Under the pieces are notes generated by a model, which saw only the letters and a list, made by a program, of their open reading frames with translations, did not search any database and was not told the DNA's origin. A stretch of DNA of 64,000 nucleotides from positions 620,001 to 684,000 of the forward strand of contig NZ_JANHDH010000001.1 in NCBI RefSeq assembly GCF_026616195.1. Reading direction: 5' to 3'. This stretch comes from Haloarchaeobius amylolyticus (lineage in GTDB: Archaea; Halobacteriota; Halobacteria; Halobacteriales; Natrialbaceae). Positions 1 through 64,000 of this stretch are shown piece by piece. The position numbers were made by a program, and so were the translations under genes. Positions within the stretch are counted from its first letter, which is position 1. Each line of letters opens with the position of its first letter.

Positions 1-1115
1 CAGCCGACCAGGCCATCGGTCGTCTGGGCGACGACGGTGTCACCCGCGACGACTGGCCTGGCGAACGCTGTCGCGTCCGTCGTGCGCTTCCAGCGTCGCT
101 TCCCGGTGGCGACGTCGAGGCCGTACAGGCCCGTCTCGTCCGCGACGACGACGGTGTCGTCGGCGACGGTCGGCGGCGAGATGCGGCGGCTGTCCAGTCC
201 GGTCGACCAGCGGCGCTCGCCCGTCTCGGCGTCGAACGCGGCGACCTCGTAGGAGGGGTAGCTGACCAGGAGCAGGTCGTCGGTCAGCGCCATCACCGAC
301 TGCACGTCGACCCACTCCTGCTGCCACCTCGTCTGTCCGTCCTCGGGCGACAGGCAGTAGATGCCCTGCTCGCGCGAGGAGGCGACCGGGACGTACACGC
401 CGGCGTCCCCGACCGTCACCGGGGCGTGGACCGCGCCGCCCTGTCGCTCGTCGCCGAAGGTCCGCTCCCAGCGCGGCGTACCGTCAGCCGCGTCGAGTGC
501 GAAGACCGTCCCGTCGCTGTCGCCACCGTACACCGTCGACCCGGCGACTGTAGGTGTCGGCTGGGCGTGGGAGCCGCCGCGAGGACGGCGCCACCATTCG
601 TTCCACGCTCGGTCGTACGCGCGGAGCGTGTTCGTCCCGTCCGGGGCCGTGCAGCAGACGAGGACAATGTCGCCGGTCAGCACGGGCGGGCCGGTCACGC
701 GGGCGTCCAGGTCTGTCGTTTCCAGCGTCTCCCCGTCGCCGAGCGACCACTGGCCGAGGAAGCCGGCGTTCGGCGCGCGCCGGCCGCCCACGACGACCTT
801 GTCGCCGTCGACCGCGACGCCCGCCGGGTCGAGGTCGTCACCGAGGTCGGTGCGCCAGTGGACGCCGCCGGCCGGGACGTCCGGAAGCGTGGTGTCGGCT
901 CCGGTGTGGCGCGCGTCGTGGCCGACCTGTGGCCAGTCACCGGCACCGGGCGTGACGGTCGAGCAGGAGGTGGAAGAGGACAACTGCGAACAGCCGGCGA
1001 GGGCGGTCGTGAGGCCGGCGCCGACGGTGGCGAGGAGGGAGCGACGCGAGAGTGACCGGCGAGGATGTGACCGGCAGGCGGTGGATGGCCGGCGGGCGCG
1101 GGAGGGGATGGACAT
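1..1115 (-). CDS. PQQ-like beta-propeller Tat lipoprotein (C-terminus outside window)
   Basis: The reading frame starts with ATG at 1115 and is still open at the window edge (371 codons seen), so the C-terminus is missing. The N-terminus has a twin-arginine signal (RRSLL at about residue 24) followed by a lipobox LAGC with Cys42. It should therefore be Tat-exported and lipid-anchored on the outer face of the membrane. The body shows repeated propeller-blade motifs such as TVYGGDSDGTVFALDAADG, GIYCLSPEDG and EVAAFDAETG, typical of PQQ/BamB-like eight-bladed propellers. The ligand or partner is unknown. Two further lipoproteins of the same kind lie at 55487-57990. It is transcribed away from the next gene's start, with 65 bases between the two reading frames. 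Confidence 0.85.
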   Translation of the reverse strand, partial: MSIPSRARRPSTACRSHPRRSLSRRSLLATVGAGLTTALAGCSQLSSSTSCSTVTPGAGDWPQVGHDARHTGADTTLPDVPAGGVHWRTDLGDDLDPAGVAVDGDKVVVGGRRAPNAGFLGQWSLGDGETLETTDLDARVTGPPVLTGDIVLVCCTAPDGTNTLRAYDRAWNEWWRRPRGGSHAQPTPTVAGSTVYGGDSDGTVFALDAADGTPRWERTFGDERQGGAVHAPVTVGDAGVYVPVASSREQGIYCLSPEDGQTRWQQEWVDVQSVMALTDDLLLVSYPSYEVAAFDAETGERRWSTGLDSRRISPPTVADDTVVVADETGLYGLDVATGKRRWKRTTDATAFARPVVAGDTVVAQTTDGLVG

Positions 1116-1180
1116 AGCACAGCACGCGGCCGGACGGGCCAAAAGTCTTCTCGGATACCGGATGTGTCGGCGGCCGGTGC

Positions 1181-1819
1181 TCAGGCCAGCGGTTCGTCCG
1201 GCCGCGACAGGTCGTAGGTGTCCCGGACCGTATCGGCGAGCAGGCCCTCTTTCGCCAGCGCGATGTAGACCACGACGAACTCCTCGCCGGCGGGCCGCAG
1301 TACGAACACCTCGCGGTCGCCCGGCTCCTCGTTCTCGTTCACCCGGGCCACGAGGGGTTCGATGGGCCGGCGCCCCGAGACGAACTCCTCGTAGAGGTCG
1401 CCGGCGCCCGGCGGTTCCCCGAAGACGTAGAGCACGCCGTTGACCGCGCCGTCGGTGTCGCGGGTGACCTGCGAGGCCATCGACTCGCCCTGGGCGCGGG
1501 CGTTCTGCCAGGCGTCCTGGGCGGCCTCGAACAGGTTGGTCACACCGTCGGCGTGGGCGTAGAGCGTGCGCTTCTCGACGGTGAGCGATTCGACGGTCGG
1601 GTCCTCGGTGGCCCACGAGAGGTCGGCCGCGACGACGTAGCCCGGCCGGAGGTTCGCGACGGTCTCGTCGAGGTCGCCGTGGCCGGCGTGGGCCACGTCG
1701 ACCAGTTCGTAGGCGTCCTCGGTCGGCTCTGTGGGGTCCTCGGGGAGCGAGACGAACGTCCAGACGTCGTCCTCGCGCGGGTTGGCGAGCACCCGGAAGC
1801 GACCGCTGGTGGTGGTCAT
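1181..1819 (-). CDS. Conserved haloarchaeal hypothetical protein, 212 aa
   Basis: I chose the ATG at 1819 (MTTTSGRFRV). The open frame runs further upstream to 2041, but that extension is Arg-rich and reads like a high-GC shadow rather than acidic haloarchaeal protein. The product is acidic and soluble, with no signal peptide or membrane span. It has a small beta-rich N-terminal part (FRVLANPREDDVWTFVSL), a central helical part and a C-terminal part ending DLSRPDEPLA. I do not recognise a catalytic motif. It looks like one of the haloarchaea-restricted DUF families, which I cannot name with confidence. It lies head to tail with the propeller lipoprotein gene downstream. Confidence 0.75.
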   Translation of the reverse strand: MTTTSGRFRVLANPREDDVWTFVSLPEDPTEPTEDAYELVDVAHAGHGDLDETVANLRPGYVVAADLSWATEDPTVESLTVEKRTLYAHADGVTNLFEAAQDAWQNARAQGESMASQVTRDTDGAVNGVLYVFGEPPGAGDLYEEFVSGRRPIEPLVARVNENEEPGDREVFVLRPAGEEFVVVYIALAKEGLLADTVRDTYDLSRPDEPLA

Positions 1820-1892
1820 ACCCGAGTCGTTGTGTGTCGGGACGGGTAAGCGTCGCGTTCGCGGGCGAGGCGAGCAGCGAGTCGGGGCGTCG

Positions 1893-2681
1893 CTACGCGG
1901 GCGGTTCGCAGGCGATGGCCTCGGCGCCGAGCGCGACCGCGAGCGTCGCGTCCTCGCAGTCCGGCAGGCTCGCATCGTCCGGAACCGCCCAGTCGACCCG
2001 GACCGTCTCGGCCGCTCCCGGGACGAGGCAACTTCCCGCAATCGACGGGTCAGCGCCGACCCAGAGGTTACCCTGCGCGATGTCGGTCAGTACCGACTCC
2101 ATGGTCCCCTCTCCGAGGACGGTCTCTACCGGCGTGCCCTCGTCGTCGCCGATCTGGACGACGGTCGCCTCGACCATGGGAAGCAGGTCGCTCGGCACGA
2201 GTTCCTCCGTCAGCGGGAACTGCCCCGGCATCGGCCGGGCGACCCCGTACTCGGTCTGAATCGGGATGACCGTCGCGTCGATGGCTGGTGGCCCGTCGTC
2301 TCTGCAGGGCCGGCCCCGCAGGAGTGCCGCCCCCTTTCCGCCCACGAGCCGCAGGTTCAGCCAGACCGACCCGTAGTCGCCTGCCGCGAGGCCGGTAAAG
2401 TCGACCGTCGGCCCGCCCCCGTCACAGCCGAACGCGTCCGCCGCGTCGACGAAGGCCGCCTGCCCGCCCGGCTGGACGACGCCGTTTCGGGTCGTCTGCC
2501 AGGCGAGTTCCACGGTCGGTGTCTCTGCGACTGCTGGCGCCCCGCTGGGTGCTGGTTGCGCTCGTGCTGGCTGTGCTGCCGGCTGGATTGCGGCGCTGGC
2601 GCGCCCGCCCCCCAGACTGGTGCCGACTCCGGCACCGAGGAGGGCGAGCAACCGCCGTCGCCGTCGGTGGTACGTCGTCAT
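1893..2681 (-). CDS. Tat-exported surface protein, TasA/SipW-substrate-like
   Basis: A 262-aa protein whose N-terminus carries a run of arginines and a hydrophobic core (RRRRRLLALLGAGVG, then an Ala-rich cleavage region), consistent with Tat export. A Pro/Ala-rich linker follows at residues 30-55. The C-terminal part contains a blade-like segment, VRVDWAVPDDASLPDCEDATLAV. It resembles the 'TWxLP...FDL.F' segment of haloarchaeal SipW/TasA-type surface proteins and of the larger neighbour upstream. Paired cysteines (CDGG, GRPCR, GSCLV, PDCED, IACE) suggest disulfides. Function is unknown; a cell-surface structural role is an inference. The upstream paralog-like gene ends 113 bases away on the same strand. 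Confidence 0.7.
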   Translation of the reverse strand: MTTYHRRRRRLLALLGAGVGTSLGGGRASAAIQPAAQPARAQPAPSGAPAVAETPTVELAWQTTRNGVVQPGGQAAFVDAADAFGCDGGGPTVDFTGLAAGDYGSVWLNLRLVGGKGAALLRGRPCRDDGPPAIDATVIPIQTEYGVARPMPGQFPLTEELVPSDLLPMVEATVVQIGDDEGTPVETVLGEGTMESVLTDIAQGNLWVGADPSIAGSCLVPGAAETVRVDWAVPDDASLPDCEDATLAVALGAEAIACEPPA

Positions 2682-2794
2682 GTCTGTCCCCCCGGACGTC
2701 GTGTACTACGGGATGCGCACGCTTAGCACAGACACATGGTCCCCAGCGAGACGATACGAGTTCGCGACAGGACGAAGAGCGAGCCCGGGAGGGC

Positions 2795-4186
2795 TCAGGA
2801 GAGGCTTGTCTGGGTCGTCGCCGTCCAGGCCGCCGGGTCGTGCAGGCGGTTGCCGAACCAGTCGTCGGTCCGGACCTCGACGGTGTTGCGGAACACCTCG
2901 CCCTGGGCGCAGGGACCGGCCCGGAGCCAGAGGAGCAACTCGAAGACCTGCCCGGGTTCGACGGTCCCGAGGTGCCAGACGCCCGTGGTCGGGTCGAACG
3001 TCTCGTCGTAGGTCAGGCCACCGCCGGCGTCGCCCTTCGAGAACTCGGCGAGCATCGCCACGGTGGGGCCTCGACGGACCCGCAGGGCCTCCACCTCGAG
3101 CCAGCCGTACTGGTCGACGAGACAGTTACTGAAGCCGGCGACGGCCTGCCGCTGGCCTTCGATTCCCGGAGGGCGTTGCGGGACGACCCGGACGTTCCGG
3201 GCGGTCCCCGGGCCGTCGTTCCGGACGCGGACGATGTAGACGAGGGCCCCCTCGCGCGGGGCGTAGGACTTCGACGTCACCGAGAGACTCGGCCGGGTCC
3301 CGGTCGGGCACGGAACCGCCGTGAACCGCAGGTCGAAGCGCGCCTCGTCGTCGGCCGCCACCGTCGCCGTCTCGGGGAGTTGCCAGGTGAGCCGGACGTG
3401 GGGGACCGACCGGTCGGTCGTGCAGTCGAGCGTCGGGGTCGCGAGGTCGCCGTCGAGTGGTACCGGTCGCTCGGCCACCGCCGCCAGCACCTCCCGGAGC
3501 GTCCCCTCCGCGAGGACGACCGTGGCTCGTTCGCCCACGCCGACGTGGCCGGTCTGGACGAGTTTCGCGGTGACCGCGTCGGCGAGTGGCACCGTCGCCA
3601 TGGGCGTCGCTGCTGGCCCGGACTCCGGTGCGGTGTTCTCTGTGGGTCCCTCGGGCTCGGCTGTCGCCGATTCGGTGGTCGCGGTCGCTGTCGCCGTCGC
3701 CGGAAGCAGTCGCCCGGTCACACCGACGATGCCGTGCCCGCCGACCGGCTGGACGAACAGGTCCAGCTGGCCCTCGTCACCCGGCCGGATGCCCGTGAGG
3801 TCGAGCAGTGGCTGGTCGCCGGAGGCGCCGTAGAGTGCGTTCACGTCGAGGAACTGCTCGCGGAACGCCCCCTCGATGGCCCGCGGGTCGACCGACGGGT
3901 AGCGGTCCCGGTACTGCGCGCGAGAGAGGAGCGGCGCCTGCACGCCCGTCCGGTCGGCCGGGTACGCGTCGACCACGCGGCCGTTGAAGCGCTCCTCCCA
4001 GGCGACGACCAGCCGCAGGTCCTCGGGTTCCTCGGGGGTCAGGTCCGCGATGCGGTGACTGCCCGCCGCCATCTCGCCGTCGTGTGCGACGGGCGCCGCC
4101 TGGCCGGCGCCGGTGAGGGTCCCGACCGCCAGGCCACCGCCCGCCAGCCGCAGGAGCTGTCGCCGTGTCAGATGCTTTCTTGCCAT
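2795..4186 (-). CDS. Tat-exported surface protein with DUF11-like domain
   Basis: I place the start at the ATG at 4186 (MARKHLTRRQLLRLAGGG), which begins exactly at a twin-arginine signal (R8-R9); the longer open frame upstream lacks haloarchaeal character. The protein has 463 residues. Residues about 35-160 form a secreted domain, about 163-200 a Thr/Ala/Pro/Glu-rich linker, and about 255-290 a TasA/SipW-like strand set (VRLTWQLPETATV...FDLRFTAVPC). Residues about 300-455 match the DUF11 beta-sandwich (VYIVRVRNDGPGTARNV ... TGVWHLGTVEPG). DUF11 domains are stalk-like repeats in surface adhesins. There is no C-terminal anchor, so it is probably secreted or bound to another surface protein. 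The TasA-like part is shared with the next gene downstream. Confidence 0.78.
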   Translation of the reverse strand: MARKHLTRRQLLRLAGGGLAVGTLTGAGQAAPVAHDGEMAAGSHRIADLTPEEPEDLRLVVAWEERFNGRVVDAYPADRTGVQAPLLSRAQYRDRYPSVDPRAIEGAFREQFLDVNALYGASGDQPLLDLTGIRPGDEGQLDLFVQPVGGHGIVGVTGRLLPATATATATTESATAEPEGPTENTAPESGPAATPMATVPLADAVTAKLVQTGHVGVGERATVVLAEGTLREVLAAVAERPVPLDGDLATPTLDCTTDRSVPHVRLTWQLPETATVAADDEARFDLRFTAVPCPTGTRPSLSVTSKSYAPREGALVYIVRVRNDGPGTARNVRVVPQRPPGIEGQRQAVAGFSNCLVDQYGWLEVEALRVRRGPTVAMLAEFSKGDAGGGLTYDETFDPTTGVWHLGTVEPGQVFELLLWLRAGPCAQGEVFRNTVEVRTDDWFGNRLHDPAAWTATTQTSLS

Positions 4187-4412
4187 AGTATCGTCGTGGT
4201 CCCGGCACGCTCGCGCCCGCGACCATCGCGTCGGCTGGGTCGCTCGCGGGCCGGTCCCAGGGTCGGTTGCGACTAGGCCAGCATCCGATATAATATAGAC
4301 TGTCCGACACTTACGCGGCGGGAGTAACCCGGCGGTCAGCGGGCAGAGCGGACCTCGGGGGCTGCTGGCCAGAATCGATTCTTTGAAAACCTGTTCGGCC
4401 GTTGTACGGACG

Positions 4413-5144
4413 ATGACCATCCCGACGTTCGTCATCGGCATCGCGGGCGGGACGGGGGCAGGCAAGACGACTGTCGCCCGCGAGGTCGCCGATACGGTCG
4501 GCGAGGCCGTGACACGCATCCCACTCGACAACTACTACGAGGACAACTCAGACCTCGCGATGGCAGAACGCGAGGAGCTCAACTACGACCATCCCGAGGC
4601 CTTCGAGTGGGAGCTGCTCATCGACCAGCTCGACTCGCTGTTGATGGGCCAGCCCATCGAGATGCCCCAGTACGACTTCACCGTCCACAACCGCAAGGAG
4701 GAGACGGTGACGGTCGAACCGTCCGACGTCATCGTCGTCGAGGGTATCTTCGCGCTCTACAACGAGGCCATCATCGACATGTGCGACCTGCGGGTGTACG
4801 TCGAGACCGACGCCGACGTGCGTATCCTCCGGCGCATCCGGCGCGACGTCATCGAGCGCGAGCGCGAACTCGCCGGCGTCATCGACCAGTACCTCTCGAC
4901 GGTCAAGCCGATGCACGAGCAGTTCGTCGCGCCGACGAAGAAGAACGCCGACGTCATCATCCCCGAAGGGGCCAACCAGATGGCCGTCGACCTGCTCACC
5001 GAGAAGGTCGAGGCCGAGACGGACACGGGCGCGCCCGACCCTGACGAACGTCGGACCTGGGAGCGCGAGGTCCACGAGGACCGAACGACCGTCGAACCCT
5101 CCGAGCCACCGGTCGAGGACGCCGATTCCGCCTCGCCGCGGTGA
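4413..5144 (+). CDS. udk: Uridine kinase
   Basis: Phosphorylates uridine/cytidine to the monophosphate in pyrimidine salvage, in the cytoplasm. The 243-aa protein begins at ATG 4413 (MTIPTFVIGIAGGTGAGKTT). Its Walker A motif GGTGAGKT is at residues 12-19, followed by the DNYYED segment and the YDHPEAFEWELL / YDF motifs typical of uridine kinases. A second phosphoryl-handling region has IVVEGIFALYNE, and RRIRRDVIERE is the lid. The last ~35 residues are an acidic, Pro-rich tail without domain character, common in haloarchaea. An in-frame ATG at 4383 would add ten non-acidic residues and is less likely. It is divergent from the DUF11-protein gene. Confidence 0.93.
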   Translation: MTIPTFVIGIAGGTGAGKTTVAREVADTVGEAVTRIPLDNYYEDNSDLAMAEREELNYDHPEAFEWELLIDQLDSLLMGQPIEMPQYDFTVHNRKEETVTVEPSDVIVVEGIFALYNEAIIDMCDLRVYVETDADVRILRRIRRDVIERERELAGVIDQYLSTVKPMHEQFVAPTKKNADVIIPEGANQMAVDLLTEKVEAETDTGAPDPDERRTWEREVHEDRTTVEPSEPPVEDADSASPR

Positions 5145-5194
5145 CGGGAGAAACAGGCAATTTTTATCTGCGTGGGGGCGCGTACACTGTTCAC

Positions 5195-5479
5195 ATGAGC
5201 ACTGGAACCGAGGCTGACGCCGCCGAGATGCGGAGTCCCCACGAGGCCGACGACGGCTTCCTCTCCCGCAACGCGTGGCTCAAGCCCTTCGCCCTCGCCG
5301 AGGCAGTCCTGCTGGTGATGCTGATCCTCCTCGACGTCGCGAACGACCTCTTCAGCTGGATGCGTGGCGGCTTCAGTCAGGCCATCTTCGGCATGCTGGT
5401 GTCGCTGTTCTTCCTCGGCCTCGTCGCGGCCGTCATCATGCTCAGCCTCAGCGCGTACCGCTACGTCACCGAGACGTAA
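5195..5479 (+). CDS. Small two-span membrane protein, 94 aa
   Basis: ATG 5195 is preceded by a T-rich TATA-like box (AATTTTTATC around 5159-5168) at the spacing expected for an almost leaderless transcript. An upstream in-frame start at 5141 would overlap udk's stop region and encode the promoter, so I reject it. The product has an acidic N-terminus (about 25 residues) and two hydrophobic segments, at about residues 32-50 (ALAEAVLLVMLILLDVAND) and 62-88 (AIFGMLVSLFFLGLVAAVIML). No known domain is recognised. It is probably an inner membrane protein of unknown function, transcribed separately from udk. Confidence 0.75.
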   Translation: MSTGTEADAAEMRSPHEADDGFLSRNAWLKPFALAEAVLLVMLILLDVANDLFSWMRGGFSQAIFGMLVSLFFLGLVAAVIMLSLSAYRYVTET

Positions 5480-5538
5480 CACAGCCAGCCGCTCCCGCTT
5501 CTCTCTCCATCCTATCCACCAGCCGCAGGGCTGGACGC

Positions 5539-6072
5539 TTACGCCAGCCCCGAGAGCAGGTTCCCGACGCCGTAGGCAACCGACGCGGCCAGCATCCCGA
5601 CGACCAGCATCTCGATGCCGTTGAGGACCCACGAGCGGTCGGTGACCAGACTCCGACTCGCCCCGACCGCGAAGAACGCCACCGCCGTCATCGCGATGGA
5701 GAGTTCGAACAGCGGGGCGGCCGACAGCAGGTACGGCAACAGCGGCGTCCAGCCCGCGAGCACGAACGCGAGGAACGTCGCCAGCGCCGTCCGGCCCGGG
5801 GTCTTGCCGTCGTCGTCCCGGCGCTCGCCCTGTGCCTCGGCGTAGTCGAGTTCCGACCGCCGGCTCAGGAAGTTGCTCATCCCCATCGAGAACCCGTCGG
5901 CGAGCAGGTTCGCGACGCCGAGGATGAGGACGATGCGCGGCTCCAGCGCGGCCCCGGCGACCCCGGAGACCACCGCGAAGGTCGTCACGATGCCGTCGTT
6001 CGCCCCGTAGATGACCTCCGCGATGTAGCGACCCGACTCCCCGACGTCGTCCCCGAGCAGTTCTCGCAGCAT
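5539..6072 (-). CDS. VIT1/CCC1-family membrane transporter
   Basis: A 177-aa integral membrane protein with the family signature [19 protein letters not shown], followed by [25 protein letters not shown] and a charged cytoplasmic segment. Three further hydrophobic spans follow. VIT1/CCC1 proteins move Fe2+ or Mn2+ out of the cytoplasm in plants and yeast, and prokaryotic members are assumed to do similar metal export or detoxification. The metal here cannot be told. The short loop between spans 2 and 3 lacks the ferritin-like domain of some members. It is convergent with the small membrane protein at 5195-5479 and divergent from the stress-protein gene. Confidence 0.87.
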
Positions 6073-6170
6073 CGCCCGGGTGTACTCCTCGGACGACCAA
6101 GAAGTTCCCTCCCGTCCCCGTCGCCAGTGTTCCCGTCTCCCCTATCAGCGATGGTGTCCTCTCTCTGTAC

Positions 6171-6596
6171 ATGCAGACCGTCCTCGTCGCCATCGACGGG
6201 TCACCACTCGGTGACCGGGCGCTCGCGTACGCACTCGACCTCTACCCCGACGCGGCCATCACGGTCCTGCACGTGGTCGACCCGGTGGAGGCGGTGTACC
6301 TCGCCGAGGCGAAGGGTCCCAGCGAGGGGCGCTCCTACGTCGAGGCCGCCAGAGAACACGGTGCGGAGCTGTGCGACAGGGCGGAAGCGGTCGCGGCCGA
6401 CCGCGGCATCGCGGTCGACACGGCCGTCGAGACGGGGAACCCGGCCCGGGAGATCCTGCGCTTTATCGACGCCAACGACGTCGACGCGGTCGTCATGGGC
6501 AGCCACGGTCGGAGTGGGCTCTCGCGGGTCTTCCTCGGGAGCGTCGCGGAGACCGTCCTCCGGCGCTCGCCCGTCCCGGTGACGGTCGTCCGCTGA
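6171..6596 (+). CDS. Universal stress protein UspA family
   Basis: A single UspA domain of 141 residues, the normal family size. The N-terminal strand VLVAIDGSPLGDRAL carries the ATP-contacting Asp. The C-terminal ATP-binding motif is present as GSHGRSGLSRVFLGS (G-x2-G-x9-G-S pattern) before VLRRSPVPVTVVR. It is therefore an ATP-binding type rather than the non-binding UspA type. It is a soluble cytoplasmic protein, probably a dimer, with a role in stress physiology that cannot be specified. It is convergent with the CBS-MaoC gene; only seven bases separate the two stop codons. Confidence 0.92.
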   Translation: MQTVLVAIDGSPLGDRALAYALDLYPDAAITVLHVVDPVEAVYLAEAKGPSEGRSYVEAAREHGAELCDRAEAVAADRGIAVDTAVETGNPAREILRFIDANDVDAVVMGSHGRSGLSRVFLGSVAETVLRRSPVPVTVVR

Positions 6597-6603
6597 CTCT
6601 CCC

Positions 6604-7455
6604 CTAGCGCTCCACAGCGGGGGCCTCGTCGACGAGGACGACCGCCTCGCCCGAGATGACGAGTTCCTCGTCGTCGTCGAAGACCTCCGTCTGGAGGCGA
6701 TAGCGGCGCTCCCCGACGCGGTCCATCACCTCGCAGACGGCGGTCACGTGGTCGCCGAGGTGGACCGGCCCCCGGAAGCTCAGGTTCTGGTTGAGGTAGA
6801 TGACCAGTCCCGGGAGCTTCGCGAGGGCCGCGCTGATGACGCTCGAGACGAGCGCGCCGTGGACGATCCGGCCGCCGAACCGGGTCTGCTCGGCGTAGGC
6901 GTCGTCGAGGTGCAACGGGTTCGTATCCCCGCTCAGGGACGCGAACTCCTCGACCTCCGCCTCGGTCAGTCGCTGGGAGAACCGCACCACGTCGCCGACG
7001 CTCAGGCCCTGGCTCTCCCGGTCCTCGTAGGCGTACTCCCAGTCCTTGCCCGTCTCGACGGTCGTCTCGTACTGGAACCGCGGCAGGTAGTACGACAGCT
7101 CCGTCACCGACAGCACGCCCACGAGCGCCTCCCCCTCCGTGACGACCAGCTGTTCGATGTCCTCCTCGCGCAGGAGGGACGCCGCGTGCTCGACCGACCG
7201 GGACCGGTCGACCGTCACCACGGGCGAGGACATGAACGAGTCGGCGGTCTGTGTGGTGAGGTCCGCCCCATCCGCGATGAGGCTCACCAGGTCGCTCTTC
7301 GTGACGATGCCGACCGGGTCACCGTCGCGCGTGATGACCAGCGAGCCGACGTCCGCGTCCCGGAGACGCTCGGCGCAGGTCCGTACCGTCGCGCCGGCGG
7401 AGACCGTCTCGATGGTCTGGCGCATCACGTCGCTGACGAGGGTCTTGATTCGCAT
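6604..7455 (-). CDS. CBS-pair / MaoC-like hot-dog fusion protein
   Basis: ATG 7455 (MRIKTLVSDVM) starts at the typical beginning of a CBS pair; the open frame above it is a shadow. Residues about 1-125 hold two CBS motifs (VSDVMRQTIETVSAGATV; DSFMSSPVVTVDRSRSV), which usually sense adenosyl nucleotides. Residues about 150-283 form a MaoC-type hot-dog domain with the hydratase motif SGDTNPLHLDDAYA and FGGRIVHG, giving the Asp/His pair seen in (R)-enoyl-CoA hydratases. The fusion suggests acyl-CoA hydration or binding gated by energy charge, but the substrate is unknown. It is 283 residues long and monocistronic. Confidence 0.88.
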   Translation of the reverse strand: MRIKTLVSDVMRQTIETVSAGATVRTCAERLRDADVGSLVITRDGDPVGIVTKSDLVSLIADGADLTTQTADSFMSSPVVTVDRSRSVEHAASLLREEDIEQLVVTEGEALVGVLSVTELSYYLPRFQYETTVETGKDWEYAYEDRESQGLSVGDVVRFSQRLTEAEVEEFASLSGDTNPLHLDDAYAEQTRFGGRIVHGALVSSVISAALAKLPGLVIYLNQNLSFRGPVHLGDHVTAVCEVMDRVGERRYRLQTEVFDDDEELVISGEAVVLVDEAPAVER

Positions 7456-7847
7456 GCGAGGGACTACTCTCGGCAGTATGGTAATTGCATCGACTAGAGG
7501 GGTATCCGGTGGAGTCGGGTGTCGATGCCCCTGATGCCCTCTGTCCATTACAAATCATGGCAACCACGGATTACCGTCCCCGCTGAACTGCGGAGCAGAG
7601 GCGGACACCACGGCATCGAAATCCTGTCAGGTTCCGTGCTACCGGGGTGGCCGCCTCTCGGTCGTCTGCCGGCCCGAGACGAACCGGGCGAACCCGTTCG
7701 TTCTCACCGGCTCTCACCCTTCGTCTGCTGACGATACCCGATGCCTCGAGCAAGGGTACTCTCTAACTCGCCTGGTGTCGGCGGGAATCTGGGAACAGGG
7801 ACGAAGTCGAGAGTCGGCTCTGCTCGTGAATGCGATTCGGCAGCAAC

Positions 7848-7870
7848 AGCCGGTGGAGCGGATTGTGAAC
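7848..7870. repeat. Degenerate copy of tRNA-Thr 3' end (possible att scar)
   Basis: On the + strand AGCCGGTGGAG is identical to the complement of the tRNA-Thr acceptor/T-arm at 7984-7994. The next dozen bases match with two insertions. Direct orientation and 136-base spacing fit a decayed attachment-site duplication. No integrase gene is present. Confidence 0.4.
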
Positions 7871-7899
7871 CTCACTCGCTCCTTGCAGTCGCTCGCTGA

Positions 7900-7913
7900 T
7901 TCAAATCCCTCCA
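7900..7913. repeat. 14-base inverted copy of tRNA-Thr T-loop
   Basis: TTCAAATCCCTCCA is identical to the sense strand of the tRNA-Thr T-loop and 3' T-stem, but lies in the opposite orientation to the gene. T-loops are conserved among tRNAs, so it could also derive from another tRNA. Confidence 0.45.
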
Positions 7914-7938
7914 GTCACTGATTCACCCGCTCACGAGT

Positions 7939-7961
7939 GCCGAGCACACGAGGTGCTCGGC
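7939..7961 (-). terminator. Perfect hairpin downstream of tRNA-Thr
   Basis: GCCGAGCAC and GTGCTCGGC form a perfect nine-base-pair stem around a five-base loop. It begins 23 bases beyond the tRNA 3' end in the direction of transcription. There is no long T run after it, so it may be a processing or termination hairpin or part of an old att region. Confidence 0.35.
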
Positions 7962-7983
7962 GGCGTAGTTCGCGGGAGAAGTA

Positions 7984-8058
7984 AGCCGGTGGAGGGATTT
8001 GAACCCTCGACCTATTCCTTACGAAGGAATCGCTCTAGCCAGTCTGAGCTACACCGGC
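7984..8058 (-). tRNA. tRNA-Thr (anticodon CGU)
   Basis: Read on the minus strand, all arms fold. The acceptor GCCGGTG pairs with CACCGGC, the D-stem GCTC with GAGC, the anticodon stem ATTCC with GGAAT around the loop TTCGTAA, and the T-stem GAGGG with CCCTC around TTCAAAT. The loop gives anticodon CGU, reading ACG threonine codons. The discriminator base is U (position 7984), which is the known threonine identity in haloarchaea. CCA is not encoded and there is no intron. The tRNA m1G37 methyltransferase gene lies 94 bases upstream on the same strand. Confidence 0.95.
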
Positions 8059-8152
8059 GCGGGCGTACACTCGCTCGGGCCCGCGTCGGGCACTCGAACG
8101 CATCTTCACGTACTGCGATGATACCAATAAGGGTTGCGAATCGACTCGACCA

Positions 8153-9136
8153 TCACCGCCGCGTCAGGCGAACGTCGAGGCAGACGTTGTACTCGTGGGG
8201 CGCGTACGACCGGACGGTCTGGCGGGTCTCGACGGTCACGTCGTACTCGGGTTCGGCGGTGGCGCGGATGGCGCGCTCGCCCGGGCCGAAGCGGTCGTCC
8301 TCGTGCTGGATGTCGTAGTAGTGGAGCACGCACTCGTCGCCTGCGAGTGCGACCGCGGTGTCGACGAACTCGTCGGCGCTGTGGGGCAGGTTCATCAGGA
8401 CGCGGTCGGCCCAGCCCTCGTACTCGCCCGCCACGTCGCGCACGTCGCCCTGGATGGCGGTCACGCGCTCAGCCACGCCGTTTCGCTCGGCGTTCTCCCG
8501 CAGGTACTCGATGGCGCGCTCGTTCAGGTCGACGGCGACGACCTCTGCCTCGCGCTTCGCGGCCGGGATGGCGAACGGGCCGACGCCCGCGAACATGTCG
8601 AAGACGTGCTCGCCGGGCTGGACCTGCTCGACGACGCGGTGGCGCTCGGTCGCGAGCCGGGGCGAGAAGTACACCTCGGCGATGTCCAGCGCGAACTCGG
8701 TGCCGTACTCGCGGTGGACCGTCTCCGTGTCCTCGCCGACGAGCACGTCCCAGTCCCGGACGCGAAGCTCGCCCTTAATCTCGGAGGCGCGGTTCACGAC
8801 CGTCGTGACCGGCAAGTCCGAGTCGACGATGGCCCGTGCCATCTCCATCGCGACCTCGGGGTCGTCCTCGTCGACGATGGCGATGTCGCCCAGGCGCTCG
8901 TGGCTCGGCTCGTAGCCGAGGATGTCAGCCGGCGTCGTCGGAGTCCGGCGATTCTCGGCGTCGTACTCGACCACCTCGTACTCGGCCGGGACCGCGGCCG
9001 CGTCGGTCACGGGGATGTACACCCAGCCGTCAGCAGCAGAAATCTGGTACTCGTCGGAGAGCAGGTCCGCCTCGGCGAGGGCCTGGCGCGTCGCCTCGCC
9101 CGCCGACCGCTCCACTCGCACGCAGGGGACGTTCAT
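8153..9136 (-). CDS. trm5: tRNA (guanine37-N1)-methyltransferase, Trm5 family
   Basis: Methylates N1 of G37 next to the anticodon, which prevents frameshifting; SAM is the donor. I use the ATG at 9136 (MNVPCVRVERSAGEATRQAL); the open frame continues far upstream but only as an antisense shadow of dph5. Of 327 residues, about 1-45 form the D1 docking domain. The SAM motif I VFDMFAGVGPFAIPAA is at residues 178-193, the acidic ribose-binding strand VVAVDLNERAIEYLREN follows, and the catalytic NLP motif (MNLPHSADEF) is at about 248. These are the marks of archaeal Trm5 rather than bacterial TrmD. It is transcribed toward the tRNA-Thr gene. Confidence 0.9.
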   Translation of the reverse strand: MNVPCVRVERSAGEATRQALAEADLLSDEYQISAADGWVYIPVTDAAAVPAEYEVVEYDAENRRTPTTPADILGYEPSHERLGDIAIVDEDDPEVAMEMARAIVDSDLPVTTVVNRASEIKGELRVRDWDVLVGEDTETVHREYGTEFALDIAEVYFSPRLATERHRVVEQVQPGEHVFDMFAGVGPFAIPAAKREAEVVAVDLNERAIEYLRENAERNGVAERVTAIQGDVRDVAGEYEGWADRVLMNLPHSADEFVDTAVALAGDECVLHYYDIQHEDDRFGPGERAIRATAEPEYDVTVETRQTVRSYAPHEYNVCLDVRLTRR

Positions 9137-9238
9137 ATCGTGTGCGAACCGTGCAGGCGTCCTAACGCTGACGCTTCGCGGTGGCCCCTCGCGCCCACGG
9201 GTCGAAACGTTATAGCCCGTCATGGCGCTACGGACGGT

Positions 9239-10036
9239 ATGCTCACCTTCATCGGCCTCGGCCTGTACGACGAGCGCTCCATCACCGTCGAAGGGGCGGA
9301 GCGCCTCCAGGCCGCCGACCGGGCCTACGCGGAGTTCTACACGAGCAAGCTCATCGGTGCCGACGTGGCGGACCTCGAAGCCTACCACGACATCGACATC
9401 GAGGTCCGCGACCGACCCGGCGTCGAACAGCACCCCGAGGACATCCTCGACGCTGCCGAGTCCGAAGACGTGGCGTTCCTGACCGCCGGCGACACGATGA
9501 TCTCGACCACCCACGTCGACCTCCGCCTGCGCGCCCAGGAGCGCGGCATCGACACCCGCATCGTCCACGGGACGACCGCCCAGACCGCCACCAGCTCGCT
9601 CACCGGCCTGCAGAACTACCGCTTCGGAAAGGCGACGACGCTCCCCTTCGAGTACGCTCACGGCGGCGACGACGTGCCCGAGAGCGTCCGCCGCACCATC
9701 GACGCCAACCGCGAACAGGGCCTGCACACCGTGGTCTACCTCGACATCAAGGTCGGCCGCGGCCCCGACGGCGACGACCCCGACCACGAGGAGTACATGA
9801 CCGCGGACTACGCCGCGACCCTGCTGGCTGAATACTACCCGGACACGCTCGGCGTCGTGGTCGCCCGCGCCGGCAGTCCCGACCCGCTCGTCGCCGCGGA
9901 CCGGCTCTCGGCGCTCGCCGACCGCGAGTTCGGCGACCCGCTCCACCTGCTCGTGATTCCCGGCGAGCTCCACCTCATCGAGGCCGACGCCCTGCGCGAC
10001 CTCGCGGGCGCGCCCGAGGACCTGCTCGACGCGTAG
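9239..10036 (+). CDS. dph5: Diphthine synthase
   Basis: Trimethylates the 3-amino-3-carboxypropyl-histidine of elongation factor aEF2 using SAM, an early step of diphthamide synthesis. The 265-aa product starts at ATG 9239 (MLTFIGLGLYDERSITVEG), the usual N-terminus of the family. The GLGLYDERSIT, FLTAGDTMISTTHVDLRL and YRFGKATTLPF segments are all conserved Dph5 signatures of the tetrapyrrole-methylase fold. The TATA-like box CGTTATAG at about 9208 gives a very short leader. It is divergent from trm5, so two translation-fidelity genes share a 102-base control region. Confidence 0.95.
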   Translation: MLTFIGLGLYDERSITVEGAERLQAADRAYAEFYTSKLIGADVADLEAYHDIDIEVRDRPGVEQHPEDILDAAESEDVAFLTAGDTMISTTHVDLRLRAQERGIDTRIVHGTTAQTATSSLTGLQNYRFGKATTLPFEYAHGGDDVPESVRRTIDANREQGLHTVVYLDIKVGRGPDGDDPDHEEYMTADYAATLLAEYYPDTLGVVVARAGSPDPLVAADRLSALADREFGDPLHLLVIPGELHLIEADALRDLAGAPEDLLDA

Positions 10037-10136
10037 ACGCAGAACCAGAATCGCACCGTCTCTTTCTCTCCGGTATCGCCCCACAGAGCTGTCGCTGTGT
10101 GGTGTAGCGTCCGAAAGAAAGCGGAGTGCGTCAAGG

Positions 10137-10153
10137 ACCGGACGAGGTCCGGT
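10137..10153 (-). terminator. Hairpin after the S-layer gene
   Basis: ACCGGAC and GTCCGGT make a perfect seven-base-pair stem with a three-base loop, starting 11 bases past the S-layer stop codon. A T-rich stretch (CTTTCTTTC, minus strand) lies some 20 bases further on. A second, imperfect hairpin is at 10081-10102 between the convergent dph5 and S-layer genes. Confidence 0.45.
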
Positions 10154-10163
10154 TAGTTAGCGA

Positions 10164-12530
10164 TTAGTTCTGGCGGCGGACCGCGAGCAGCGCAGCAGCG
10201 ACGAGCGCGACGAGCGCGACGCCGATGCCGAAGCCGGGCTGACCACCGTTACCGTCGCCGTCACCACCGTCGCCACCGGACGTGGTGGTCGTGGTCGGCG
10301 GCTCGGTCGTCGTGGTCGTCGGCGGAGCCGTCGTAGTCGTGGTCGGCGGCTGCGTCGTGGTCGTCGTCGGCGGCTGCGTCGTGGTCGTCGTCGGCGGCTG
10401 CGTCGTCGTGGTCTGGTCCGATTCAGCGACCTGACCCTCAGCGGAGTCGTACTGGCTGCCGTCGTAGCGGACGGAGACCGTGTAGTTCGTACCAGCAGGC
10501 ACGTCGCTGAAGTCGAGCTCAAGGCTCCAGGTACCGTCGCTGGAGACCGTTGCCGTGCCCGGCTTCAGGAACGGCTCGTTCTGGTCGTCACTGTTGACAC
10601 GGACCGTGACCTCGGAGCCAGCAGCGAGCGTGCTGGTCCCGGAGATGCTCTGGTTCGTGGCGGAGGAGACGATGACCTCGTCGTTCGCGTTCTTGTCGAG
10701 GGTCACGTCGACTTCCTCGACCTCGAACTCGGTCGTGACGGTCTGGTCGGAGCTGGCGAGGACGCCTTCACCGACGGTGAAGTTGGCCTCGTACTCGTCA
10801 CCAGCCTGGACCGATTCCCAGTTCCCGCTGCGGTTGGCCTGAAGGCCGTCCGTCGGGGTGATGAGGTAGTACGTCTCGTTGTCAGCGTCGGCGATGACGG
10901 TCGTGTTGTCAGCGCCGAGTTCGATCATGCGCGGCTGGCGGTTCTGACCGGGGTTCGTCTGCGTGACCGCGAGCGATGCGCTCGTGTTGGAGGTCACGTT
11001 GAAGAACTGAGCGGAGGTGTTCGGACCGCCCTGCGTGGCGGTAACACCCTCGAGACCGGAGGCCTCGAGCTCGTGGATCAGGACGTCGCCAGCGGCGATG
11101 GAGCTGTCCTGCGTGATGGTGCCGTCCTCAACGGCTGCGAGGATGTCGGAGACATCCGAGACGGACGCGCCCTGCGGGGCCGTCCACGTGCGGAGGTTGT
11201 CGGTCGTGCGGTCGCGGATGTTCAGGGTAGCGACAGCCTCGGCGTCGTCGCCGTAGTTGTCGCTGTCGCCCTTCAGGACCTCAACGTCGTAGTCACCGGT
11301 GTCGATGAGGCTGCCACCGAGGCCGTCCTGTTCCGGGTTCGCAACGGTGTCGTCGCCTGCTGCGGTGAAGGCAGCGGACGTGTTACCGGTGTCACCGAGC
11401 AGGAACGTGTTGACCTGAACGGTCGCCTCGCCGTCGCCGTCCTCGTCAACGACGGTCAGGTTGGCCTCGTAGCCAGCCTCGTCGCTACCGATGTGGACGA
11501 CAGCGGAGTCGGTGTTCTGGAAGTTGACGGTGATGTCAGCGACGTCACCGATCTCGTCGGTGTAGATACTCTGGGCGAAGCTGACCTCACCGGTCGCGGC
11601 CTCGTCGACCACGATGGTGTCGGTCGTCAGGGACTTGCCCGTCTGGACGTCGGTCACTTCGACCGTGTAGTTGCCGGCGTCCTGAGTACCGAAGTCGAAG
11701 GTAGCCTCACCGGAGCCGTCGAGCGTGACGTCCTGCGAGGAGACCTCGTCGCCGTTGGAGTCCAGGAGGACACCCTGGACCGTCGCACCACCGCGGTTCT
11801 CGCTGACGGAGACCGTCAGGGAGTCGTCGGTCGTGATGGACGTGTCGTCGGCGGATGCGTCGAGCGTGAGCTCGCGCAGGTCGAAGGTCGTGGAGTTCTC
11901 GAAGCCGTTCTCGTAGACCGTGAAGCCGTAGGTCGCCGAGACGTTACGGTTAGCCGTGTTGAACACGTACGTGGAGCTGTTCGCACCAGTGGAACCGTTG
12001 AAGATGACGGAACCGTCCTTCGTGACGTCCAGACCGGTGTCGGTCTGGTTCGCGATGAACGCGACCTTGCCACCGGCGTAGAAGTTCTGGCCCGAGGTAC
12101 CAGCGTTGACCGTGTAGCTGGTGATGGTCGGGCTGACGTCGCCGAGCGTGTAGGTGCCCGTCGTGTAGTCAGCCGACTCGATGGTCACCGTAAGGGTGTC
12201 CGTCGGGTCGATGTCTTCGGTGGTCGACGTAAGGACGAGGGTACCCGTCGTACCGTCGTCGGTAGCGTCAACGTTGTAGTCGCCAGTGACATCGTTACCG
12301 TTCTTCGTGACGGTGATGTTCGGACTGAGGCTGGAATTCGATGCTTCAGAGAGTGCAATCTCGATGGTGGACGTACCACCGTCGTCGTACTCGACCGCGC
12401 TGTTTACCGAAGGCGCGAGTGTCGAGTCCGCAGCCGCACTACCGGAGAACGCGATGACGCCCGCGAAGACGGACGTGACCATCAGCGCCGCCAGCAGAAT
12501 GCTGCGTGCTTTGTCTTTGTTTCCTGTCAT
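10164..12530 (-). CDS. csg: S-layer glycoprotein (cell-surface glycoprotein)
   Basis: The main lattice protein of the cell envelope, 788 aa, very acidic. The N-terminus MTGNKDKARSILLAALMVTSVFAG and the AADS cleavage region form a Sec signal of the haloarchaeal S-layer type. The body consists of Ig-like beta domains with many N-glycosylation sequons (for example NSS, NIT, NGST, NYT, NLT, NTS), the targets of AglB encoded at 29102-32107. Residues near the C-terminus form a Thr-rich stem of tandem QPPTTTTT units, the place of O-glycans. The extreme C-terminus is PGF (QPGFGIG), one hydrophobic span and Arg-Arg. This is the PGF-CTERM sorting signal processed by archaeosortase ArtA with lipid attachment. 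It is monocistronic with a strong upstream promoter. Confidence 0.95.
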   Translation of the reverse strand: MTGNKDKARSILLAALMVTSVFAGVIAFSGSAAADSTLAPSVNSAVEYDDGGTSTIEIALSEASNSSLSPNITVTKNGNDVTGDYNVDATDDGTTGTLVLTSTTEDIDPTDTLTVTIESADYTTGTYTLGDVSPTITSYTVNAGTSGQNFYAGGKVAFIANQTDTGLDVTKDGSVIFNGSTGANSSTYVFNTANRNVSATYGFTVYENGFENSTTFDLRELTLDASADDTSITTDDSLTVSVSENRGGATVQGVLLDSNGDEVSSQDVTLDGSGEATFDFGTQDAGNYTVEVTDVQTGKSLTTDTIVVDEAATGEVSFAQSIYTDEIGDVADITVNFQNTDSAVVHIGSDEAGYEANLTVVDEDGDGEATVQVNTFLLGDTGNTSAAFTAAGDDTVANPEQDGLGGSLIDTGDYDVEVLKGDSDNYGDDAEAVATLNIRDRTTDNLRTWTAPQGASVSDVSDILAAVEDGTITQDSSIAAGDVLIHELEASGLEGVTATQGGPNTSAQFFNVTSNTSASLAVTQTNPGQNRQPRMIELGADNTTVIADADNETYYLITPTDGLQANRSGNWESVQAGDEYEANFTVGEGVLASSDQTVTTEFEVEEVDVTLDKNANDEVIVSSATNQSISGTSTLAAGSEVTVRVNSDDQNEPFLKPGTATVSSDGTWSLELDFSDVPAGTNYTVSVRYDGSQYDSAEGQVAESDQTTTTQPPTTTTTQPPTTTTTQPPTTTTTAPPTTTTTEPPTTTTTSGGDGGDGDGNGGQPGFGIGVALVALVAAALLAVRRQN
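10279..10413 (-). repeat. Tandem repeat encoding the Thr-rich stem of the S-layer protein
   Basis: About six near-identical 21-to-24-base units encode [Q/A/E]PPTTTTT. They are inside the csg frame and keep it open. Length polymorphism by slippage would be expected. It is a protein-coding repeat, not a CRISPR array. Confidence 0.85.
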
Positions 12531-12860
12531 AGGTTGTAATGTAGGTTCGTTTCGGCGGCGACATCACCTTTCGCACCCGACGCCTGTGGGGGGCGACCGG
12601 GTGTACTCGGTACTGTCACCATGGGTAGGGGTACATCAATAAGCCACGGACCATTGTTATAAATGCTTTGTGGTGAAGCCGTGGTGATGCGAACACGTCT
12701 CACACCCCTGCAGACGTGCTTTCGCCGGGTTTCGGCTCTGGCGTCGCAATCGTCGTCACCGACACAAGATACTTAAAGTAGTTCGCAATCGGATTGCCGA
12801 GAAACAGATAGAATCAGTGTGTTGAGGCCGTCACGCACCGATTGAGTCGAATTCGAGTTA
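12531..12860 (-). promoter_or_regulatory. S-layer gene promoter and leader (TATA at 12656-12663)
   Basis: This 330-base gap holds no gene. Read on the minus strand, an AT-rich block with TTTATAAC at 12656-12663 is a good archaeal TATA box. Initiation about 25 bases on would leave a leader of roughly 100 bases before ATG 12530, as known for haloarchaeal S-layer genes, which are unusual in having leaders. A second AT-rich patch (12765-12800) near the downstream VOC gene's stop codon is not assigned. Confidence 0.6.
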
Positions 12861-13619
12861 TCACTCGCGTTCCAGAAGCTCGACCTCGTGACCGTCGTTG
12901 GTCTTCGTGAACGCGTACATGTCGTCACAGCTCGCGGGGTCGCGGTAGTCGGCGGCGTCACGGGTCATCAGGTCGTCCCAGGCGTCGTCGAGGTCGTCCA
13001 CGCGCACGCAGACGTGGCCCCAGGAGTCGCCCTGGTCGTAGGAGCGACCGTCGTAGTTGTAGGTCAGCTCCATCGTCATCGCCTCCTCGGGTGCGTCGCC
13101 GGGCTTCATGAAGTAGAGCGCGAACGTGTCGAGTTCGGAGCGACGGACGAGGTCGTAGTCGAACTTGCGGCTCCACCAGCCGATGGCGGCGTCGGCGTCC
13201 TCGACACGGACCATGGTGTGGTCGATGCTCCACCTCGCGCCGTAGTCGCGCTCGACGATCTCGACCTCGTGGCCGTCGGGGTCTGTCACGAAGGCGTAGG
13301 AGCCGCCGCAGGAGTCGGGGTCGCGGTAGTCCTCGACGCCCTGGGCCATGAGTTCGTCGTAGGCGTCGTAGACGTCGTCGACGCGGACCGCGATGTGACC
13401 CCACGCGTCGCCCATCTCGTAGGTACGGTCGTCGTGGTTGTAGGTGAGTTCGAGGGTCGCACCGGCGTCGTGCATGTCCTCGGGGCCGAGGTAGACGTTG
13501 GTGAAGGTGTCCGCCTCCCAGCGACCCTTCTCCTCGTAGTCCAGGTGTGTCTGGTACCAGTCGAGCGAGGCCTCCAGGTCTTCGACACGCATCATCGTGT
13601 GGTCGAGCGTCGCTGACAT
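12861..13619 (-). CDS. Two-domain VOC (glyoxalase/bleomycin-resistance) family protein
   Basis: ATG 13619 (MSATLDHTMMRVEDLEASL) begins directly at a VOC domain; the longer frame is a shadow. The 252-aa protein is an internal duplication of two VOC modules, about residues 1-125 and 130-252. Each has HTMVRVED-like, LELTYNxD, WGHxxVRVDD and GHEVExxER segments, with His and Glu residues at the metal-site positions. Single-module relatives are glyoxalase I, which converts the hemithioacetal of methylglyoxal. Haloarchaea lack glutathione, so the substrate here is uncertain. It is divergent from the reductase gene. Confidence 0.88.
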   Translation of the reverse strand: MSATLDHTMMRVEDLEASLDWYQTHLDYEEKGRWEADTFTNVYLGPEDMHDAGATLELTYNHDDRTYEMGDAWGHIAVRVDDVYDAYDELMAQGVEDYRDPDSCGGSYAFVTDPDGHEVEIVERDYGARWSIDHTMVRVEDADAAIGWWSRKFDYDLVRRSELDTFALYFMKPGDAPEEAMTMELTYNYDGRSYDQGDSWGHVCVRVDDLDDAWDDLMTRDAADYRDPASCDDMYAFTKTNDGHEVELLERE

Positions 13620-13754
13620 GGGCGGGGATACGTCGATGGGCCGCATATGGGTACCGGAACACGAAGGCCAGACGGGGTACCCGGGGACGGGAACCGAACC
13701 ATCGCCCGACCCCCCGCGGGAAGAGATATGCGGCCTCGTCCGGTATCTGAGAAC

Positions 13755-14267
13755 ATGAGCGAACCGGACAGCCAGCAGTCCACAGGGCGGATCGAGACTC
13801 GTGGCCCGCCGCTCCCGAAACCGGTGTTCGAGTACCTCGTGAATCCACTGCTGAAGTTGCTGCTCCGGTCCCCGCTGCACGGACTCCTGAGCGACACCCT
13901 GTTGCTCCTGACCTTCACCGGGCGCAAGAGCGGGACCCAGTACACGACGCCGGTGGCGTACGAGGAACTGAACGGCGACCTCTACGTCACCTCCCAGACC
14001 GACCGCGTCTGGTGGAAGAATCTCCGAGGTGGGGCACCGGTGACGGTACGGCTCAGGGGGGAGCGACGCGATGCCACGGCCACCGTCATCGAGGACGACG
14101 AGGCGGTCGCCGAGTACGTCCGGGGGTTCATCGACCGCCACGGGCTGGACAAGGTGAGCCGGCTGGCCATCGCCATCGAGGGCGAGAGGGTCCCGTCGGT
14201 CGAGGAACTGGCGGCGGGCCTCGGTGACACCGTGGTGGTGCGCATCGAACTGGAGGAGGAGCGATAA
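13755..14267 (+). CDS. F420H2-type nitroreductase/deazaflavin-dependent family protein
   Basis: A 170-aa protein starting at ATG 13755 (MSEPDSQQS); the frame is open upstream but that part is Arg/Pro-rich. Segments LLLLTFTGRKSGTQYTTPVAYEE and WWKNLRGGAPVTVRLRGE match the split-barrel deazaflavin-dependent nitroreductase (Ddn-like) family, where the TGRKSG loop contacts the F420 phosphate. Haloarchaea make F420, so an F420-dependent reductase is plausible; the substrate is unknown. There is no signal peptide; the hydrophobic segment at residues 28-55 may associate it with the membrane face. Confidence 0.83.
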   Translation: MSEPDSQQSTGRIETRGPPLPKPVFEYLVNPLLKLLLRSPLHGLLSDTLLLLTFTGRKSGTQYTTPVAYEELNGDLYVTSQTDRVWWKNLRGGAPVTVRLRGERRDATATVIEDDEAVAEYVRGFIDRHGLDKVSRLAIAIEGERVPSVEELAAGLGDTVVVRIELEEER

Positions 14268-14302
14268 GCGAACCCGGACCGCGCCCACGCGTGCGTGATG
14301 AA

Positions 14303-14773
14303 CTATCCTACGAACTGCCTCCGAACCAGCGGCCAGTACAGCCACCACGCGAGCACGATGGCGACGAAGCCACCGACCGGGATGGCGGTCTGGTTCGGCC
14401 GGGCGAGGAAGCCGAAGGCGAGCCGGAAGCTCGTGATGCCCGCGAGTACGAGGAGGCCCCCCGTCACGCGAGGGTCCTCGCGGCCGGTCGCATACGCAGC
14501 CACGGCGGCGGCCAGCGCCGCGAGGAGTGCGAGCGTCGCGAGTGGCCACGCCTGGAGGAAGGGTGGGAGGCTCGCGAACCCGCCGGTGAACCGGAACAGG
14601 TAGTCCTGCAGCAGGGTGAGGTGGAACGGCTGTGGGTCGAACAGGGCGAAGGGGAGGACGGCCGTGAGTTCGCCGTTGGCGAGAACGACCGCCCAGGGGC
14701 ACAGGAACACGAGGAGGATGGCGCCGACCCGGCCGAGAGCGGCCCGGGAGCCAGCGGTGTCGCGGGCGGTCAC
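14303..14773 (-). CDS. Four-span membrane protein, 156 aa
   Basis: The start is GTG at 14773, overlapping the TGA of the upstream GTPase gene as GTGA, so the two are probably translationally coupled. Four hydrophobic segments lie at about residues 16-36, 72-92, 100-120 and 128-150. No catalytic motif is visible. It resembles a haloarchaeal family of small four-span membrane proteins (I believe TIGR04206, not certain). The function is unknown, and pairing with a ribosome-associated GTPase gives no clear hint. Confidence 0.72.
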   Translation of the reverse strand: MTARDTAGSRAALGRVGAILLVFLCPWAVVLANGELTAVLPFALFDPQPFHLTLLQDYLFRFTGGFASLPPFLQAWPLATLALLAALAAAVAAYATGREDPRVTGGLLVLAGITSFRLAFGFLARPNQTAIPVGGFVAIVLAWWLYWPLVRRQFVG

Positions 14774-15882
14774 TTGCGGAGGATGAGCTTCAGCACGTCC
14801 TCGTCCTGGAGGACGTGTTCCTTGCCGACCTGCTGGCCGTCGTGTTTCGCACTCGGGCCACGGATGCGGGCGAACCGGAAGCGGTTCTCGATGTCCCCGC
14901 CGAGTTCGGGCAGGGCGTCCTCGATGGTCGAGCCCTCGGGGACGACGAGGGGTTCCTCCCAGTCGACGCCGCGGCCGGGCTTGTCCATGTAGACGCGGAT
15001 GAGCCCGAGGTTCTCCCAGATGCGCTCTTTCAGCGCGTCGAGGCCCTTCTCCTCGACGGCCGAGATGAACGTCACCTTCTCCGGGTCGAGGTCGCGCTTC
15101 CGGAGTTCCTCGTCGACGTGGCTCTTGTAGTCGGGGTCGATGAGGTCGGCCTTGTTGACGGTGACGATGGAGGGCGTGTACACGCGGTTGTCCATGATGC
15201 CGTCGATGAGCCGGTCGATGTCGAGTTCCTCGCCGAGGTTGACGTCGGCGTTGACGTAGCCGTGCTCGCGCAGCACCTGCTTGATGGTGTCCTCGTCCAT
15301 CGGCTGGTCGACCGTGGAGGTGACCTTGATGCCGTCCTTGATCTTCTTGCGGATGGTGACCCGCGGGGGCTTCTGGTCGATGCGGATCTTGTTGTTGTAG
15401 AGCTCCTCGCGGAGGCGGTCGTACTGCTCGATCTCGAACACGGAGAGGACGAACACGAGGAGGTCGGCGCTGCGGACGACCGAGAGGACCTCCTTCCCGC
15501 CACCGCGGCCCTCCGCGGCGCCCTCGATGAGGCCGGGGACGTCGAGGAGCTGGATGTCCGCGCCCTTGATGTCGACCATGCCGGGGTTGACCGTCAGCGT
15601 CGTGAACTCGTACTCGCCGGTCTCGGAGTCGGCGTTGGTCATCGCGTTGATGAGCGTGGACTTCCCGACGCTGGGGAAGCCGACGAGGGCGACCGAGGCG
15701 TCGCCGTGCTTCTCGACGGCGTAGCCCTGGCCGCCACCGCTACCCGACTGTTGCTTCTCCAGTTTCTCCTTCTTCTGTGCGAGCTTCGACTTCAGCCGGC
15801 CGATGTGGGCCTCCGTCGACTTGTTGTAGGGCGTGTTGGCTATCTCCTCTTCGATCTCCTCGATCTCCTCTTTCAGCCCCAT
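14770..15882 (-). CDS. Drg-type Obg-family GTPase
   Basis: A 370-aa GTPase starting at ATG 15882 (MGLKEEIEEIEEEIANTPYNKSTE). The N-terminal helical region (about 1-60) is the Drg helix-turn-helix lead-in. G1 GFPSVGKS is at residues 68-75, then G2/Obg region TTLTVNPG, G3 DVPGLIEGAAEGRGGG and G4 NKAD. A C-terminal TGS domain runs from about 290. Drg proteins (Rbg1/Rbg2 in yeast) bind ribosomes and help at stalls; the role in archaea is assumed to be similar. Length and order match the family. It is first in a two-gene unit with the membrane protein overlapping its stop. Confidence 0.95.
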   Translation of the reverse strand: MGLKEEIEEIEEEIANTPYNKSTEAHIGRLKSKLAQKKEKLEKQQSGSGGGQGYAVEKHGDASVALVGFPSVGKSTLINAMTNADSETGEYEFTTLTVNPGMVDIKGADIQLLDVPGLIEGAAEGRGGGKEVLSVVRSADLLVFVLSVFEIEQYDRLREELYNNKIRIDQKPPRVTIRKKIKDGIKVTSTVDQPMDEDTIKQVLREHGYVNADVNLGEELDIDRLIDGIMDNRVYTPSIVTVNKADLIDPDYKSHVDEELRKRDLDPEKVTFISAVEEKGLDALKERIWENLGLIRVYMDKPGRGVDWEEPLVVPEGSTIEDALPELGGDIENRFRFARIRGPSAKHDGQQVGKEHVLQDEDVLKLILRK

Positions 15883-16020
15883 TTGGTGATACGTCCGCTG
15901 TCTGCACCGAAAAACCTGTCCACTCGCGTCGTGGCGCGTCGTGGGACGCGTCCCCACGAGCCGTGGGTCCGAACACTTCGGTGCATTAATATCTAACGGC
16001 CGAGACGGCGGAAACGAGGC

Positions 16021-16221
16021 ATGCCAGACCCGTCGCAGCTCCGTGACAGCACCCAGATCGTGATCCCCGACGACGCCCTGACAGAGGTGCGACAGGACCT
16101 GGACGAGGAGTTCGTACTCACCATCCTCGACGAAGGGAGCCACTGCCGGCTGGTCGGTAGCCCGGTCGAGATAAAACGGGCGAGCCAGTTCCTCGCCCGC
16201 CGCGGCGTCTCCATGCCCTGA
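16021..16221 (+). CDS. Small conserved haloarchaeal protein, 66 aa
   Basis: A short acidic ORF with ATG 16021 and a TATA-like sequence (GCATTAATATC, about 15983-15993) at the right distance upstream. The sequence MPDPSQLRDSTQIVIPDDAL and HCRLVGSPVEIKRASQFLARRGV suggests a compact alpha/beta fold. I believe it corresponds to a conserved haloarchaeal small-protein family (VNG_1110C-like), from memory only. There is no signal peptide or membrane span. It is divergent from the Drg gene and convergent with the phosphatase gene. Function unknown. Confidence 0.72.
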   Translation: MPDPSQLRDSTQIVIPDDALTEVRQDLDEEFVLTILDEGSHCRLVGSPVEIKRASQFLARRGVSMP

Positions 16222-16287
16222 CGACCGGTCCCCGGACAGGTCCCCGCACTCGTTCTCACCCAATCGCGAAAGGTACCGCGCCTGCTC

Positions 16288-16965
16288 CTACGACTGCCGA
16301 AGCGAGGAGAGCGCCGCCAGCGTCCCGGTCGCGTGAGCCCCCTCCAGGACCACGTCGGCGGCCGCCTTCGCGGCCTCGTCGGCGTTCGCGGTCGCGTAGC
16401 TCCGGCCGACGCGCTCGAACGTGGACACGTCGTTCTCGGAGTCGCCGATGGCCACGAAGTCAGCCGGCTCGTACCCCAGCCGCGGGGCGACCGCCTCCAG
16501 CAACAGGCCCTTGGACATGTCGCCCTGTTTGACGTGGAACGCGTAGCCGGTATCGACGACCTCGACGCCGTGGTCGGTCGCGATGCGTCGGAGCAACTCC
16601 TCGTCGGCGTCGCGCCGGATGGCCACCTCGGTCTCGCGCCAGCGGTTCACGAGGTCCGAGCGCCCCCAGCCGAGGTCGCCGCCGTTCTCGGTGAACGCCT
16701 CGACCGCGGCGGTCGCGGACTCGCCGTCGCCGTGGACGAGCACCTCGTCGTCGACGAAGCCGATGCCGCCGTTCTCCGCGATGACGCGCTCCTCGATGCC
16801 GATGAACTGGCAGAGCGCGACCGGGTAGGGGAACGCCTTCCCGGTGGCGATGACGACCGGCGCGGGCCAGTCGCGGATGGGGTCGAACACACGGGGGTCG
16901 AGCCCGTGGTCGGGGCGCGTGAGCGTCCCGTCGATGTCGAGGACGAGTGGGGGGAGTTCGGTCAT
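16288..16965 (-). CDS. gph: Phosphoglycolate phosphatase (archaeal HAD type)
   Basis: A 225-aa HAD-superfamily phosphatase. Motif I is LDIDGTLT (D10, D12), motif II is VIATGK, the lysine is in KGLLLEA (before motif III) and motif IV is AIGDSENDVSTF. The cap is of type C2, as in archaeal phosphoglycolate phosphatases and sucrose-phosphatase-like enzymes, and length fits. It would hydrolyse 2-phosphoglycolate, or related small phosphoesters; activity within this HAD branch cannot be fixed by sequence alone. It stands alone between convergent and same-strand neighbours. Confidence 0.87.
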   Translation of the reverse strand: MTELPPLVLDIDGTLTRPDHGLDPRVFDPIRDWPAPVVIATGKAFPYPVALCQFIGIEERVIAENGGIGFVDDEVLVHGDGESATAAVEAFTENGGDLGWGRSDLVNRWRETEVAIRRDADEELLRRIATDHGVEVVDTGYAFHVKQGDMSKGLLLEAVAPRLGYEPADFVAIGDSENDVSTFERVGRSYATANADEAAKAAADVVLEGAHATGTLAALSSLRQS

Positions 16966-17036
16966 ACCTGTGCTCGGGGCAGGTGGCCTAAATCGTTCAC
17001 GCTCCCGGTCGGAAGACGGTGGTCAGTAGAAGGGAC

Positions 17037-18218
17037 TCACTCGTTCTGCAGGTCGTACAGCCGCCTGAACACGAGTGTCGCGAACCGTGGCTCCAGTCGA
17101 CTCGGCGGTCGGCCCGCGCGGTCGGCGGCCTGGTCCGCCCGCACGCGCTCGGTGATGCCTGCCTCGGCGAGTTCGTAGAGGAACCGCTTGACGGTCGCGG
17201 CCGAGAGGTCCACGTCCGGCGCGGACGCGATGGCCTCGGCGGCGTCGCTGACCGACGCTGCCGCCGTCTCGTCGAGTTCGAGCAGCTGTCTGAGCACGAG
17301 CTGTCGGTTCGCCGGGAGCGTCAGCACGCGCCCGAGCGAGACCGACGGGCGTGGAACCGCGTCCATCCCGCCTTCGAGGTCGCGTTCCCGGATGTGGTCG
17401 TGGCCCGCCACGGTCGCGAGGTGGGCCGCACTGAACAGGCCGGCGAGTGCGTCGTGGGCGTCACCGTCCGCCCAGTCCGCGAGTCGCCGCACCTGCCCGT
17501 GTTCGATGGCCTGTCTGGCGAGGCCATCCGACGCCCGACCGGTGAGGACGTCGACGAGCGCGTGGCGTTCGTACGCCGGAATCTCGATGTGCTCGGGCGG
17601 GCACGCGTCCGCCGGGAGGTCGCCGGGTGCGTCGCGCCCGACCGCGATCCACGCCAGCGAGTCCTCGAAGTGCCCGAAGGTCTCTGCGAGCGATGCGAGC
17701 GAGAGCGTGCCGGGTTCGCCGACGTGGTCGACGGTGACGACCGCGTTCTGGCGGGAGCCGGACAGCAGGTCCGCGAGCCGGGACCGGAGCGCGTCGCTCC
17801 CGACGCCCTTCTTCGGGACCGATTCGTCGAGGATGCTGTCGAGGACGGCGTGGTACAGCCCGAGGTCGGTGTTCGCCTGCCGGGCGTCGACGTAGACGAA
17901 CGTCGGGGCCGGCGCGGTCTGGGCCCGGGTCGTGGTGTGGATGACGGACCGCGACTGGGAGATGAGGCGGTCGAGCGAGGTCGTGAGCGAGGTGAGGACG
18001 GCCGACTTCCCCGAACCGGCGGGTCCCCAGACGTAGGCGTTCATCGGGAGGTCGCGGTCGAAGACCGGGTCCAGGTAGTCGAGCAATCGCTCCATGACCG
18101 GCCCGCGGCCCGTCGGTTCCTCCATGTGGACGACCGGGCTGATGGCGTCGTACTCGAGGATGATGGGCGCATCGGTGCCGTTCCGCTGGCGGCGACGTAT
18201 CCGCGTCTTCAGATCCAT
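17037..18218 (-). CDS. Orc1/Cdc6-like AAA+ ATPase
   Basis: A 393-aa protein with the Orc1/Cdc6 plan. Walker A WGPAGSGKSA is at about residues 65-73, the AAA+ core runs to about 250, and a C-terminal winged-helix-like region follows (VKRFLYELAEAGITERVRADQ). The Walker B strand reads AVVTVDHVGE, so the usual Asp-Glu pair is Asp-His, and ATP hydrolysis may be weak. No origin-recognition-box repeats are visible in the 81 bases upstream. It may therefore be an accessory Orc paralog rather than an initiator with a linked origin. Haloarchaea carry many such paralogs. Confidence 0.8.
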   Translation of the reverse strand: MDLKTRIRRRQRNGTDAPIILEYDAISPVVHMEEPTGRGPVMERLLDYLDPVFDRDLPMNAYVWGPAGSGKSAVLTSLTTSLDRLISQSRSVIHTTTRAQTAPAPTFVYVDARQANTDLGLYHAVLDSILDESVPKKGVGSDALRSRLADLLSGSRQNAVVTVDHVGEPGTLSLASLAETFGHFEDSLAWIAVGRDAPGDLPADACPPEHIEIPAYERHALVDVLTGRASDGLARQAIEHGQVRRLADWADGDAHDALAGLFSAAHLATVAGHDHIRERDLEGGMDAVPRPSVSLGRVLTLPANRQLVLRQLLELDETAAASVSDAAEAIASAPDVDLSAATVKRFLYELAEAGITERVRADQAADRAGRPPSRLEPRFATLVFRRLYDLQNE

Positions 18219-18299
18219 TCTTGTGGGTATCGTATGTGAAATGCTGGTCTCACTGCGGTCGTATGGGAGTCGGAAATAAAAATCGCCTGCCCAGAACGG

Positions 18300-19385
18300 T
18301 CAGGGGAGCGGCACCCAGCCGGCCTGGGGCAGCACGCCCGCCATCGCCAGCACCGCGATGAAGAACGTGTTCACGACGATCGCTGCTGCCGGCGGGTCGA
18401 AGTGCGTGTCCGAGTGCGCGTAGAACACGCGCTGGACGACCTCACCGGTGAGTGCGCCACTGATGCCGAAGGCGGCGCCGATGGCCAGCGCCGGGAGCAT
18501 CGGCACGGCCTCTGCTGCCGGGACGATGGCGAGCGCGGCCGTGCTCGCGGGCAGCGAGATGTGGTGCGTGACGGGAATCTGCTCGACGCCGCAGTTCAGG
18601 AACACCAGACTGGCCGCGCTGATGCCGAACGCGAGGAAGTAACTCCCCGTCGTGACCGCGATGTAGGCCGCCAGGATGCCGACCGTGAGGCCGATCATCG
18701 CGACCCCGCTCCACTCGTACTGGTGCGGGAGCCACGGCTCGACCTTCAGGCGCTCCTTCGCGACGGCGGTGCCGCCGTCGGCGACGACCTCACCGCCCTC
18801 TGCGGTCTGGCGCATCTCCTCGGCCTTGAACGGCCCCATGTCGAAGATGCTCGAACTCCGGACCTTGCCGATGATGGAGTAGCCGAGGATGAGCCGGTGG
18901 AAGACGGCCGACAGGACGACGCCCATGGCGATGGGGTCCCACGGCATCGCGAAGCCGAAGGAGACCTGCCGGACGAGCATCCCGAGGATGCCGAAGACAC
19001 CACCGACCGCGAGCACGTCGGGCTTCGTCCCGAGCGCGTGGGCGATGTTCTTGGCCTCGTGGTAGTCGAAGCCGGTGTCCATGTACCCCTTGCGGGCGGC
19101 GTAGGCGGCCGCGGCCGCGCCACCGGCGAAGGAGACGTGCGGCCCGAAGACGGGGCCGAACGCGATGCTACCCGTGATGCCGAGGGTGAACGCGTCGGAG
19201 GCGATGACGCCCGCGCCGGCGAGTTCAGCCTTCAGGATGTTGGCGGCCTCGCCCACGATGACCATGAAGCCCGTGAAGATGAACGCCGGGAGTGCGCCGA
19301 GTGCGGCCCCGAACGCGCCGCCGGCGAAGGCGGCGATCCACAGTTCAGGTTGGGCGAGCGCCTCGATGACTGCCTCGACCCCCAT
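18300..19385 (-). CDS. Putative glycerol facilitator-type membrane protein (GlpX of Haloferax type)
   Basis: A 361-aa polytopic membrane protein with about eight to ten hydrophobic spans and a polar central loop (about residues 195-230, KAEEMRQTAEGGEVVADGG). It is not related to aquaporin GlpF: there are no NPA motifs. In Haloferax volcanii a transmembrane gene next to glpK is proposed to be the glycerol uptake facilitator, and this gene has the same position. It starts two bases after the glpK stop region on the same strand, so the two are co-transcribed. Transport of glycerol is an inference from position, not from motifs. No ptsH-like gene follows. Confidence 0.8.
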   Translation of the reverse strand: MGVEAVIEALAQPELWIAAFAGGAFGAALGALPAFIFTGFMVIVGEAANILKAELAGAGVIASDAFTLGITGSIAFGPVFGPHVSFAGGAAAAAYAARKGYMDTGFDYHEAKNIAHALGTKPDVLAVGGVFGILGMLVRQVSFGFAMPWDPIAMGVVLSAVFHRLILGYSIIGKVRSSSIFDMGPFKAEEMRQTAEGGEVVADGGTAVAKERLKVEPWLPHQYEWSGVAMIGLTVGILAAYIAVTTGSYFLAFGISAASLVFLNCGVEQIPVTHHISLPASTAALAIVPAAEAVPMLPALAIGAAFGISGALTGEVVQRVFYAHSDTHFDPPAAAIVVNTFFIAVLAMAGVLPQAGWVPLP

Positions 19386-19387
19386 CG

Positions 19388-20929
19388 TCAGTCACCACCG
19401 TCCTTCGCCCAGTCGAGCGAGCGCTCGACGGCGTCGTGCCAGCGGCCGAACTTGCGGTCCATCTCCGCCTCGTCGGCGTCCGGGCTGAACTCGCGGTCGA
19501 CCTGCCAGTTGTCGCGCAGCTCGTCGACGGTGTCCCAGTAGCCGACGGCGAGGCCGGCCGCGTAGGCCGAGCCCAGGGCGGTCGTCTCGTCGACCTCCGG
19601 CCGGGCGATCTCCGTGTCGATGATGTCGGACTGGAGCTGGCAGAGGAAGTTGTTCTTGACCGCCCCGCCGTCGACGCGGAGCCGGTTCATCTCGATGCCG
19701 GAGTCGGCCTCCATCGCCTCCGCCACGTCGCGGGTCTGGTAGGCGATGGATTCGAGCGTCGCACGGACGATGTGCTCGCGACGGGTGCCACGGGTCATCC
19801 CGACGATGGTCCCGCGTGCGCGCCCGTCCCAGTGGGGCGCACCGAGGCCGGTGAACGCCGGGACGACGTAGACGCCGTCGGTCGAGTCGACGCTGCGGGC
19901 CAGCTCGGCGGTTTCGGCCGGGTCGTCGATGAGGTCGACGTCCTCCAGCCACTCGATGGCGGCACCCGTGATGAAGATGGCGCCCTCGAGCGCGTACTGG
20001 ACGGGTTCGCCCGAGCGCTGGAAGCCGATGGTCGTGAGCAGGCCGTGGTCGCTGGTGACGGCCTCCTCGCCGGTGTTCATCAGGAAGAACGAGCCCGTCC
20101 CGTAGGTGTTCTTCGCGTCACCCTCGTCGAAACAGGTCTGGCCGAACAGCGCGGCCTGCTGGTCACCCAGCGCTCCCGCGACGGGGACCTCCGCCCCGAG
20201 GAAGCCCTCGGCGTCGGTCGTCCCGTAGGTGTTCTCGTCGCTCGACGGCCGGACCTCCGGCAGGAGCCCCGCCGGGACGTCGAACTCGTCGAGGAGTTCG
20301 TCGTCCCACTCCATCTCCCGGATGTTGTAGAGCATGGTCCGGGAGGCGTTCGTGACGTCGGTGATGTGGTTGCCCGTGAGCTTGTAGATGAGCCACGAGT
20401 CGATGGTCCCCATCCGGAGCTCCCCCTCCTCGGCACGGTCGCGGATATCCTGGGGCCGCGTGCGCTCCATCTTGATGGGGTCGGCGTTGTCGAGGAGCCA
20501 CTCGGCCTTGGTCGCGGAGAAGTACGCGTCGGCCTCGAGGCCGGTCTTCTCGCGGATCCACTCGACCTTGTCCTCAGCCTGGAGCTCCTCGACGCGGTCG
20601 GTCGTCCGGCGGTCCTGCCAGACGAGCGCGTTGTGGATGGGCTTGCCCGTCTCGGGGTCCCAGATGAGCGTCGTCTCGCGCTGGTTCGTGATGCCGAGTG
20701 CCTCGAGCTGCTCCGGTTCGACGCCCGCCTCTGCGAGCGCCCGGGTCACGACCTCCTTCGTGTTCTCCCAGATCTCCATCGGGTCGTGCTCGACCCACCC
20801 CGGTTCCGGGTAGATCTGTTCGTGCTTCTCGTAGGCGTTCGCGACCACCTGCCCGCTGTGGTCGAACACCATGAATCGAGTCCCTGTCGTCCCCTGGTCT
20901 ATCGCGCCAACGTAGGTTTTGTCTGCCAT
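19388..20929 (-). CDS. glpK: Glycerol kinase
   Basis: Phosphorylates glycerol to sn-glycerol 3-phosphate with ATP, the first step of glycerol use; glycerol is a major carbon source for haloarchaea because Dunaliella makes it. The 513-aa protein has the FGGY-family N-terminal phosphate loop GAIDQGTTGTRFMVFD, the substrate segment NQRETTLIWD, and the C-terminal signature VDGGAVKNNFLCQLQSDII. Length and both domains match bacterial and archaeal GlpK. It is the first gene of a glpK-facilitator unit, divergent from glpABC, with a palindrome in the control region. Confidence 0.97.
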   Translation of the reverse strand: MADKTYVGAIDQGTTGTRFMVFDHSGQVVANAYEKHEQIYPEPGWVEHDPMEIWENTKEVVTRALAEAGVEPEQLEALGITNQRETTLIWDPETGKPIHNALVWQDRRTTDRVEELQAEDKVEWIREKTGLEADAYFSATKAEWLLDNADPIKMERTRPQDIRDRAEEGELRMGTIDSWLIYKLTGNHITDVTNASRTMLYNIREMEWDDELLDEFDVPAGLLPEVRPSSDENTYGTTDAEGFLGAEVPVAGALGDQQAALFGQTCFDEGDAKNTYGTGSFFLMNTGEEAVTSDHGLLTTIGFQRSGEPVQYALEGAIFITGAAIEWLEDVDLIDDPAETAELARSVDSTDGVYVVPAFTGLGAPHWDGRARGTIVGMTRGTRREHIVRATLESIAYQTRDVAEAMEADSGIEMNRLRVDGGAVKNNFLCQLQSDIIDTEIARPEVDETTALGSAYAAGLAVGYWDTVDELRDNWQVDREFSPDADEAEMDRKFGRWHDAVERSLDWAKDGGD

Positions 20930-20956
20930 GGTTTACCCTGTGCCGGCCGACCGTAG

Positions 20957-20985
20957 TTTACTGGGGGTCGGCCACTGCCAGTAAA
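20957..20985. promoter_or_regulatory. Palindromic operator candidate in the glpK-glpA control region
   Basis: TTTACTG and CAGTAAA form a perfect inverted repeat with a 15-base spacer. It starts 28 bases upstream of the glpK ATG. A TATA-like GTTTTATC on the minus strand (about 21000-21010) would place glpK transcription start within or next to this palindrome, the position for repression. The glpA side has its own box (AAAAAATAAAG, about 21128-21138). The regulator is unknown. Confidence 0.45.
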
Positions 20986-21167
20986 GTGTATGGTCCATCA
21001 TGATAAAACCCGGTGCCACTCGTCTGCAATCCGATACTTAGCGGGCGTGAACAGGAAACTATGGCGAGTTTTACCTGAACCGCGACCGACCGAGTCGGAA
21101 ATTACTGGAGGGTGCCGGGTACAGGGTAAAAAATAAAGTAGCTACGCTCCTGAGTTGGGACAACCGA

Positions 21168-22841
21168 ATGGCATCGAGAACAGACGTCCTGGTCATCGGC
21201 GGCGGCTCGACGGGTACCGGTATCGCCCGCGACCTCGCCATGCGTGGACTCGACGTGACACTCGTCGAGCAGGGCAACCTGACCCACGGGACGACGGGCC
21301 GGATGCACGGCCTGCTTCACAGCGGCGGCCGATACGCCGTCGCCGACCAGGCGAGTGCGACGGAGTGCATCGAGGAGAATCGCGTCCTCCGGGACATCGC
21401 GAGCCACTGCGTCGAGATGACCGGTGGCATGTTCGTGAAACGCCCCGAGGATACGGAGGAGTACTTCGAGGAGAAGCTACAGGGCTGTGAGGACTGTGGC
21501 ATCCCCACGGAGGTCCTCTCGAACCAGGAGGCCCGCGAGGTCGAACCGTACCTCGCGAAGGACATCGACCGGGCCATCCAGGTCCCGGACGGGGCGGTCG
21601 ACCCGTTCCGGCTCTGCGTCGCGAACGCCATCTCCGCGGAGGACCACGGCGGGCGCGTCGAGACCCACGCCAAGGTCGTCGACCTGCTGACCGACGGCGA
21701 CCGCGTGACGGGCGCCCGGGTCAAACACGAGTCCGGGCCGGGCAAGCGCGAACACGGCCTGCCCGGGCGCGAGGAGGACATCCACGCCGACTACGTCGTC
21801 AACGCGACGGGGGCGTGGGCGGGCCGCATCGGCGAGATGGCCGGCGTCGACGTGGAGGTCCGCCCCTCGAAGGGCGTGATGGTCGTGATGAACGTCCGGC
21901 AGGTCGACACGGTCATCAACCGCTGCAAACCCAAGGGCGACGCCGACATCGTCGTCCCGCACGAGACGACGGCCATCCTCGGCACCACCGACGAGGAGGT
22001 CTCGGACCCCGAGGACTACCCCGAGGAGGGCTGGGAGGTCGACAAGATGATCGACGAGCTGTCGAAGCTCGTCCCCATCCTCTCGGACGCCCGGACCGTC
22101 CGGTCGTTCTGGGGCGTCCGCCCGCTGTACGAACCGCCGGACACCGGGACGACCGACCCGACCGACATCACGCGCGACTTCTTCCTGCTCGACCACGAGG
22201 ACCGCGACGACCTCGACGGCCTGACCAGCGTCGTCGGCGGGAAGTTCACCACCTACCGCATGATGGCCGAGGACGTGGCCGACCACGTCTGCGACAAACT
22301 GGGCGTCCGCGCCTCCTGCCAGACCGCGGACGTGCCCCTCCCCGGCAGCGAGGACCCCGAGCGCCTCGACCAGGGGATGAACGCCTACGGGCTGCGCTCC
22401 CCGGTCGCGCGCCGGAGCAAGGAACGCCTCGGCTCGCGCGCCGACGAGGTCCTCTCTGGGACCGACCCGAACCCGGTGCTCTGCGAGTGCGAGGCCGTCA
22501 CGCGCGCCGAGGTGCAGGACGCCATCGCCCAGTCCGGGACCGACCTCAACGCGGTGCGCATCCGCACCCGCGCCTCGATGGGGAACTGCCAGGGCGGGAT
22601 GTGCTGTCACCGCGTCGCGAACGAACTCCACCCCGAGTACGACGCCGGGAAGGCCGACGCGGCCCTCGACGAACTCTGGCAGGAGCGCTGGAAGGGTGAG
22701 CGCCACGCCCTCTGGGGCGAGCAACTGGAGCAGGCGATGCTCAACCACGCGATGCACGCCACCACGTGGAACCGCGGGCACGAGCACGACCCCGACGACG
22801 TGGACTGGGACGCCTTCGGTCGCGGAGGTGCCGACCGATGA
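21168..22841 (+). CDS. glpA: Anaerobic-type glycerol-3-phosphate dehydrogenase subunit A
   Basis: Oxidises sn-glycerol 3-phosphate to dihydroxyacetone phosphate at the membrane, passing electrons to quinone with GlpB and GlpC. The 557-aa protein has the FAD-binding motif [27 protein letters not shown] at the N-terminus and the HSGGRYA substrate segment. The C-terminal BFD-like iron-sulfur region has cysteines in CECEAVTR and [10 protein letters not shown]. Order and length match GlpA of the GlpABC complex rather than aerobic GlpD. The first gene of the glpABC operon; its TGA overlaps the glpB ATG (ATGA). Confidence 0.96.
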
Positions 22842-24085
22842 TCGCGGACGACGTGCTCGTCGTCGGCGGCGGCCTCGCCGGCTCGACCGCCGCGCTCGCC
22901 GCCGCGAAGACCGGCGCGGACGTCCGCCTCGTCTCCGCGAAGGAGAGCACGATGCGCCAGGCGTCCGGCCTCGCGGACTGCCTCGGGTACGCGGGCGGTG
23001 ACGGCGACCTGCTCGCCGACCCATTCGAAGGGCTCGACAGCCTCCCCGAGGAGCACCCCTACACCATCGCCGGCGAGGAGGCCATCCGAGAGGGCTTCGC
23101 GCTCTTCGACGAGGTGACCGGCGACGCCTACCGCGGCAGCGAGGACGACCGGAACGTCCTCGTGCCGACCACGCAGGGGACGGTCAAGCCCACCTTCAGA
23201 TACCCGCAGAGCATGGCGGCCGGCCTCGCGGGCGACGGACGCGCCACCCTGCTCGTCAGTTTCGAGGCCGACCCCGACTTCGACGCCCCACTGGCCGCCC
23301 GGCAACTCGACGAGACGGTCCCGGGCGACGTGACGGGCGTCGAGATCTCGTTCCCCGTCGACCTACGCGACGACGTGAAGCCGACCCGCCTCGCCAGACT
23401 CCTCGCGGAGGACGGCGGCGTCCGCGGCGACCTCGCGCGCACCGTCGAACCCCACCTCGAGGACGCCGGCGCCGACCGCGTCGGCTTCCCGGCCGTCCTC
23501 GGTGAGCACCCCGGGCCCGTCGTCGACTCGCTGTCGAAGGCGCTCGGCGTCCCGGTGTTCGAGGTGCCCACAGGCCCGCCGAGCCTGCCCGGGATGCGCC
23601 TGCGCGACACGATGCGGTCGGCCCTGCGCGACGCCGGCGTCGCCGTCACGACCGGCTGCCCGATGGTCGGCTTCGAGGCCGAGGACGGACGGATCGACGT
23701 GCTCGAGATGGACCGAAACGGCGCCGCCATCCCGCACTACCCCGACCAGGTCGTGCTCGCGACGGGCGGCCTGGTCGGCAGGGGCATCGAGACCGACCGC
23801 GAGTCGGTCCGCGAGCCCCTGTTCGGCCTGCACGTCCCCCACCCCGAAGACCGGTACGACTGGTCCGCCGAGGCCGCCTTCGGCGACCACGCGTTCGCCC
23901 GGTTCGGGGTGCGAATCGACGAGGACGGCCGCCCGCTCGACGCGGACGGGGCGGTCGCCTACGAGAACCTCCGCGCCGCCGGCAGCGTCGTCGGCGGGGC
24001 GGACTTCGCGATGGAGCTCTCCGGTAGCGGTATCTCGCTCGCGACCGGCTGGCTCGCCGGCACGCGGGCAGGAGGACACACATGA
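22838..24085 (+). CDS. glpB: Glycerol-3-phosphate dehydrogenase subunit B
   Basis: The second flavoprotein subunit of the membrane GlpABC complex. ATG 22838 overlaps the glpA stop (ATGA), and the protein has 415 residues. It starts [36 protein letters not shown], a Rossmann dinucleotide motif for FMN/FAD. Further segments include [23 protein letters not shown] and the C-terminal [20 protein letters not shown] flavin loop. The C-terminus is short compared with the E. coli protein, which is common in haloarchaea. It overlaps glpC by four bases, so all three subunits are translationally coupled. Confidence 0.93.
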
Positions 24086-25380
24086 GTACTGACGACACGA
24101 CAACCGGCGACGACGAGTTCGAACCGATACAGGTGTTCCCCGAGGGCGAGGCCGACCTCCGCCCGGGGGCCGACAGCTGCTACAAGTGCTCGACGTGCGA
24201 TACCTCGTGCCCCGTGGCCGAGGTCGACGACGAGTTCCCCGGCCCGAAGTTCCAGGGGCCCGAACAGTGGCGGCTCAAACAGAAGGAGGACGCCGACATC
24301 GACAAGTCGGTGATGAAGTGCTCGAACTGCATGCGCTGTGACGGCGCCTGCCCCGCCGACGTGCCCCTCAGCCAGATGCACAACACGGCCCGCGCCGAGT
24401 ACGTCGACGAGCACCTCGACACCTTCTCGCGGGAGTACATCCGCAACCGCATCCTCGCGAACTACGGCCGCCTCGGCAAGCTCGGCTCGATGTTCCCCCG
24501 GCTCACGAACTTCATGATGGGGAACTCCCTCGTCCAGAAGGTCAACGAGAAACTGCTCGGTATCACCGCCGAGCGTGACTTCCCCGAGTTCGCCACCGAG
24601 ACCTTCCGCGAGTGGTTCGACAAGCGCGGCGGCGCACAGGTCCAGAGCGAGGACAGGCGCATCGCGTACTTCCACGGCGACTACGCGAACTACAACACCC
24701 CCGAGGTCGGCAAATCCCTCGTGCAGGCGTTCGAGCACTTTGGCTACGAGGTCAGGGTTCCGGAACAGCGCTGCTCTGGCACGCCCATGTTCGCCAACGG
24801 GATGCTCGACGACGCCCACCGCGCCGCCAAGTTCAACGTCGAGACCTTCGCCGATCTCGTCGACGACGGCTACGACGTCGTCTGCTCGTGCACCTCCTGC
24901 TCGATGGCGCTGCGACAGGAGTACCCCGAACTGTTCGACTTCGAGGACACCGAGCGCGTCGCCGCCCACACCTACGACGCGGTCGAGTACCTGCGCACCT
25001 TCGAGGACCTCGAGGGCGAACTCGCCCAGACCGACGACTACGACGGCGAGTTCGACGACCTCGCCTACCACGCCCCCTGCCACGCCCGCAACCAGGGCCT
25101 CGACGGGCAGGCCGTGGAGGTTCTCGGTAACGTCGAGGGCGTCGACGCCCACGACGTGGGCGAATCCTGCTCCGGCATCTCCGGCACCTATGGCTGGAAG
25201 GAGGAGAACTACGACGCCTCGATGGCTATCGGTGAGGAGATGTTCGACCACATGGAGGACGCCCCCGCAGAGACCGGACTGACCGAGTGCCCGACCTGCG
25301 CCATGCAGATGGAACACGGCAGTGGCTACGACGTCCGGCACACGCTGGAGGTCGTCGCGGACGCGCTCGGCGACGACTGA
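24082..25380 (+). CDS. glpC: Glycerol-3-phosphate dehydrogenase iron-sulfur subunit C
   Basis: The membrane-associated electron-transfer subunit of GlpABC. The 432-aa protein has two 4Fe-4S clusters in the N-terminal part (CYKCSTCDTSCPV and CSNCMRCDGACPADVP, about residues 33-95). Two CCG-type cysteine domains follow, one with CSGTPMFANGM and CSCTSCSMAL, the other with HAPCHARNQG, CSGISGTYG and CPTCAMQ. This is the HdrD/GlpC architecture that delivers electrons to the quinone pool. It overlaps glpB by ATGA, and no terminator hairpin is evident after the stop. Confidence 0.95.
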   Translation: MSTDDTTTGDDEFEPIQVFPEGEADLRPGADSCYKCSTCDTSCPVAEVDDEFPGPKFQGPEQWRLKQKEDADIDKSVMKCSNCMRCDGACPADVPLSQMHNTARAEYVDEHLDTFSREYIRNRILANYGRLGKLGSMFPRLTNFMMGNSLVQKVNEKLLGITAERDFPEFATETFREWFDKRGGAQVQSEDRRIAYFHGDYANYNTPEVGKSLVQAFEHFGYEVRVPEQRCSGTPMFANGMLDDAHRAAKFNVETFADLVDDGYDVVCSCTSCSMALRQEYPELFDFEDTERVAAHTYDAVEYLRTFEDLEGELAQTDDYDGEFDDLAYHAPCHARNQGLDGQAVEVLGNVEGVDAHDVGESCSGISGTYGWKEENYDASMAIGEEMFDHMEDAPAETGLTECPTCAMQMEHGSGYDVRHTLEVVADALGDD

Positions 25381-25446
25381 CCCGGCCAGTTCCTTCCTCT
25401 CCGACGTGCTACCGAGTGTTGTCTCAAACACATCATCTTTGACCAG

Positions 25447-25455
25447 AAATTTAAG
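25447..25455 (+). promoter_or_regulatory. TATA-like box upstream of the CHAT-protein gene
   Basis: AAATTTAAG stands out in a GC-rich flank after the glpC stop codon and has the archaeal TATA form. Initiation near 25480 would leave a leader of about 170 bases before ATG 25651. No convincing gene lies between; the frames there are Arg/Ser-rich. Confidence 0.45.
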
Positions 25456-25650
25456 TGGTCCTAACTGTACCCTGTAGGTATACACTCGACTGGCACGCAG
25501 CATCGACTGGCGATCGACCGGACGTGGAATCGATGGGCAACGACTCCCTCTCCTGGGCGTCGCGATTCACACGGTCATCTGCCTGGCGTGATTCGGGAGT
25601 AGTGGGAACACCGTCCGACGCGGCGCGGACGAGCGCGGTCGTCACCAGAA

Positions 25651-27726
25651 ATGAAGATAAGCTATCGAACGACCGAGAATCCGACGGGAGTGGTCATCAA
25701 GGACCACGTGAAACAGCGGCAAATTAGAATCCTTACCGATACGTCTGTCTCGCCAAGGTCGGGTAACGTTGATTCATTCAGGTACCCTGTCGACGAAGCT
25801 TTCAGTGTAAAAGCGACTAGCTTGACATTGAGCCAGTCTCCCGAAGTCTACCTGCGAAGTACTAACGGGGAAATCGACTGTACTGTCAGAACTCACCGGA
25901 CAATCGAACCGGGCATAGGCGAGTATAGTATGGATTTCAGTGCCCCTGTAAAGCTATACTGGAAATTTGCTGGAAACCCGACGATTTCGAAGGGAATGGA
26001 TTCCATTCAGGTGAGTTTCACCGAAGAGACGACCGTTCAATTCGGGGTCAGGTCCTATCATAAGAAGCCAGCTGGAACGATCACCACGACGGATGACCCA
26101 GAGGACATTATAACGGCAGTCAACGCACTCTCCTCTTCGTTAAAGACAACCTCTTGTGAACGGTCCTATCCAACTTTACGTGGGTACCCGCCTCGTATCA
26201 AATTGGGAGAGTCAGTCGATTTGCCAGCCGGTATAGAGCCGAAGAACACTGGCATTGATATCGTTATTCCCCCAGATTTCAGTTACATCTATGGAGTGTC
26301 GACGTTGGCGTTCTATCTCGGCGCTAAAATCGTAGTCGGTGATAATCCTAGAATTACAACCGGTTCTTTCGAATACGACCTCTCACGTGGAGACTGGTTC
26401 GAAGACGAAGTAGCGGAAGTCCTGAAACAGACGCTGTTTCTGGATTGTATCGTTCGGACTGAAGGGATTTACCAGGTCGATTCGTACGAACGGTCACAGG
26501 TCGAAGCAGACCTTCCGTTTGACGTGGCCGAGATGTACGACCGACCTCTCCCAGCCCAGTTGGAATCTTATTTGAGAATCGATTTCGATACTATCGAACC
26601 ATATCTTCCCAGATGGCCTCTCACGGCACATCTCCCGAGTGAGCCTACCAGTATCGAGGCTATCCCACACATAGTGAACGAGCTTGGAGTGGTACGCGAA
26701 CCGAGAGCCAATTCGACTAGCATCTCTCGAAACGTAGAGACGGTAAAGAGCGAAGGTGTGCGCTCTACCGCTCGCAGTGACAGCAGTAGTAAGGTCTCGA
26801 TGTCGGTCGTTGAGCCGATTCGCCTTGGTGAGTCGATCGAACACGCATGGTTTGCTGATGGAATTCCTCTCGGTGCATCCAAAGCATCGGTAGAATCGTT
26901 CGAGAACCAACTTCGAAACGTCGAACGGAACGAGTCAATCGACATCACGGTCGTTTGCAACGACCCGGAGATGCTGGACGAACAGATGTCCCTGGATGGT
27001 GTTTACGGGGACCGGGAAGACCAACCATACAGCGTCGATTCGTATTTCGGGGTCTCAAAGGACCAACTCCAATACCTCCTGACGGAGGACGGCTGTGACT
27101 TCCTCCACTACATCGGTCACGCCACACCGACAGGACTCCGATGTCCTGATGGTGAACTTGACGTGAGACGATTGGACTCGGTGTCAGTAGATGTGTTCCT
27201 ACTGAACGCCTGTCGCTCGTTCGAACAGGCAGAGGCACTCGTCGAACTGGGGTCATTCGGTGGTGTCGCGACGCTCGGAGACGTAGTCAACACTCACGCA
27301 ATCGATATCGGACAGGCGATTGCCCATCTACTGAACCTTGGGTTCCCTCTTCGGGCAACCGTGGAATTGGTTCACCAGTATACCCAGATGGGTAGCCAGT
27401 ACCTGATTGTTGGTGATGGGTCACTAGACATTGTGCAACCCGAGACAGGCGCACCGATGGTGTGTCATATCGACTCCACCGCAGTCGACGATGAGTACGA
27501 GATCGTACTCGACCTCTTCCCGACGAAGAAATTCCAACTCGGCTCGAGTGTGACACCTGATTTAGATTTCATTGACCAACACTTCATTCATCCCGGTGGA
27601 CTCCCACCGTTCCGTATCAAGCAGCAGCAGTTGAACGACTACCTAACTTGGTCGATGTACCCATTCGAGTTAGAGGGTAGGCTCCACTGGAACAATACGC
27701 TGGGCACAGTCAACCTCTCAGAATGA
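25651..27726 (+). CDS. CHAT-domain (caspase-like) protein, 691 aa
   Basis: I assign the C-terminal third to the CHAT/caspase-like peptidase fold. The segment DFLHYIGHATPTGLRCPDG gives the catalytic His (H490, with H486 before it), and VDVFLLNACRSFEQAEALVELG gives the Cys (C521). After these come GGVATLGDVVNTHAIDIGQAIAHLLNLG and SQYLIVGDGSL, which fit the later strands of the fold. Residues 1-140 are beta-rich with no known domain; 140-400 are unassigned and 345-400 are Ser/Thr-rich and perhaps flexible. No signal peptide or span is seen, so it is cytoplasmic. The gene is clearly AT-richer than glpABC before it. A 45-aa membrane protein gene faces it 31 bases downstream. Substrate and trigger are unknown; a defence or cell-death role is an inference. 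Confidence 0.8.
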   Translation: MKISYRTTENPTGVVIKDHVKQRQIRILTDTSVSPRSGNVDSFRYPVDEAFSVKATSLTLSQSPEVYLRSTNGEIDCTVRTHRTIEPGIGEYSMDFSAPVKLYWKFAGNPTISKGMDSIQVSFTEETTVQFGVRSYHKKPAGTITTTDDPEDIITAVNALSSSLKTTSCERSYPTLRGYPPRIKLGESVDLPAGIEPKNTGIDIVIPPDFSYIYGVSTLAFYLGAKIVVGDNPRITTGSFEYDLSRGDWFEDEVAEVLKQTLFLDCIVRTEGIYQVDSYERSQVEADLPFDVAEMYDRPLPAQLESYLRIDFDTIEPYLPRWPLTAHLPSEPTSIEAIPHIVNELGVVREPRANSTSISRNVETVKSEGVRSTARSDSSSKVSMSVVEPIRLGESIEHAWFADGIPLGASKASVESFENQLRNVERNESIDITVVCNDPEMLDEQMSLDGVYGDREDQPYSVDSYFGVSKDQLQYLLTEDGCDFLHYIGHATPTGLRCPDGELDVRRLDSVSVDVFLLNACRSFEQAEALVELGSFGGVATLGDVVNTHAIDIGQAIAHLLNLGFPLRATVELVHQYTQMGSQYLIVGDGSLDIVQPETGAPMVCHIDSTAVDDEYEIVLDLFPTKKFQLGSSVTPDLDFIDQHFIHPGGLPPFRIKQQQLNDYLTWSMYPFELEGRLHWNNTLGTVNLSE

Positions 27727-27757
27727 AAATCCTACACCGATGTTCTATCGTGTATTG

Positions 27758-27895
27758 TCACGGGCCAGAGGTGGCGCTGTTTCCTGCCACTACGGGACTG
27801 GCCTGCATGAGCAGCAGTCCAATCATGAACAGCACGCCGATCATCCGCGGGTGTTCTGCGAGGTAGTTCGCCAGGGTGTCGTTGTCTTCTTCCAT
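27758..27895 (-). CDS. 45-residue single-span membrane protein paired with the CHAT gene
   Basis: A short frame from ATG 27895 to TGA 27758. The order of parts is an acidic head (MEEDNDTLANYLAEHPRM), one hydrophobic span (IGVLFMIGLLLMQA, about residues 19-32), and a small-residue tail ending ATSGP. The acidic head, the YLAEHPRM segment and the GP ending look conserved and match a family of tiny haloarchaeal proteins I recall near CHAT-type genes (possibly DUF7503; from memory only). It has its own AT-rich promoter region and runs tail to tail with the CHAT gene. The span with a cleavable-looking SPVVAG segment could be a signal anchor or a membrane-active peptide. Whether the CHAT protease acts on it is unknown. 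Confidence 0.75.
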   Translation of the reverse strand: MEEDNDTLANYLAEHPRMIGVLFMIGLLLMQASPVVAGNSATSGP

Positions 27896-27929
27896 GACAA
27901 CAGCACGTTTGGTAGTGAATGACATTAAT

Positions 27930-27955
27930 CTATCTTAAATTTACTTATAAAAAAT
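27930..27955 (-). promoter_or_regulatory. AT-rich promoter of the 45-aa membrane protein gene
   Basis: On the minus strand TTTTTTATAAG and AAATTTAAG are two overlapping TATA-like candidates 35-60 bases upstream of ATG 27895. The rest of 27956-28124 is AT-rich, with no gene seen. Confidence 0.5.
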
Positions 27956-28124
27956 ACATATTTCTTAGGTGTTTAGAAAACATACGTAGCTAGATGGCAC
28001 GAATCTCTATTCTGATGTTCACAAATTACCCAGAATTCTTGAAAGTAGCCGCTAGAAATCACCGATAAAGATTACAAACGGAAGAATACAGCAAATCTGC
28101 CACGTCGACGGTGCAGCCCGGTCC

Positions 28125-29054
28125 TCAGGCGTAGTCGAAGTCCTGGGTCACGTAGTCCACACCGAGGACCAGGAACCCGCCGACGAGCGCGACGATCACG
28201 ATACCTGCGAGCGACTCACCGGAGGACAGGTTCCCTTTGGCCAGTATCTCCTCGAACGGCACCGCGAGGCCGCCGACCATCAGGCTCACGAGGAAGGTCA
28301 GGGTCCCGGCGCGGTAGTTGTCGAGTGCCCAGTCGATGAGCCGGGACATGCTCAGCAGGCCGATGACCATCCCGGTACAGAAGGTGACGACGACCGTCCC
28401 GGACTCGAGCACGGGCTGGAGTTCACCGCCACTCACGAGCGACAGCGACCCGTCGACGAACCGCTTGAGTGTCCCCGTCATGTACTCGTACTGCTGGAGG
28501 ACGACGAGGAAGAACGACCCGGAGACCCCGGGCAGGACCATCGCAGAGACCGCGATGGCGCCCGAGACGAACACGACGGGACTGGAGTGGCCCAGTGCGT
28601 TCTTCGGGAGCAGCGTCACGCTGGCGGCCAGCACGATGCCGACAGTTGCCACCGCGAGCCGGCTCGGTGTCGAGACGTCGACCTCGCGATAGAGGACCAC
28701 CGCGGAGGCCGCGATGAGCCCGAAGAAGAACGCCGCGACCAGCGCGGGGTACTGCTGGATGGCGGAGTGCAGGACCCGCGAGAGGGTGATGACGGCCGTC
28801 GCGATACCCAGTCCGAGGATCACGAGGAACGGCGCGTCGACACGGTAGAAGAGGTCACGGAGGGCCGTCCGCCCGGACTCCTCGTGCACGCGCAGGACGT
28901 GTCTGAGGTCGCGCGGGTCGAACGCGGTGATGGCCTCGATGAGCCGTTCGTAGATACCGGTGATGAGCGCGATGGTACCGCCAGAGACACCGGGGACGGT
29001 GTCGGCCGCGCCCATCATGAATCCCTTCAGGTAGACCGCGAATGACTCACGCAT
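28125..29054 (-). CDS. DUF368 family membrane protein, probable polyprenyl-phosphate translocase
   Basis: A 309-aa membrane protein with eight to ten spans. The N-terminal signature KGFMMGAADTVPGVSGGTIALITGIYERLI and its inverted-repeat partner MVLPGVSGSFFLVVLQQYEYM are the hallmarks of DUF368. In bacteria DUF368 (PopT) and DedA-type UptA proteins were shown to recycle undecaprenyl phosphate across the membrane. Archaea use dolichol phosphate for N-glycosylation, and here the gene sits 47 bases downstream of aglB on the same strand. A role in flipping the dolichyl-phosphate released by AglB back to the cytoplasmic face is therefore a strong inference. Both PGVSGG motifs are intact. Confidence 0.9.
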   Translation of the reverse strand: MRESFAVYLKGFMMGAADTVPGVSGGTIALITGIYERLIEAITAFDPRDLRHVLRVHEESGRTALRDLFYRVDAPFLVILGLGIATAVITLSRVLHSAIQQYPALVAAFFFGLIAASAVVLYREVDVSTPSRLAVATVGIVLAASVTLLPKNALGHSSPVVFVSGAIAVSAMVLPGVSGSFFLVVLQQYEYMTGTLKRFVDGSLSLVSGGELQPVLESGTVVVTFCTGMVIGLLSMSRLIDWALDNYRAGTLTFLVSLMVGGLAVPFEEILAKGNLSSGESLAGIVIVALVGGFLVLGVDYVTQDFDYA

Positions 29055-29101
29055 CGCTCTCAGGTATCGCTGGAAGCGAGAAAACGGTTGTCCTTCGGTG
29101 A

Positions 29102-32100
29102 TTAGGCCGCGCGCGCGACTGTTCCGGAATCCGACTGGACCAGACGCGGCTTGTCGTCGTCCGCGCTGGACTCAGAGTCGGTGGCGTTCGCGTCAGTGCT
29201 GATCGAGCTGTTCGTGTTGCCGCCCGAGGCCGAGAGGTCCACGGTGATGGGCTCGCCGTCCTCGGTCATGATGGCCGACTCGGGCACCGCGACGGTTCCG
29301 GTCTCGTTCGAGCCGGCGACCGTGATGGTGTACTCACCGGTGGCCTCGACGGTCGGGTCGCTGGTCCCTTCCTCGACGCTCATCGCGTCGTCGGTCGCAT
29401 ACGGGACCGTGAGCTCGAAGTTGCCCTGGCCGTCGGTCTGGACCGTCTGCGTGTAGTTGAACGTCCGGTTGGTCGTCTGGGACGACAGCTCGACCCTCGC
29501 GGTCACGTTCGTCGCGCTGGAGACGTCCGCCTGGCCGGCGATGGTCGCCCCGGGCACGCGCTCGTAGGTCTTCACGGCCGATTCTATCTGCGTGTCGTAG
29601 ACCTGCACCTGCGGGCTGAACTGGTACTGCAGCAGTTGCTGGACGTTGAACGCCCGGTTGACCGCTGCGGCGCGCCACTGACCCTCCCGGTTGACTGCGA
29701 CCGAGGCGATACCGACGCGCGAGGGGTTCTCGTGCACCAGCCGGTAGTGCTCGAGCCCCTTCGCGTCGTCGTAGTACAGCCGCGAGAGCATCGTCTTCTC
29801 GTACTGCTCGCTCATCCCGGGCAGGACGACCGAGGAGTTGTTGATGTTCACCTGCTTGTTCGTGTAGTAGGTCTGGGGGTTCGGCCCGGTCCAGGTGGCG
29901 ATGGCGCCGAACTTGCTGGTCGCCATCTGGTAGTCGATCATGACGTATCGGGTGTCCTCACCCGCCTGCTGGTCGTTCTGCTGGTCGACGAGACGCTGCA
30001 GGTCCTCGTTCGAGAGCTGGTCGACCGGCTTGTCCGCCTCGCGGATGTTCGGCAGTGCCTCCAGCAGCAGGTTCGCGTGCGTCTCGTTCTGTGCGAGCAG
30101 GTAGTCGGACGCCTCCCGCGCGTTGTGCTGGAACGGGTTGGCGACCGGGATGCGCTCGCCTTTCACCGTAATCCAGTGCCCGTAGTCCCACCAGGACATG
30201 ACGCCGTACGCCCCGTTGGGGTAGGCGAAGTCGTCCTGGTTCTCGTAGGTCGCGTAGTACGGCAGCTCGTTGCTCGCGCCACCGTACTGCCCGGGCTCGG
30301 GCGTGTTCTTCTCCATCCAGTCGGTGCTGTTGTCCCAGAGCATGACCGAGCCGGGACCCATGCTATCCGCCTGTGCGTCGACCGTCGTCGAGGTCATCGC
30401 CAGCACCGGCGTCAGGGGCATCACGACGAGCATGACGACTGCGACGATGGACATCACCTGGTAGGGCTTGATGTCGCTGTAGCTGATGTCTGTCGAGATC
30501 TCCGGAAGGCCGACGACCTGCACGACACGGCCGATGAAGTAGCCGTTCAGGACCGCGACGGTCACGACGAAGTAGTAGTTGAACCGCACCTGTGTCATCG
30601 CCATCAGGAACATGAAGACCGCCCAGACGAGGACGAAGAGGTACTCTGCGCGGTACTCGTCGCTCGAGTAGAGGTCCCAGCCGAGCCAGAGGAAGGCTGC
30701 GGCCGCGACGACGTAGGTCAGTCCATACTGCGCGCCCATGAACTGGGTCATCGTCTGGATGAACGGTTCACCCGCGCCGACGACCGCCTGCGCCTCACCG
30801 ATGGTCAGGGTGGTGTCGCTCTGGGCGAACGCGATCGTTCGGTTGACGTTCCGGATGAGGATACCGAATGCGTCCGGAAGGGCGAGTTTGAGCACCGTCA
30901 GACCCGCGACGAGAATCGAGGAGATAGCGACGGGGTAGTACGCTTTCTTCTCTGCTTTCTCGTCGCGCATGTACGCGACGGCTCCGAAGAGCCCTCCGAA
31001 TACGAGGACGAGCGCGAACGGCAGGCCGAGGAACGGCAGGTCCGCGACTGCCCCCAGGATTATCCCGAGGAACAATAGCCCGAACGCGCCGAGCGACGCG
31101 TTCCGGAGGAGGTCCGTGTCCGTGCTGTCCCAGACGCGAGCGAGCCACGCCATGAACGCACAACCCGCGGCGAGGCCGAGTCCGAGGCCGACTTGGAGGA
31201 ACGAAAGCGACGTTACGGCCAGACCGAATTCGTCGATGCTCAGGAGGACGGTGAATCCAGCAGCCACACCGACGACGATGCCGGTGAACGCCAGGTGGTC
31301 AGGACTCCGACCCGCAAAGTACTCGATAGAGAGTGCGATGGCGAAGAACACCCCGAGGATACCGAGGAGGACCACGGCCGGCGGCCAGACCCACATGTAG
31401 AGGCCTGCGGAGATGCCGGCGAGGGCCGCCCACTTGCCCGGCGTCCGCATCGCGTCCCAGTCACGGTCCGCGACGAGTTCGTAGATAGGCTTCTCGCGCT
31501 CCGCAGAGCGAAGAGCGACCATGATGCCGAGCACGGTGATGGCCTGGAACAGGACCTCGGCGACGTGGTGGTCCGAGAACCCGGCCGTCGAGCGTCGAAG
31601 GAACACACCAGGGAGGAGTGCGAGGACCAGTGCCGCGGTGACACCGGCGAAGCGGCCGGCGAGGCGGCGGCCGATGAAGTACGTCGGAATCGCGACGAGC
31701 ATCCCGAACACGGCCGGTGCGACCAGCAGCGACATCGCGATGGTATGCTGGGAGGGGTCGCCGAGACCCACGATGAGTGCGCCGGTCGCGACGAGCTGGT
31801 CGAACAGCGTCCCGAACTGGTCTGCGCGTACGCCTGTGGGGAACTCGCTGTAGACGTCGTACGGCATCGTCGTCGGCCAGTGCCGAACCGTGTACGAGGT
31901 CTGACGGAGGTGGTACCAGGCGTCGTTACCCGCGTAGAACACCTCCCCGTTTCGTATAAAGTTATCTAGCGGTTGGAGGCGCACCCAGAGCATGAAGGCC
32001 ATAATCAGCCCCACGCCGGGCACGTGATACCAGCGTTTGAAAAGGTCGATGACGGAGTCCGAACTCACCTGCTCGGATTCCGTCTGCTCGCCAGTCGACG

Positions 32101-32107
32101 TGCTCAT
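29102..32107 (-). CDS. aglB: Dolichyl-phosphooligosaccharide-protein glycotransferase (STT3/AglB)
   Basis: Transfers the lipid-linked glycan to Asn in N-x-S/T sequons of exported proteins, on the outer face. I start at ATG 32107 (MSTSTGEQTESEQ), giving 1001 residues; an in-frame start at 32167 would add 20 residues. The N-terminal half has about 13 spans. The catalytic WWDYG motif is at about residues 639-643, as SWWDYGHWITVKGERIPVANP. The soluble C-terminal domain includes the NNSSVVLPGMSEQYEKTML region and ends in a Thr/Ser-rich, extracellular part. It is divergent from the GT2 gene and upstream of DUF368, at the edge of the glycan cluster. Confidence 0.96.
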   Translation of the reverse strand: MSTSTGEQTESEQVSSDSVIDLFKRWYHVPGVGLIMAFMLWVRLQPLDNFIRNGEVFYAGNDAWYHLRQTSYTVRHWPTTMPYDVYSEFPTGVRADQFGTLFDQLVATGALIVGLGDPSQHTIAMSLLVAPAVFGMLVAIPTYFIGRRLAGRFAGVTAALVLALLPGVFLRRSTAGFSDHHVAEVLFQAITVLGIMVALRSAEREKPIYELVADRDWDAMRTPGKWAALAGISAGLYMWVWPPAVVLLGILGVFFAIALSIEYFAGRSPDHLAFTGIVVGVAAGFTVLLSIDEFGLAVTSLSFLQVGLGLGLAAGCAFMAWLARVWDSTDTDLLRNASLGAFGLLFLGIILGAVADLPFLGLPFALVLVFGGLFGAVAYMRDEKAEKKAYYPVAISSILVAGLTVLKLALPDAFGILIRNVNRTIAFAQSDTTLTIGEAQAVVGAGEPFIQTMTQFMGAQYGLTYVVAAAAFLWLGWDLYSSDEYRAEYLFVLVWAVFMFLMAMTQVRFNYYFVVTVAVLNGYFIGRVVQVVGLPEISTDISYSDIKPYQVMSIVAVVMLVVMPLTPVLAMTSTTVDAQADSMGPGSVMLWDNSTDWMEKNTPEPGQYGGASNELPYYATYENQDDFAYPNGAYGVMSWWDYGHWITVKGERIPVANPFQHNAREASDYLLAQNETHANLLLEALPNIREADKPVDQLSNEDLQRLVDQQNDQQAGEDTRYVMIDYQMATSKFGAIATWTGPNPQTYYTNKQVNINNSSVVLPGMSEQYEKTMLSRLYYDDAKGLEHYRLVHENPSRVGIASVAVNREGQWRAAAVNRAFNVQQLLQYQFSPQVQVYDTQIESAVKTYERVPGATIAGQADVSSATNVTARVELSSQTTNRTFNYTQTVQTDGQGNFELTVPYATDDAMSVEEGTSDPTVEATGEYTITVAGSNETGTVAVPESAIMTEDGEPITVDLSASGGNTNSSISTDANATDSESSADDDKPRLVQSDSGTVARAA

Positions 32108-32224
32108 TGTACGGGAAAAGTCTGAAGCGACGAATAAGCCTTGTGTAATCCGTTCATGTGTAGACACCTTCCCGTCACCCGATTTTCAAAACCCTTATTC
32201 GCGCGTCCGTGATTGGTGCGCACA

Positions 32225-33163
32225 ATGAAAGTCTCCGTCGTCGTCTGTACGTACCCGACGGACCGCTACGAGTACTTCCACGAATGCGTGGAAAGTGTTC
32301 TCGACCAGACATACGAAGATCTCGAGGTCGTGTTGGTTATCGACGGCAACGAGGAGGTGCACGAGTGGACGGTCGACGACTTCGGTGACGTTGAAAACGT
32401 TCGAATCCACTGTAACGAGGAGAACCACGGCATCTCGTACAGTCGGACAAAGGGAGCAGAGCTGGCCGAGGGTGAGATCGTCGCGATGATCGACGACGAC
32501 GCCACTGCGGAGCCTGATTGGATTGAGACGCTGGTCGAGACGTACGAGACTACTGATGCATTAGCTGTTGGCGGTGACGTCAGGCCAGACTGGCAGGTCG
32601 AGAAACCAGATTTCTTTCCTGATGAGTTCTACTGGCTCGTCGGCTGTGTCGAACCCGGGTTCGCCGAGGACGGGGAGGAAGTCCGGAATACGTACGGCTC
32701 GAACATCTCGTATCGCCGTGACGTGTTCTTGAACGTCGGTGGCTACGACCCGAACACGGGCCGAAAAGGTGACAAGCATCTCCAGGCACACGAAGCCCCC
32801 GCCGGAATCCGGATGTTGGAGGAGTACGGGAAAGGGATGGTTTTCGTCGAGGACGCGGTCGTCCACCACAAGCTCTTCGACTACCGGGGTGACTACAGGT
32901 GGCTGGTCAGTCGTTCCTTCTGGCAAGGATACTCGAAGCGAGTCATGGACCTGCTGTACCCCAACGCACCTGACGACAAGAGCGCGTACCTGAAGCAGTT
33001 GCTAACGCATTTCGTTCCGAAGCGGGTCGCCGAACTCGCCCGGTCCCCGTCGATTCCGAGAGTGAAACAGCTTGTTACGATCTTCGTCTTCACTGCTGTC
33101 GTCGGACTCGGCTACCTGTATGCGATGGTGACGCCTGATGTCGTCGAGAAGGCGAACGCATAA
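32225..33163 (+). CDS. Family 2 glycosyltransferase (AglE/AglG-like)
   Basis: A 312-aa GT-A fold enzyme starting at ATG 32225 (MKVSVVVCTYPTDRYEYF), with TATA-like ACCCTTATTC about 30 bases upstream. The family features are VVVCTYPTDR, VLVIDGNEE, the metal-binding MIDDDATAEPDWIE, and NISYRRDVFLNVGGYDPNTGRKG. The C-terminus has one hydrophobic span (LVTIFVFTAVVGLGYLYAMV), which would anchor it to the membrane as in haloarchaeal AglE/AglG/AglI enzymes that add hexuronic acids to the dolichol-linked glycan. The acceptor sugar cannot be told. A decayed copy of its 3' half follows at 33200-33760. Confidence 0.9.
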   Translation: MKVSVVVCTYPTDRYEYFHECVESVLDQTYEDLEVVLVIDGNEEVHEWTVDDFGDVENVRIHCNEENHGISYSRTKGAELAEGEIVAMIDDDATAEPDWIETLVETYETTDALAVGGDVRPDWQVEKPDFFPDEFYWLVGCVEPGFAEDGEEVRNTYGSNISYRRDVFLNVGGYDPNTGRKGDKHLQAHEAPAGIRMLEEYGKGMVFVEDAVVHHKLFDYRGDYRWLVSRSFWQGYSKRVMDLLYPNAPDDKSAYLKQLLTHFVPKRVAELARSPSIPRVKQLVTIFVFTAVVGLGYLYAMVTPDVVEKANA

Positions 33164-33199
33164 CGACGAGGAGACCGCTTGTCGAATTAAGTTAGAAGA

Positions 33200-33760
33200 T
33201 AACGTAACCGGGCTTCTTCGACGCGTAGTTCGACTTGCTCGTCGGTTGTAACGAGAAGGACTTCGGCGAACACATAGAGGAGATCACGAAACCTATCGCT
33301 CAAATATCTCGTTCCGGTTTGACGTGATCGTGAACGTCGGTTGGCACGACGAGAACACGGGCCGGCAGAGCGCCACAAGCAGGTCCAGTCCCATGAGAGA
33401 CGTTTGGAGCACGGTTGTGTAAGGAGTACGGTCGCGGTGTTATCTATAATAAGAGGCAGTTACGCGACAAAAACTGTTTGAGTACCGTAGTGGTTTCAAG
33501 TATCTCGCCAGTCGGTCGTTCTGGAAGTGATACTCAAAACGTATAATGGGCCATCTGGTCCAGAGACGTCTGCGGACAACAATGAGTGCTTAGTTTTTCT
33601 GTTCACAAAGCACGTCCCCAATCGGCTTGTCTCCCCTCATCAGAGCACCCGAACTCACATAGATAAAACAACTCTTCGCCTGACTCATCTTCACCTCAAT
33701 GGTCGGCTTCGGCTACTTATACGCTCTTCTGAATCAAAATCTGTTGGCCAACCGGGAGGC
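33200..33760 (+). pseudogene. Decayed tandem copy of the GT2 gene (3' half)
   Basis: Many stretches align with the gene at 32225-33163 in the same order. Examples are CTCGTCGGTTGTAACGAG, GTGAACGTCGGTTGGCACGA then GAGAACACGGGCCGG, GGTGGTTTCAAGTATCTCGCCAGTCGGTCG-like sequence, and a final part encoding VGFGYLYALLNQNLLAN. Stops and frameshifts interrupt all frames. The 5' half of the copy is absent. It is a broken tandem duplicate, with base composition drifting to AT. It takes up the stretch between the GT2 gene and the flippase gene. Confidence 0.75.
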
Positions 33761-33834
33761 CTTAATTTGTCGACGGTCCATCCCGGTACCGAATACAGTT
33801 CATTTATGCACGAGAACCCACGACAATAGATTAT

Positions 33835-35262
33835 ATGCGTCTTGGCCAGACATCCGCCATCTTCTTCATCTCCAAGTTTCTCGGCTCTATCATTGGCTTC
33901 GCTGCATCTGTAGTACTAGCACGAATTCTCGGCGAGGCTGTTCTAGGACAGTACGCAACAGTTCTCGCCCTTGTTGCTTGGCTGACCATTGCGGGAAAGG
34001 TCGGCCTGTCTGAGTCCATCACTAAGCGCCTCAGCGAGGGAGAAGAGGTGGCGGAGTACGTCGGTGCTGGCCTTCTGGCGACAAGTGGTATCGGTATCTT
34101 GGTCCTTGGAGTAACCGTCTTTCTCCGAGACTGGGTGAATGCCTATGTCGGCACTCCTGTCACTTTCCTCTTAATCATCATGGTACTTACGTCACTGCTC
34201 AATTCCTTTGGGAGCGCAGCGATCCAAGGTCGCCATCTCGTCCACATCTCTTCAATCCTCTCGACGCTAGCGCAACTCATCCGGAGTAGCGTCCAAATCA
34301 CTCTTCTGTTCGCGGGGGCTGGGCTCCAAGCAATGCTTGCCGCTTATGCACTTTCCCGAGCGATTCCAGGTTTCATATCTTTCAAGTATATCGGGGTTCG
34401 CCCGGCATTCCCATCGCGACGGCACTTCACATCGTTATTCGACTTCGCCAAATTCTCTTGGCTTGGTAATGTCCAATCCCGGGTGTTCAATACGCTTGAC
34501 ATCCTACTCCTGAAGTTATTCGTTGCGTCGGGATTCGTGGGAATCTACTCGGCTGCTTGGTCAATCGGCATGGTCCTTGACCTGTTCGGAGACGCTATCC
34601 GCGCGGCCATGTTCCCAGAGATGAGCAAGGTTTCGAGTTCCCATGATGATAGTTCGGTTGCCACGTTGACAGAAAATGCTCTCACTTATACAGGGCTGTT
34701 ACTGATTCCCGGCTTCGTCGGTGGCCTCATCGTCGGAGACAGACTGCTACGTATCTATGGGGAGGGCTTCGTAATTGGTACCGAGGTGCTCGCAATCCTC
34801 TTGTTCGCTCTCCTTATATATACATACACAAAGCAGCTGTTGAACACGCTTAACGCGGTTAATAGACCAGACCTCGCGTTCCGAACGAACGCTGTGTTTA
34901 TCGGCTCAAATATCGTGCTAAATCTGGTCCTCATCTATTTGTATGAGTGGGTTGGTGCAGCAGTCGCAACGCTCCTCTCAGGAATCGTCGGTATCGTGGT
35001 TTCTGCACGGTACGTGAATCAACTGATTGACGTGCAGACCCCCGTAGGTGAGATTGGCCGACAGTGGGTAGCGGCAATTGCAATGGGTAGTATCGTCTAC
35101 GCTGTCCGGGCATTCACGGAGGGCCATCCTCTCACCAGCTTTAACGCGGCGTACGTTACCTGCCTTGTCAGCCTCGGGGCGGCGGTCTACTTCGGATTGC
35201 TGTTGGCTATCTCTTCGCAGTTTCGGATGACGATAGTCGATAACCTCCCAGTTGAGATATAG
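33835..35262 (+). CDS. Wzx/AglR-like polysaccharide flippase
   Basis: A 475-aa polytopic protein with about 12-14 hydrophobic spans, of the MATE-like MOP flippase superfamily. The start MRLGQTSAIFFISKFLGSIIGFAASVVLARILG and the FDFAKFSWLGNVQSRVFNTLDILLLKLF segment are typical of archaeal oligosaccharide flippases. It would move the lipid-linked glycan to the outer face before AglB transfers it, as proposed for AglR in Haloferax. The gene is AT-richer than aglB, like the rest of the central island. It follows the broken GT2 copy and is convergent with a GT4 gene. Confidence 0.88.
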   Translation: MRLGQTSAIFFISKFLGSIIGFAASVVLARILGEAVLGQYATVLALVAWLTIAGKVGLSESITKRLSEGEEVAEYVGAGLLATSGIGILVLGVTVFLRDWVNAYVGTPVTFLLIIMVLTSLLNSFGSAAIQGRHLVHISSILSTLAQLIRSSVQITLLFAGAGLQAMLAAYALSRAIPGFISFKYIGVRPAFPSRRHFTSLFDFAKFSWLGNVQSRVFNTLDILLLKLFVASGFVGIYSAAWSIGMVLDLFGDAIRAAMFPEMSKVSSSHDDSSVATLTENALTYTGLLLIPGFVGGLIVGDRLLRIYGEGFVIGTEVLAILLFALLIYTYTKQLLNTLNAVNRPDLAFRTNAVFIGSNIVLNLVLIYLYEWVGAAVATLLSGIVGIVVSARYVNQLIDVQTPVGEIGRQWVAAIAMGSIVYAVRAFTEGHPLTSFNAAYVTCLVSLGAAVYFGLLLAISSQFRMTIVDNLPVEI

Positions 35263-35758
35263 TGTGACACACTGAGGCTCCAGAGTTCTTCGTCGGATTA
35301 TATAGTCCAAATTTTAAGATGTAACTGTTTCTCATCAGCACCCTGATTATGTGCGAACGCCTCAAAGAGCGAAATATCACTGGTTCGCCATTTACTGACG
35401 TGCTCATGCCATCTTGTTCTGCTATCATTTAACACAAGGATATTTTTGACCTGACCCGGACGCGACCAACTATTGTTTGAAACTCTGACCGTTATGTAAG
35501 TCCGTATTTTTCGACGAGTGTACAGTCTGGCGTTTGGTGCATCGTCGTAGAATAAGTCACGTGGTTTCTCTGAACCACTGGGGAATCGTCGGCGTTGATC
35601 TAAGCGTGATTTCGGCAGTTGGTAGTGATCGACAACAGAAACAGTTGTTTGCTGCCAACCTGTCACTAATGATTTTTACTCACGGCTATAAAATACTGTC
35701 TGCCTCTGAGAATGTCCTCAGACAAGTCTTGGCGTCAGCGTAAGACCTTCCTTGAATA
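35263..35758. other. About 500 bases without a clear gene
   Basis: This lies between two convergent genes. The longest open frame (35298-35666, minus, 122 codons, MTGWQQTTVSVVDHYQLPKS) is basic, unlike haloarchaeal proteins. It reads like decayed DNA, perhaps a remnant of a mobile element or an old gene. I could not match it to a family. No repeat or terminal inverted repeat was seen. Confidence 0.4.
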
Positions 35759-36877
35759 TCAGTCTTCATCCAGAGTGGACCATCCAAGTCGCTCCATGAT
35801 GGTGGCTCCGATGCGCTCGATTGAGAACGCCTGTTCGTACGTTTCGCGGCCTTTTGACCCGATTTCTTTACGGAGATCAGGATTTTCTCGGAGTGTCAGA
35901 ATAGCTTCGGCCAATGCGTCTCCATTGGCGGGTGGCACAAGGTATATATCTTCACCGTGTTCGAACCATTCGCGGACCCCGCGTGCGTCCATAGTCACAA
36001 CTGCGGTACCGGCGGCGACCGCTTCGGACACCTTGTTGGTGATGCTCGCATCGGAACGCATGTCGTCGGCGAAGATCCCGAGGGCGATATCCCCACTTGC
36101 TGCGGCCACAGAGAGTTCCTCCCAGGGGACTCTCCCATGGAAACTGACATCATTAAGACCGCGCTGGTCAACCAGACTTTGAATGCGCTTCCTTTCTGGA
36201 CCTTCGCCGTAGAACTCGAAACAGACGTCCTCATCCCGAAGCCTTTCAGCCGCGTCGATTACAGTGTCGAGACCATGGTGCGGGAGGAAATTCCCCCAGT
36301 AGACAACAGTGAACTCCTCAGCCGCATCCTCCATATTATCTGGATGGAACCAAGTGTCTTCAGCACCAACTGGCACCCCGAGTAGTTTCTTTCTAGGAAG
36401 ATTGTAGTAGTCAGTATAGAGGTCGCTGAAGGCGTCAGTTTCCGTGAGGTTCAGGTCCGGCAACCTCAGGGCAAAGTACTCAATCAAGTACACAATCTTC
36501 ACCTTCCAGTCGTCGTAGTCGCGCAATTCGACGGTCCGCGCGAGTGAGACGAATAGGTCGTAGACCAGCGTCGCTCCCAAGCGCCATGCTAACAGGGCAG
36601 CGATTGGGAGAATGAGTGGATTAAATTTTGTGACAAGGATGGCGTCAATCTCATCTTCACTCTCTCGAGTTATTCGCCGAACGCCCCGCCAGATACGCAA
36701 ATAATACACCGGCAATAGTGAGAGTTTCTTTGGACCCAAGAACAATGGTTCGTCCCGGTACCTGCACTCATGGACGGTAACTCCTTGAGCCCGAAGCCCG
36801 TCGCGGAGCGACACCTCACGGTAGTAATCACCGTTATAATCTCCGAGTAAAATAACGGTTCGACCATCATCGTCCAT
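35759..36877 (-). CDS. Family 4 (GT-B) glycosyltransferase, 372 aa
   Basis: The N-terminal half (MDDDGRTVILLGDYNGDYYREVSLRDGL, residues 1-170) is a Rossmann-like acceptor domain with two hydrophobic membrane-associating segments. The C-terminal domain has the GT4 nucleotide-sugar signature TVVYWGNFLPHHGLDTVIDAAE, FYGEGPERKRIQSLV, VSFHGRVPWEEL and the ASITNKVSEAVAAGTAVVTMDA segment that replaces the E-x7-E loop. The sugar is unknown. It is a typical surface-glycan transferase. It is convergent with the flippase gene and follows the phosphatase-fold gene on the same strand. Confidence 0.87.
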   Translation of the reverse strand: MDDDGRTVILLGDYNGDYYREVSLRDGLRAQGVTVHECRYRDEPLFLGPKKLSLLPVYYLRIWRGVRRITRESEDEIDAILVTKFNPLILPIAALLAWRLGATLVYDLFVSLARTVELRDYDDWKVKIVYLIEYFALRLPDLNLTETDAFSDLYTDYYNLPRKKLLGVPVGAEDTWFHPDNMEDAAEEFTVVYWGNFLPHHGLDTVIDAAERLRDEDVCFEFYGEGPERKRIQSLVDQRGLNDVSFHGRVPWEELSVAAASGDIALGIFADDMRSDASITNKVSEAVAAGTAVVTMDARGVREWFEHGEDIYLVPPANGDALAEAILTLRENPDLRKEIGSKGRETYEQAFSIERIGATIMERLGWSTLDED

Positions 36878-37004
36878 CGTTGAGTCGCGGTATATTCGGG
36901 GGAGCGAAAAGGCTGCCGATTAGTGGTGACGTTCCTGAGGGCCAATTCCCGACAGCATTACCGACCAGTGGGGCATTCCTGTGCCCAGTCACTGATTCCC
37001 GGTA

Positions 37005-38180
37005 CTACAGATATCCGAGATGTTCCAGCTCTTCGCGGGCCTCCTCGGAAATTTCTTCCGTTCCTTTGGAAAGTCGAATCGAGAGGTCATCAATCTCCTG
37101 AATGTACTCTCTGGCCTCGGAAGGAGTGAATCCAGGGTCCCCAAACGTTCTCGTTGGCCGGAGATGGTGGTAGAGCGCACCGAAAGCGCGGAACACATCC
37201 CTCCCTCGAAGCGGATTGAATAACGGAGCCTGACGGAACGCATGTACGCCGAGACCAGGGACACTTGTCTCATTAAACACTACTCCACCGTTGGCATCCC
37301 AGACGCTCCGAAGATTCTGATCGTAGTAGTTCTGGAACGAGAACTCCTCAAGACTGTGGGGTTTGTCACGGTGTTCGCACAGTCGGTACGGAGGACTTCC
37401 GTCAGTGAATACCGAGTCACCAGGCATCGTCCATGGTTTCTCCTCGTCTAACGCGTCAATGATTGTTGGAAGGATATCGACGTGACTCATAAACTCTGGA
37501 ACTACGGGCTGACTCGAGGAATCCGGACATCTGATAACTGTTGGGACCTCGACGAGCTCCGGCACTAAGGGGTCGCCATGACTCTGCTCACTGTACTCAC
37601 CGAGCAGTTCCCCGTGGTCAGAGGTGAATATCACCAAGGTCTCGTCCAAGAGTCCGGCCGAATCCAGTTCGTCGAGACGCTGTCGAAAGCGTTCTCCCAC
37701 CTGTTTACTGGCTGCTTCGTAATCGGATCGAATCCGGCTCCACTCTACGTTTTTCCCGCCAAAGTACTCTTGGGGTCCGACATCGATGTCCTTGTAGCTT
37801 GAATAATTATATGGTGCGTGCGTCGTCATGTCCCGCTCCAAGACAATGAACGGTTCTTCAAGACTTTCGACAGGGTTTGATGTGTCTTGTTCCATTCCTA
37901 GCACTTTAGCCAGTTCGGTGTTGTAAATCTGGAAGAAGCGGGTATCATAGGTCTCTGCGACGGCGTTCAAATAGTTGAACCGTGGCTCAAGCCTGTTTGT
38001 AAACGCATGTGTTTGATGCTGGTAGGGATAAAGTCCAGATACGATACTCGAGAACCCCTCCGGGGAGATTGTTCCAGATGAAACAGTTGGGACGTATTCC
38101 CCAACTTCCTTGACGGAATCTGGGAGATAGTCGTCTCTCAAGGCGTCTGCGGCAAAGATGTAGACGTTGTTTATACTCAT
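37005..38180 (-). CDS. Alkaline-phosphatase/sulfatase-fold enzyme 1, 391 aa
   Basis: The fold is shown by the N-terminal metal strand VYIFAADALRDDYLP, the LYPYQHQTHAF segment and the C-terminal metal pair FTSDHGELLGEY and HGDP. The nucleophile region reads SGTISPEGFSS, so the sulfatase Cys/Ser-x-Pro-x-Arg motif is not intact (S39-P-E-G) and formylglycine is not expected. It may be a phosphatase or a phospho/sulfo-transferase acting on the glycan or its lipid. The tail ends EELEHLGYL, a motif shared with the other two members in this cluster. It is 127 bases upstream of the GT4 gene on the same strand. Confidence 0.82.
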   Translation of the reverse strand: MSINNVYIFAADALRDDYLPDSVKEVGEYVPTVSSGTISPEGFSSIVSGLYPYQHQTHAFTNRLEPRFNYLNAVAETYDTRFFQIYNTELAKVLGMEQDTSNPVESLEEPFIVLERDMTTHAPYNYSSYKDIDVGPQEYFGGKNVEWSRIRSDYEAASKQVGERFRQRLDELDSAGLLDETLVIFTSDHGELLGEYSEQSHGDPLVPELVEVPTVIRCPDSSSQPVVPEFMSHVDILPTIIDALDEEKPWTMPGDSVFTDGSPPYRLCEHRDKPHSLEEFSFQNYYDQNLRSVWDANGGVVFNETSVPGLGVHAFRQAPLFNPLRGRDVFRAFGALYHHLRPTRTFGDPGFTPSEAREYIQEIDDLSIRLSKGTEEISEEAREELEHLGYL

Positions 38181-38428
38181 GGGTGGGCTTGGTCATATCA
38201 CGAAATAACTTTTGTGAATAGTAGTCGATTTTCTCGTTGTGGAGTCCAGATGCAGTCATGAACTCACTTGGTGAGTCAACGCACACATCCAATATAATGA
38301 TAATATGTTTGGACTCATCAAGTTTATAATAAATCAGATGGTGGGGAATTTAAATGGGGGGACATGATGGCAATTGACTGTCCCATAGTAGCCATAAGAC
38401 ATAAATTTGGATAAAATAAGGGCTATCT

Positions 38429-39307
38429 ATGATTCGCAGGGTTCGTCAATTATATCATAATGATGGCGTTGTACGTGTGCTTTGGGGTGTTAACGATTAT
38501 ATACAAAATCACCTATTCACTTCTCTTAGTGGCTTCTTATCAGGCGACCTAATTTGGGAGAAGGACTGGGATGTACTTTGTATACTTGATGGATGCCGTG
38601 TCGATACCTTCAGAAACGTCTACGATAGAAACTGTGAATCCCTAACATCAGTAGGTTCAACAAGCAGTGAGTGGATCCAGAGCACTTTTGTTAACCAACA
38701 GTATCAGGATTTGTCTGAAGTGGGATATATATCTGCAAACCCGCACGCTTCTAATCTTGACCCGGACCAGTTTGGAGAACTGTGCTTAGTCGGAGTTCAA
38801 GAAACCGATTATGGAGTTGAAACGGTTCCACCTGACGTACTAACAGACCTCGCGATTAATTGCTGGCACAACAGAGACGATATCAGTCGGCTCGTCGTTC
38901 ACTACATGCAACCGCACGTGCCGTTCCGGTCTCGTCCAGAGTGGTTCACATCGAATGTTGGTGAAGATAGCTGGGGGGCTGACATCTGGAAACAGATCCG
39001 GTACGACTTGGACAGGGAGGCCTTGTTTGAAGCGTATCGTGATAATTTGGACTGGGTACTCGGTGAGGATGGAATCACTACCCTGATCAACTCAATCGAC
39101 GCGAAGGTTGCCCTTACGGCAGACCATGGTAATGCTGCCGGCGAATGGAACGTGTATGGCCACCCGTTTGGGGCGCCTACTAAGGAAGTCCGCCATGTTC
39201 CTTGGGCCGAGATTTCAGCGAACAAATCTTCGGGCTATTCGACGAGTGAAGTTGATGTCAAGGATTTTGATGCAGAAGAGCAATTAGATGCTCTTGGATA
39301 TAAATAA
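38429..39307 (+). CDS. Alkaline-phosphatase-fold enzyme 2, 292 aa
   Basis: A shorter member (292 aa) with WDVLCILDGCRVDTFRNVY as the first metal strand, STSSEWIQSTF at the nucleophile position, LVVHYMQPHVPF in the middle and ALTADHGNAAGEWNVYGHP as the C-terminal metal ligands. It is of the haloarchaeal type with no formylglycine motif. It may be trimmed relative to enzymes 1 and 3, missing part of the central insertion. It ends QLDALGYK. It is AT-rich, and AT-rich DNA (38181-38428) separates it from the divergent enzyme 1 gene; that gap probably holds both promoters. Confidence 0.78.
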   Translation: MIRRVRQLYHNDGVVRVLWGVNDYIQNHLFTSLSGFLSGDLIWEKDWDVLCILDGCRVDTFRNVYDRNCESLTSVGSTSSEWIQSTFVNQQYQDLSEVGYISANPHASNLDPDQFGELCLVGVQETDYGVETVPPDVLTDLAINCWHNRDDISRLVVHYMQPHVPFRSRPEWFTSNVGEDSWGADIWKQIRYDLDREALFEAYRDNLDWVLGEDGITTLINSIDAKVALTADHGNAAGEWNVYGHPFGAPTKEVRHVPWAEISANKSSGYSTSEVDVKDFDAEEQLDALGYK

Positions 39308-39508
39308 TGGAAATTATATTAATGTGAATCAGTCTGTCCCTAGGTGAAACCAGCCAACTTCCTTCGGATTTCTCGAACTGACGTGAGAACCAGAAATAAT
39401 AAAATATTCACCATTATTCCTCCCCTCAGATTTTTATAAGGAATCTATTAGGAAATCGATTGGGGAGAAAGGAGTACAGATTTATCCCCGGACCCGATAC
39501 ACAGGCAT

Positions 39509-40960
39509 ATGAAATCATCAGTGGAAGAGCCCAACATATTATTAGTTGTCTGTGATACTTTGCGTCCAGATTATATTTCTCCTTACAATAAGGAACGTGA
39601 AACACCCTTCTTTGATCGATTCGCGGAGTCTGGGACTATCTTTGAGCAGGCTTTCGCGGCAGGTCCAGGATCGTCTATCTCCCACGCGGCACTTTTCAGC
39701 GGGCAATACCCCTCCACCAACGGAGTCGGTGGACAAGTTGACTTCCCGCCGACGAAACCCCATATCGCAGATTTATTACGAGAGGCAGGGTATACCACGT
39801 TTGGTATGCCTGGCCCCTCACGAATTGGGTCACACTGGAACTACGATCGGGGATTTGAAGAGTATCTTGAAAAATGGAAGGATATTCCCTCTTCAATTAG
39901 TTTCGGAGATTTGAAAAGAGGTATCGAAAATCCTTCGTTGGTGAGTCCGATGCCTAAAGAGGTTTTGCGGCGCGCAGTATACGGAGATGACGATTTTACT
40001 TCATATCTAATTGATGTATTTAGTAACAAGACGCAGTCCCTTGAGGAACCGTGGTTCTCTTTCATAAATATTACAACGGCTCATGGGCCATATAATCCTC
40101 CCCGTCCGTATAAACAAAAGAAGGTCCCAGAGTTAAATCGGTCTAAATTAGGATTCTTAGAGCCGATTACTTCCGAGTATATCAGCCGCCAAGACGTACA
40201 TTTGGATAAAATTACTGAGATGAACGACCCCAGTGGATTTGCGAAACTGCTCGCCGACTCTCAACACCTGTCCACTGCGGAACTTGAGACGATGCGCGCC
40301 CTATATGAAGCGTCTGTAGATTATCTTGATAATCAGCTTTCGAGGCTCTTCGGGCGTCTCGAATCTTCTGGAGCACTTGATAATACAATTGTTGTCCTAG
40401 TATCTGACCATGGTGAACATTTAGGAGAGAATGGATTAACCCGACACATGTACTTCCACTTCGAACCATGTCTCCACGTACCACTAATGATGTCTGGTCC
40501 CAGCATCCCTGCTGGCTCTACCCGATCCGACTTTGTCTCTCTCATTGATATCCTCCCGACATTATGTGGGAAATCTAATATAGCTGTCCCAGCCTCTGTA
40601 GATGGTCAAGATCTTTTCGAAGCACCCCCCCGCGACGCAGTGTTTGCCGAGAACGGTGTCCGCGAAACGCCGACAGTGTTCGAGGACCACCTCCCGCCGG
40701 AGATGGTCGACCGACTCGGGAGAGGCCTAAAGAGTATCCGGACGACTGAACATCTCTACACTATCGATTCCTCCGGTGAAGAACGACTTTACGATCGCGA
40801 ATCTGAGACAGAATTACCGAATCCAGATCCGGAGTCACTCACGCGCTACCGTAACCGGGTCCACGAAACCCTCGGAACGGAGTTTCCCCCCGGTTCACAA
40901 GAAGAAAGCTACAGCGAGGCTATCAGGCAGGACCTTGAACACCTCGGATATCTTGAGTGA
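39509..40960 (+). CDS. Alkaline-phosphatase/sulfatase-fold enzyme 3, 483 aa
   Basis: The largest of the three. It has NILLVVCDTLRPDYISPY (metal strand), AGPGSSISHAALFSGQYPS at the nucleophile (S55-S-I-S-H, no Cys-x-Pro-x-Arg), FSFINITTAHGPYNPP, and LVSDHGEHLGENGLTRHMYFHFEPCLHVPLM with both C-terminal metal ligands. It follows the sulfatase/phosphoglycerol transferase-like fold; substrate unknown, with a role in glycan decoration likely. It ends IRQDLEHLGYLE. Its TGA overlaps a GTG of the GT61 gene, so the two are probably coupled. Confidence 0.85.
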   Translation: MKSSVEEPNILLVVCDTLRPDYISPYNKERETPFFDRFAESGTIFEQAFAAGPGSSISHAALFSGQYPSTNGVGGQVDFPPTKPHIADLLREAGYTTFGMPGPSRIGSHWNYDRGFEEYLEKWKDIPSSISFGDLKRGIENPSLVSPMPKEVLRRAVYGDDDFTSYLIDVFSNKTQSLEEPWFSFINITTAHGPYNPPRPYKQKKVPELNRSKLGFLEPITSEYISRQDVHLDKITEMNDPSGFAKLLADSQHLSTAELETMRALYEASVDYLDNQLSRLFGRLESSGALDNTIVVLVSDHGEHLGENGLTRHMYFHFEPCLHVPLMMSGPSIPAGSTRSDFVSLIDILPTLCGKSNIAVPASVDGQDLFEAPPRDAVFAENGVRETPTVFEDHLPPEMVDRLGRGLKSIRTTEHLYTIDSSGEERLYDRESETELPNPDPESLTRYRNRVHETLGTEFPPGSQEESYSEAIRQDLEHLGYLE

Positions 40961-40965
40961 TATTG

Positions 40966-42123
40966 ATGTTACGGAGACTGTATCGCCGGGCCAGGCCGGA
41001 ACTTGCGGACGCTTACCGCCGTTTACTCGGGTCCCGTCTGCTGACCCGTGACGAGTTGCTCGCTAACCCACCGGAGGGATGCAGGGTTTTCAACTTCGGG
41101 GCTGTGGAGCAGTACACGTTTAATCGACCGCGTCACACCGGGCCGCTTCCCAACGCGATCGCGGCAAAGGTAGGCGAGTGGACTGTCCCCAAGCCGTTCG
41201 TCGCGGAGATAACCGACGCGACCGTGATTGGTCCGTCGCCGCTCGTAACCGTCGATAAGCGAATCCTCCTCGAATCAACCCGTGGTACGTACCCACGGCT
41301 GCTCGATTCATCAGTACGGGCATTGGCCGCAGGACAACTCCCCGTCCAGACACGGTTCCAGCGACCTACAATGCGGTACGACGACCCACTGTTCTTGTTT
41401 GTTGGACCGTGGGCGACCGAGTACTTCCACTGGATAACCGACTATCTGGTCAAGGTGTTTTCGCTAGAGGCCTACTGCGAGCGAACTGGCGTAGACCCTC
41501 TCGTTCTGATTCCGTCGGACCCTCCGAGTTGGGTGCTTGATTCGCTCTCGCTAGCCGGTATTGGTTCAGACCGGCTCAGGGAGTGGTCCGGCGGGAGGGC
41601 ACAAGCCCACCAAATCATTATTGGCTCGGCACGGTACCGAAGCTCGCCAAAATCGGGCGAGTATATATACTCTCCGGCCGCCCTAAAACGACTCGGCGAG
41701 CGGATTCGGTCCGCTGTTACAACCAATATGGACGAAGGAGGACGACGGCTGTATGTATCACGGTCAGATGCACCTAATCGCCGGGTCCAGAACGAGACAG
41801 ACCTCTTGACAGTCCTTGATCAATATGGATTCGAGCGGTTCGTTCCCGGTGAACACAGCTTTGAAGAACAAGTCCGGCGTTTCGCGGAGGCAGAAACCAT
41901 TCTCGGTCCTCATGGGGCAGGGCTAACGAATATGATATTTTCAACCGATGCTAAAATAATTGAACTGTTCGGGTCTTACGAAAATGCATGTTTTTTTACG
42001 CTCGCACGAGGTATCGGGTTTGACTACGTAAGCGTTTCCTGCGAATCTGATGGGTCAGACATTGTCGTCAACCCGAAGGCTGTCAAGTCTTTACTGGCGG
42101 AATTACTCTCCCAGCATGGGTGA
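40966..42123 (+). CDS. GT61-family (DUF563) glycosyltransferase
   Basis: A 385-aa enzyme if ATG 40966 ([12 protein letters not shown]) is used. A GTG at 40957 overlapping the upstream TGA would add three residues and is equally possible. The family is shown by [40 protein letters not shown] and the C-terminal [13 protein letters not shown] motif, as in EOGT and plant GT61 xylosyl/arabinosyltransferases. A UDP-xylose-synthase-like gene is its convergent neighbour, so transfer of a pentose is an attractive inference. Their 3' ends overlap by 21 bases. Confidence 0.85.
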
Positions 42124-43074
42124 GGCACTGGCCTTGTGTGTGGTCTTCACGTATTCGATAGTCCGCTCAAGCCCATTCTTCAGATCAACCTCCGGCTCAA
42201 AGCCGAGAATGTCTCGTGCTTTGGTGAGGTCGGGGCGGCGCTTTGCCGGGTCGTCCTCAGGTAGCGGCTTGTGGGTCAGACCGCTATCGGTGTCACAGAG
42301 GGATAGAACCGTCTCAGCGAGCTCGTTGATGGATACCTCCTGTTCACTTCCGATATTAACGACCTCTCCCTGAAGATCTTCGGCATCCATCAGTCTCCGG
42401 AGTCCTCGAATCAAGTCGTCGACGAAGCAAAACGCCCGGGTCTGCGAGCCGTCACCGTACACCGTTAGGTCTCGCCCTGTGAGTGCTTGGGTGACGAAGT
42501 TCGGAATCACACGTCCATCGTCGGGACGCATACGAGGGCCATAGGTATTGAAGATACGTGCTGTCCGAACGTCAAGGTCATACTCCTGTTCATAGGCGAC
42601 TGTGAGCGTCTCACCGAACCGTTTTGATTCGTCGTAACAGCCACGGGGACCACGTATGTTCACGTTTCCAGTGTACGACTCCTCTTGTGGATGGACTTTC
42701 GGGTCCCCATATACCTCGCTTGTGCTTGCAAAGAGCATTTTTGCCTCACACGCGACAGCGTGGTCAAGGAGGTTGCGCGTTCCCTCCGTGTTAGTAAGAG
42801 CGATTCTGACAGGAAAATCAGTGAAGTCCTGTGGAGAAGCGCGGGACGCAAGGTGATATATTTCGTCGACTGGTGGGAGAGCAAGCGGTTGTCGGATGTC
42901 TACCTCTTGTAATTCAAACCGCGGGTTGTCCAGAAGATGATCTATATTCCCTGACCGCCCACTCCCGAAGTTGTCGATGCAGTATACTCTGTACCCCTCA
43001 TCAAGCAAGGTGTCACAGAGGTGGCTTCCGATAAAACCGGCACCGCCGGCTACGAGAGCTCTTTGTGGAGTCAT
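42103..43074 (-). CDS. UDP-glucuronate decarboxylase-like NAD-dependent SDR
   Basis: An extended SDR of 323 residues with the NAD motif [10 protein letters not shown], the [10 protein letters not shown] segment and the [11 protein letters not shown] catalytic segment. The last is characteristic of UDP-xylose synthases (UXS), where Tyr and Lys of YxxxK are catalytic. The arginine-rich [16 protein letters not shown] loop fits the same group. It would convert UDP-glucuronate to UDP-xylose (or a 4-keto intermediate), although other 4,6-dehydratase/epimerase functions cannot be excluded. It is on the opposite strand to the GT61 gene, convergent with a 21-base overlap. Confidence 0.85.
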
Positions 43075-43243
43075 ACAATAGCCTATCTATTTGGCCTATA
43101 AATTCTATTCGGAAGCGCAACCTCGTTTGGACGAAGGAGACTGCAATTGGAGATGGCTGTTATGTCTAACAGAGAACCCTCAGACCAGCGGTCACCGTGG
43201 ACCAAAACTGCTATACGAATTCTTAATCAACTGTGAACGAATC

Positions 43244-44071
43244 GTGAAGAGTATTATCAGCGAATTTGTGTCTGTATTTCAAAATGAGGGCCCAAAAGGA
43301 CTCTTTGACAGGTTGTCGAAGAGGTTCAGGTACGGTGTCGCTGCTGTCCGCGGAAAATACTCCCTCCGCATTGGCGGACACTCGATTACCTTCTCCGCAC
43401 CGAACAGCACGATGGTACGACGCAACGTGGAACGGTTTCATTGGGAGCAAGCGGAGCTCAAGGACTTTGTTAGCGAAATCGAAACAAACGACATCGTCTA
43501 CGATATCGGTGCGAACACCGGTCTTTACACGCTCTTTGCAGCAAAGAAGTGCCACAAAGGGGAAGTGATAGCATTTGAGCCGTATCCGCCAAACGTCCAA
43601 CTCTTGAAGAAGGATATCGAGCGAAACAGCCTGACGAACGTAACGGTAATAGAGAAAGCGCTCTCAAACTCAGTTGGTAGTATTGAGTTCAGCCAGCCCA
43701 CGGTAGCAGATGTCGGCTATGGTTCTTCGTCGATACAAGCCGAGAAATCAGACTCCACTATAGACGTTCCGACAACCACAGGTGATCAGCTGATATCGTC
43801 TACGAGAGCCCCCCAGCCAAATGTAGTGAAAATCGACGTTGAAGGTGCTGAACCGTTGGTGATTGAAGGACTAGCTGATGCCCTCTCGCAGCAAGAGTGT
43901 AGGATTGTCTACTGTGAAGTGCACCTACCTGGCGTCAGCCACCGCCCCTCCATTGAGGATTTCAGCACCACCGTATCTGACATAAGAGAACGATTCGAAG
44001 GATTCGGTTTCACCGTTGAGAACCTCCATACCCGAGGTGAAACTGAACTTTTCCTCAAAGCCTACAGGTGA
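43244..44071 (+). CDS. FkbM-family SAM methyltransferase (start uncertain)
   Basis: FkbM enzymes O-methylate sugars, among other substrates. The core has the SAM motif VYDIGANTGLYTLFAAKK, AFEPYPPNVQLLKKDIERN, and VVKIDVEGAEPLVIEGL, all diagnostic. No in-frame ATG precedes the conserved domain. I use GTG 43244 (then KSIISEFVSVFQ), giving 275 residues; the frame is open back to TTG 43091. A separate short frame (43153-43236, MAVMSNREPSD, 27 codons) sits just upstream in another phase, so an N-terminal frameshift is possible. It is AT-richer than the flanks. Confidence 0.82.
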   Translation: MKSIISEFVSVFQNEGPKGLFDRLSKRFRYGVAAVRGKYSLRIGGHSITFSAPNSTMVRRNVERFHWEQAELKDFVSEIETNDIVYDIGANTGLYTLFAAKKCHKGEVIAFEPYPPNVQLLKKDIERNSLTNVTVIEKALSNSVGSIEFSQPTVADVGYGSSSIQAEKSDSTIDVPTTTGDQLISSTRAPQPNVVKIDVEGAEPLVIEGLADALSQQECRIVYCEVHLPGVSHRPSIEDFSTTVSDIRERFEGFGFTVENLHTRGETELFLKAYR

Positions 44072-44170
44072 ACATAGAATGTACTTCAATATCACAATCC
44101 ACAAGCATTCTATTGTTCACTAAACCGGCACTTTCTATTTGTCGAAAAGCTAACTTTGAGACCTGTTCAG

Positions 44171-45418
44171 TCAGAGGATTGAATTGTAGAGTTCCAGATA
44201 CTGTTCCGCGACAGCTTCTTGTTCATACCGCTCAACCGCACGCTCGCGTGCGGTTTCGCTGAGATTCTCTGTGTTCGCCTCATTAAGCACCCAATCGATA
44301 CCTCGCGAGAGGCCTTCACTGTCGTACGGCCGTGCCAGATAACCGGACTCAGTGTGGTCAACGATTTCGCTGGGACCGGTTGCGTCAAATGCCACAACCG
44401 GCGTCCCGCAGGCCAGTGATTCGGAGACTGTTTGTCCGAACCCCTCGTACCGCGACGGGACGACCATGACATCGGCAGCACTGTACAGCATGACAAGGCT
44501 TGGGTCATCGTGGAGGTAGCCAACGTAGTTGGTTGGGAACCCAAAATCCGGTGCTTCGGAGGGTTCTTTCGCACCAAATACGACGAGTTCAACATCGTCG
44601 ACATCCCCAGAGAGCGATTGAAGCGCCTCCTGCAACAAATCAGCACCCTTCCGGTGGTCACCCATCGGATCAACTGCACCGAAGAGAACGAGTCGCTTGT
44701 CAGACGGTAGCCCGAAAAAATCACGGCCGAGTGATGGGTCCCGGGGCCTGTACGTTTTGGTATCGAGTGCATTCGGGATAACCTCGATGCGTCTGTCGCC
44801 AAACAGGGAACTCCGTCGAGCCTCTTCCGCGAGCCACGTCGACGGTGTGACGATGGTGAGGTCAAGGTCGTCCCAGTGGTGAGCCTTGCGATGCCAGCCG
44901 ATGCGGGACAGGTCTGTATCGATGCTACTATCTAGCTGTGGACAGCTTCCGCAACGCTCCTCAAACCGGTCACAGCCGAAGGAATAGTGGCAGCCGCCAG
45001 TAAAGGCGGTCATATCGGGCAGGCGCCAGACAACCGGGCGTGAGAGCCGTCCGATACTCCGAACTGAAAGCGCGCCCCGCCAGACCCAATTCAGGTGGAT
45101 TAGGTCCGGGTTGATATCTTGTATCCAACTGAGCTTCCGCTCAGGAAGCCAGTTTATCCCGAACCCTCCCGACTTTCCGTACAGCCTCAACGGGAGCAAA
45201 TCCACGTGCGGACGGGCCAAGCTCCAGGCCCGGTCAATCGTAGATTCGGGACCGACGACGGTTGGTTCGTCCGTTGACTTTTCCTGGACCAGCAGCCGAG
45301 AGTCTACGCCAAGCCGTCGAAGACCCCGATGAATCCGCGTCGTGGCCGTCGCCGACCCACCCGTGTCGGCAGTGTTGACAAGAAGCGGTCGAATGTCGGT
45401 CTGCTGCGTTCCGGTCAT
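44171..45418 (-). CDS. Family 4 (GT-B) glycosyltransferase, WcaC-like, 415 aa
   Basis: A 415-aa GT4 enzyme. Features are the N-terminal NTADTGGSATATTRIHRGLRRLG, INPDLIHLNWVWRG, the Cys-rich GGCHYSFGCDRFEERCGSCPQL loop, and the C-terminal FGAVDPMGDHRKGADLLQEA, VVPSRYEGFGQTVSESLACGTPVVAFDATG with the E-x7-E pair. The Cys loop and GNCHY-type segment are typical of WcaC/WcaL colanic-acid-like transferases. The sugar is unknown. It stands between the FkbM gene (convergent) and the gmd operon (same strand); the gap to the operon (45419-45573) is AT-rich. Confidence 0.88.
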   Translation of the reverse strand: MTGTQQTDIRPLLVNTADTGGSATATTRIHRGLRRLGVDSRLLVQEKSTDEPTVVGPESTIDRAWSLARPHVDLLPLRLYGKSGGFGINWLPERKLSWIQDINPDLIHLNWVWRGALSVRSIGRLSRPVVWRLPDMTAFTGGCHYSFGCDRFEERCGSCPQLDSSIDTDLSRIGWHRKAHHWDDLDLTIVTPSTWLAEEARRSSLFGDRRIEVIPNALDTKTYRPRDPSLGRDFFGLPSDKRLVLFGAVDPMGDHRKGADLLQEALQSLSGDVDDVELVVFGAKEPSEAPDFGFPTNYVGYLHDDPSLVMLYSAADVMVVPSRYEGFGQTVSESLACGTPVVAFDATGPSEIVDHTESGYLARPYDSEGLSRGIDWVLNEANTENLSETARERAVERYEQEAVAEQYLELYNSIL

Positions 45419-45573
45419 GAATCCATCACCATCAGTTCGTTGAGCCTAGTGTATATAGTAGGTACATCCTGTGACGAAGACGGATTGGGCGCTGGCATCG
45501 AGTTATTTTATACAACGCGGACAGGCAGTACGGTGGTGGACAGACCGCGAGTTTCTAGGTGACTAAATTATCG

Positions 45574-46062
45574 TTACTCTGGTGGAAATTCAATGCTATT
45601 CGAGTCGCGTAAGTAAGCAGCGGTGTACTCGTGGAGATCAGTAGGTAGATCCGCTGGCTCGAACGCGCGCAGTCCATCGTGCTGGTCGTCGAGTTCCATC
45701 TCGTCGATACCCACGTCGGTCTCGACGACGAACCCATTGGCGAGGTAGTGCTTGCCGTCGCCGTCGAGCTCGGCCTCGTGGTAGAGGTGTTCGTATGCAC
45801 CAAGTTCCCCGATAACTTCGACCTTGACCCCGAGCTCATCGCTCGCGACGCGGCGGGCGGCGTCCACAAGTCGTTCGTGCTTGTGAACGCGGCCGCCGGG
45901 GACGAACCACTCTCCTTTCGCCGGCTCGTTCGTCCGCTTCCCGAGGACGATGCCGTCCGGCGAGCGGACGACGAGGTCGATGGAGACGATAGGGACGTTC
46001 CTGACGACGGTCTCCCACTCGTCTTCGGCGATACGGTCTAGTTTCGGCGTGAACTCAGACAT
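45574..46062 (-). CDS. Nudix hydrolase, GDP-mannose mannosyl hydrolase-like
   Basis: A 162-aa Nudix protein starting at ATG 46062 ([18 protein letters not shown]). The Nudix box is [24 protein letters not shown], in which the G-x5-E-x7 part is present and the final REUxEE is RVASDE, a variant typical of the Gmm branch. Gmm hydrolyses GDP-mannose or GDP-fucose by SN2 attack at the sugar carbon. The start overlaps the stop of the upstream epimerase by eight bases. As the last gene of the gmd-fcl-nudix unit, it probably tunes GDP-sugar pools. Confidence 0.87.
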
Positions 46063-46996
46063 ACTCTTTCTCGAACCACTCGACCGTGCGCTCCAGTCCG
46101 GTGTCGAAGCCAGTGGTCGCCTCCCAGCCGAAGTACTCCTTCGCACGCGAGGTGTCGAGACAGCGTCGCATCTGTCCGTCGGGCTTTGACGTATCCCACT
46201 CGACGTCGCCCTCGTAGCCGGTCACGTCTGAGATAGTTTCGACCAGTTCCCTGATGCTTATCTCCATGCCACTCCCCAAGTTTACAGGCTCGCTCCGGTC
46301 GTACTTCTCGGTCGCATCGAGGATACCTTCGGCAGCGTCCTTCACGTAGAGGAACTCACGGGTCGGTTCGCCGGTACCCCAGGCAGTGATGCTGTTATCG
46401 CCGCGTTCGCGCGCCTCCACGCACTTCCGGATGATGGCGGGAATGACGTGTGAGCTCTCCAAGTCGAAGTCGTCGCGCGGACCGTAGAGGTTCACCGGCA
46501 TCAGGTAGATGCTGTCGAAGTCGTACTGCTTCCGGTAGGCTTTGGACTGCGTGAGCAGGGCCTTCTTCGCAATGCCGTAGGGCGCGTTCGTCGGCTCGGG
46601 GTAGCCGTCAAACAAATCATCCTCGGAAAAGGGGACTGACGTCTCCTCAGGGTAGGCACAGATGGTTCCGAGTATAGTGAACTTCTCCACGTCAAACTGG
46701 CGGGCCTGCTCGATGAGTTCGATGCCCATAACGGCATTGTCGTAGAAGTAGCGCCCCGGGTTCTCGCGGTTCGCACCAATACCGCCGACCGTCGCGGCGA
46801 GATGGATGACGACGTCGGGGTCGGAGTCGTCGAGTGCACGGCGGATATCATCACGGTTCCTGAGGTCGTACTCGTCGCTCCGTGGGACGAACACGTCGAT
46901 GTTCTCGGAGCGCGACTTGAGGTCGTCCACGAGGTGACTGCCGAGAAAGCCTGCGCCACCAGTCACCATAACCGACTTGTTGTCCCAGTAGCTCAT
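46055..46996 (-). CDS. fcl: GDP-L-fucose synthase-like SDR
   Basis: A 313-aa extended SDR with [14 protein letters not shown], the [27 protein letters not shown] segment and YGIAKKALL (catalytic YxxxK). This matches GDP-4-keto-6-deoxymannose epimerase/reductase. The product would be GDP-L-fucose, and the neighbouring gmd-like gene supplies its substrate. The gene is coupled to gmd by a four-base overlap (46993-46996). It is high-GC compared with the GT genes at 33-45 kb, so it belongs to the more stable part of the cluster. Confidence 0.87.
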
Positions 46997-48054
46997 CTCC
47001 AGTCCACCCGACCAATCCAGCGCCGTTCGTTCTCAGCGTACCACTCGATAGTCCGCCGTATGCCCTCTTCCCAACCGACCTCAGGTTCCCAGCCAGTCTC
47101 TTCAGTCAGTTTTTCATGACCGACAAGTAGCTCCTCGACATCGCTGTCGCCCGGTCGATAGCGGTCCTCATCCTGGACAATCTCCGGGTCGTCCCAGTAG
47201 CCCTCCTCCGTACCGACGCGCAGAATCGTATCCGCCCACTCCTGCATGGAAACGTTTTCGCCGTACCCGTAGACGTACTGCTCGCCGGGGTTTCCACCGA
47301 GCGCGACGTGGAGGTGCCCACGGACGCCGTCCTCAACGTAGCACATGTCGCGTTTCGGGGTTAGATTACCGAGCTCGACGCGATCCCGTTTGAGCGCCTG
47401 CGAGATGATAGTGCCTGTGATGTAGCGCGGGTTCTGTCGTGGCCCATAGTTATTGAACATGCGCGTGGTGACGGTGGGCACGTCGTAGGCGTCGTAGTAG
47501 TTCATCGTCAGGAAGTCCGCCGCCAACTTCGAAGTGGCGTAGATGCTCGTCGGGTTGACCGGCGAGCGCTCCGAGAGCAGGACTCGGCCGTCGTCGACGA
47601 AGTCGTGGTTTTCACGCACCTCGTCCCTAACGTTGCCGTACTCCTCGGAAGTGCCAGCGGTATCGAACTTCGCGATGTCCAAATCGAGGTCAACCACAGA
47701 CTGGAGGAGGTTGAGCGTCCCGCCAACATTCGCGTCGACCGTCTCGTACGGGCGTTCCCACGACTCACCGACGTGTGCCTGCGCCCCGAGGTGGAAGATG
47801 AGCGAGTCGGAATGACCCTTGAGCGCGGAGAGCGCGCGCTCAACCGAGTGCTTGTCTCGGAGGTCGCCCCTGTGAACGGTGACATCCTCCGAGTGGTGAC
47901 GGATGTTGTTGAGTTCGCCACTCGACGTTGCACGGACGAAAACGTGGACATTGGCGTCGTACTCAACGAGTGTATCGACCAGATGACTTCCGACGAATCC
48001 GTCCGCGCCGGTGACGAACACCGTGCGTTCGGCGAGTTTCGAGGAGAGATTCAT
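46993..48054 (-). CDS. gmd: GDP-mannose 4,6-dehydratase-like SDR
   Basis: A 353-aa SDR starting at ATG 48054 ([16 protein letters not shown]). The NAD motif is [17 protein letters not shown], the middle has [30 protein letters not shown], the catalytic residues are in YATSK, and [20 protein letters not shown] plus [15 protein letters not shown] are typical of the dehydratase branch. It would make GDP-4-keto-6-deoxymannose. A dTDP-glucose dehydratase cannot be excluded, but the adjacent fcl-like gene supports GDP-mannose. The first gene of the gmd-fcl-nudix operon, 96 bases downstream of a GlmU-like pseudogene. Confidence 0.85.
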
Positions 48055-48149
48055 TGTCAACCTCTCCACGGCCATCGCATATATGTTTTCATATCTCTCA
48101 AAACGGACACTGAAGGGCCTCAGAAAGCAGCTACAGCTGGATTAGTGAT

Positions 48150-49219
48150 TGTCGGTTGTACGCGGTCGACCTTTGCTTACCGGTCCCGCATCACCGCCTC
48201 GCCAAGCTTGCTCGTCTTCCCCGTCCAACACGACGCCAGCATCTAAACTAGAATCATTCCCATCTTCGCTTCGTCAAGACACGAGGCTGAGCTTCAATCA
48301 TCCGATATCGACCCACTACCCCTTCACATTCATCCGGACGTACCCGTTTTCGTGGCGCAAATTGGCCACCTTCCTGCCAGCCCTAAAGTTCTAATCCTGC
48401 TAGACACCAATTTCAGACGCACTCTCGATGCACAACGTTCCTACCGCGCATCAGTCCGAGTTCTTCACCTCTACCATATTCCCAACTCTAACGTCTGGTC
48501 CGACCATACTCATACCGCGAACGAAGGAGTTGAGACCGATGTCCGCGCCGGAGTACAGCACCACTGACCCTTGGATATAGGGGTCGTTACGAAACCACTC
48601 ACCCTCCTAGACGACGACCGGGCCGGATAACGTCGCATCATCCTTTACATCGCCGTCTAGCATGTGATATCTGGAGTCCGTGATTCCGTACTAGCTGCGT
48701 TCACTGAGTTCAGTACGATTGATAGCGTCGAAGATAGACTCCTCGAACTCGTAAAGTGCCAGATTCAGCAGGTTCGATGCAGCTAGGGGGCTTCTCCGCC
48801 TGCTTGGCTAGCCGGTCATAACCGTCGCTGACGATGCCGTAGTTCGAGGGTACGTTGACGGGCTTCGTTGCCGGCGGCAGTGCAGCTGGCCTCGACCAGC
48901 CCGCCAACCAGCCCGTCGGTGACGACCACGTCGCTGTTCAGCATAAGGAGCGAACTGTCGCCAGCGTAAGTAGTCCTGAGTTGTTCGGTCTACTCACCGT
49001 ATTCGACGGGAGCCTGTGTCAGATGTCGCCGCCGAGGTCGCGGATGACCTCGTCACGGTAGCCAACGAGGAATGACGCCGCGCTCAACGTACGGCGTGCG
49101 CACGTCCAATACTCATACGACTAACTGGGCGCCGGCTATGAGGAGCACCGGTCCCAGCCGGTTCACGTTCAGAGGCGCATTCGGGTACCCCTGCCGGCGG
49201 CTACGACTACTGACTGCAT
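48150..49219 (-). pseudogene. GlmU-like sugar-1-phosphate nucleotidyltransferase, decayed
   Basis: Reading from 49219, MQSVVVAAGRGTRMRL is the intact start of a nucleotidyltransferase, then a stop. Later pieces in shifting frames match the acetyltransferase half: LNLALYEFEESIFDAINRTEL, EGEWFRNDPYIQGSVVLYSGADIGLNSFVRG, MVGPDVRVGNMVEVKNS, VANLRHENGYVRMNVKG and SLDAGVVLDGE. Several stops and frameshifts break it. The full-length parent would be a two-domain GlmU of about 390 residues. It lies head to tail after the intact sugar nucleotidyltransferase gene at 49220, whose stop codon touches its start. This explains the apparently empty 1.1 kb. Confidence 0.78.
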
Positions 49220-50011
49220 CTACTCGGACCGGCTCTCTGCGGTCGTTTCCTGAGCATCCTTATCTGGAGCGCCCGCGTCGTCGTCAACCCCGGTTTCACC
49301 CGTTTCTTGAAGCTTGTGCTCGGTCTGTTCTCGGTCCTCCGGATACCCGATATCACTCCGCCAGCCGTCGATACGAATCGCGTCGATGGTCCGCCCACTC
49401 TGAATCAGCAGGTCCACAGCATCAGATATCTCGTACTCGCCGCGGTTCGACGGCTGCACGAGGTGACAGGCGTGGAAGATTGCGGGCGTGAACGTGTAGA
49501 ATCCGGTCATCACGAGGTTCGACGGCGGATCGTCGGGCTTCTCGACCACGTCCGTAATCTCTCCATACTGGTTCGTCGCACAGACGCCGTAGCGACTCGC
49601 CTCCTCCCAGGGCACTTCCTCGACCAGGAAGGCCGCATCAGCTCTATCCTCCCGCTGCCGACGGACCACGTCCTGCAGATTGGCGTCGAAGATGTTGTCG
49701 CCGAGCATGAGCATGAAGTCGTCGTCGATGTGCTCCTCGACAGTCAATAACGCATGCGCGAGGCCCTTCTGCTCTCGTTGATGAGCGTACGTGATGGGTA
49801 TGCCCTCAAATTCATCGCCGTAGTGACTGATTATCTTCTCTTTCATGTAGCCGACGACGATGACGAACTCGTCGGCACCGAGGTCGCGAAGTTGCTCCAG
49901 ACAGTGCGTGATGATTGGTTTGCCGGCGACCTCGACCATGCCTTTCGGTTTGTCGTCGGTGAGTGGCCGCAATCGCGTACCTTTCCCAGCTGCGAGGACG
50001 ACTGCTTTCAT
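49220..50011 (-). CDS. aglF: Sugar-1-phosphate nucleotidylyltransferase (AglF-like)
   Basis: A 263-aa enzyme of the RmlA/GalU fold that makes NDP-sugars from sugar 1-phosphates. The N-terminal signature MKAVVLAAGKGTRLRPLTDDKPKGMVEVAGKP is intact, MLMLGDNIFDANL carries the metal-binding Asp, and VVEKPDDPPSNLVMTGFYTF and the GWRSDIGYPEDRE segment follow. AglF in Haloferax is a UTP-glucose-1-phosphate uridylyltransferase; the match is by family and neighbourhood, so the symbol is tentative. The last 30 residues form an acidic tail with no domain. It is divergent from aglJ and followed by a decayed paralog. Confidence 0.8.
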   Translation of the reverse strand: MKAVVLAAGKGTRLRPLTDDKPKGMVEVAGKPIITHCLEQLRDLGADEFVIVVGYMKEKIISHYGDEFEGIPITYAHQREQKGLAHALLTVEEHIDDDFMLMLGDNIFDANLQDVVRRQREDRADAAFLVEEVPWEEASRYGVCATNQYGEITDVVEKPDDPPSNLVMTGFYTFTPAIFHACHLVQPSNRGEYEISDAVDLLIQSGRTIDAIRIDGWRSDIGYPEDREQTEHKLQETGETGVDDDAGAPDKDAQETTAESRSE

Positions 50012-50108
50012 ACAACAGTCTCCATTCTCCCGTGGCTAAATACTTTTAGCCCGCGCGTCGGCACGCCGACAGCAACTCTTTTGCGCCCGCACCGAGGAAG
50101 TCCGGGCG

Positions 50109-51089
50109 ATGGCCGACAGCGACGACGTGTGCGTGCTGGTCCCGACCTACAACGAGGCGGCGACCATCGGCGAGGTTGTCGACGGAATGCGCGAGCAGGG
50201 CTTCGAGAACGTCCTCGTCATCGACGGGCACTCCTCGGATGGAACCCGTGACATCGCCCAACAGCACGGCGCACGCGTCGTCAAGCAGAGCGGGTCCGGA
50301 CGCGGCTCCGGAAAGGGGCAAGCCGTCCGCGAGGGCGTCCTCCAGCACATCGACGCGGAGTACGTCTTGATGCTGGACGGTGACGGAACCTACAGACCCG
50401 ACGAAGCCCACGACATGCTCGAACCTCTGTTCGAGGGCCGCGCCGAGCACGTCATCGGCGACCGGTTCGCCGACATGGAGTCAGGGGCGATGACGCGACT
50501 CAACCGCTTCGGCAACCGGATGATCAACACGGGCTTCGCCGTCATCCACGGGCAGAACTTCCGGGACATCCTGAGCGGCTACCGGGCCTTCACTCGCGAG
50601 TCGTTCGAGCGGATGACGCTCAACGCGGAGGGCTTCGGTATCGAGACCGAACTCGCCGTTGAGTGCGCGCGCCAGGGCATCCGAACCGAAGTGGTCGACA
50701 TCACCTACCTCGCGCGCCCCGACGAGTCACAGACGAACCTGCGGCCGTTCCGGGATGGGGGCGGTATCCTCCTGACGCTGTACCTGCGCTCGAAGACGCA
50801 CAATCCCTTGTTCTACTTCGGAAGCGTCGGTGGTATGAGCGGCCTCGCCGGTATCTTCATCGGTGCGTGGGTCGGGTACGAGTGGTTCTTCAGAGGCGTG
50901 CCGCACAACATCCTGGCGATGCTCGCCGGCGTCCTCCTACTACTCGGCGTTCAGCTCGCCATGTTCGGCGTGCTCGCGGACACCATCGTCTCCCTGCATC
51001 AGGAACAGCGCAGCCGCCTCGAACGAATCGCGGAGGAGACGCGCGCGGACACGGAGACCGTCGAAGAGACCGCCTCGGCCGAGAACTAG
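50109..51089 (+). CDS. aglJ: Dolichyl-phosphate hexosyltransferase (AglJ)
   Basis: Adds the first sugar to dolichol phosphate to start the N-glycan. A 326-aa GT2 enzyme. CVLVPTYNEAATIGEVVDG, ENVLVIDGHSSDGTRDIA, LMLDGDGTYRPDEA (DxD) and the GDRFADMESGAMTRLNRFGNRMIN segment match the DPM-like AglJ family. FRDILSGYRAFTRESFERM and the later NLRPFRDGGGILLTL are also conserved. Two C-terminal hydrophobic spans (about 240-300) anchor it. It is divergent from the nucleotidyltransferase gene and shares a 97-base control region with it. It is high in GC, as is typical of the core pathway. Confidence 0.9.
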   Translation: MADSDDVCVLVPTYNEAATIGEVVDGMREQGFENVLVIDGHSSDGTRDIAQQHGARVVKQSGSGRGSGKGQAVREGVLQHIDAEYVLMLDGDGTYRPDEAHDMLEPLFEGRAEHVIGDRFADMESGAMTRLNRFGNRMINTGFAVIHGQNFRDILSGYRAFTRESFERMTLNAEGFGIETELAVECARQGIRTEVVDITYLARPDESQTNLRPFRDGGGILLTLYLRSKTHNPLFYFGSVGGMSGLAGIFIGAWVGYEWFFRGVPHNILAMLAGVLLLLGVQLAMFGVLADTIVSLHQEQRSRLERIAEETRADTETVEETASAEN

Positions 51090-51409
51090 AAGGGCAGGAC
51101 GCCCCGCATCCGCTCGACGAAACTCACGCTCCCCGAACGGTACTCGTCGAACACAGGATACAGCGCGTTCAGGAGGGCCTGTTCGTCTTCGAACTCCCTG
51201 ACACCGGCCTCGGCGATCGCCTTGCCGAGTTTGATCGTCCGCCCGCGGGTGTCATAGGGTATCTCCACGTTGCCGAGTCGCTTCTGGAGGTCCTCGGCGC
51301 GGGCGGGGTAGTCGATGTCGTAGTGGTCGAGTTCCGCGTCTACCCGCGCGATACCGAAGTCCATCGCGCCAGCTTCGTTCGTGTCGTTCGACGGCGGGCG
51401 CATTGCCAT
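51086..51409 (-). CDS. Small haloarchaeal protein, DUF5789-like
   Basis: A 107-aa acidic soluble protein. I start at ATG 51409 (MAMRPPSNDTNEAG); ATG 51403 would drop two residues. The core (DYPARAEDLQKRLGNVEIPYDTRGRTIKLGKAI and FEDEQALLNALYPVFDEYRSG) resembles DUF5789, a haloarchaeal family of about 90 residues; that family call is tentative. It overlaps the aglJ stop by four bases on the opposite strand. Function unknown; there is no reason to tie it to glycosylation other than position. Confidence 0.72.
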   Translation of the reverse strand: MAMRPPSNDTNEAGAMDFGIARVDAELDHYDIDYPARAEDLQKRLGNVEIPYDTRGRTIKLGKAIAEAGVREFEDEQALLNALYPVFDEYRSGSVSFVERMRGVLPF

Positions 51410-51487
51410 ATATGCGTCCTGTCGGGACCCGAGCATCAAAATGCTTCGGTCGAAAGCAACTTGGGCACCGGCGTGTTCACCCCGTGT

Positions 51488-51697
51488 ATGACCGAGTACA
51501 CGACGGTCTCCATCCCGAAGGACCTCGCCGACCGCGTCGACGAAACCATCGAGGGCACGAGCTTCTCGTCGACCTCGGACCTCGTGCGCTTCCTGCTGCG
51601 TAGCATCGTCATCCAGCACCAGCGCTCGGACGGGCTGTCGGAGGCGGAGTTCGACGAGATCACGAACCAGCTGCGGGACCTGGGCTACCTGGAGTAG
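51488..51697 (+). CDS. Ribbon-helix-helix (CopG/Arc) family transcription factor
   Basis: A 69-residue protein starting at ATG 51488 (MTEYTTVSIPKDLADRVDETIEG). The N-terminal strand TTVSIPKDLAD is the RHH ribbon that contacts DNA, followed by two helices (SSTSDLVRFLLRSIVI). It is the right size for a dimeric repressor or an antitoxin; no toxin gene is adjacent, since the neighbours are DUF5789-like and hypothetical genes on the opposite strand. The C-terminal QLRDLGYLE resembles the tails of the phosphatase-fold enzymes at 37-41 kb, probably by chance. Target unknown. Confidence 0.82.
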   Translation: MTEYTTVSIPKDLADRVDETIEGTSFSSTSDLVRFLLRSIVIQHQRSDGLSEAEFDEITNQLRDLGYLE

Positions 51698-51716
51698 CGA
51701 GGAACAGCCGAGAGAA

Positions 51717-52145
51717 TCACTGGAACTGTTCTTGGGGCGGCTCGGCGTCGACGACCGAGAGTTCCTGCTGGGTGCCGGCACGGTCGAAGGCACGGACCGT
51801 CTCGGCCTCCCAGGGTGGAATCGCGACGAAGACGACGGCGTGCAGGTCGTCCTCGATAGAGACGGACCGCCCGCCGGTCGGGTGCGAGACGAACCGGCCG
51901 TGGGTCTGGCCGGGGGGCGTCGAGAGGTCGACACCGAAGACCGCGTTCACCGAGCGCCCGGCGTCGGGCAGGTAGAAGTCGGTGAAGACGGGTGTCTCGG
52001 GCGGGAGGTCGTCGGCGCCGTCGAGGTCGCCGGCCGCCGAGGCAGCGAGCGAGAGCGTCACGCCCTCCGGGTCTGCCTCTTCGGCGATGTCGACGAGGAC
52101 CTCGAGCAACCCGCGAGTTACGTAGACCACGACGGTCTCTAGCAC
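51717..52145 (-). CDS. Hypothetical acidic protein, 142 aa
   Basis: The start is GTG 52145 (VLETVVVYVTRGLLEVLVDIA); no closer ATG makes sense. Codon use and acidity fit a real gene, and the frame runs between an RHH gene and the patatin gene. There are no spans, cysteines or known motifs; it has a beta-rich centre (TDFYLPDAGRSVNAVFGVDL, HGRFVSHPTGGRSVSI). It lies on the minus strand just after the patatin gene, with a 75-base gap, so they may be transcribed together. Function unknown. Confidence 0.65.
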   Translation of the reverse strand: MLETVVVYVTRGLLEVLVDIAEEADPEGVTLSLAASAAGDLDGADDLPPETPVFTDFYLPDAGRSVNAVFGVDLSTPPGQTHGRFVSHPTGGRSVSIEDDLHAVVFVAIPPWEAETVRAFDRAGTQQELSVVDAEPPQEQFQ

Positions 52146-52220
52146 GCGTGATGATTAAAACCGTCCGGTCGTTCGTCTCGCTGCTGTGGATAACGATGGC
52201 CGGCCGGACCGAGACCCGGT

Positions 52221-53237
52221 TCAGCCGTCCCAGAACTCGCTCGCCCTGCTTCTGCCGCGGCGTCGGAGGTCGGCGAGGAAGTCAGGGTCGCGGTCGAACT
52301 TCGAGTACGCGTCGAGGTTCTTCCGCAGGGTAACCTCGCGAATCTGTATCTCCTTGTAATCGGGATTGCCCTCGACGAACGCGTTCACCGTCTCGATGGT
52401 GTGTTTCTCCTGGTCGAGCGAGAGGTTCCCCGAGAGTTCGGTCCGCCGGTCGGTTATCTCGAGCATCGAGCGCGGCGGGACCGTCCGAGTTTCGGGGTCC
52501 ATCGCCTTGGGGTCGATGCGGACGATCCAGATCTCGTCGGGCTTGTCCGCGACGTCGACGCCGGCCGTGAAGTGGCGTATCGGCGGGTTCTGCGAGAACA
52601 GGCCGTCCCAGTAGTAGCGGCCATCGATCTCGACGGCTTCGAAGATGGTCGGGACAGCGGCCGAAGCGAGGGCAGCGTCGGCCGCCTCGTCGGGGGAACC
52701 CACGTGCTGGAAGGTTTCGGGTTTCGCGGCCACCCTGTCTGCATCGGTCGTGAACACGGTGAAGTCGCCGCTCTGGACCTCGACCGCGCCGAGGAACAGT
52801 GCGGGGATGGCTTCATCGCTGTCGGCCTCCTCGCTATCCTCGAAGGCACCGGGCACGTCGCAGTAGCGATAGACTGTCTCGCGCAACTGGTCCTGTCCGA
52901 CGTCGGCCCAGGGGTTGTAGTAGGGGCTGACGCCGACGGACCCGAATTCGCTCATGAACCTGCTACTCGCCAGCGACCAGTCGTTCGCGACGGCTTCGGC
53001 ATAGGAATCAGCCGCCACGTCCCGCCAGAACGCGGTGAGGTTCGAGACCGCGGTCTCGGGCGCGCCCGCAGCCAGCCCTGCCCACCCGAGCAGCGCACAG
53101 ATGCCGCCGCCGGAGGTCCCACTCAGCGCTATCAGGTTGTACTCGTCGGGGCAGTCCTCGAGGATACGTTGCAGTGCTCCCGCGGCGAAGGCGGTGTGGC
53201 TCCCGCCGCCCTGGCAGGCGACCGCGACGTTCGTCAT
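52221..53237 (-). CDS. Patatin-like phospholipase
   Basis: A 338-aa acyl hydrolase of the patatin family. The oxyanion loop CQGGGSHTAFAAG, the nucleophile elbow LSGTSGGGICAL (GxSxG) and the catalytic Asp in YWDGLFSQNPP are all present, so the Ser-Asp dyad is intact. No signal peptide or span is seen, so it is cytoplasmic. Archaeal lipids are ethers, so the substrate is not clear; acyl-CoA, storage or host-like lipids are possible. It is convergent with nothing and divergent from the aglM gene with 115 bases between. Confidence 0.9.
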   Translation of the reverse strand: MTNVAVACQGGGSHTAFAAGALQRILEDCPDEYNLIALSGTSGGGICALLGWAGLAAGAPETAVSNLTAFWRDVAADSYAEAVANDWSLASSRFMSEFGSVGVSPYYNPWADVGQDQLRETVYRYCDVPGAFEDSEEADSDEAIPALFLGAVEVQSGDFTVFTTDADRVAAKPETFQHVGSPDEAADAALASAAVPTIFEAVEIDGRYYWDGLFSQNPPIRHFTAGVDVADKPDEIWIVRIDPKAMDPETRTVPPRSMLEITDRRTELSGNLSLDQEKHTIETVNAFVEGNPDYKEIQIREVTLRKNLDAYSKFDRDPDFLADLRRRGRSRASEFWDG

Positions 53238-53352
53238 GACGTGGTGAGACGACGGTGGCTATCACCATAGCCGACGGCCCTTGCCAGCCATGGTGGTCCC
53301 TGTCCTCCGGCAACCATCACGGTAAAGACCGGCCATCGAGTACCTGCGAGCA

Positions 53353-54657
53353 ATGAAGGTCAGTATCATCGGTAGTGGCTACGTGGGGACCACGGCCGCC
53401 GCCTGTCTCGCGGACTTCGGCCACGACGTCGTCAACGTCGACATCGACGAGGACATCGTCGCGAGCATCAACGCGGGCGAGTCCCCGGTCCACGAACCCG
53501 GGCTGGACGAGCTCATCGGCGAGCATGCAGGTGACCGCCTGCGCGCCACCACCGATTACGACGCCGTGCTGGAGACGGACGTGACGTTCGTCGCCGTCGG
53601 CACACCCTCGCGCGAGGACGGCAGCATCGACACCTCGGTCGTCGAGGCCGCGACCGAGATGCTGGGCGAGACGCTCGCACAGAAAGAGGGCAAGCACCTC
53701 GTCATCGTCAAGAGCACGGTCGTCCCCGGGACGACCGACGAGGTCGTCGCACCCCTGCTGGCCGAGGGCGGCGACCTGACCATCGGCGAGGACGTCCACG
53801 TCGCGGTCAGCCCGGAGTTCCTCCAGATGGGCACCGCTGTCCAGGACTTCCAGAACCCTCACAAGGTCGTCTTCGGGACGCAGGAGGGCGACGAATGGGC
53901 GCTCGACACCCTCCACGACCTCTTCGAACCCATCTTCGAGGCCGCCGATCCGGCCATCGTCGAGACGGGCCTGCGCGAGGGCGAGATGATCAAGTACGCG
54001 AACAACGCGTTCCTCGCGAGCAAGGTCAGCCTCATCAACGACCTCGGGAACATCTGCAAGGAGTTCGACGTGGACTCCTACGAGGTCGCCGACGCCATCG
54101 GGCTGGACGACCGCATCGGTGAGCGCTTCCTGCGCTCCGGCCTCGGGTGGGGCGGCTCCTGCTTCCCGAAGGACGTCGCCGCCATCATCGCGGCCGCGAA
54201 GAACCAGGGCTACGAACCGCCGCTGCTCGAGGCCGCGGTCGAGGTGAACGACCTCCAGCCCGAGCGCCTGCTCGACCTGCTCGCCGACCACGTCGACCTC
54301 GCGGGCGCACGCATCGCGGTCCTGGGCCTCTCGTTCAAGCCCGGGACCGACGACGTACGCGGGACCCGCGCCCTGCCTGTCATCGAAGGACTCCGCGAGC
54401 GCGGCGCCGAGGTCGTCGCCTACGACCCGGTCGCGGCCGAGAGCTTCCGCGAGAGCTATCCCGACGTGGACATCACGTACGTCGACTCCGCGGCCGGGGC
54501 ACTTGAGGGAGCCGACGGCTGTGCGGTCGTCACGGACTGGGACGAGTTCGCCGCCCTCGACGCCGAGTTCGACGCGATGGCCGACCCGGTCGTCGTCGAC
54601 GGCCGACACGTCGTCGAACGCCGCGAGGGTATCACGTACGAAGGACTGACCTGGTGA
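53353..54657 (+). CDS. aglM: UDP-glucose 6-dehydrogenase (AglM)
   Basis: Oxidises UDP-glucose to UDP-glucuronate, the donor for hexuronic acids in haloarchaeal N-glycans. A 434-aa protein of the UDP-Glc/GDP-Man dehydrogenase family. The NAD motif [22 protein letters not shown] begins at residue 4, the central region has [24 protein letters not shown], and the catalytic Cys is in [12 protein letters not shown]. The C-terminal UDP-binding domain includes [20 protein letters not shown]. It matches the Haloferax AglM, also found near agl genes. UDP-glucuronate made here could also feed the UXS-like enzyme at 42103. Confidence 0.93.
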
Positions 54658-55486
54658 AGCCACCGCAGTTCACCTGCGAAGGACTGCTCCCCGTTCCTCG
54701 CTGCCCCCGTGAGGACTAGCCACGGTATCTGAGATGTCGGATTCGATATGGCGGTGAGCGACGGTTCCGGTGGCTCCGGACGACCACGGTTGCCACTCGC
54801 GCACCAGGACTGAGTTCATACTCGTATTGCGGGCTCTCGAGCCACCAGGCGGCTGGCAAGGGCCTTTCGACCGATATACGCGAGTTCATAGTCCGGTTCC
54901 GCCCCGCAAGGTGGCCTCCGGCGGTACTGGAAAGCCGAGTATGAGGCTGTTACGGGGGCAAGAACAGGGCAGACCTGGCGATGGACGAGCACGACCGTCG
55001 ACGAGCCTGAATTAGAGGGTTTCAGACGCCGGAGTCTATCAGACATCCTGTAATAGGTACCCACTATCGGACATCGTAATCGAGAGACGGCAACCGATTC
55101 TGAAGATCTCCGCGCGGCCATCTGAGAACTACCGCCCACTTGTGTTCGAACTCCGACGCGGGTTCGTACTCTGGAGGGCTCCCATCCTCCTGTACATGAG
55201 CGTTTGAACGGTCTTCTCTCTGGCGTCCCGACCGTGACAGCACACCCGAATCTCGTCCTCGATTCCGCACCGCCCGACGACCCACCTGCACAAGCCACCT
55301 TGCGGGGCGGAATCCGACTATGAGACCGCGGAGAATCGACCAAACACCTTCTCGGCCCTGCTTAGGCCGTAAACTTCCCAATAACCGACTATGAATCAGC
55401 AGTACCCAGCGTCCCGGTCTCTCCCACGAAGTATCGTCGCCGCACCAGTCACAAAGAACATATGTCGGGCCTCCAGAGCTTCGGGC
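54658..55486. other. 829 bases without a gene; inverted repeat inside
   Basis: No frame is convincing: the longest, 54816-55343 on the minus strand, is rich in Arg, Ser and Cys and is a shadow. Both ends of an internal 436-base segment carry a 29-base inverted repeat (54887-54915 and 55294-55322). The rest shows mixed composition with no promoter or RNA structure that I can name. Confidence 0.55.
54887..55322. repeat. 436-base segment bounded by 29-base inverted repeats
   Basis: The left end (CATAGTCCGGTTCCGCCCCG...) and the reverse complement of the right end (GCCACCTTGCGGGGCGGAAT...) match in 27 of 29 positions. The segment is non-coding. Size and terminal repeats fit a MITE-like non-autonomous element or an old transposon remnant. 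No clear target-site duplication was seen. It could also be the foot of a large hairpin. Confidence 0.55.
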
Positions 55487-56776
55487 ATGCGCCGCCGCGC
55501 CCTCCTCACAGCCCTCGCCACCGGCGGAACCGCGGCCCTCGCCGGCTGCAACGCCGGTGGCGGCTCGTGCGAGCCACCGCCTGACAACCCCGACCGCCCG
55601 CGCGACCGCTGGCCGCTCGCCGGCTACGGGCCGACCAACACCGCCCACGCGCCGGCCGGCCCGACCGACCCGGCCGTCCGCTGGACTGCCACCCGCGAGA
55701 CCGGGTCGAAGCCGTATCTTCTGGGGTACTTCAGTACGCCCCTCGTCGCCGACGGGCAGGTCTTCACCGCGATGCGTGACTACGACGTCAGGCACGAACG
55801 CTCGGAGGAACCGGGGTTCCTCGTGGCCATCGACGACCAGTCCGGCGACGAGAACTGGCGGGTCGACCTCCCTCGGCTCGCGGGCGGGTCGCCGGCCCTC
55901 GCGGGCGACCGGCTGTTCGTCGGGGACGCCGGGGGCACTCTCCACGTCTTCTCCACCGAGGGCGAGCACCACTGGAGCAGGGACCTCGGCGCGCCCATCG
56001 GTGGCTGCACCGTCGCGGGCTCGCACTGCTACGTCGCCGACGACTCGGGGACCATCCACGGGTTCAAACTGAACGGCGAACACTGCTGGCGACACGACCC
56101 GTCGGGCTTCCTCGACGGCATCCTCGGCGGCGAGTCCTACGCCGTGAACAGCGCTCCGGCGGTCGACGCCTCGGGCGTCTACGTGACCCTCCACGAGAAC
56201 CCCGAATCGCGAGACAACCAGATCGCCCGCGTCCTCGCGTTCGACCACGACGGGAGCCAGCGGTGGTCGTACGGGTTCCCGGCGAGCTACCGGCCGCCGA
56301 ACACGCCCGCGGTCGTCGACGGGACGGTCGTCGCGACCGCCGGGAACCAGATACACGCCATCGACGCCGAATCCGGCGACCGCCAGTGGCGCTTCGTCAC
56401 CGGCCACGATTCGACCGGGGCGCCGGCCACCGACGGCGAGCGGGTGTACGTCGGCGCGAAGAACCTCTACGCGCTTTCGCTTTCGGACGGGACAGAGCAG
56501 TGGCGCGTCGTCAACGAGGCGACCTTCGTCACCGTCGGGTTCGAGAACGGGGTGCCCTTCCTCTCGCGCCCGGCCGTGACCGACGACACGGTGTACCTCC
56601 GGGCGGCCGGGTTCGACCCGGTGGACGGGACGCACAAGTGGGGCGACCCCACGGCAGAGGTCGAAGACGACCTCTCGAACGACGAGTACGGCCGACGGCC
56701 GGTGGTCTCGGCGGCCGTGACCGGCGACGCGCTGTACCTCGCCCACCAGCTCCGGGGGGTGGTGAAACTCGCATGA
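55487..56776 (+). CDS. PQQ-like beta-propeller Tat lipoprotein (first of pair)
   Basis: I use ATG 55487 (MRRRALLTALATGGTAALAGC), which starts directly at a Tat-like signal and lipobox; an upstream start at 55391 would bury it. The 429-aa protein is a propeller with blades such as GFLVAIDDQSGDENWRVDL, GTLHVFSTEGEHHWSRDLG, NQIHAIDAESGDRQWRFV and NLYALSLSDGTEQWRVV. It is lipid-anchored outside the membrane. Function is unknown; such propellers bind PQQ or scaffold other proteins. Its TGA overlaps the ATG of a second propeller gene. Confidence 0.87.
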   Translation: MRRRALLTALATGGTAALAGCNAGGGSCEPPPDNPDRPRDRWPLAGYGPTNTAHAPAGPTDPAVRWTATRETGSKPYLLGYFSTPLVADGQVFTAMRDYDVRHERSEEPGFLVAIDDQSGDENWRVDLPRLAGGSPALAGDRLFVGDAGGTLHVFSTEGEHHWSRDLGAPIGGCTVAGSHCYVADDSGTIHGFKLNGEHCWRHDPSGFLDGILGGESYAVNSAPAVDASGVYVTLHENPESRDNQIARVLAFDHDGSQRWSYGFPASYRPPNTPAVVDGTVVATAGNQIHAIDAESGDRQWRFVTGHDSTGAPATDGERVYVGAKNLYALSLSDGTEQWRVVNEATFVTVGFENGVPFLSRPAVTDDTVYLRAAGFDPVDGTHKWGDPTAEVEDDLSNDEYGRRPVVSAAVTGDALYLAHQLRGVVKLA

Positions 56777-57990
56777 AGCGCCGCGACTTCCTCCGAGGGC
56801 TGGCCGCCACCGGCTCGCTGGCCGCGCTCGCGGGCTGTAACCGCACCGGCGGTGACGCAGCCGACCTTCCTGGCGTCGGCCGCGCCGACGGCTGTGGCGC
56901 CTACGAGCCGACCGTCGAGGGGACGCCCGGCTGGCACACCGTCGGCGGCGACCCGGCCGGGACCGGCGTCGCGCCCGCCGCGGCCGGCCCCGAGACACCG
57001 TTCTCGGTCGACTGGACGTTCCCCATCGACGGCGTCTCGGGCACCACGCGGCCAGCCGTCGCGGACGGTCGCGCGTACACGCACGACCTGAATTCGACGG
57101 TGTACGCGGTCGATACCGAGACCGGTGAGTCGGTCTGGCAGCAGGGCATCACGGAGCCACGCGGGTCGCCCGCGGTCGGCGAGGCCGCGGTGGTCGTCAT
57201 CGCCGAGGACCACGTCGTCGGCTACGACCCGGCGACCGGCGAGAAACGCTGGAGCGGCCCACCCGGGAATCCTGACCTCTTCAGTGGGAGTCCGGTCGTC
57301 GCTGACGGCACCGCCTTCGTCCCCTACGGGCTCTCGCTGTACGCCCTCGACCTGGCCGACGGGAGCATCCTGTGGAGGCACACGACGGGCGAGGAGACCG
57401 TCTCGACGCCTGCGGTCGTCGGTGACACCGTCTTCTACGGCGACGACGACACCTACGTCTACGCGCTCGACCGGGCCTCCGGCGAGATGCGCTGGCGGTA
57501 CAAGACGGAGACCCACATTCGGTGCAACGTGGCTGTCGCCGACGGGACCGCCGTGACCGCGACCATCGACGGGGACGTGTTCGGGTTCGACGCGGCGACC
57601 GGCGACCGCCGGTGGGCCTACAGCGTCGGGGGCGAACCGGCGGTGGTCGCCTGCGACGGCGCGAACGCCTACGTCGGGACCCGGAGCAGGCTGTACGCGC
57701 TCGACCCCGAGACGGGCACGCCGTGCTGGTCGACCGGTGAGTACGCCGGGAGCTACGACTCCGGGCTGACGATTGCGGACGGGAAGGTCTACGTCACCGC
57801 CACCGTCGGGCGGGACGATGGAACCGTCCCGGCCGTCCTCGACGCGGCATCGGGCGAGCTACGCTGGAAGCTCGATCGGGGACCGGACGAGGACCGGCTC
57901 GGCTTCGAGCACGGCCCGGTCGTCGTCGACGGCGCGGTGTACGCGACCGGCGGGGGCGCGAACACCCTCCGCCTCACGAGAATGAGTTGA
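56773..57990 (+). CDS. PQQ-like beta-propeller Tat lipoprotein (second of pair)
   Basis: ATG 56773 overlaps the previous stop (ATGA). The 405-aa product starts MKRRDFLRGLAATGSLAALAGC, a twin-arginine signal with a lipobox (Cys22). Blade motifs are regular: STVYAVDTETGESVWQQG, HVVGYDPATGEKRW, SLYALDLADGSILWRH, TYVYALDRASGEMRWRY, DVFGFDAATGDRRWAY and RLYALDPETGTPCW, giving about eight blades. It is more regular than the first protein. It resembles the truncated protein at 1-1115 in layout. Co-translation suggests the two act as partners or share a substrate on the surface. Confidence 0.9.
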   Translation: MKRRDFLRGLAATGSLAALAGCNRTGGDAADLPGVGRADGCGAYEPTVEGTPGWHTVGGDPAGTGVAPAAAGPETPFSVDWTFPIDGVSGTTRPAVADGRAYTHDLNSTVYAVDTETGESVWQQGITEPRGSPAVGEAAVVVIAEDHVVGYDPATGEKRWSGPPGNPDLFSGSPVVADGTAFVPYGLSLYALDLADGSILWRHTTGEETVSTPAVVGDTVFYGDDDTYVYALDRASGEMRWRYKTETHIRCNVAVADGTAVTATIDGDVFGFDAATGDRRWAYSVGGEPAVVACDGANAYVGTRSRLYALDPETGTPCWSTGEYAGSYDSGLTIADGKVYVTATVGRDDGTVPAVLDAASGELRWKLDRGPDEDRLGFEHGPVVVDGAVYATGGGANTLRLTRMS

Positions 57991-57997
57991 TCGGGGT

Positions 57998-58681
57998 TCA
58001 GACCGGCAGCAGCGACTTCGCGTTCTTCGCGTACAGCCCGAGCATCTTCTTGCGGGAGTTCGACAGTGCCTCCTGCAGGGCCTCGCGCGGCCGGAGTTCG
58101 ACGCCCTCACCGTGTCCGACGAGGATGCGGTCCGGGTCGAGGTCGCCGAGCAGGCGCTTCGGCGGCACGGCGCGGAGCATCGGGTGGACGCCCAGGCGCT
58201 CGCCGGAGCCACAGAAGTACGAGACGGTGCCGACCGACTCGGGCACCCACAGCGTCCCCGTCTCCGGGTTCCAGAGGCCGGCCTCCTGCCAGAAGCGGTT
58301 GTCCCGCAGTCGGAGCGTCCGGTAGCCCGTATCGGCGAGTTCGTCGCCGAAGCGTTCGACCGGCGCGTCGAGTTCCTCGGCCACGCCGTCCATCCACGTC
58401 GGGATGTAGACGGGCACGTCGTGACGGTTCGCGATGGCCGCCGAGTCGCGCTTGTGGCGGTCCAGCGTGACGACCACGCCGGCGACCTCGCCGCGCTCTG
58501 CGAGCAACTCGTCGAGGTCTGGGATATCGACGGGGTCGACCACCCACACCTCGTCGTCGACGACGAGGGCGTGACACGCCCGCTGCATCGTCTCGTCCGG
58601 ATAGGGGATCCACCCGAAGCCACCGTCGTGCTCGTTCACGATGCGGTACTGGTCGGCGGACCCGGACCCTTTCATCGGCAT
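57998..58681 (-). CDS. Metallo-beta-lactamase-fold protein with altered metal motif
   Basis: I start at ATG 58681 (MPMKGSGSADQYRIVNEHDGG); ATG 58675 is also possible. The 227-aa protein has the order of an MBL fold, with ALVVDDEVWVVDPVDIPDLDELLAE, then VVVTLDRHKRDSAAIANRH and later RILVGHGEGVEL. The HxHxDH metal motif is changed to DRHKRDS, so one or both metal sites are probably incomplete. It resembles a haloarchaeal MBL-like group. The substrate is unknown. It is convergent with the second propeller gene and divergent from a methyltransferase gene. Confidence 0.75.
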   Translation of the reverse strand: MPMKGSGSADQYRIVNEHDGGFGWIPYPDETMQRACHALVVDDEVWVVDPVDIPDLDELLAERGEVAGVVVTLDRHKRDSAAIANRHDVPVYIPTWMDGVAEELDAPVERFGDELADTGYRTLRLRDNRFWQEAGLWNPETGTLWVPESVGTVSYFCGSGERLGVHPMLRAVPPKRLLGDLDPDRILVGHGEGVELRPREALQEALSNSRKKMLGLYAKNAKSLLPV

Positions 58682-58825
58682 ACCCGCACGTAAGCGCGCG
58701 ACGGGAATAAGTGACTGCCTAACGGAACCTGCGCTCGCACGGATGCTACAGTCGCGTCTGTGGGTCTGACAGCCCCTCCCGTACCACCGGCGCGATTCAA
58801 GTGTCATCCGGCCATCTCGACAGGT

Positions 58826-59689
58826 ATGAGCGACACGCCCTCCACCGACCCCGAATCGTTCTACGACCAGTACGGCACCCGCGAGTGGGAACGCCTCGAC
58901 CGCGACTTCTTCCACCGGCTGGAGTGGGAGGCCACGACAGAGTACCTGACGCGATACCTGCCCGATTCCGGCCACGTCCTCGACGTGGGCGGGGCTGCAG
59001 GGCGGTACACCGTCTGGCTGGCCGAGCAGGGCTACGACGTGACGCTCGTGGACCTGAGCTCGGAACAGCTCGGTCTCGCGCGCGAGAAGGTGTCCGAATA
59101 CGGCGTCGAGGGCCGCGTGACCCTCCAGCAGGGCGACGTGCGTGACCTCGCCTTCGGCGACGACGCGTTCGACGCGGTCCTCTGCCTCGGTGGTCCCCTC
59201 TCGCACGTGGTCGACGCGGCCGAGCGCGAGCAGGCCGTCGGCGAGCTGCGGCGGGTCGGGCGCCCCGGCGCGCCCGTGTTCGTCTCCGTGATGGGACTGC
59301 TCTCGGCGGTCCTGAACACGGTCAAGGAGACCGGGAGGGAGCGCCTCGACGACGAGTACGACGACTACGCCATCCTCCCCGACCTCGTCCGCGAGCAGGA
59401 CTACACCGGCGACCTGTGTGCCCGCCACGACGTCGAGCCCGTGATGGCCGACTGCCACTTCTTCCGGGCCGCAGAACTCGAGGACCTGCTCGCCGATTCC
59501 GGGCTCCTTGTCGAGACGCTGGCTGCACTGGAGGGCGTCGCCGCCACCCGCCGGGACGCCCAGGACGCGCTGGACGAGGACCGCAAGACGGTGGTCCGCG
59601 AGGTGAACGACCTGCTGCGGGAGGACCGCTCCGTCGTGGACCTCTCCTCGCACATGCTCGGGGTCGCCCGCGTCCCCGGGGGCGAGTGA
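58826..59689 (+). CDS. Class I SAM-dependent methyltransferase
   Basis: A 287-aa protein; ATG 58826 (MSDTPSTDPESFYDQYGTREWERL) begins the acidic N-terminus, and the frame above it is a shadow. Motif I is VLDVGGAAGRYTVWLAEQGYDVTLVDLSSEQL, motif II is near GDVRDLAFGDDAFDAVLCLGGPLSHV. These mark a Rossmann SAM methyltransferase of the small-molecule group (UbiE-like). The YDQYGTREWERLDRDFF opening is typical of a haloarchaeal subfamily. The acceptor is unknown. It stands alone, with a promoter region of about 145 bases shared with the MBL-like gene. Confidence 0.87.
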   Translation: MSDTPSTDPESFYDQYGTREWERLDRDFFHRLEWEATTEYLTRYLPDSGHVLDVGGAAGRYTVWLAEQGYDVTLVDLSSEQLGLAREKVSEYGVEGRVTLQQGDVRDLAFGDDAFDAVLCLGGPLSHVVDAAEREQAVGELRRVGRPGAPVFVSVMGLLSAVLNTVKETGRERLDDEYDDYAILPDLVREQDYTGDLCARHDVEPVMADCHFFRAAELEDLLADSGLLVETLAALEGVAATRRDAQDALDEDRKTVVREVNDLLREDRSVVDLSSHMLGVARVPGGE

Positions 59690-59815
59690 GTGGATGAGTG
59701 AGTGAGGACCGGCCCCACGACCACCGAGACACGTCCTGACATATTTCTTATCGGGCGAGAATCACCCTCCTCGGTCACCCTCTCCTGGCGCGTATCTCTA
59801 GCTGGTGACCAGAAC

Positions 59816-60478
59816 ATGTCCAGATTCACGTCTCCCACCTCGTTCGAACGACCGACCGAGACGACCGTCGCCCGCGCCGAGCGCATCGCCGGCGTGGCCT
59901 TCGTCGTCCTGGCCGCGGAGTTCCTCGTCGGTATCATGCTCGCGGCGGCGATGGCCCCCGCCTACGAACTCAATCCCTCCGCCATCAGCGACCTCGGGGT
60001 CATGTCCGAGACTGCACTGCTGTTCAACGCCTCCCTCGGCCTCGTGGGCGCCCTGAACATCGTGGGTGGGCTGTACCTCTACCGCGTCCACGGCAAGCGC
60101 TGGCTCCTTGGGGTCTTCGTGCTGGCCGGCATCGGCGCCATCGGGACCGGTGTCTTCCCGCTCGACAGCCCGACGGGCCTGCACGGCCTGTTCGCGCTCG
60201 TGGCCTTCCTCGCGTTCAACCTGGAGGCCATCGGGGTCGCGACCGTGGTCCGGGGCCCGATGCGGGTCCTCTCCGTCCTCGCCGGCGTGGTCGGCCTGGT
60301 CTTCCTCGTCGTCATGGCGTTCGGGGACGCCGGGAACACCGCGCTGTTCGGCCCCATCGGCCACGGCGGGACCGAGCGCATGATCGTCTACCCGCCGATG
60401 GTGTGGCTGCTGGTGTTCGGCGGTTACCTCCTGGCACGGAGCGAGGGCGACGCCGAGCCCGCCTCGCGGCTCGCCTGA
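59816..60478 (+). CDS. DUF998 family membrane protein
   Basis: A 220-aa protein starting at ATG 59816 (MSRFTSPTSFERPTETT), with six hydrophobic spans. YELNPSAISDLGVMSETALLFNASLGLVG and GTGVFPLDSPTGLHGLFALVAF match the DUF998 pattern, a family of six-span proteins of unknown function, some near lipid or haem genes. The last span is followed by an acidic tail. No operon partner is evident. The short gap downstream carries palindromes in front of a small membrane protein gene. Confidence 0.82.
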   Translation: MSRFTSPTSFERPTETTVARAERIAGVAFVVLAAEFLVGIMLAAAMAPAYELNPSAISDLGVMSETALLFNASLGLVGALNIVGGLYLYRVHGKRWLLGVFVLAGIGAIGTGVFPLDSPTGLHGLFALVAFLAFNLEAIGVATVVRGPMRVLSVLAGVVGLVFLVVMAFGDAGNTALFGPIGHGGTERMIVYPPMVWLLVFGGYLLARSEGDAEPASRLA

Positions 60479-60514
60479 GCATCTGGACGGTGGGGGGTGC
60501 CAGCCCGCCGCCGT

Positions 60515-60564
60515 ACTGAAACGAATTTCAGTTCGACGGCTTACAGAAATGTAATTCAGATTAC
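60515..60564. promoter_or_regulatory. Palindrome pair upstream of the 81-aa membrane protein
   Basis: ACTGAAACGAATTTCAGT (60515-60532) is a perfect seven-base inverted repeat with a four-base centre. GTAAT-TCAG-ATTAC (60551-60564) is a five-base inverted repeat. They are 18 bases apart, in AT-rich DNA, 36-85 bases before ATG 60600. They look like operators of a dimeric regulator around a promoter. No regulator gene is adjacent. Confidence 0.4.
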
Positions 60565-60599
60565 CTATTTGTGCATCGGGGGTCTACTACTAGCTGTAG

Positions 60600-60845
60600 A
60601 TGAACGCAACTGCCACCCTCGAACGAACCGCTCTGAAGCACCACACGGTCGAACTACTCCACGTCGGACTGCGCGTCCTCGCGCTCGCGCTGGTCGCGGT
60701 CGCACTCGTGGCCGCGGTCGGCACCGCCGCCGCGCAGTTCCCCGGCGTCGCCGTCCTGCTCGCGCTCGTCGCCTGGACGGTCCTCCTCGGGATGGCGGTC
60801 GGCCTCCCGGTGTTCGCCGTCCACCTGGTCGGCGAGACGCTGTAG
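60600..60845 (+). CDS. Small membrane protein, 81 aa
   Basis: ATG 60600 starts MNATATLERTALKHHTVELLHVG. Two hydrophobic spans, at about residues 23-45 (GLRVLALALVAVALVAAVGTAA) and 50-75 (VAVLLALVAWTVLLGMAVGLPVFAV), make it an integral membrane protein. No known domain is recognised. A hairpin just after the stop and the palindromes in front suggest a single-gene regulated unit. Function unknown. Confidence 0.7.
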   Translation: MNATATLERTALKHHTVELLHVGLRVLALALVAVALVAAVGTAAAQFPGVAVLLALVAWTVLLGMAVGLPVFAVHLVGETL

Positions 60846-60849
60846 GCTC

Positions 60850-60870
60850 GTCCCGGCGCGGTACCGGGAC
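60850..60870 (+). terminator. Hairpin after the 81-aa membrane protein gene
   Basis: GTCCCGG and CCGGGAC form a seven-base-pair stem around a seven-base loop, starting four bases past the stop codon. No T run follows directly. Confidence 0.4.
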
Positions 60871-60925
60871 GCCTGGCTGTCATCCCCCACCCCGCTGCCG
60901 CCATCTCCCAAGGTCCCACGCTGAC

Positions 60926-60987
60926 GCCATCCCTCCGACTCACGCCCCCGACCCGCTGCCGCCATCCCTCCAACTCACGCCCCCGAC
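60926..60987. repeat. Imperfect 27-base direct repeat in a C-rich gap
   Basis: GCCATCCCTCC[G/A]ACTCACG and the following CCCCCGAC occur at 60926-60952 and at 60961-60987, one mismatch in 27, period 35 bases. It lies in a 293-base non-coding, pyrimidine-rich gap. Nothing else is seen there except the DoxX promoter (TATA-like GTTTATACG near 61088). Confidence 0.55.
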
Positions 60988-61138
60988 CTCGTTCCCCTCC
61001 ATCCGGGTGCCGCCCCCCAGTTTTTCATCGGCTGGGAACGCGACCGTGGCGCCCTCCGTCGTTTTTAGTCCCTGAGAATGCGCACCCGTTTATACGTGCA
61101 TCGCGGCCACAGGTTCACATGTGAGGTGAGGAGAAACG

Positions 61139-61663
61139 ATGTCCTATCAAGCGGCCAACCCACTGGCGGACGAGTTCGAGTTCGACCTGGCACGGCCAGT
61201 GACGGCATACTGGTTCGCACTACTGCGCGTCATCACCGGCTGGTGGTTCTTCCACGCCGGGGTGACGAAGCTCATCGACAGCGGGCTGAACTTCAGTTAC
61301 GCACCCGCGTACCTCGAAGGGATGACGGGGACCGCCCTCGGGCCCATTCCGGTGCTCATGGCGGAGTACTTCGGCTGGGCGCTCCCAGCCCTGGTTCCGC
61401 TCGGTGAGACCCTCATCGGGCTCGGCCTGATGGTCGGGGCGCTGGTCCGGCTGGCGTCCTTCTTCGGGGTCTTCTTCATGGTCCTGTTCTGGGTCGGCAA
61501 CGCCGGCTTCGGACACGGCCTGGTGAACGGGGACCTCATGGGGCTGCTCCTGTTCGCCACCATGATGGTGGTCGGCGCCGGCCGGTACTTCGGCCTCGAC
61601 GCCATCATCGAGAAGACCAGATTCGTCAAGCAACGCCCGAAGCTCCGGTACCTGCTCGGCTAA
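61139..61663 (+). CDS. DoxX family membrane protein
   Basis: A 174-aa protein with four hydrophobic spans, beginning MSYQAANPLADEFEFDLARPVTAYWFALLR. The segments RVITGWWFFHAGVTKLID, LVPLGETLIGLGLMVGALVRLASFFGVFFMVLFWVGN and GLLLFATMMVVGAGRYFGLD are diagnostic of DoxX/DoxD-type proteins. DoxD is a thiosulfate:quinone oxidoreductase subunit in Acidianus, while most DoxX proteins have no assigned activity. It is followed 14 bases later by a two-span protein of 96 aa, so the two are very likely an operon. Confidence 0.9.
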   Translation: MSYQAANPLADEFEFDLARPVTAYWFALLRVITGWWFFHAGVTKLIDSGLNFSYAPAYLEGMTGTALGPIPVLMAEYFGWALPALVPLGETLIGLGLMVGALVRLASFFGVFFMVLFWVGNAGFGHGLVNGDLMGLLLFATMMVVGAGRYFGLDAIIEKTRFVKQRPKLRYLLG

Positions 61664-61677
61664 GGAGGTGACAGACA

Positions 61678-61968
61678 ATGGATAACGAAATCATCGACAA
61701 GACGGCGATGGGACTCAGCGGCGCGCTGATGTTCATCGGGATCGTCGTCCTCGGCATCGTGGAGATACTGGCGGGCAAGCCCTACGGGGCTTCCCCGGTC
61801 AAGAACGACGCCGGTGAGATCGTCGCCACCCCGGCGGTCGACCCGGCACTCCGGACGGGACTGGTCATCCTGGGCCTCGTGATCCTGCTGCTGTGGGGCC
61901 TCTACAAGATGTACCAGCCCCAGATCGCCGGCGAAGCGGCCAAGCAGCCGACCTTCGCCGGGGAGTAA
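61678..61968 (+). CDS. Two-span membrane protein downstream of DoxX, 96 aa
   Basis: A 96-aa protein from ATG 61678 (MDNEIIDKTAMGLSGALMFIG), with spans at about residues 14-32 (SGALMFIGIVVLGIVEIL) and 60-80 (LVILGLVILLLWGLYKMY). An exposed loop of about 27 residues, GKPYGASPVKNDAGEIVATPAV, lies between them. It is 14 bases after the DoxX stop, with a GGAGG-like sequence before the start. Its role is probably tied to DoxX. No family is recognised. Confidence 0.75.
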   Translation: MDNEIIDKTAMGLSGALMFIGIVVLGIVEILAGKPYGASPVKNDAGEIVATPAVDPALRTGLVILGLVILLLWGLYKMYQPQIAGEAAKQPTFAGE

Positions 61969-62171
61969 CGCCCCGGACCACCCACTGTTGCGGTCCACTG
62001 CCATCACCCGGTCGTCGGTGACACCGTCGGCGACCACCCGCAACGGACTCCGACCCTGACAGTCCGCCCGTCCGATTCCTCCCTCCTCGACGCATTTCTT
62101 CGAGACACCGGCGCCGGAGAGCGACGCGTCTCGCGACCCACGTTTAAGCGACCAGCCCACGAAGGAGGGGT

Positions 62172-62858
62172 ATGCTCTCGACCCTCCGCTGGCTGGCGCT
62201 CGAAGTGAAGTACCTCGGCTCGGCGATGGACTTCTACGGCGAGACGCTCGGCATGACCGAGCGCCGCCGGAGCGAGTCCGAGGTCGCGTACGCGGCCGGG
62301 GAGACCGACCTCGTGTTGCGCCGCCCGGCCGCGGTCCCCCGCGGCGGCGTCCACACCCACTACGCGTTCTCCATCCCGGCCACCGAGTACGACGACTGGT
62401 GGGACCGACTCGCCCGCGAGCACGACCTCGACGAGCACGTCTTCGGGGAGTCGCGGTCGCTCTACCTGTACGACCCGGACGGGAACTGCGTCGAGCTGGG
62501 CCAGAGCGACGTGGCGGGCCCCGGCATCGACGGCGTCTTCGAGGTCGTCCTCGAGGTCGCCGACCTCGACCGCGCCGAGGCGTTCTACCGGGACCTCGGC
62601 TTCGGGGTCGTCGACCGGGGCGAGGACCGCACCCGGGTCCGCCTGCAGGGCCCGATGGCGCTGGAGCTGTGGGAGCCACATCTCGGCCTCGCGGACGCCC
62701 GCGGCGGCCTGCACGTCGACCTCGGCTTCGCGGGCGACCCCGACGTCGTGGTCGACGCGGTCGGGGACGCCGCCTGCGAGGTCGACCGACTCGACGACGA
62801 CCGGGTGCGAATCCTCGACCCCGACGGGCACTACCTGACGGTCAGGGACGAGGCGTAG
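62172..62858 (+). CDS. VOC family protein (extradiol-dioxygenase-like)
   Basis: A 228-aa protein of two VOC modules, residues about 1-110 and 115-228. It starts MLSTLRWLALEVKYLGSAMDFYGETLGM, with TATA-like CGTTTAAG about 27 bases before, so it is nearly leaderless. HYAFSIPATEYDDW, LYLYDPDGNCVELGQ, VFEVVLEVADLDRAEAFYRDLGF and LDPDGHYLTV show the fold, with Glu and His at metal positions. Ring-cleavage dioxygenases and glyoxalases share it. The substrate is unknown. Confidence 0.85.
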   Translation: MLSTLRWLALEVKYLGSAMDFYGETLGMTERRRSESEVAYAAGETDLVLRRPAAVPRGGVHTHYAFSIPATEYDDWWDRLAREHDLDEHVFGESRSLYLYDPDGNCVELGQSDVAGPGIDGVFEVVLEVADLDRAEAFYRDLGFGVVDRGEDRTRVRLQGPMALELWEPHLGLADARGGLHVDLGFAGDPDVVVDAVGDAACEVDRLDDDRVRILDPDGHYLTVRDEA

Positions 62859-62891
62859 GTCGGGTCACGGCGGGAAAGAAAGGGTCGCGTC

Positions 62892-63191
62892 TCAGAGCCG
62901 GCCCGTGTCGATCTCGATGCCCGGCGGGGAGACGATGAGGAACCCGCGGAAGTGCACGAGTTCCCCGCCCGACTTCTTCACGTCGCGTGCGAAGCCGGCC
63001 GCGAGTTCGTTCACGTCGCCCTCGATGTGCAACACGAGGATGCGGCCGTTCATCACCGTCTCTATCCACTCTGCCGGCGGGGTGGACCCGTCGAGGATGC
63101 CCAGTTCGACGCCCCCGACGAGGTCGCCGTCCTCGTCGTCCTCGTCGAGGTGGTCCTCGACGGCCCGCAGGTCCAGGTCGAAGTCGCCCAT
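62892..63191 (-). CDS. DUF5779-like haloarchaeal protein, 99 aa
   Basis: A 99-aa acidic protein (MGDFDLDLRAVEDHLDEDDEDG). The block STPPAEWIETVMNGRILVLHIEGDVNELAAGFARDVKKSGGELVHFRGFLIVSPPGIEID matches what I recall as DUF5779, a conserved haloarchaeal family. It is soluble, with a beta-alpha-beta layout. Function is unknown. It is convergent with the VOC gene and divergent from nosL. Confidence 0.85.
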   Translation of the reverse strand: MGDFDLDLRAVEDHLDEDDEDGDLVGGVELGILDGSTPPAEWIETVMNGRILVLHIEGDVNELAAGFARDVKKSGGELVHFRGFLIVSPPGIEIDTGRL

Positions 63192-63346
63192 GGGCGTCTA
63201 CTCGGGGTGCGGTGAGAAAAATCCTCGGCTCCGGGAGCGAACTCCCTGCAGGAGCAGTGATACCCAGAAACTGGGAACGGGAGGCAGTGATATTGTGCTT
63301 GCCGCACAACATTCTAGTGAGCGACGGCCGCTCGGAGTGTCCCCAC

Positions 63347-63967
63347 ATGTGCCAACACGACGGAGGTCACCACTGCCAGCACCACGAACAGCAGCGCCAG
63401 TCCAGCGCCGGCCCCACTCGCCGGGCCGTCCTCGCCACAGGGGCCGCGGTCGCGGCGACCGGCATCGCCGGCTGTCTCGGCGGGTCGGGCGACGGCGAGA
63501 CCCCGGCCGCGGTCGCCATCGGCGACCAGGACGCCTGTGACGTCTGCGGGATGGTCATCTCGAAGCACCCCGGCCCGAACGGACAGGTGTTCTGGAAGGG
63601 CGAGGACCCGGAGGGCCACGATTCGCCCTTCCGCTTCGATTCCCTGAAGCAGTGCCTGTTCCCGCACCGCTTCGAGAAGACCGACCTCGACTGGGCGGCC
63701 GCGGCGACCTACGTCACTGACTACTCGGCGGTCGAGTACACGGTCTCCCAATCCGAGGGGTCGCCCTACATCAGCTCGCACACCGAGCCCGGGTCGTTCG
63801 GGGCGGCCGAGGACATGTACTACGTCGTCGAGAGCGACGTGCAGGGGGCGATGGGCCCCGACTTCGTCCCGTTCTCGGACCAGGACGACGCGGACGCCTT
63901 CGCCGACGAGTACGGTGGCTCCGTCGTCGCGTTCGACGACATCTCGCCCGCGCTGGTCGGGAAGTGA
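63347..63967 (+). CDS. nosL: NosL family copper-binding lipoprotein
   Basis: A 206-aa protein starting at ATG 63347 (MCQHDGGHHCQHHEQQ), with a His/Cys-rich opening that may bind metal. A Tat-like signal (GPTRRAVLATGAAVAATG) and a lipobox AGC precede the body. The body has the Cu-binding signature CDVCGMVISKHPGP and FDSLKQCLF, and DFVPFSDQDDADAFADEYGG, all typical of NosL. In denitrifiers NosL supplies Cu(I) to nitrous-oxide reductase; without nosZ in view the role here may be general copper delivery. A further gene begins four bases later. Confidence 0.9.
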   Translation: MCQHDGGHHCQHHEQQRQSSAGPTRRAVLATGAAVAATGIAGCLGGSGDGETPAAVAIGDQDACDVCGMVISKHPGPNGQVFWKGEDPEGHDSPFRFDSLKQCLFPHRFEKTDLDWAAAATYVTDYSAVEYTVSQSEGSPYISSHTEPGSFGAAEDMYYVVESDVQGAMGPDFVPFSDQDDADAFADEYGGSVVAFDDISPALVGK

Positions 63968-63970
63968 GCG

Positions 63971-64000
63971 ATGGAGTCGCGATACGTCCTCGCGGTGCTC
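63971..64000 (+). CDS. Start of a further gene (truncated by window end)
   Basis: ATG 63971 (MESRYVLAVL) opens three bases after the nosL TGA, so it is in the same operon. Only ten codons are visible. In nos-type clusters the next gene is often nosD, nosF or nosY; that is only context. The hydrophobic start could be a signal or a span. Confidence 0.45.
   Translation, partial: MESRYVLAVL

Follow-up and report, generated by a model that had tools for sequence, protein, structure and literature searches.

Tail-to-tail pairing of a predicted haloarchaeal CHAT protease with a microprotein gene, and a C-terminal x-G-P recurring among its partners

A gene for a predicted 691-aa CHAT protease and a gene for a 45-aa microprotein of family DUF7503, facing each other tail to tail in Haloarchaeobius amylolyticus, represent a real, conserved two-gene system of the Halobacteriales. 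Sequence comparison across the loci further indicates that the recurring element of the partner microproteins is the C-terminal x-G-P, and that the hydrophobic span of the 45-aa protein is dispensable. The pair was found in a window comprising the whole analysed stretch of 64,000 nucleotides (contig NZ_JANHDH010000001.1, positions 620,001 to 684,000), in which the following features were located:

25651..27726, plus strand: CHAT (clan CD) protease gene, 691 aa, assigned by translation, AlphaFold2 (AF2) model, fold matches and invariant alignment columns
27118..27120, plus strand: codon of H490, catalytic by prediction, in the context YIGHA
27211..27213, plus strand: codon of C521, catalytic by prediction, in the context LLNACRS
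27758..27895, minus strand: 45-aa microprotein gene, DUF7503 (PF24335), sequence MEEDNDTLANYLAEHPRMIGVLFMIGLLLMQASPVVAGNSATSGP, Pfam E-value 9.2e-20
27761..27784, minus strand: C-terminal tail GNSATSGP, with G44-P45 as the recurring element (alignment, enrichment, free wobble)
27785..27844, minus strand: hydrophobic stretch, residues 18-37, MIGVLFMIGLLLMQASPVVA, best 19-residue hydropathy mean 2.13
27935..27954, minus strand: AT-rich, TATA-like stretch upstream of the microprotein gene, read directly from the sequence and conserved within the genus; a putative promoter

The stops of the two convergent genes (25651-27726 on the plus strand, 27758-27895 on the minus strand) are separated by 31 nt, exactly as a first-pass annotation of the DNA letters had reported. 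The 45-aa protein scored 70.4 bits against Pfam PF24335 (cut-off 27), the only family matched and one entered in Pfam as a family of unknown function. An in-frame ATG upstream, at 27925, would yield a 55-aa form, but homologue lengths agree with the start M at 27895. No Rfam element matched at the window locus. The same annotation had proposed an undescribed two-gene system, which holds in that no paper on the pair was found but not for the small gene, already catalogued as DUF7503. More broadly, DUF7503, DUF7504 and the haloarchaeal CHAT proteins were named in no paper found by a search that left preprints and most subscription journals outside its range. The window's protein is thus a member of a known Pfam family with no function given, whose link to CHAT and whose unrelated GP-ended counterparts are unmentioned in the sources found.

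The 691-aa protein comprises a beta-rich N-terminal part (residues ~1-140), a linker (~164-181), a caspase-like region (~320-600) and a C-terminal part. The linker, LKTTS.ERSYPTLRG.PP in the homologue alignment, is strongly conserved and connects the beta-rich part to the remainder. H490 and C521, pointed out at the outset as a caspase-like dyad, were invariant in 93 homologues, in 67 of a second set, and in each of the 159 CHAT homologues whose gene adjoins that of a partner microprotein, whether this partner was GP-tailed (150) or a DUF7503 protein without GP (9). Neither a Pfam nor an NCBIfam model matched the protein, the Pfam CHAT profile PF12770 included; among 24 relatives, three matched PF12770 (best 1.8e-8). 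A sequence search of solved structures returned only 8tl0, with an E-value of 0.098. The nearest named relatives, ~59% identical, indicate Haloarchaeobius as the probable genus.

An AlphaFold2 model built from a 67-row alignment reached a pLDDT of 89 and a pTM of 0.91. In this model, the catalytic region gave its best Foldseek match to the SAVED-CHAT structure 8tl0 (E 3e-7; Z 18.3, rmsd 2.6 over 171 residues), and residues ~320-600 resembled gingipain R (Z 20.1, about 240 residues), separase (Z 16.7) and Craspase Csx29 (Z ~14), all of which ranked above the legumain and caspase rows. By modelled fold and dyad, the 691-aa protein is predicted to belong with the CHAT, separase and gingipain proteases of clan CD. 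The N-terminal 140 residues were mostly strands in both models, and helical TPR repeats were absent. When the N-terminal 205 residues were folded alone, the model was again beta-rich; a structure search with it gave no convincing fold match: beta-sandwiches of sugar enzymes and YidC reached the best Z, 8.9, which unrelated sandwiches equalled, and no SAVED domain appeared among the matches listed. This part is accordingly unassignable, in agreement with its first description as a beta-rich region of no known family. No signal sequence is visible on the protein. Public records mostly name it hypothetical, otherwise caspase family or CHAT domain-containing, and 25 plasmid records carry the family. 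A viral or phage origin was rejected, no relatives being present in viral contigs or phage records, as was membership in a known defence system (0 PADLOC matches in 24 members). Distant CHAT homologues with a partly kept dyad and no clear GP microprotein also occur in another family of the same phylum (L191-L194, f25).

Among 100 sampled relatives, 89 carried a CHAT homologue and 85 carried DUF7503, which was also found in the control genome, Haloferax volcanii. Across 243 Halobacteriales genomes, CHAT was detected in 220 and DUF7503 in 205, the latter never without a CHAT homologue (205/220 CHAT genomes versus 0/23 CHAT-less ones, P 2e-22, shared ancestry uncorrected). The 100 genomes held 121 DUF7503 copies, of which 107 lay within 2 kb of a listed CHAT match, every one of them convergent (107/107) with a median gap of a few tens of bases. 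Fetching the regions of the other 14 copies added 11 convergent pairs, so that 118 of the 121 copies are tail to tail; the remaining three lie at a contig end (G008), 4.5 kb off (G016) and 32 kb off (G053). The proposal of a pair thereby withstood the checks named with it, for the dyad is conserved, homologues of the small frame exist (85/100) and they adjoin CHAT genes (118/121). Variant arrangements were also seen, including a TnpB-like 423-aa ORF between CHAT and DUF7503 that leaves the pair ~1.5 kb apart (L018/L061, G049), and tandem CHAT genes sharing a single intervening DUF7503 gene, which converges on one CHAT gene and diverges from its neighbour (L096 and the G022, G032 and G034 loci).

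Within DUF7503, each of the 122 aligned rows has a basic residue ahead of the hydrophobic stretch (alignment column 135: R in 110, K in 12), and residues 18-37 are predicted to be a membrane span or a Sec-signal-like segment behind this conserved residue (PR/PK). Small residues occupy positions -3/-1 before the tail (V/A, then A or G in 118/122 rows), and G and P close the tail in 114 and 113 of the 122 rows, respectively. Between congeners, pN/pS of DUF7503 was 0.02-0.16, with 0.16 for the window copy against that of L003.

CHAT genes without a DUF7503 neighbour face other tiny ORFs that end alike. Among 194 non-redundant CHAT genes, 122 face DUF7503 (113 GP-ended), 39 face another GP-ended ORF, a few of which may be chance (e.g., L201), and 33 face none; for four of these 33, a DUF7503 gene lies further away. 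About 29 of the 194 have no GP partner nearby. At CHAT genes, 153 of 964 convergent ORFs ended in GP versus 66 of 14382 ends (0.46%) elsewhere in the same DNA (P ~1e-134), and with the DUF7503 loci removed the figure was still 39 of 354 (P 2e-36). All four codons are in use for both the final Gly and the final Pro, and all three stops occur. As wobble bases and stops are free, selection on the tail therefore acts at the protein level. The GP tail had been mentioned in the first-pass annotation, yet only in passing, and the x-G-P ending proves to be the recurring part.

In a sister CHAT clade, here called type II, a convergent ORF, mostly of 38-60 aa and with a divergent leader, was present in 26 of 30 loci. 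The tails follow the scheme (A)K(R/G)(V/I)STY-x-GP, many of them coming after KR, and the proteins mostly lack an evident hydrophobic span. Over the whole microprotein, pN/pS was 0.14-0.6, a single pair of very close sequences excepted, indicating weaker selection than on DUF7503, as expected if the tail matters most. The type II partner genes have a common TATA-like element, CAATAACTATATA, ~35 nt before the start codon. The window's own genome harbors three CHAT genes, namely the DUF7503-paired gene described above, a type II copy (L208/L238) facing the 30-aa MGQQPTPPDVQRTSGRPRRLDGGSSPYTGP, and a partnerless one (L073). Furthermore, a degenerate DNA pattern for TYGGP-stop, searched in 28 genomes with the reversed pattern as control, was found once in each of 20 genomes, the control giving 0. 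Of these 20 matches, 18 lie beside a type II CHAT gene, one is a DUF7503 end (G010) and one is unlinked (G033), and all are CHAT partners. In G033 the type II partner is kept 77 kb from the CHAT gene, adjoining tbsP; with the DUF7503 gene of G053 (32 kb), it represents a partner kept without linkage, and the link therefore acts in trans.

The partner also changes within the DUF7503 clade. In L156, a Haloplanus MAG whose CHAT lies inside the DUF7503 clade, the partner is the span-less MSDSDSQTVAPTSETEQRIITADGNGGAVSGPYNADGNGGAVSGP, which keeps its relatives' tail and doubles it, although this locus is a single MAG contig with some assembly risk. A same-strand candidate partner in L216 ends in VVTYSGP. 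Along the CHAT tree, the partner type requires 18 steps over 194 tips, i.e., few changes, and the dyad-dead paralogues L199-L203, possible pseudo-proteases, have no credible partner. Where GP is lost, the CHAT residues Y103, T175 and G495 change, in few independent events. Three tandem same-strand CHAT genes without a GP partner were noted at L195:3318-10309. In addition, the end of one CHAT gene is overlapped by a 63-aa ORF (L069:2746-2937) that ends in KKAP, resembles by eye the L071 partner ending in INGP, and may belong to a further partner family. The first-pass annotation had placed the membrane span at the centre, as part of an effector or a tether; in that form the idea is unsupported, given the mostly span-less type II partners and L156, in which the span is replaced and the tail kept and duplicated.

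As to the genomic neighbours, 26 of the 171 loci whose flank was long enough have a same-strand DUF7504 gene immediately before CHAT (L131, L135, L138, L149, L164 and others), and its LLVVG-type start suggests a degenerate RecA/KaiC-like fold. The upstream DUF7504-like protein at L166:4966-5913 has an extra N-terminal stretch and matches the model of DdfA at 3e-15, below that model's cut-off. Haloferax volcanii needs DdfA, a disk-determining factor, for its density response (PMC12240190; described in PMC10869688). The upstream gene at L179:4932-5891 looks like that of L166, and the DUF7503 partners of both loci have lost GP. At the window locus, CHAT has no adjoining DUF7504 gene and its upstream neighbour is glpC, while on the other side the pair is adjoined by genes for a VCA0040/PopT-like polyprenyl-phosphate transporter (28125-29054, minus strand) and an AglB oligosaccharyltransferase (29102-32167, minus strand). 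The regulator beside the unlinked type II microprotein of G033 is the transcriptional regulator TbsP (L248:1852-2682), and similar frames suggest that TbsP may stand beside other type II pairs.

Considering these observations, we propose a two-component proteolytic switch in which the x-G-P tail would control the CHAT protein by docking on it, a reading to which we give about an even chance. The 691-aa protein would be a cytoplasmic CHAT cysteine protease, for which the convergent gene would supply a dedicated microprotein. The GP end is common to otherwise unrelated microproteins, and the tail is thus probably the contact with the protease, on which it would dock by its C-terminal x-G-P. Most likely, the tail would serve as a latch, removable by a signal, that keeps the protease inactive or in position. 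The microprotein's N-terminal part would be an interchangeable module setting location or input, here the putatively membrane-associated helix of DUF7503 and in the type II clade a soluble leader, and the released protease may act on downstream substrates. A control role, likely that of a latch, is favoured because the partner is dedicated, has little else conserved and is kept even when unlinked. Several points tell against the docking of the tail. Nine DUF7503 members have no GP, and neither do the neighbourhoods of the ~29 CHAT genes counted above. Moreover, by the positive-inside rule, DUF7503 should sit N-in/C-out with its tail outside the cell, and the tail would then be hidden from the cytoplasm, which is a difficulty for this reading.

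Alternatively, DUF7503 may be the precursor of a secreted signal, from which signal peptidase would free a GP-ended tail of ~8-12 residues, to be sensed by cells with CHAT as the receptor, in the manner of RRNPP/arbitrium pheromones. The basic residue, the hydrophobic core, the small -3/-1 residues and the short variable tail with a fixed end are all in line with this, as are the lone tiny gene adjoining one cytosolic protein and the upstream gene partly matching the DdfA model at some loci (L166). In addition, the haloarchaeal quorum signals described so far have no chemical assignment (PMC12240190). However, the type II and L156 partners show no evident export signal, an unsystematic look revealed no linked importer or exporter, and the disk-forming signal of Haloferax volcanii withstands proteinase K and is reported as a small molecule. 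We consider a secreted signal unlikely overall. Slightly less probable still is that the microprotein is a substrate, cut by CHAT for instance after the R/K before the hydrophobic stretch to free a membrane-active peptide, with GP as a docking mark. This could explain the R/K in 122/122 DUF7503 rows and the KR preceding many type II tails, and it accords with the nearest folds being the Arg/Lys-cutting gingipains and separase. Likewise, an acidic residue 544, which we aligned to the S1 aspartate of separase, is present in at least 63 of 67 relatives, whereas it is K or Q in 26 of 150 GP-partnered CHATs, so that a P1 specificity read from it is suggestive for the DUF7503-type CHATs only. The invariant basic residue is explained equally well by membrane topology, and the type II and L156 partners have no membrane segment. 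A cleavage-activated membrane effector, as first suggested, thus may apply to DUF7503 alone but gives no account of the whole partner family.

The strict convergence and short gaps might also point to a cis feature, i.e., an antisense overlap or a bidirectional terminator of convergent transcripts in which the reading frame is incidental. Against this stand the low pN/pS of DUF7503, the free wobble bases and stops, the partners kept 32 and 77 kb away, the same-strand candidate of L216 and the lack of an Rfam match, and we regard it as extremely improbable; an antisense RNA or terminator acting at the DNA level was rejected on the free wobble, the pN/pS and the unlinked partners.

The proposed switch is of a known kind in that a CHAT protease has a dedicated partner; what is new is that the class of partner can be told mainly from the tail. 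In the Craspase system, TPR-CHAT (Csx29) likewise has a dedicated partner, Csx30, but the haloarchaeal pair lacks a CRISPR effector and has a far smaller partner, and the protease model shows no TPR part. The SAVED-CHAT or CalpL-type CRISPR-activated proteases (8tl0) are alike in the fold of the catalytic region, whereas the haloarchaeal family has a beta-rich N-terminal part, for which no SAVED domain was among the matches listed, gave no PADLOC match and is near-universal in the sampled haloarchaea. Fold likeness also extends to gingipains R and K (Z ~20 over ~240 residues) and to separase (Z ~16), whose dedicated polypeptide partner, securin, controls it; the partners of the two systems have no sequence relation, and here the partner is a 30-60-aa microprotein with a C-terminal x-G-P. 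RRNPP/arbitrium systems resemble the haloarchaeal pair in that the gene of a single cytosolic protein adjoins a very small one whose product has conserved C-terminal residues. Their receptors have a TPR fold, often with HTH, unlike the caspase-like fold and beta-rich N-terminal part found here, where the partner is a predicted protease, the genes converge, and several microproteins have no export signal; of the features of an exported precursor, DUF7503 looks signal-like and the type II partners do not. Caspase-bacterial gasdermin pairs also place a caspase-like protease beside a membrane-related gene, but the 45-aa DUF7503 is far too small for a gasdermin fold and its sister-clade counterparts are span-less.

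Under the proposed switch, the partner gene would provide a handle on control of the protease, with a mutable two-residue tail, and a functional unit would reside in genes of 30-60 aa that are recognisable by their end alone, the remainder being too variable for homology searches. More speculatively, and rather improbable in our judgement, a private x-G-P C-terminal code may serve as an archaeal switch for signalling or cell fate, coupling a near-universal CHAT protease to interchangeable microproteins that stay inside the cell or are secreted. Measurements in archaea, Haloferax volcanii among them, have shown caspase-like activity, which is strong in H. volcanii, with no caspase gene homologue known (PMC3615174). 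The CHAT family, present in 220 of 243 genomes with an invariant dyad and mostly recorded as 'hypothetical', is a candidate source of that activity, and, if such a code exists, its CHAT protease may be the source of the haloarchaeal caspase-like activity that lacks a gene (PMC3615174).
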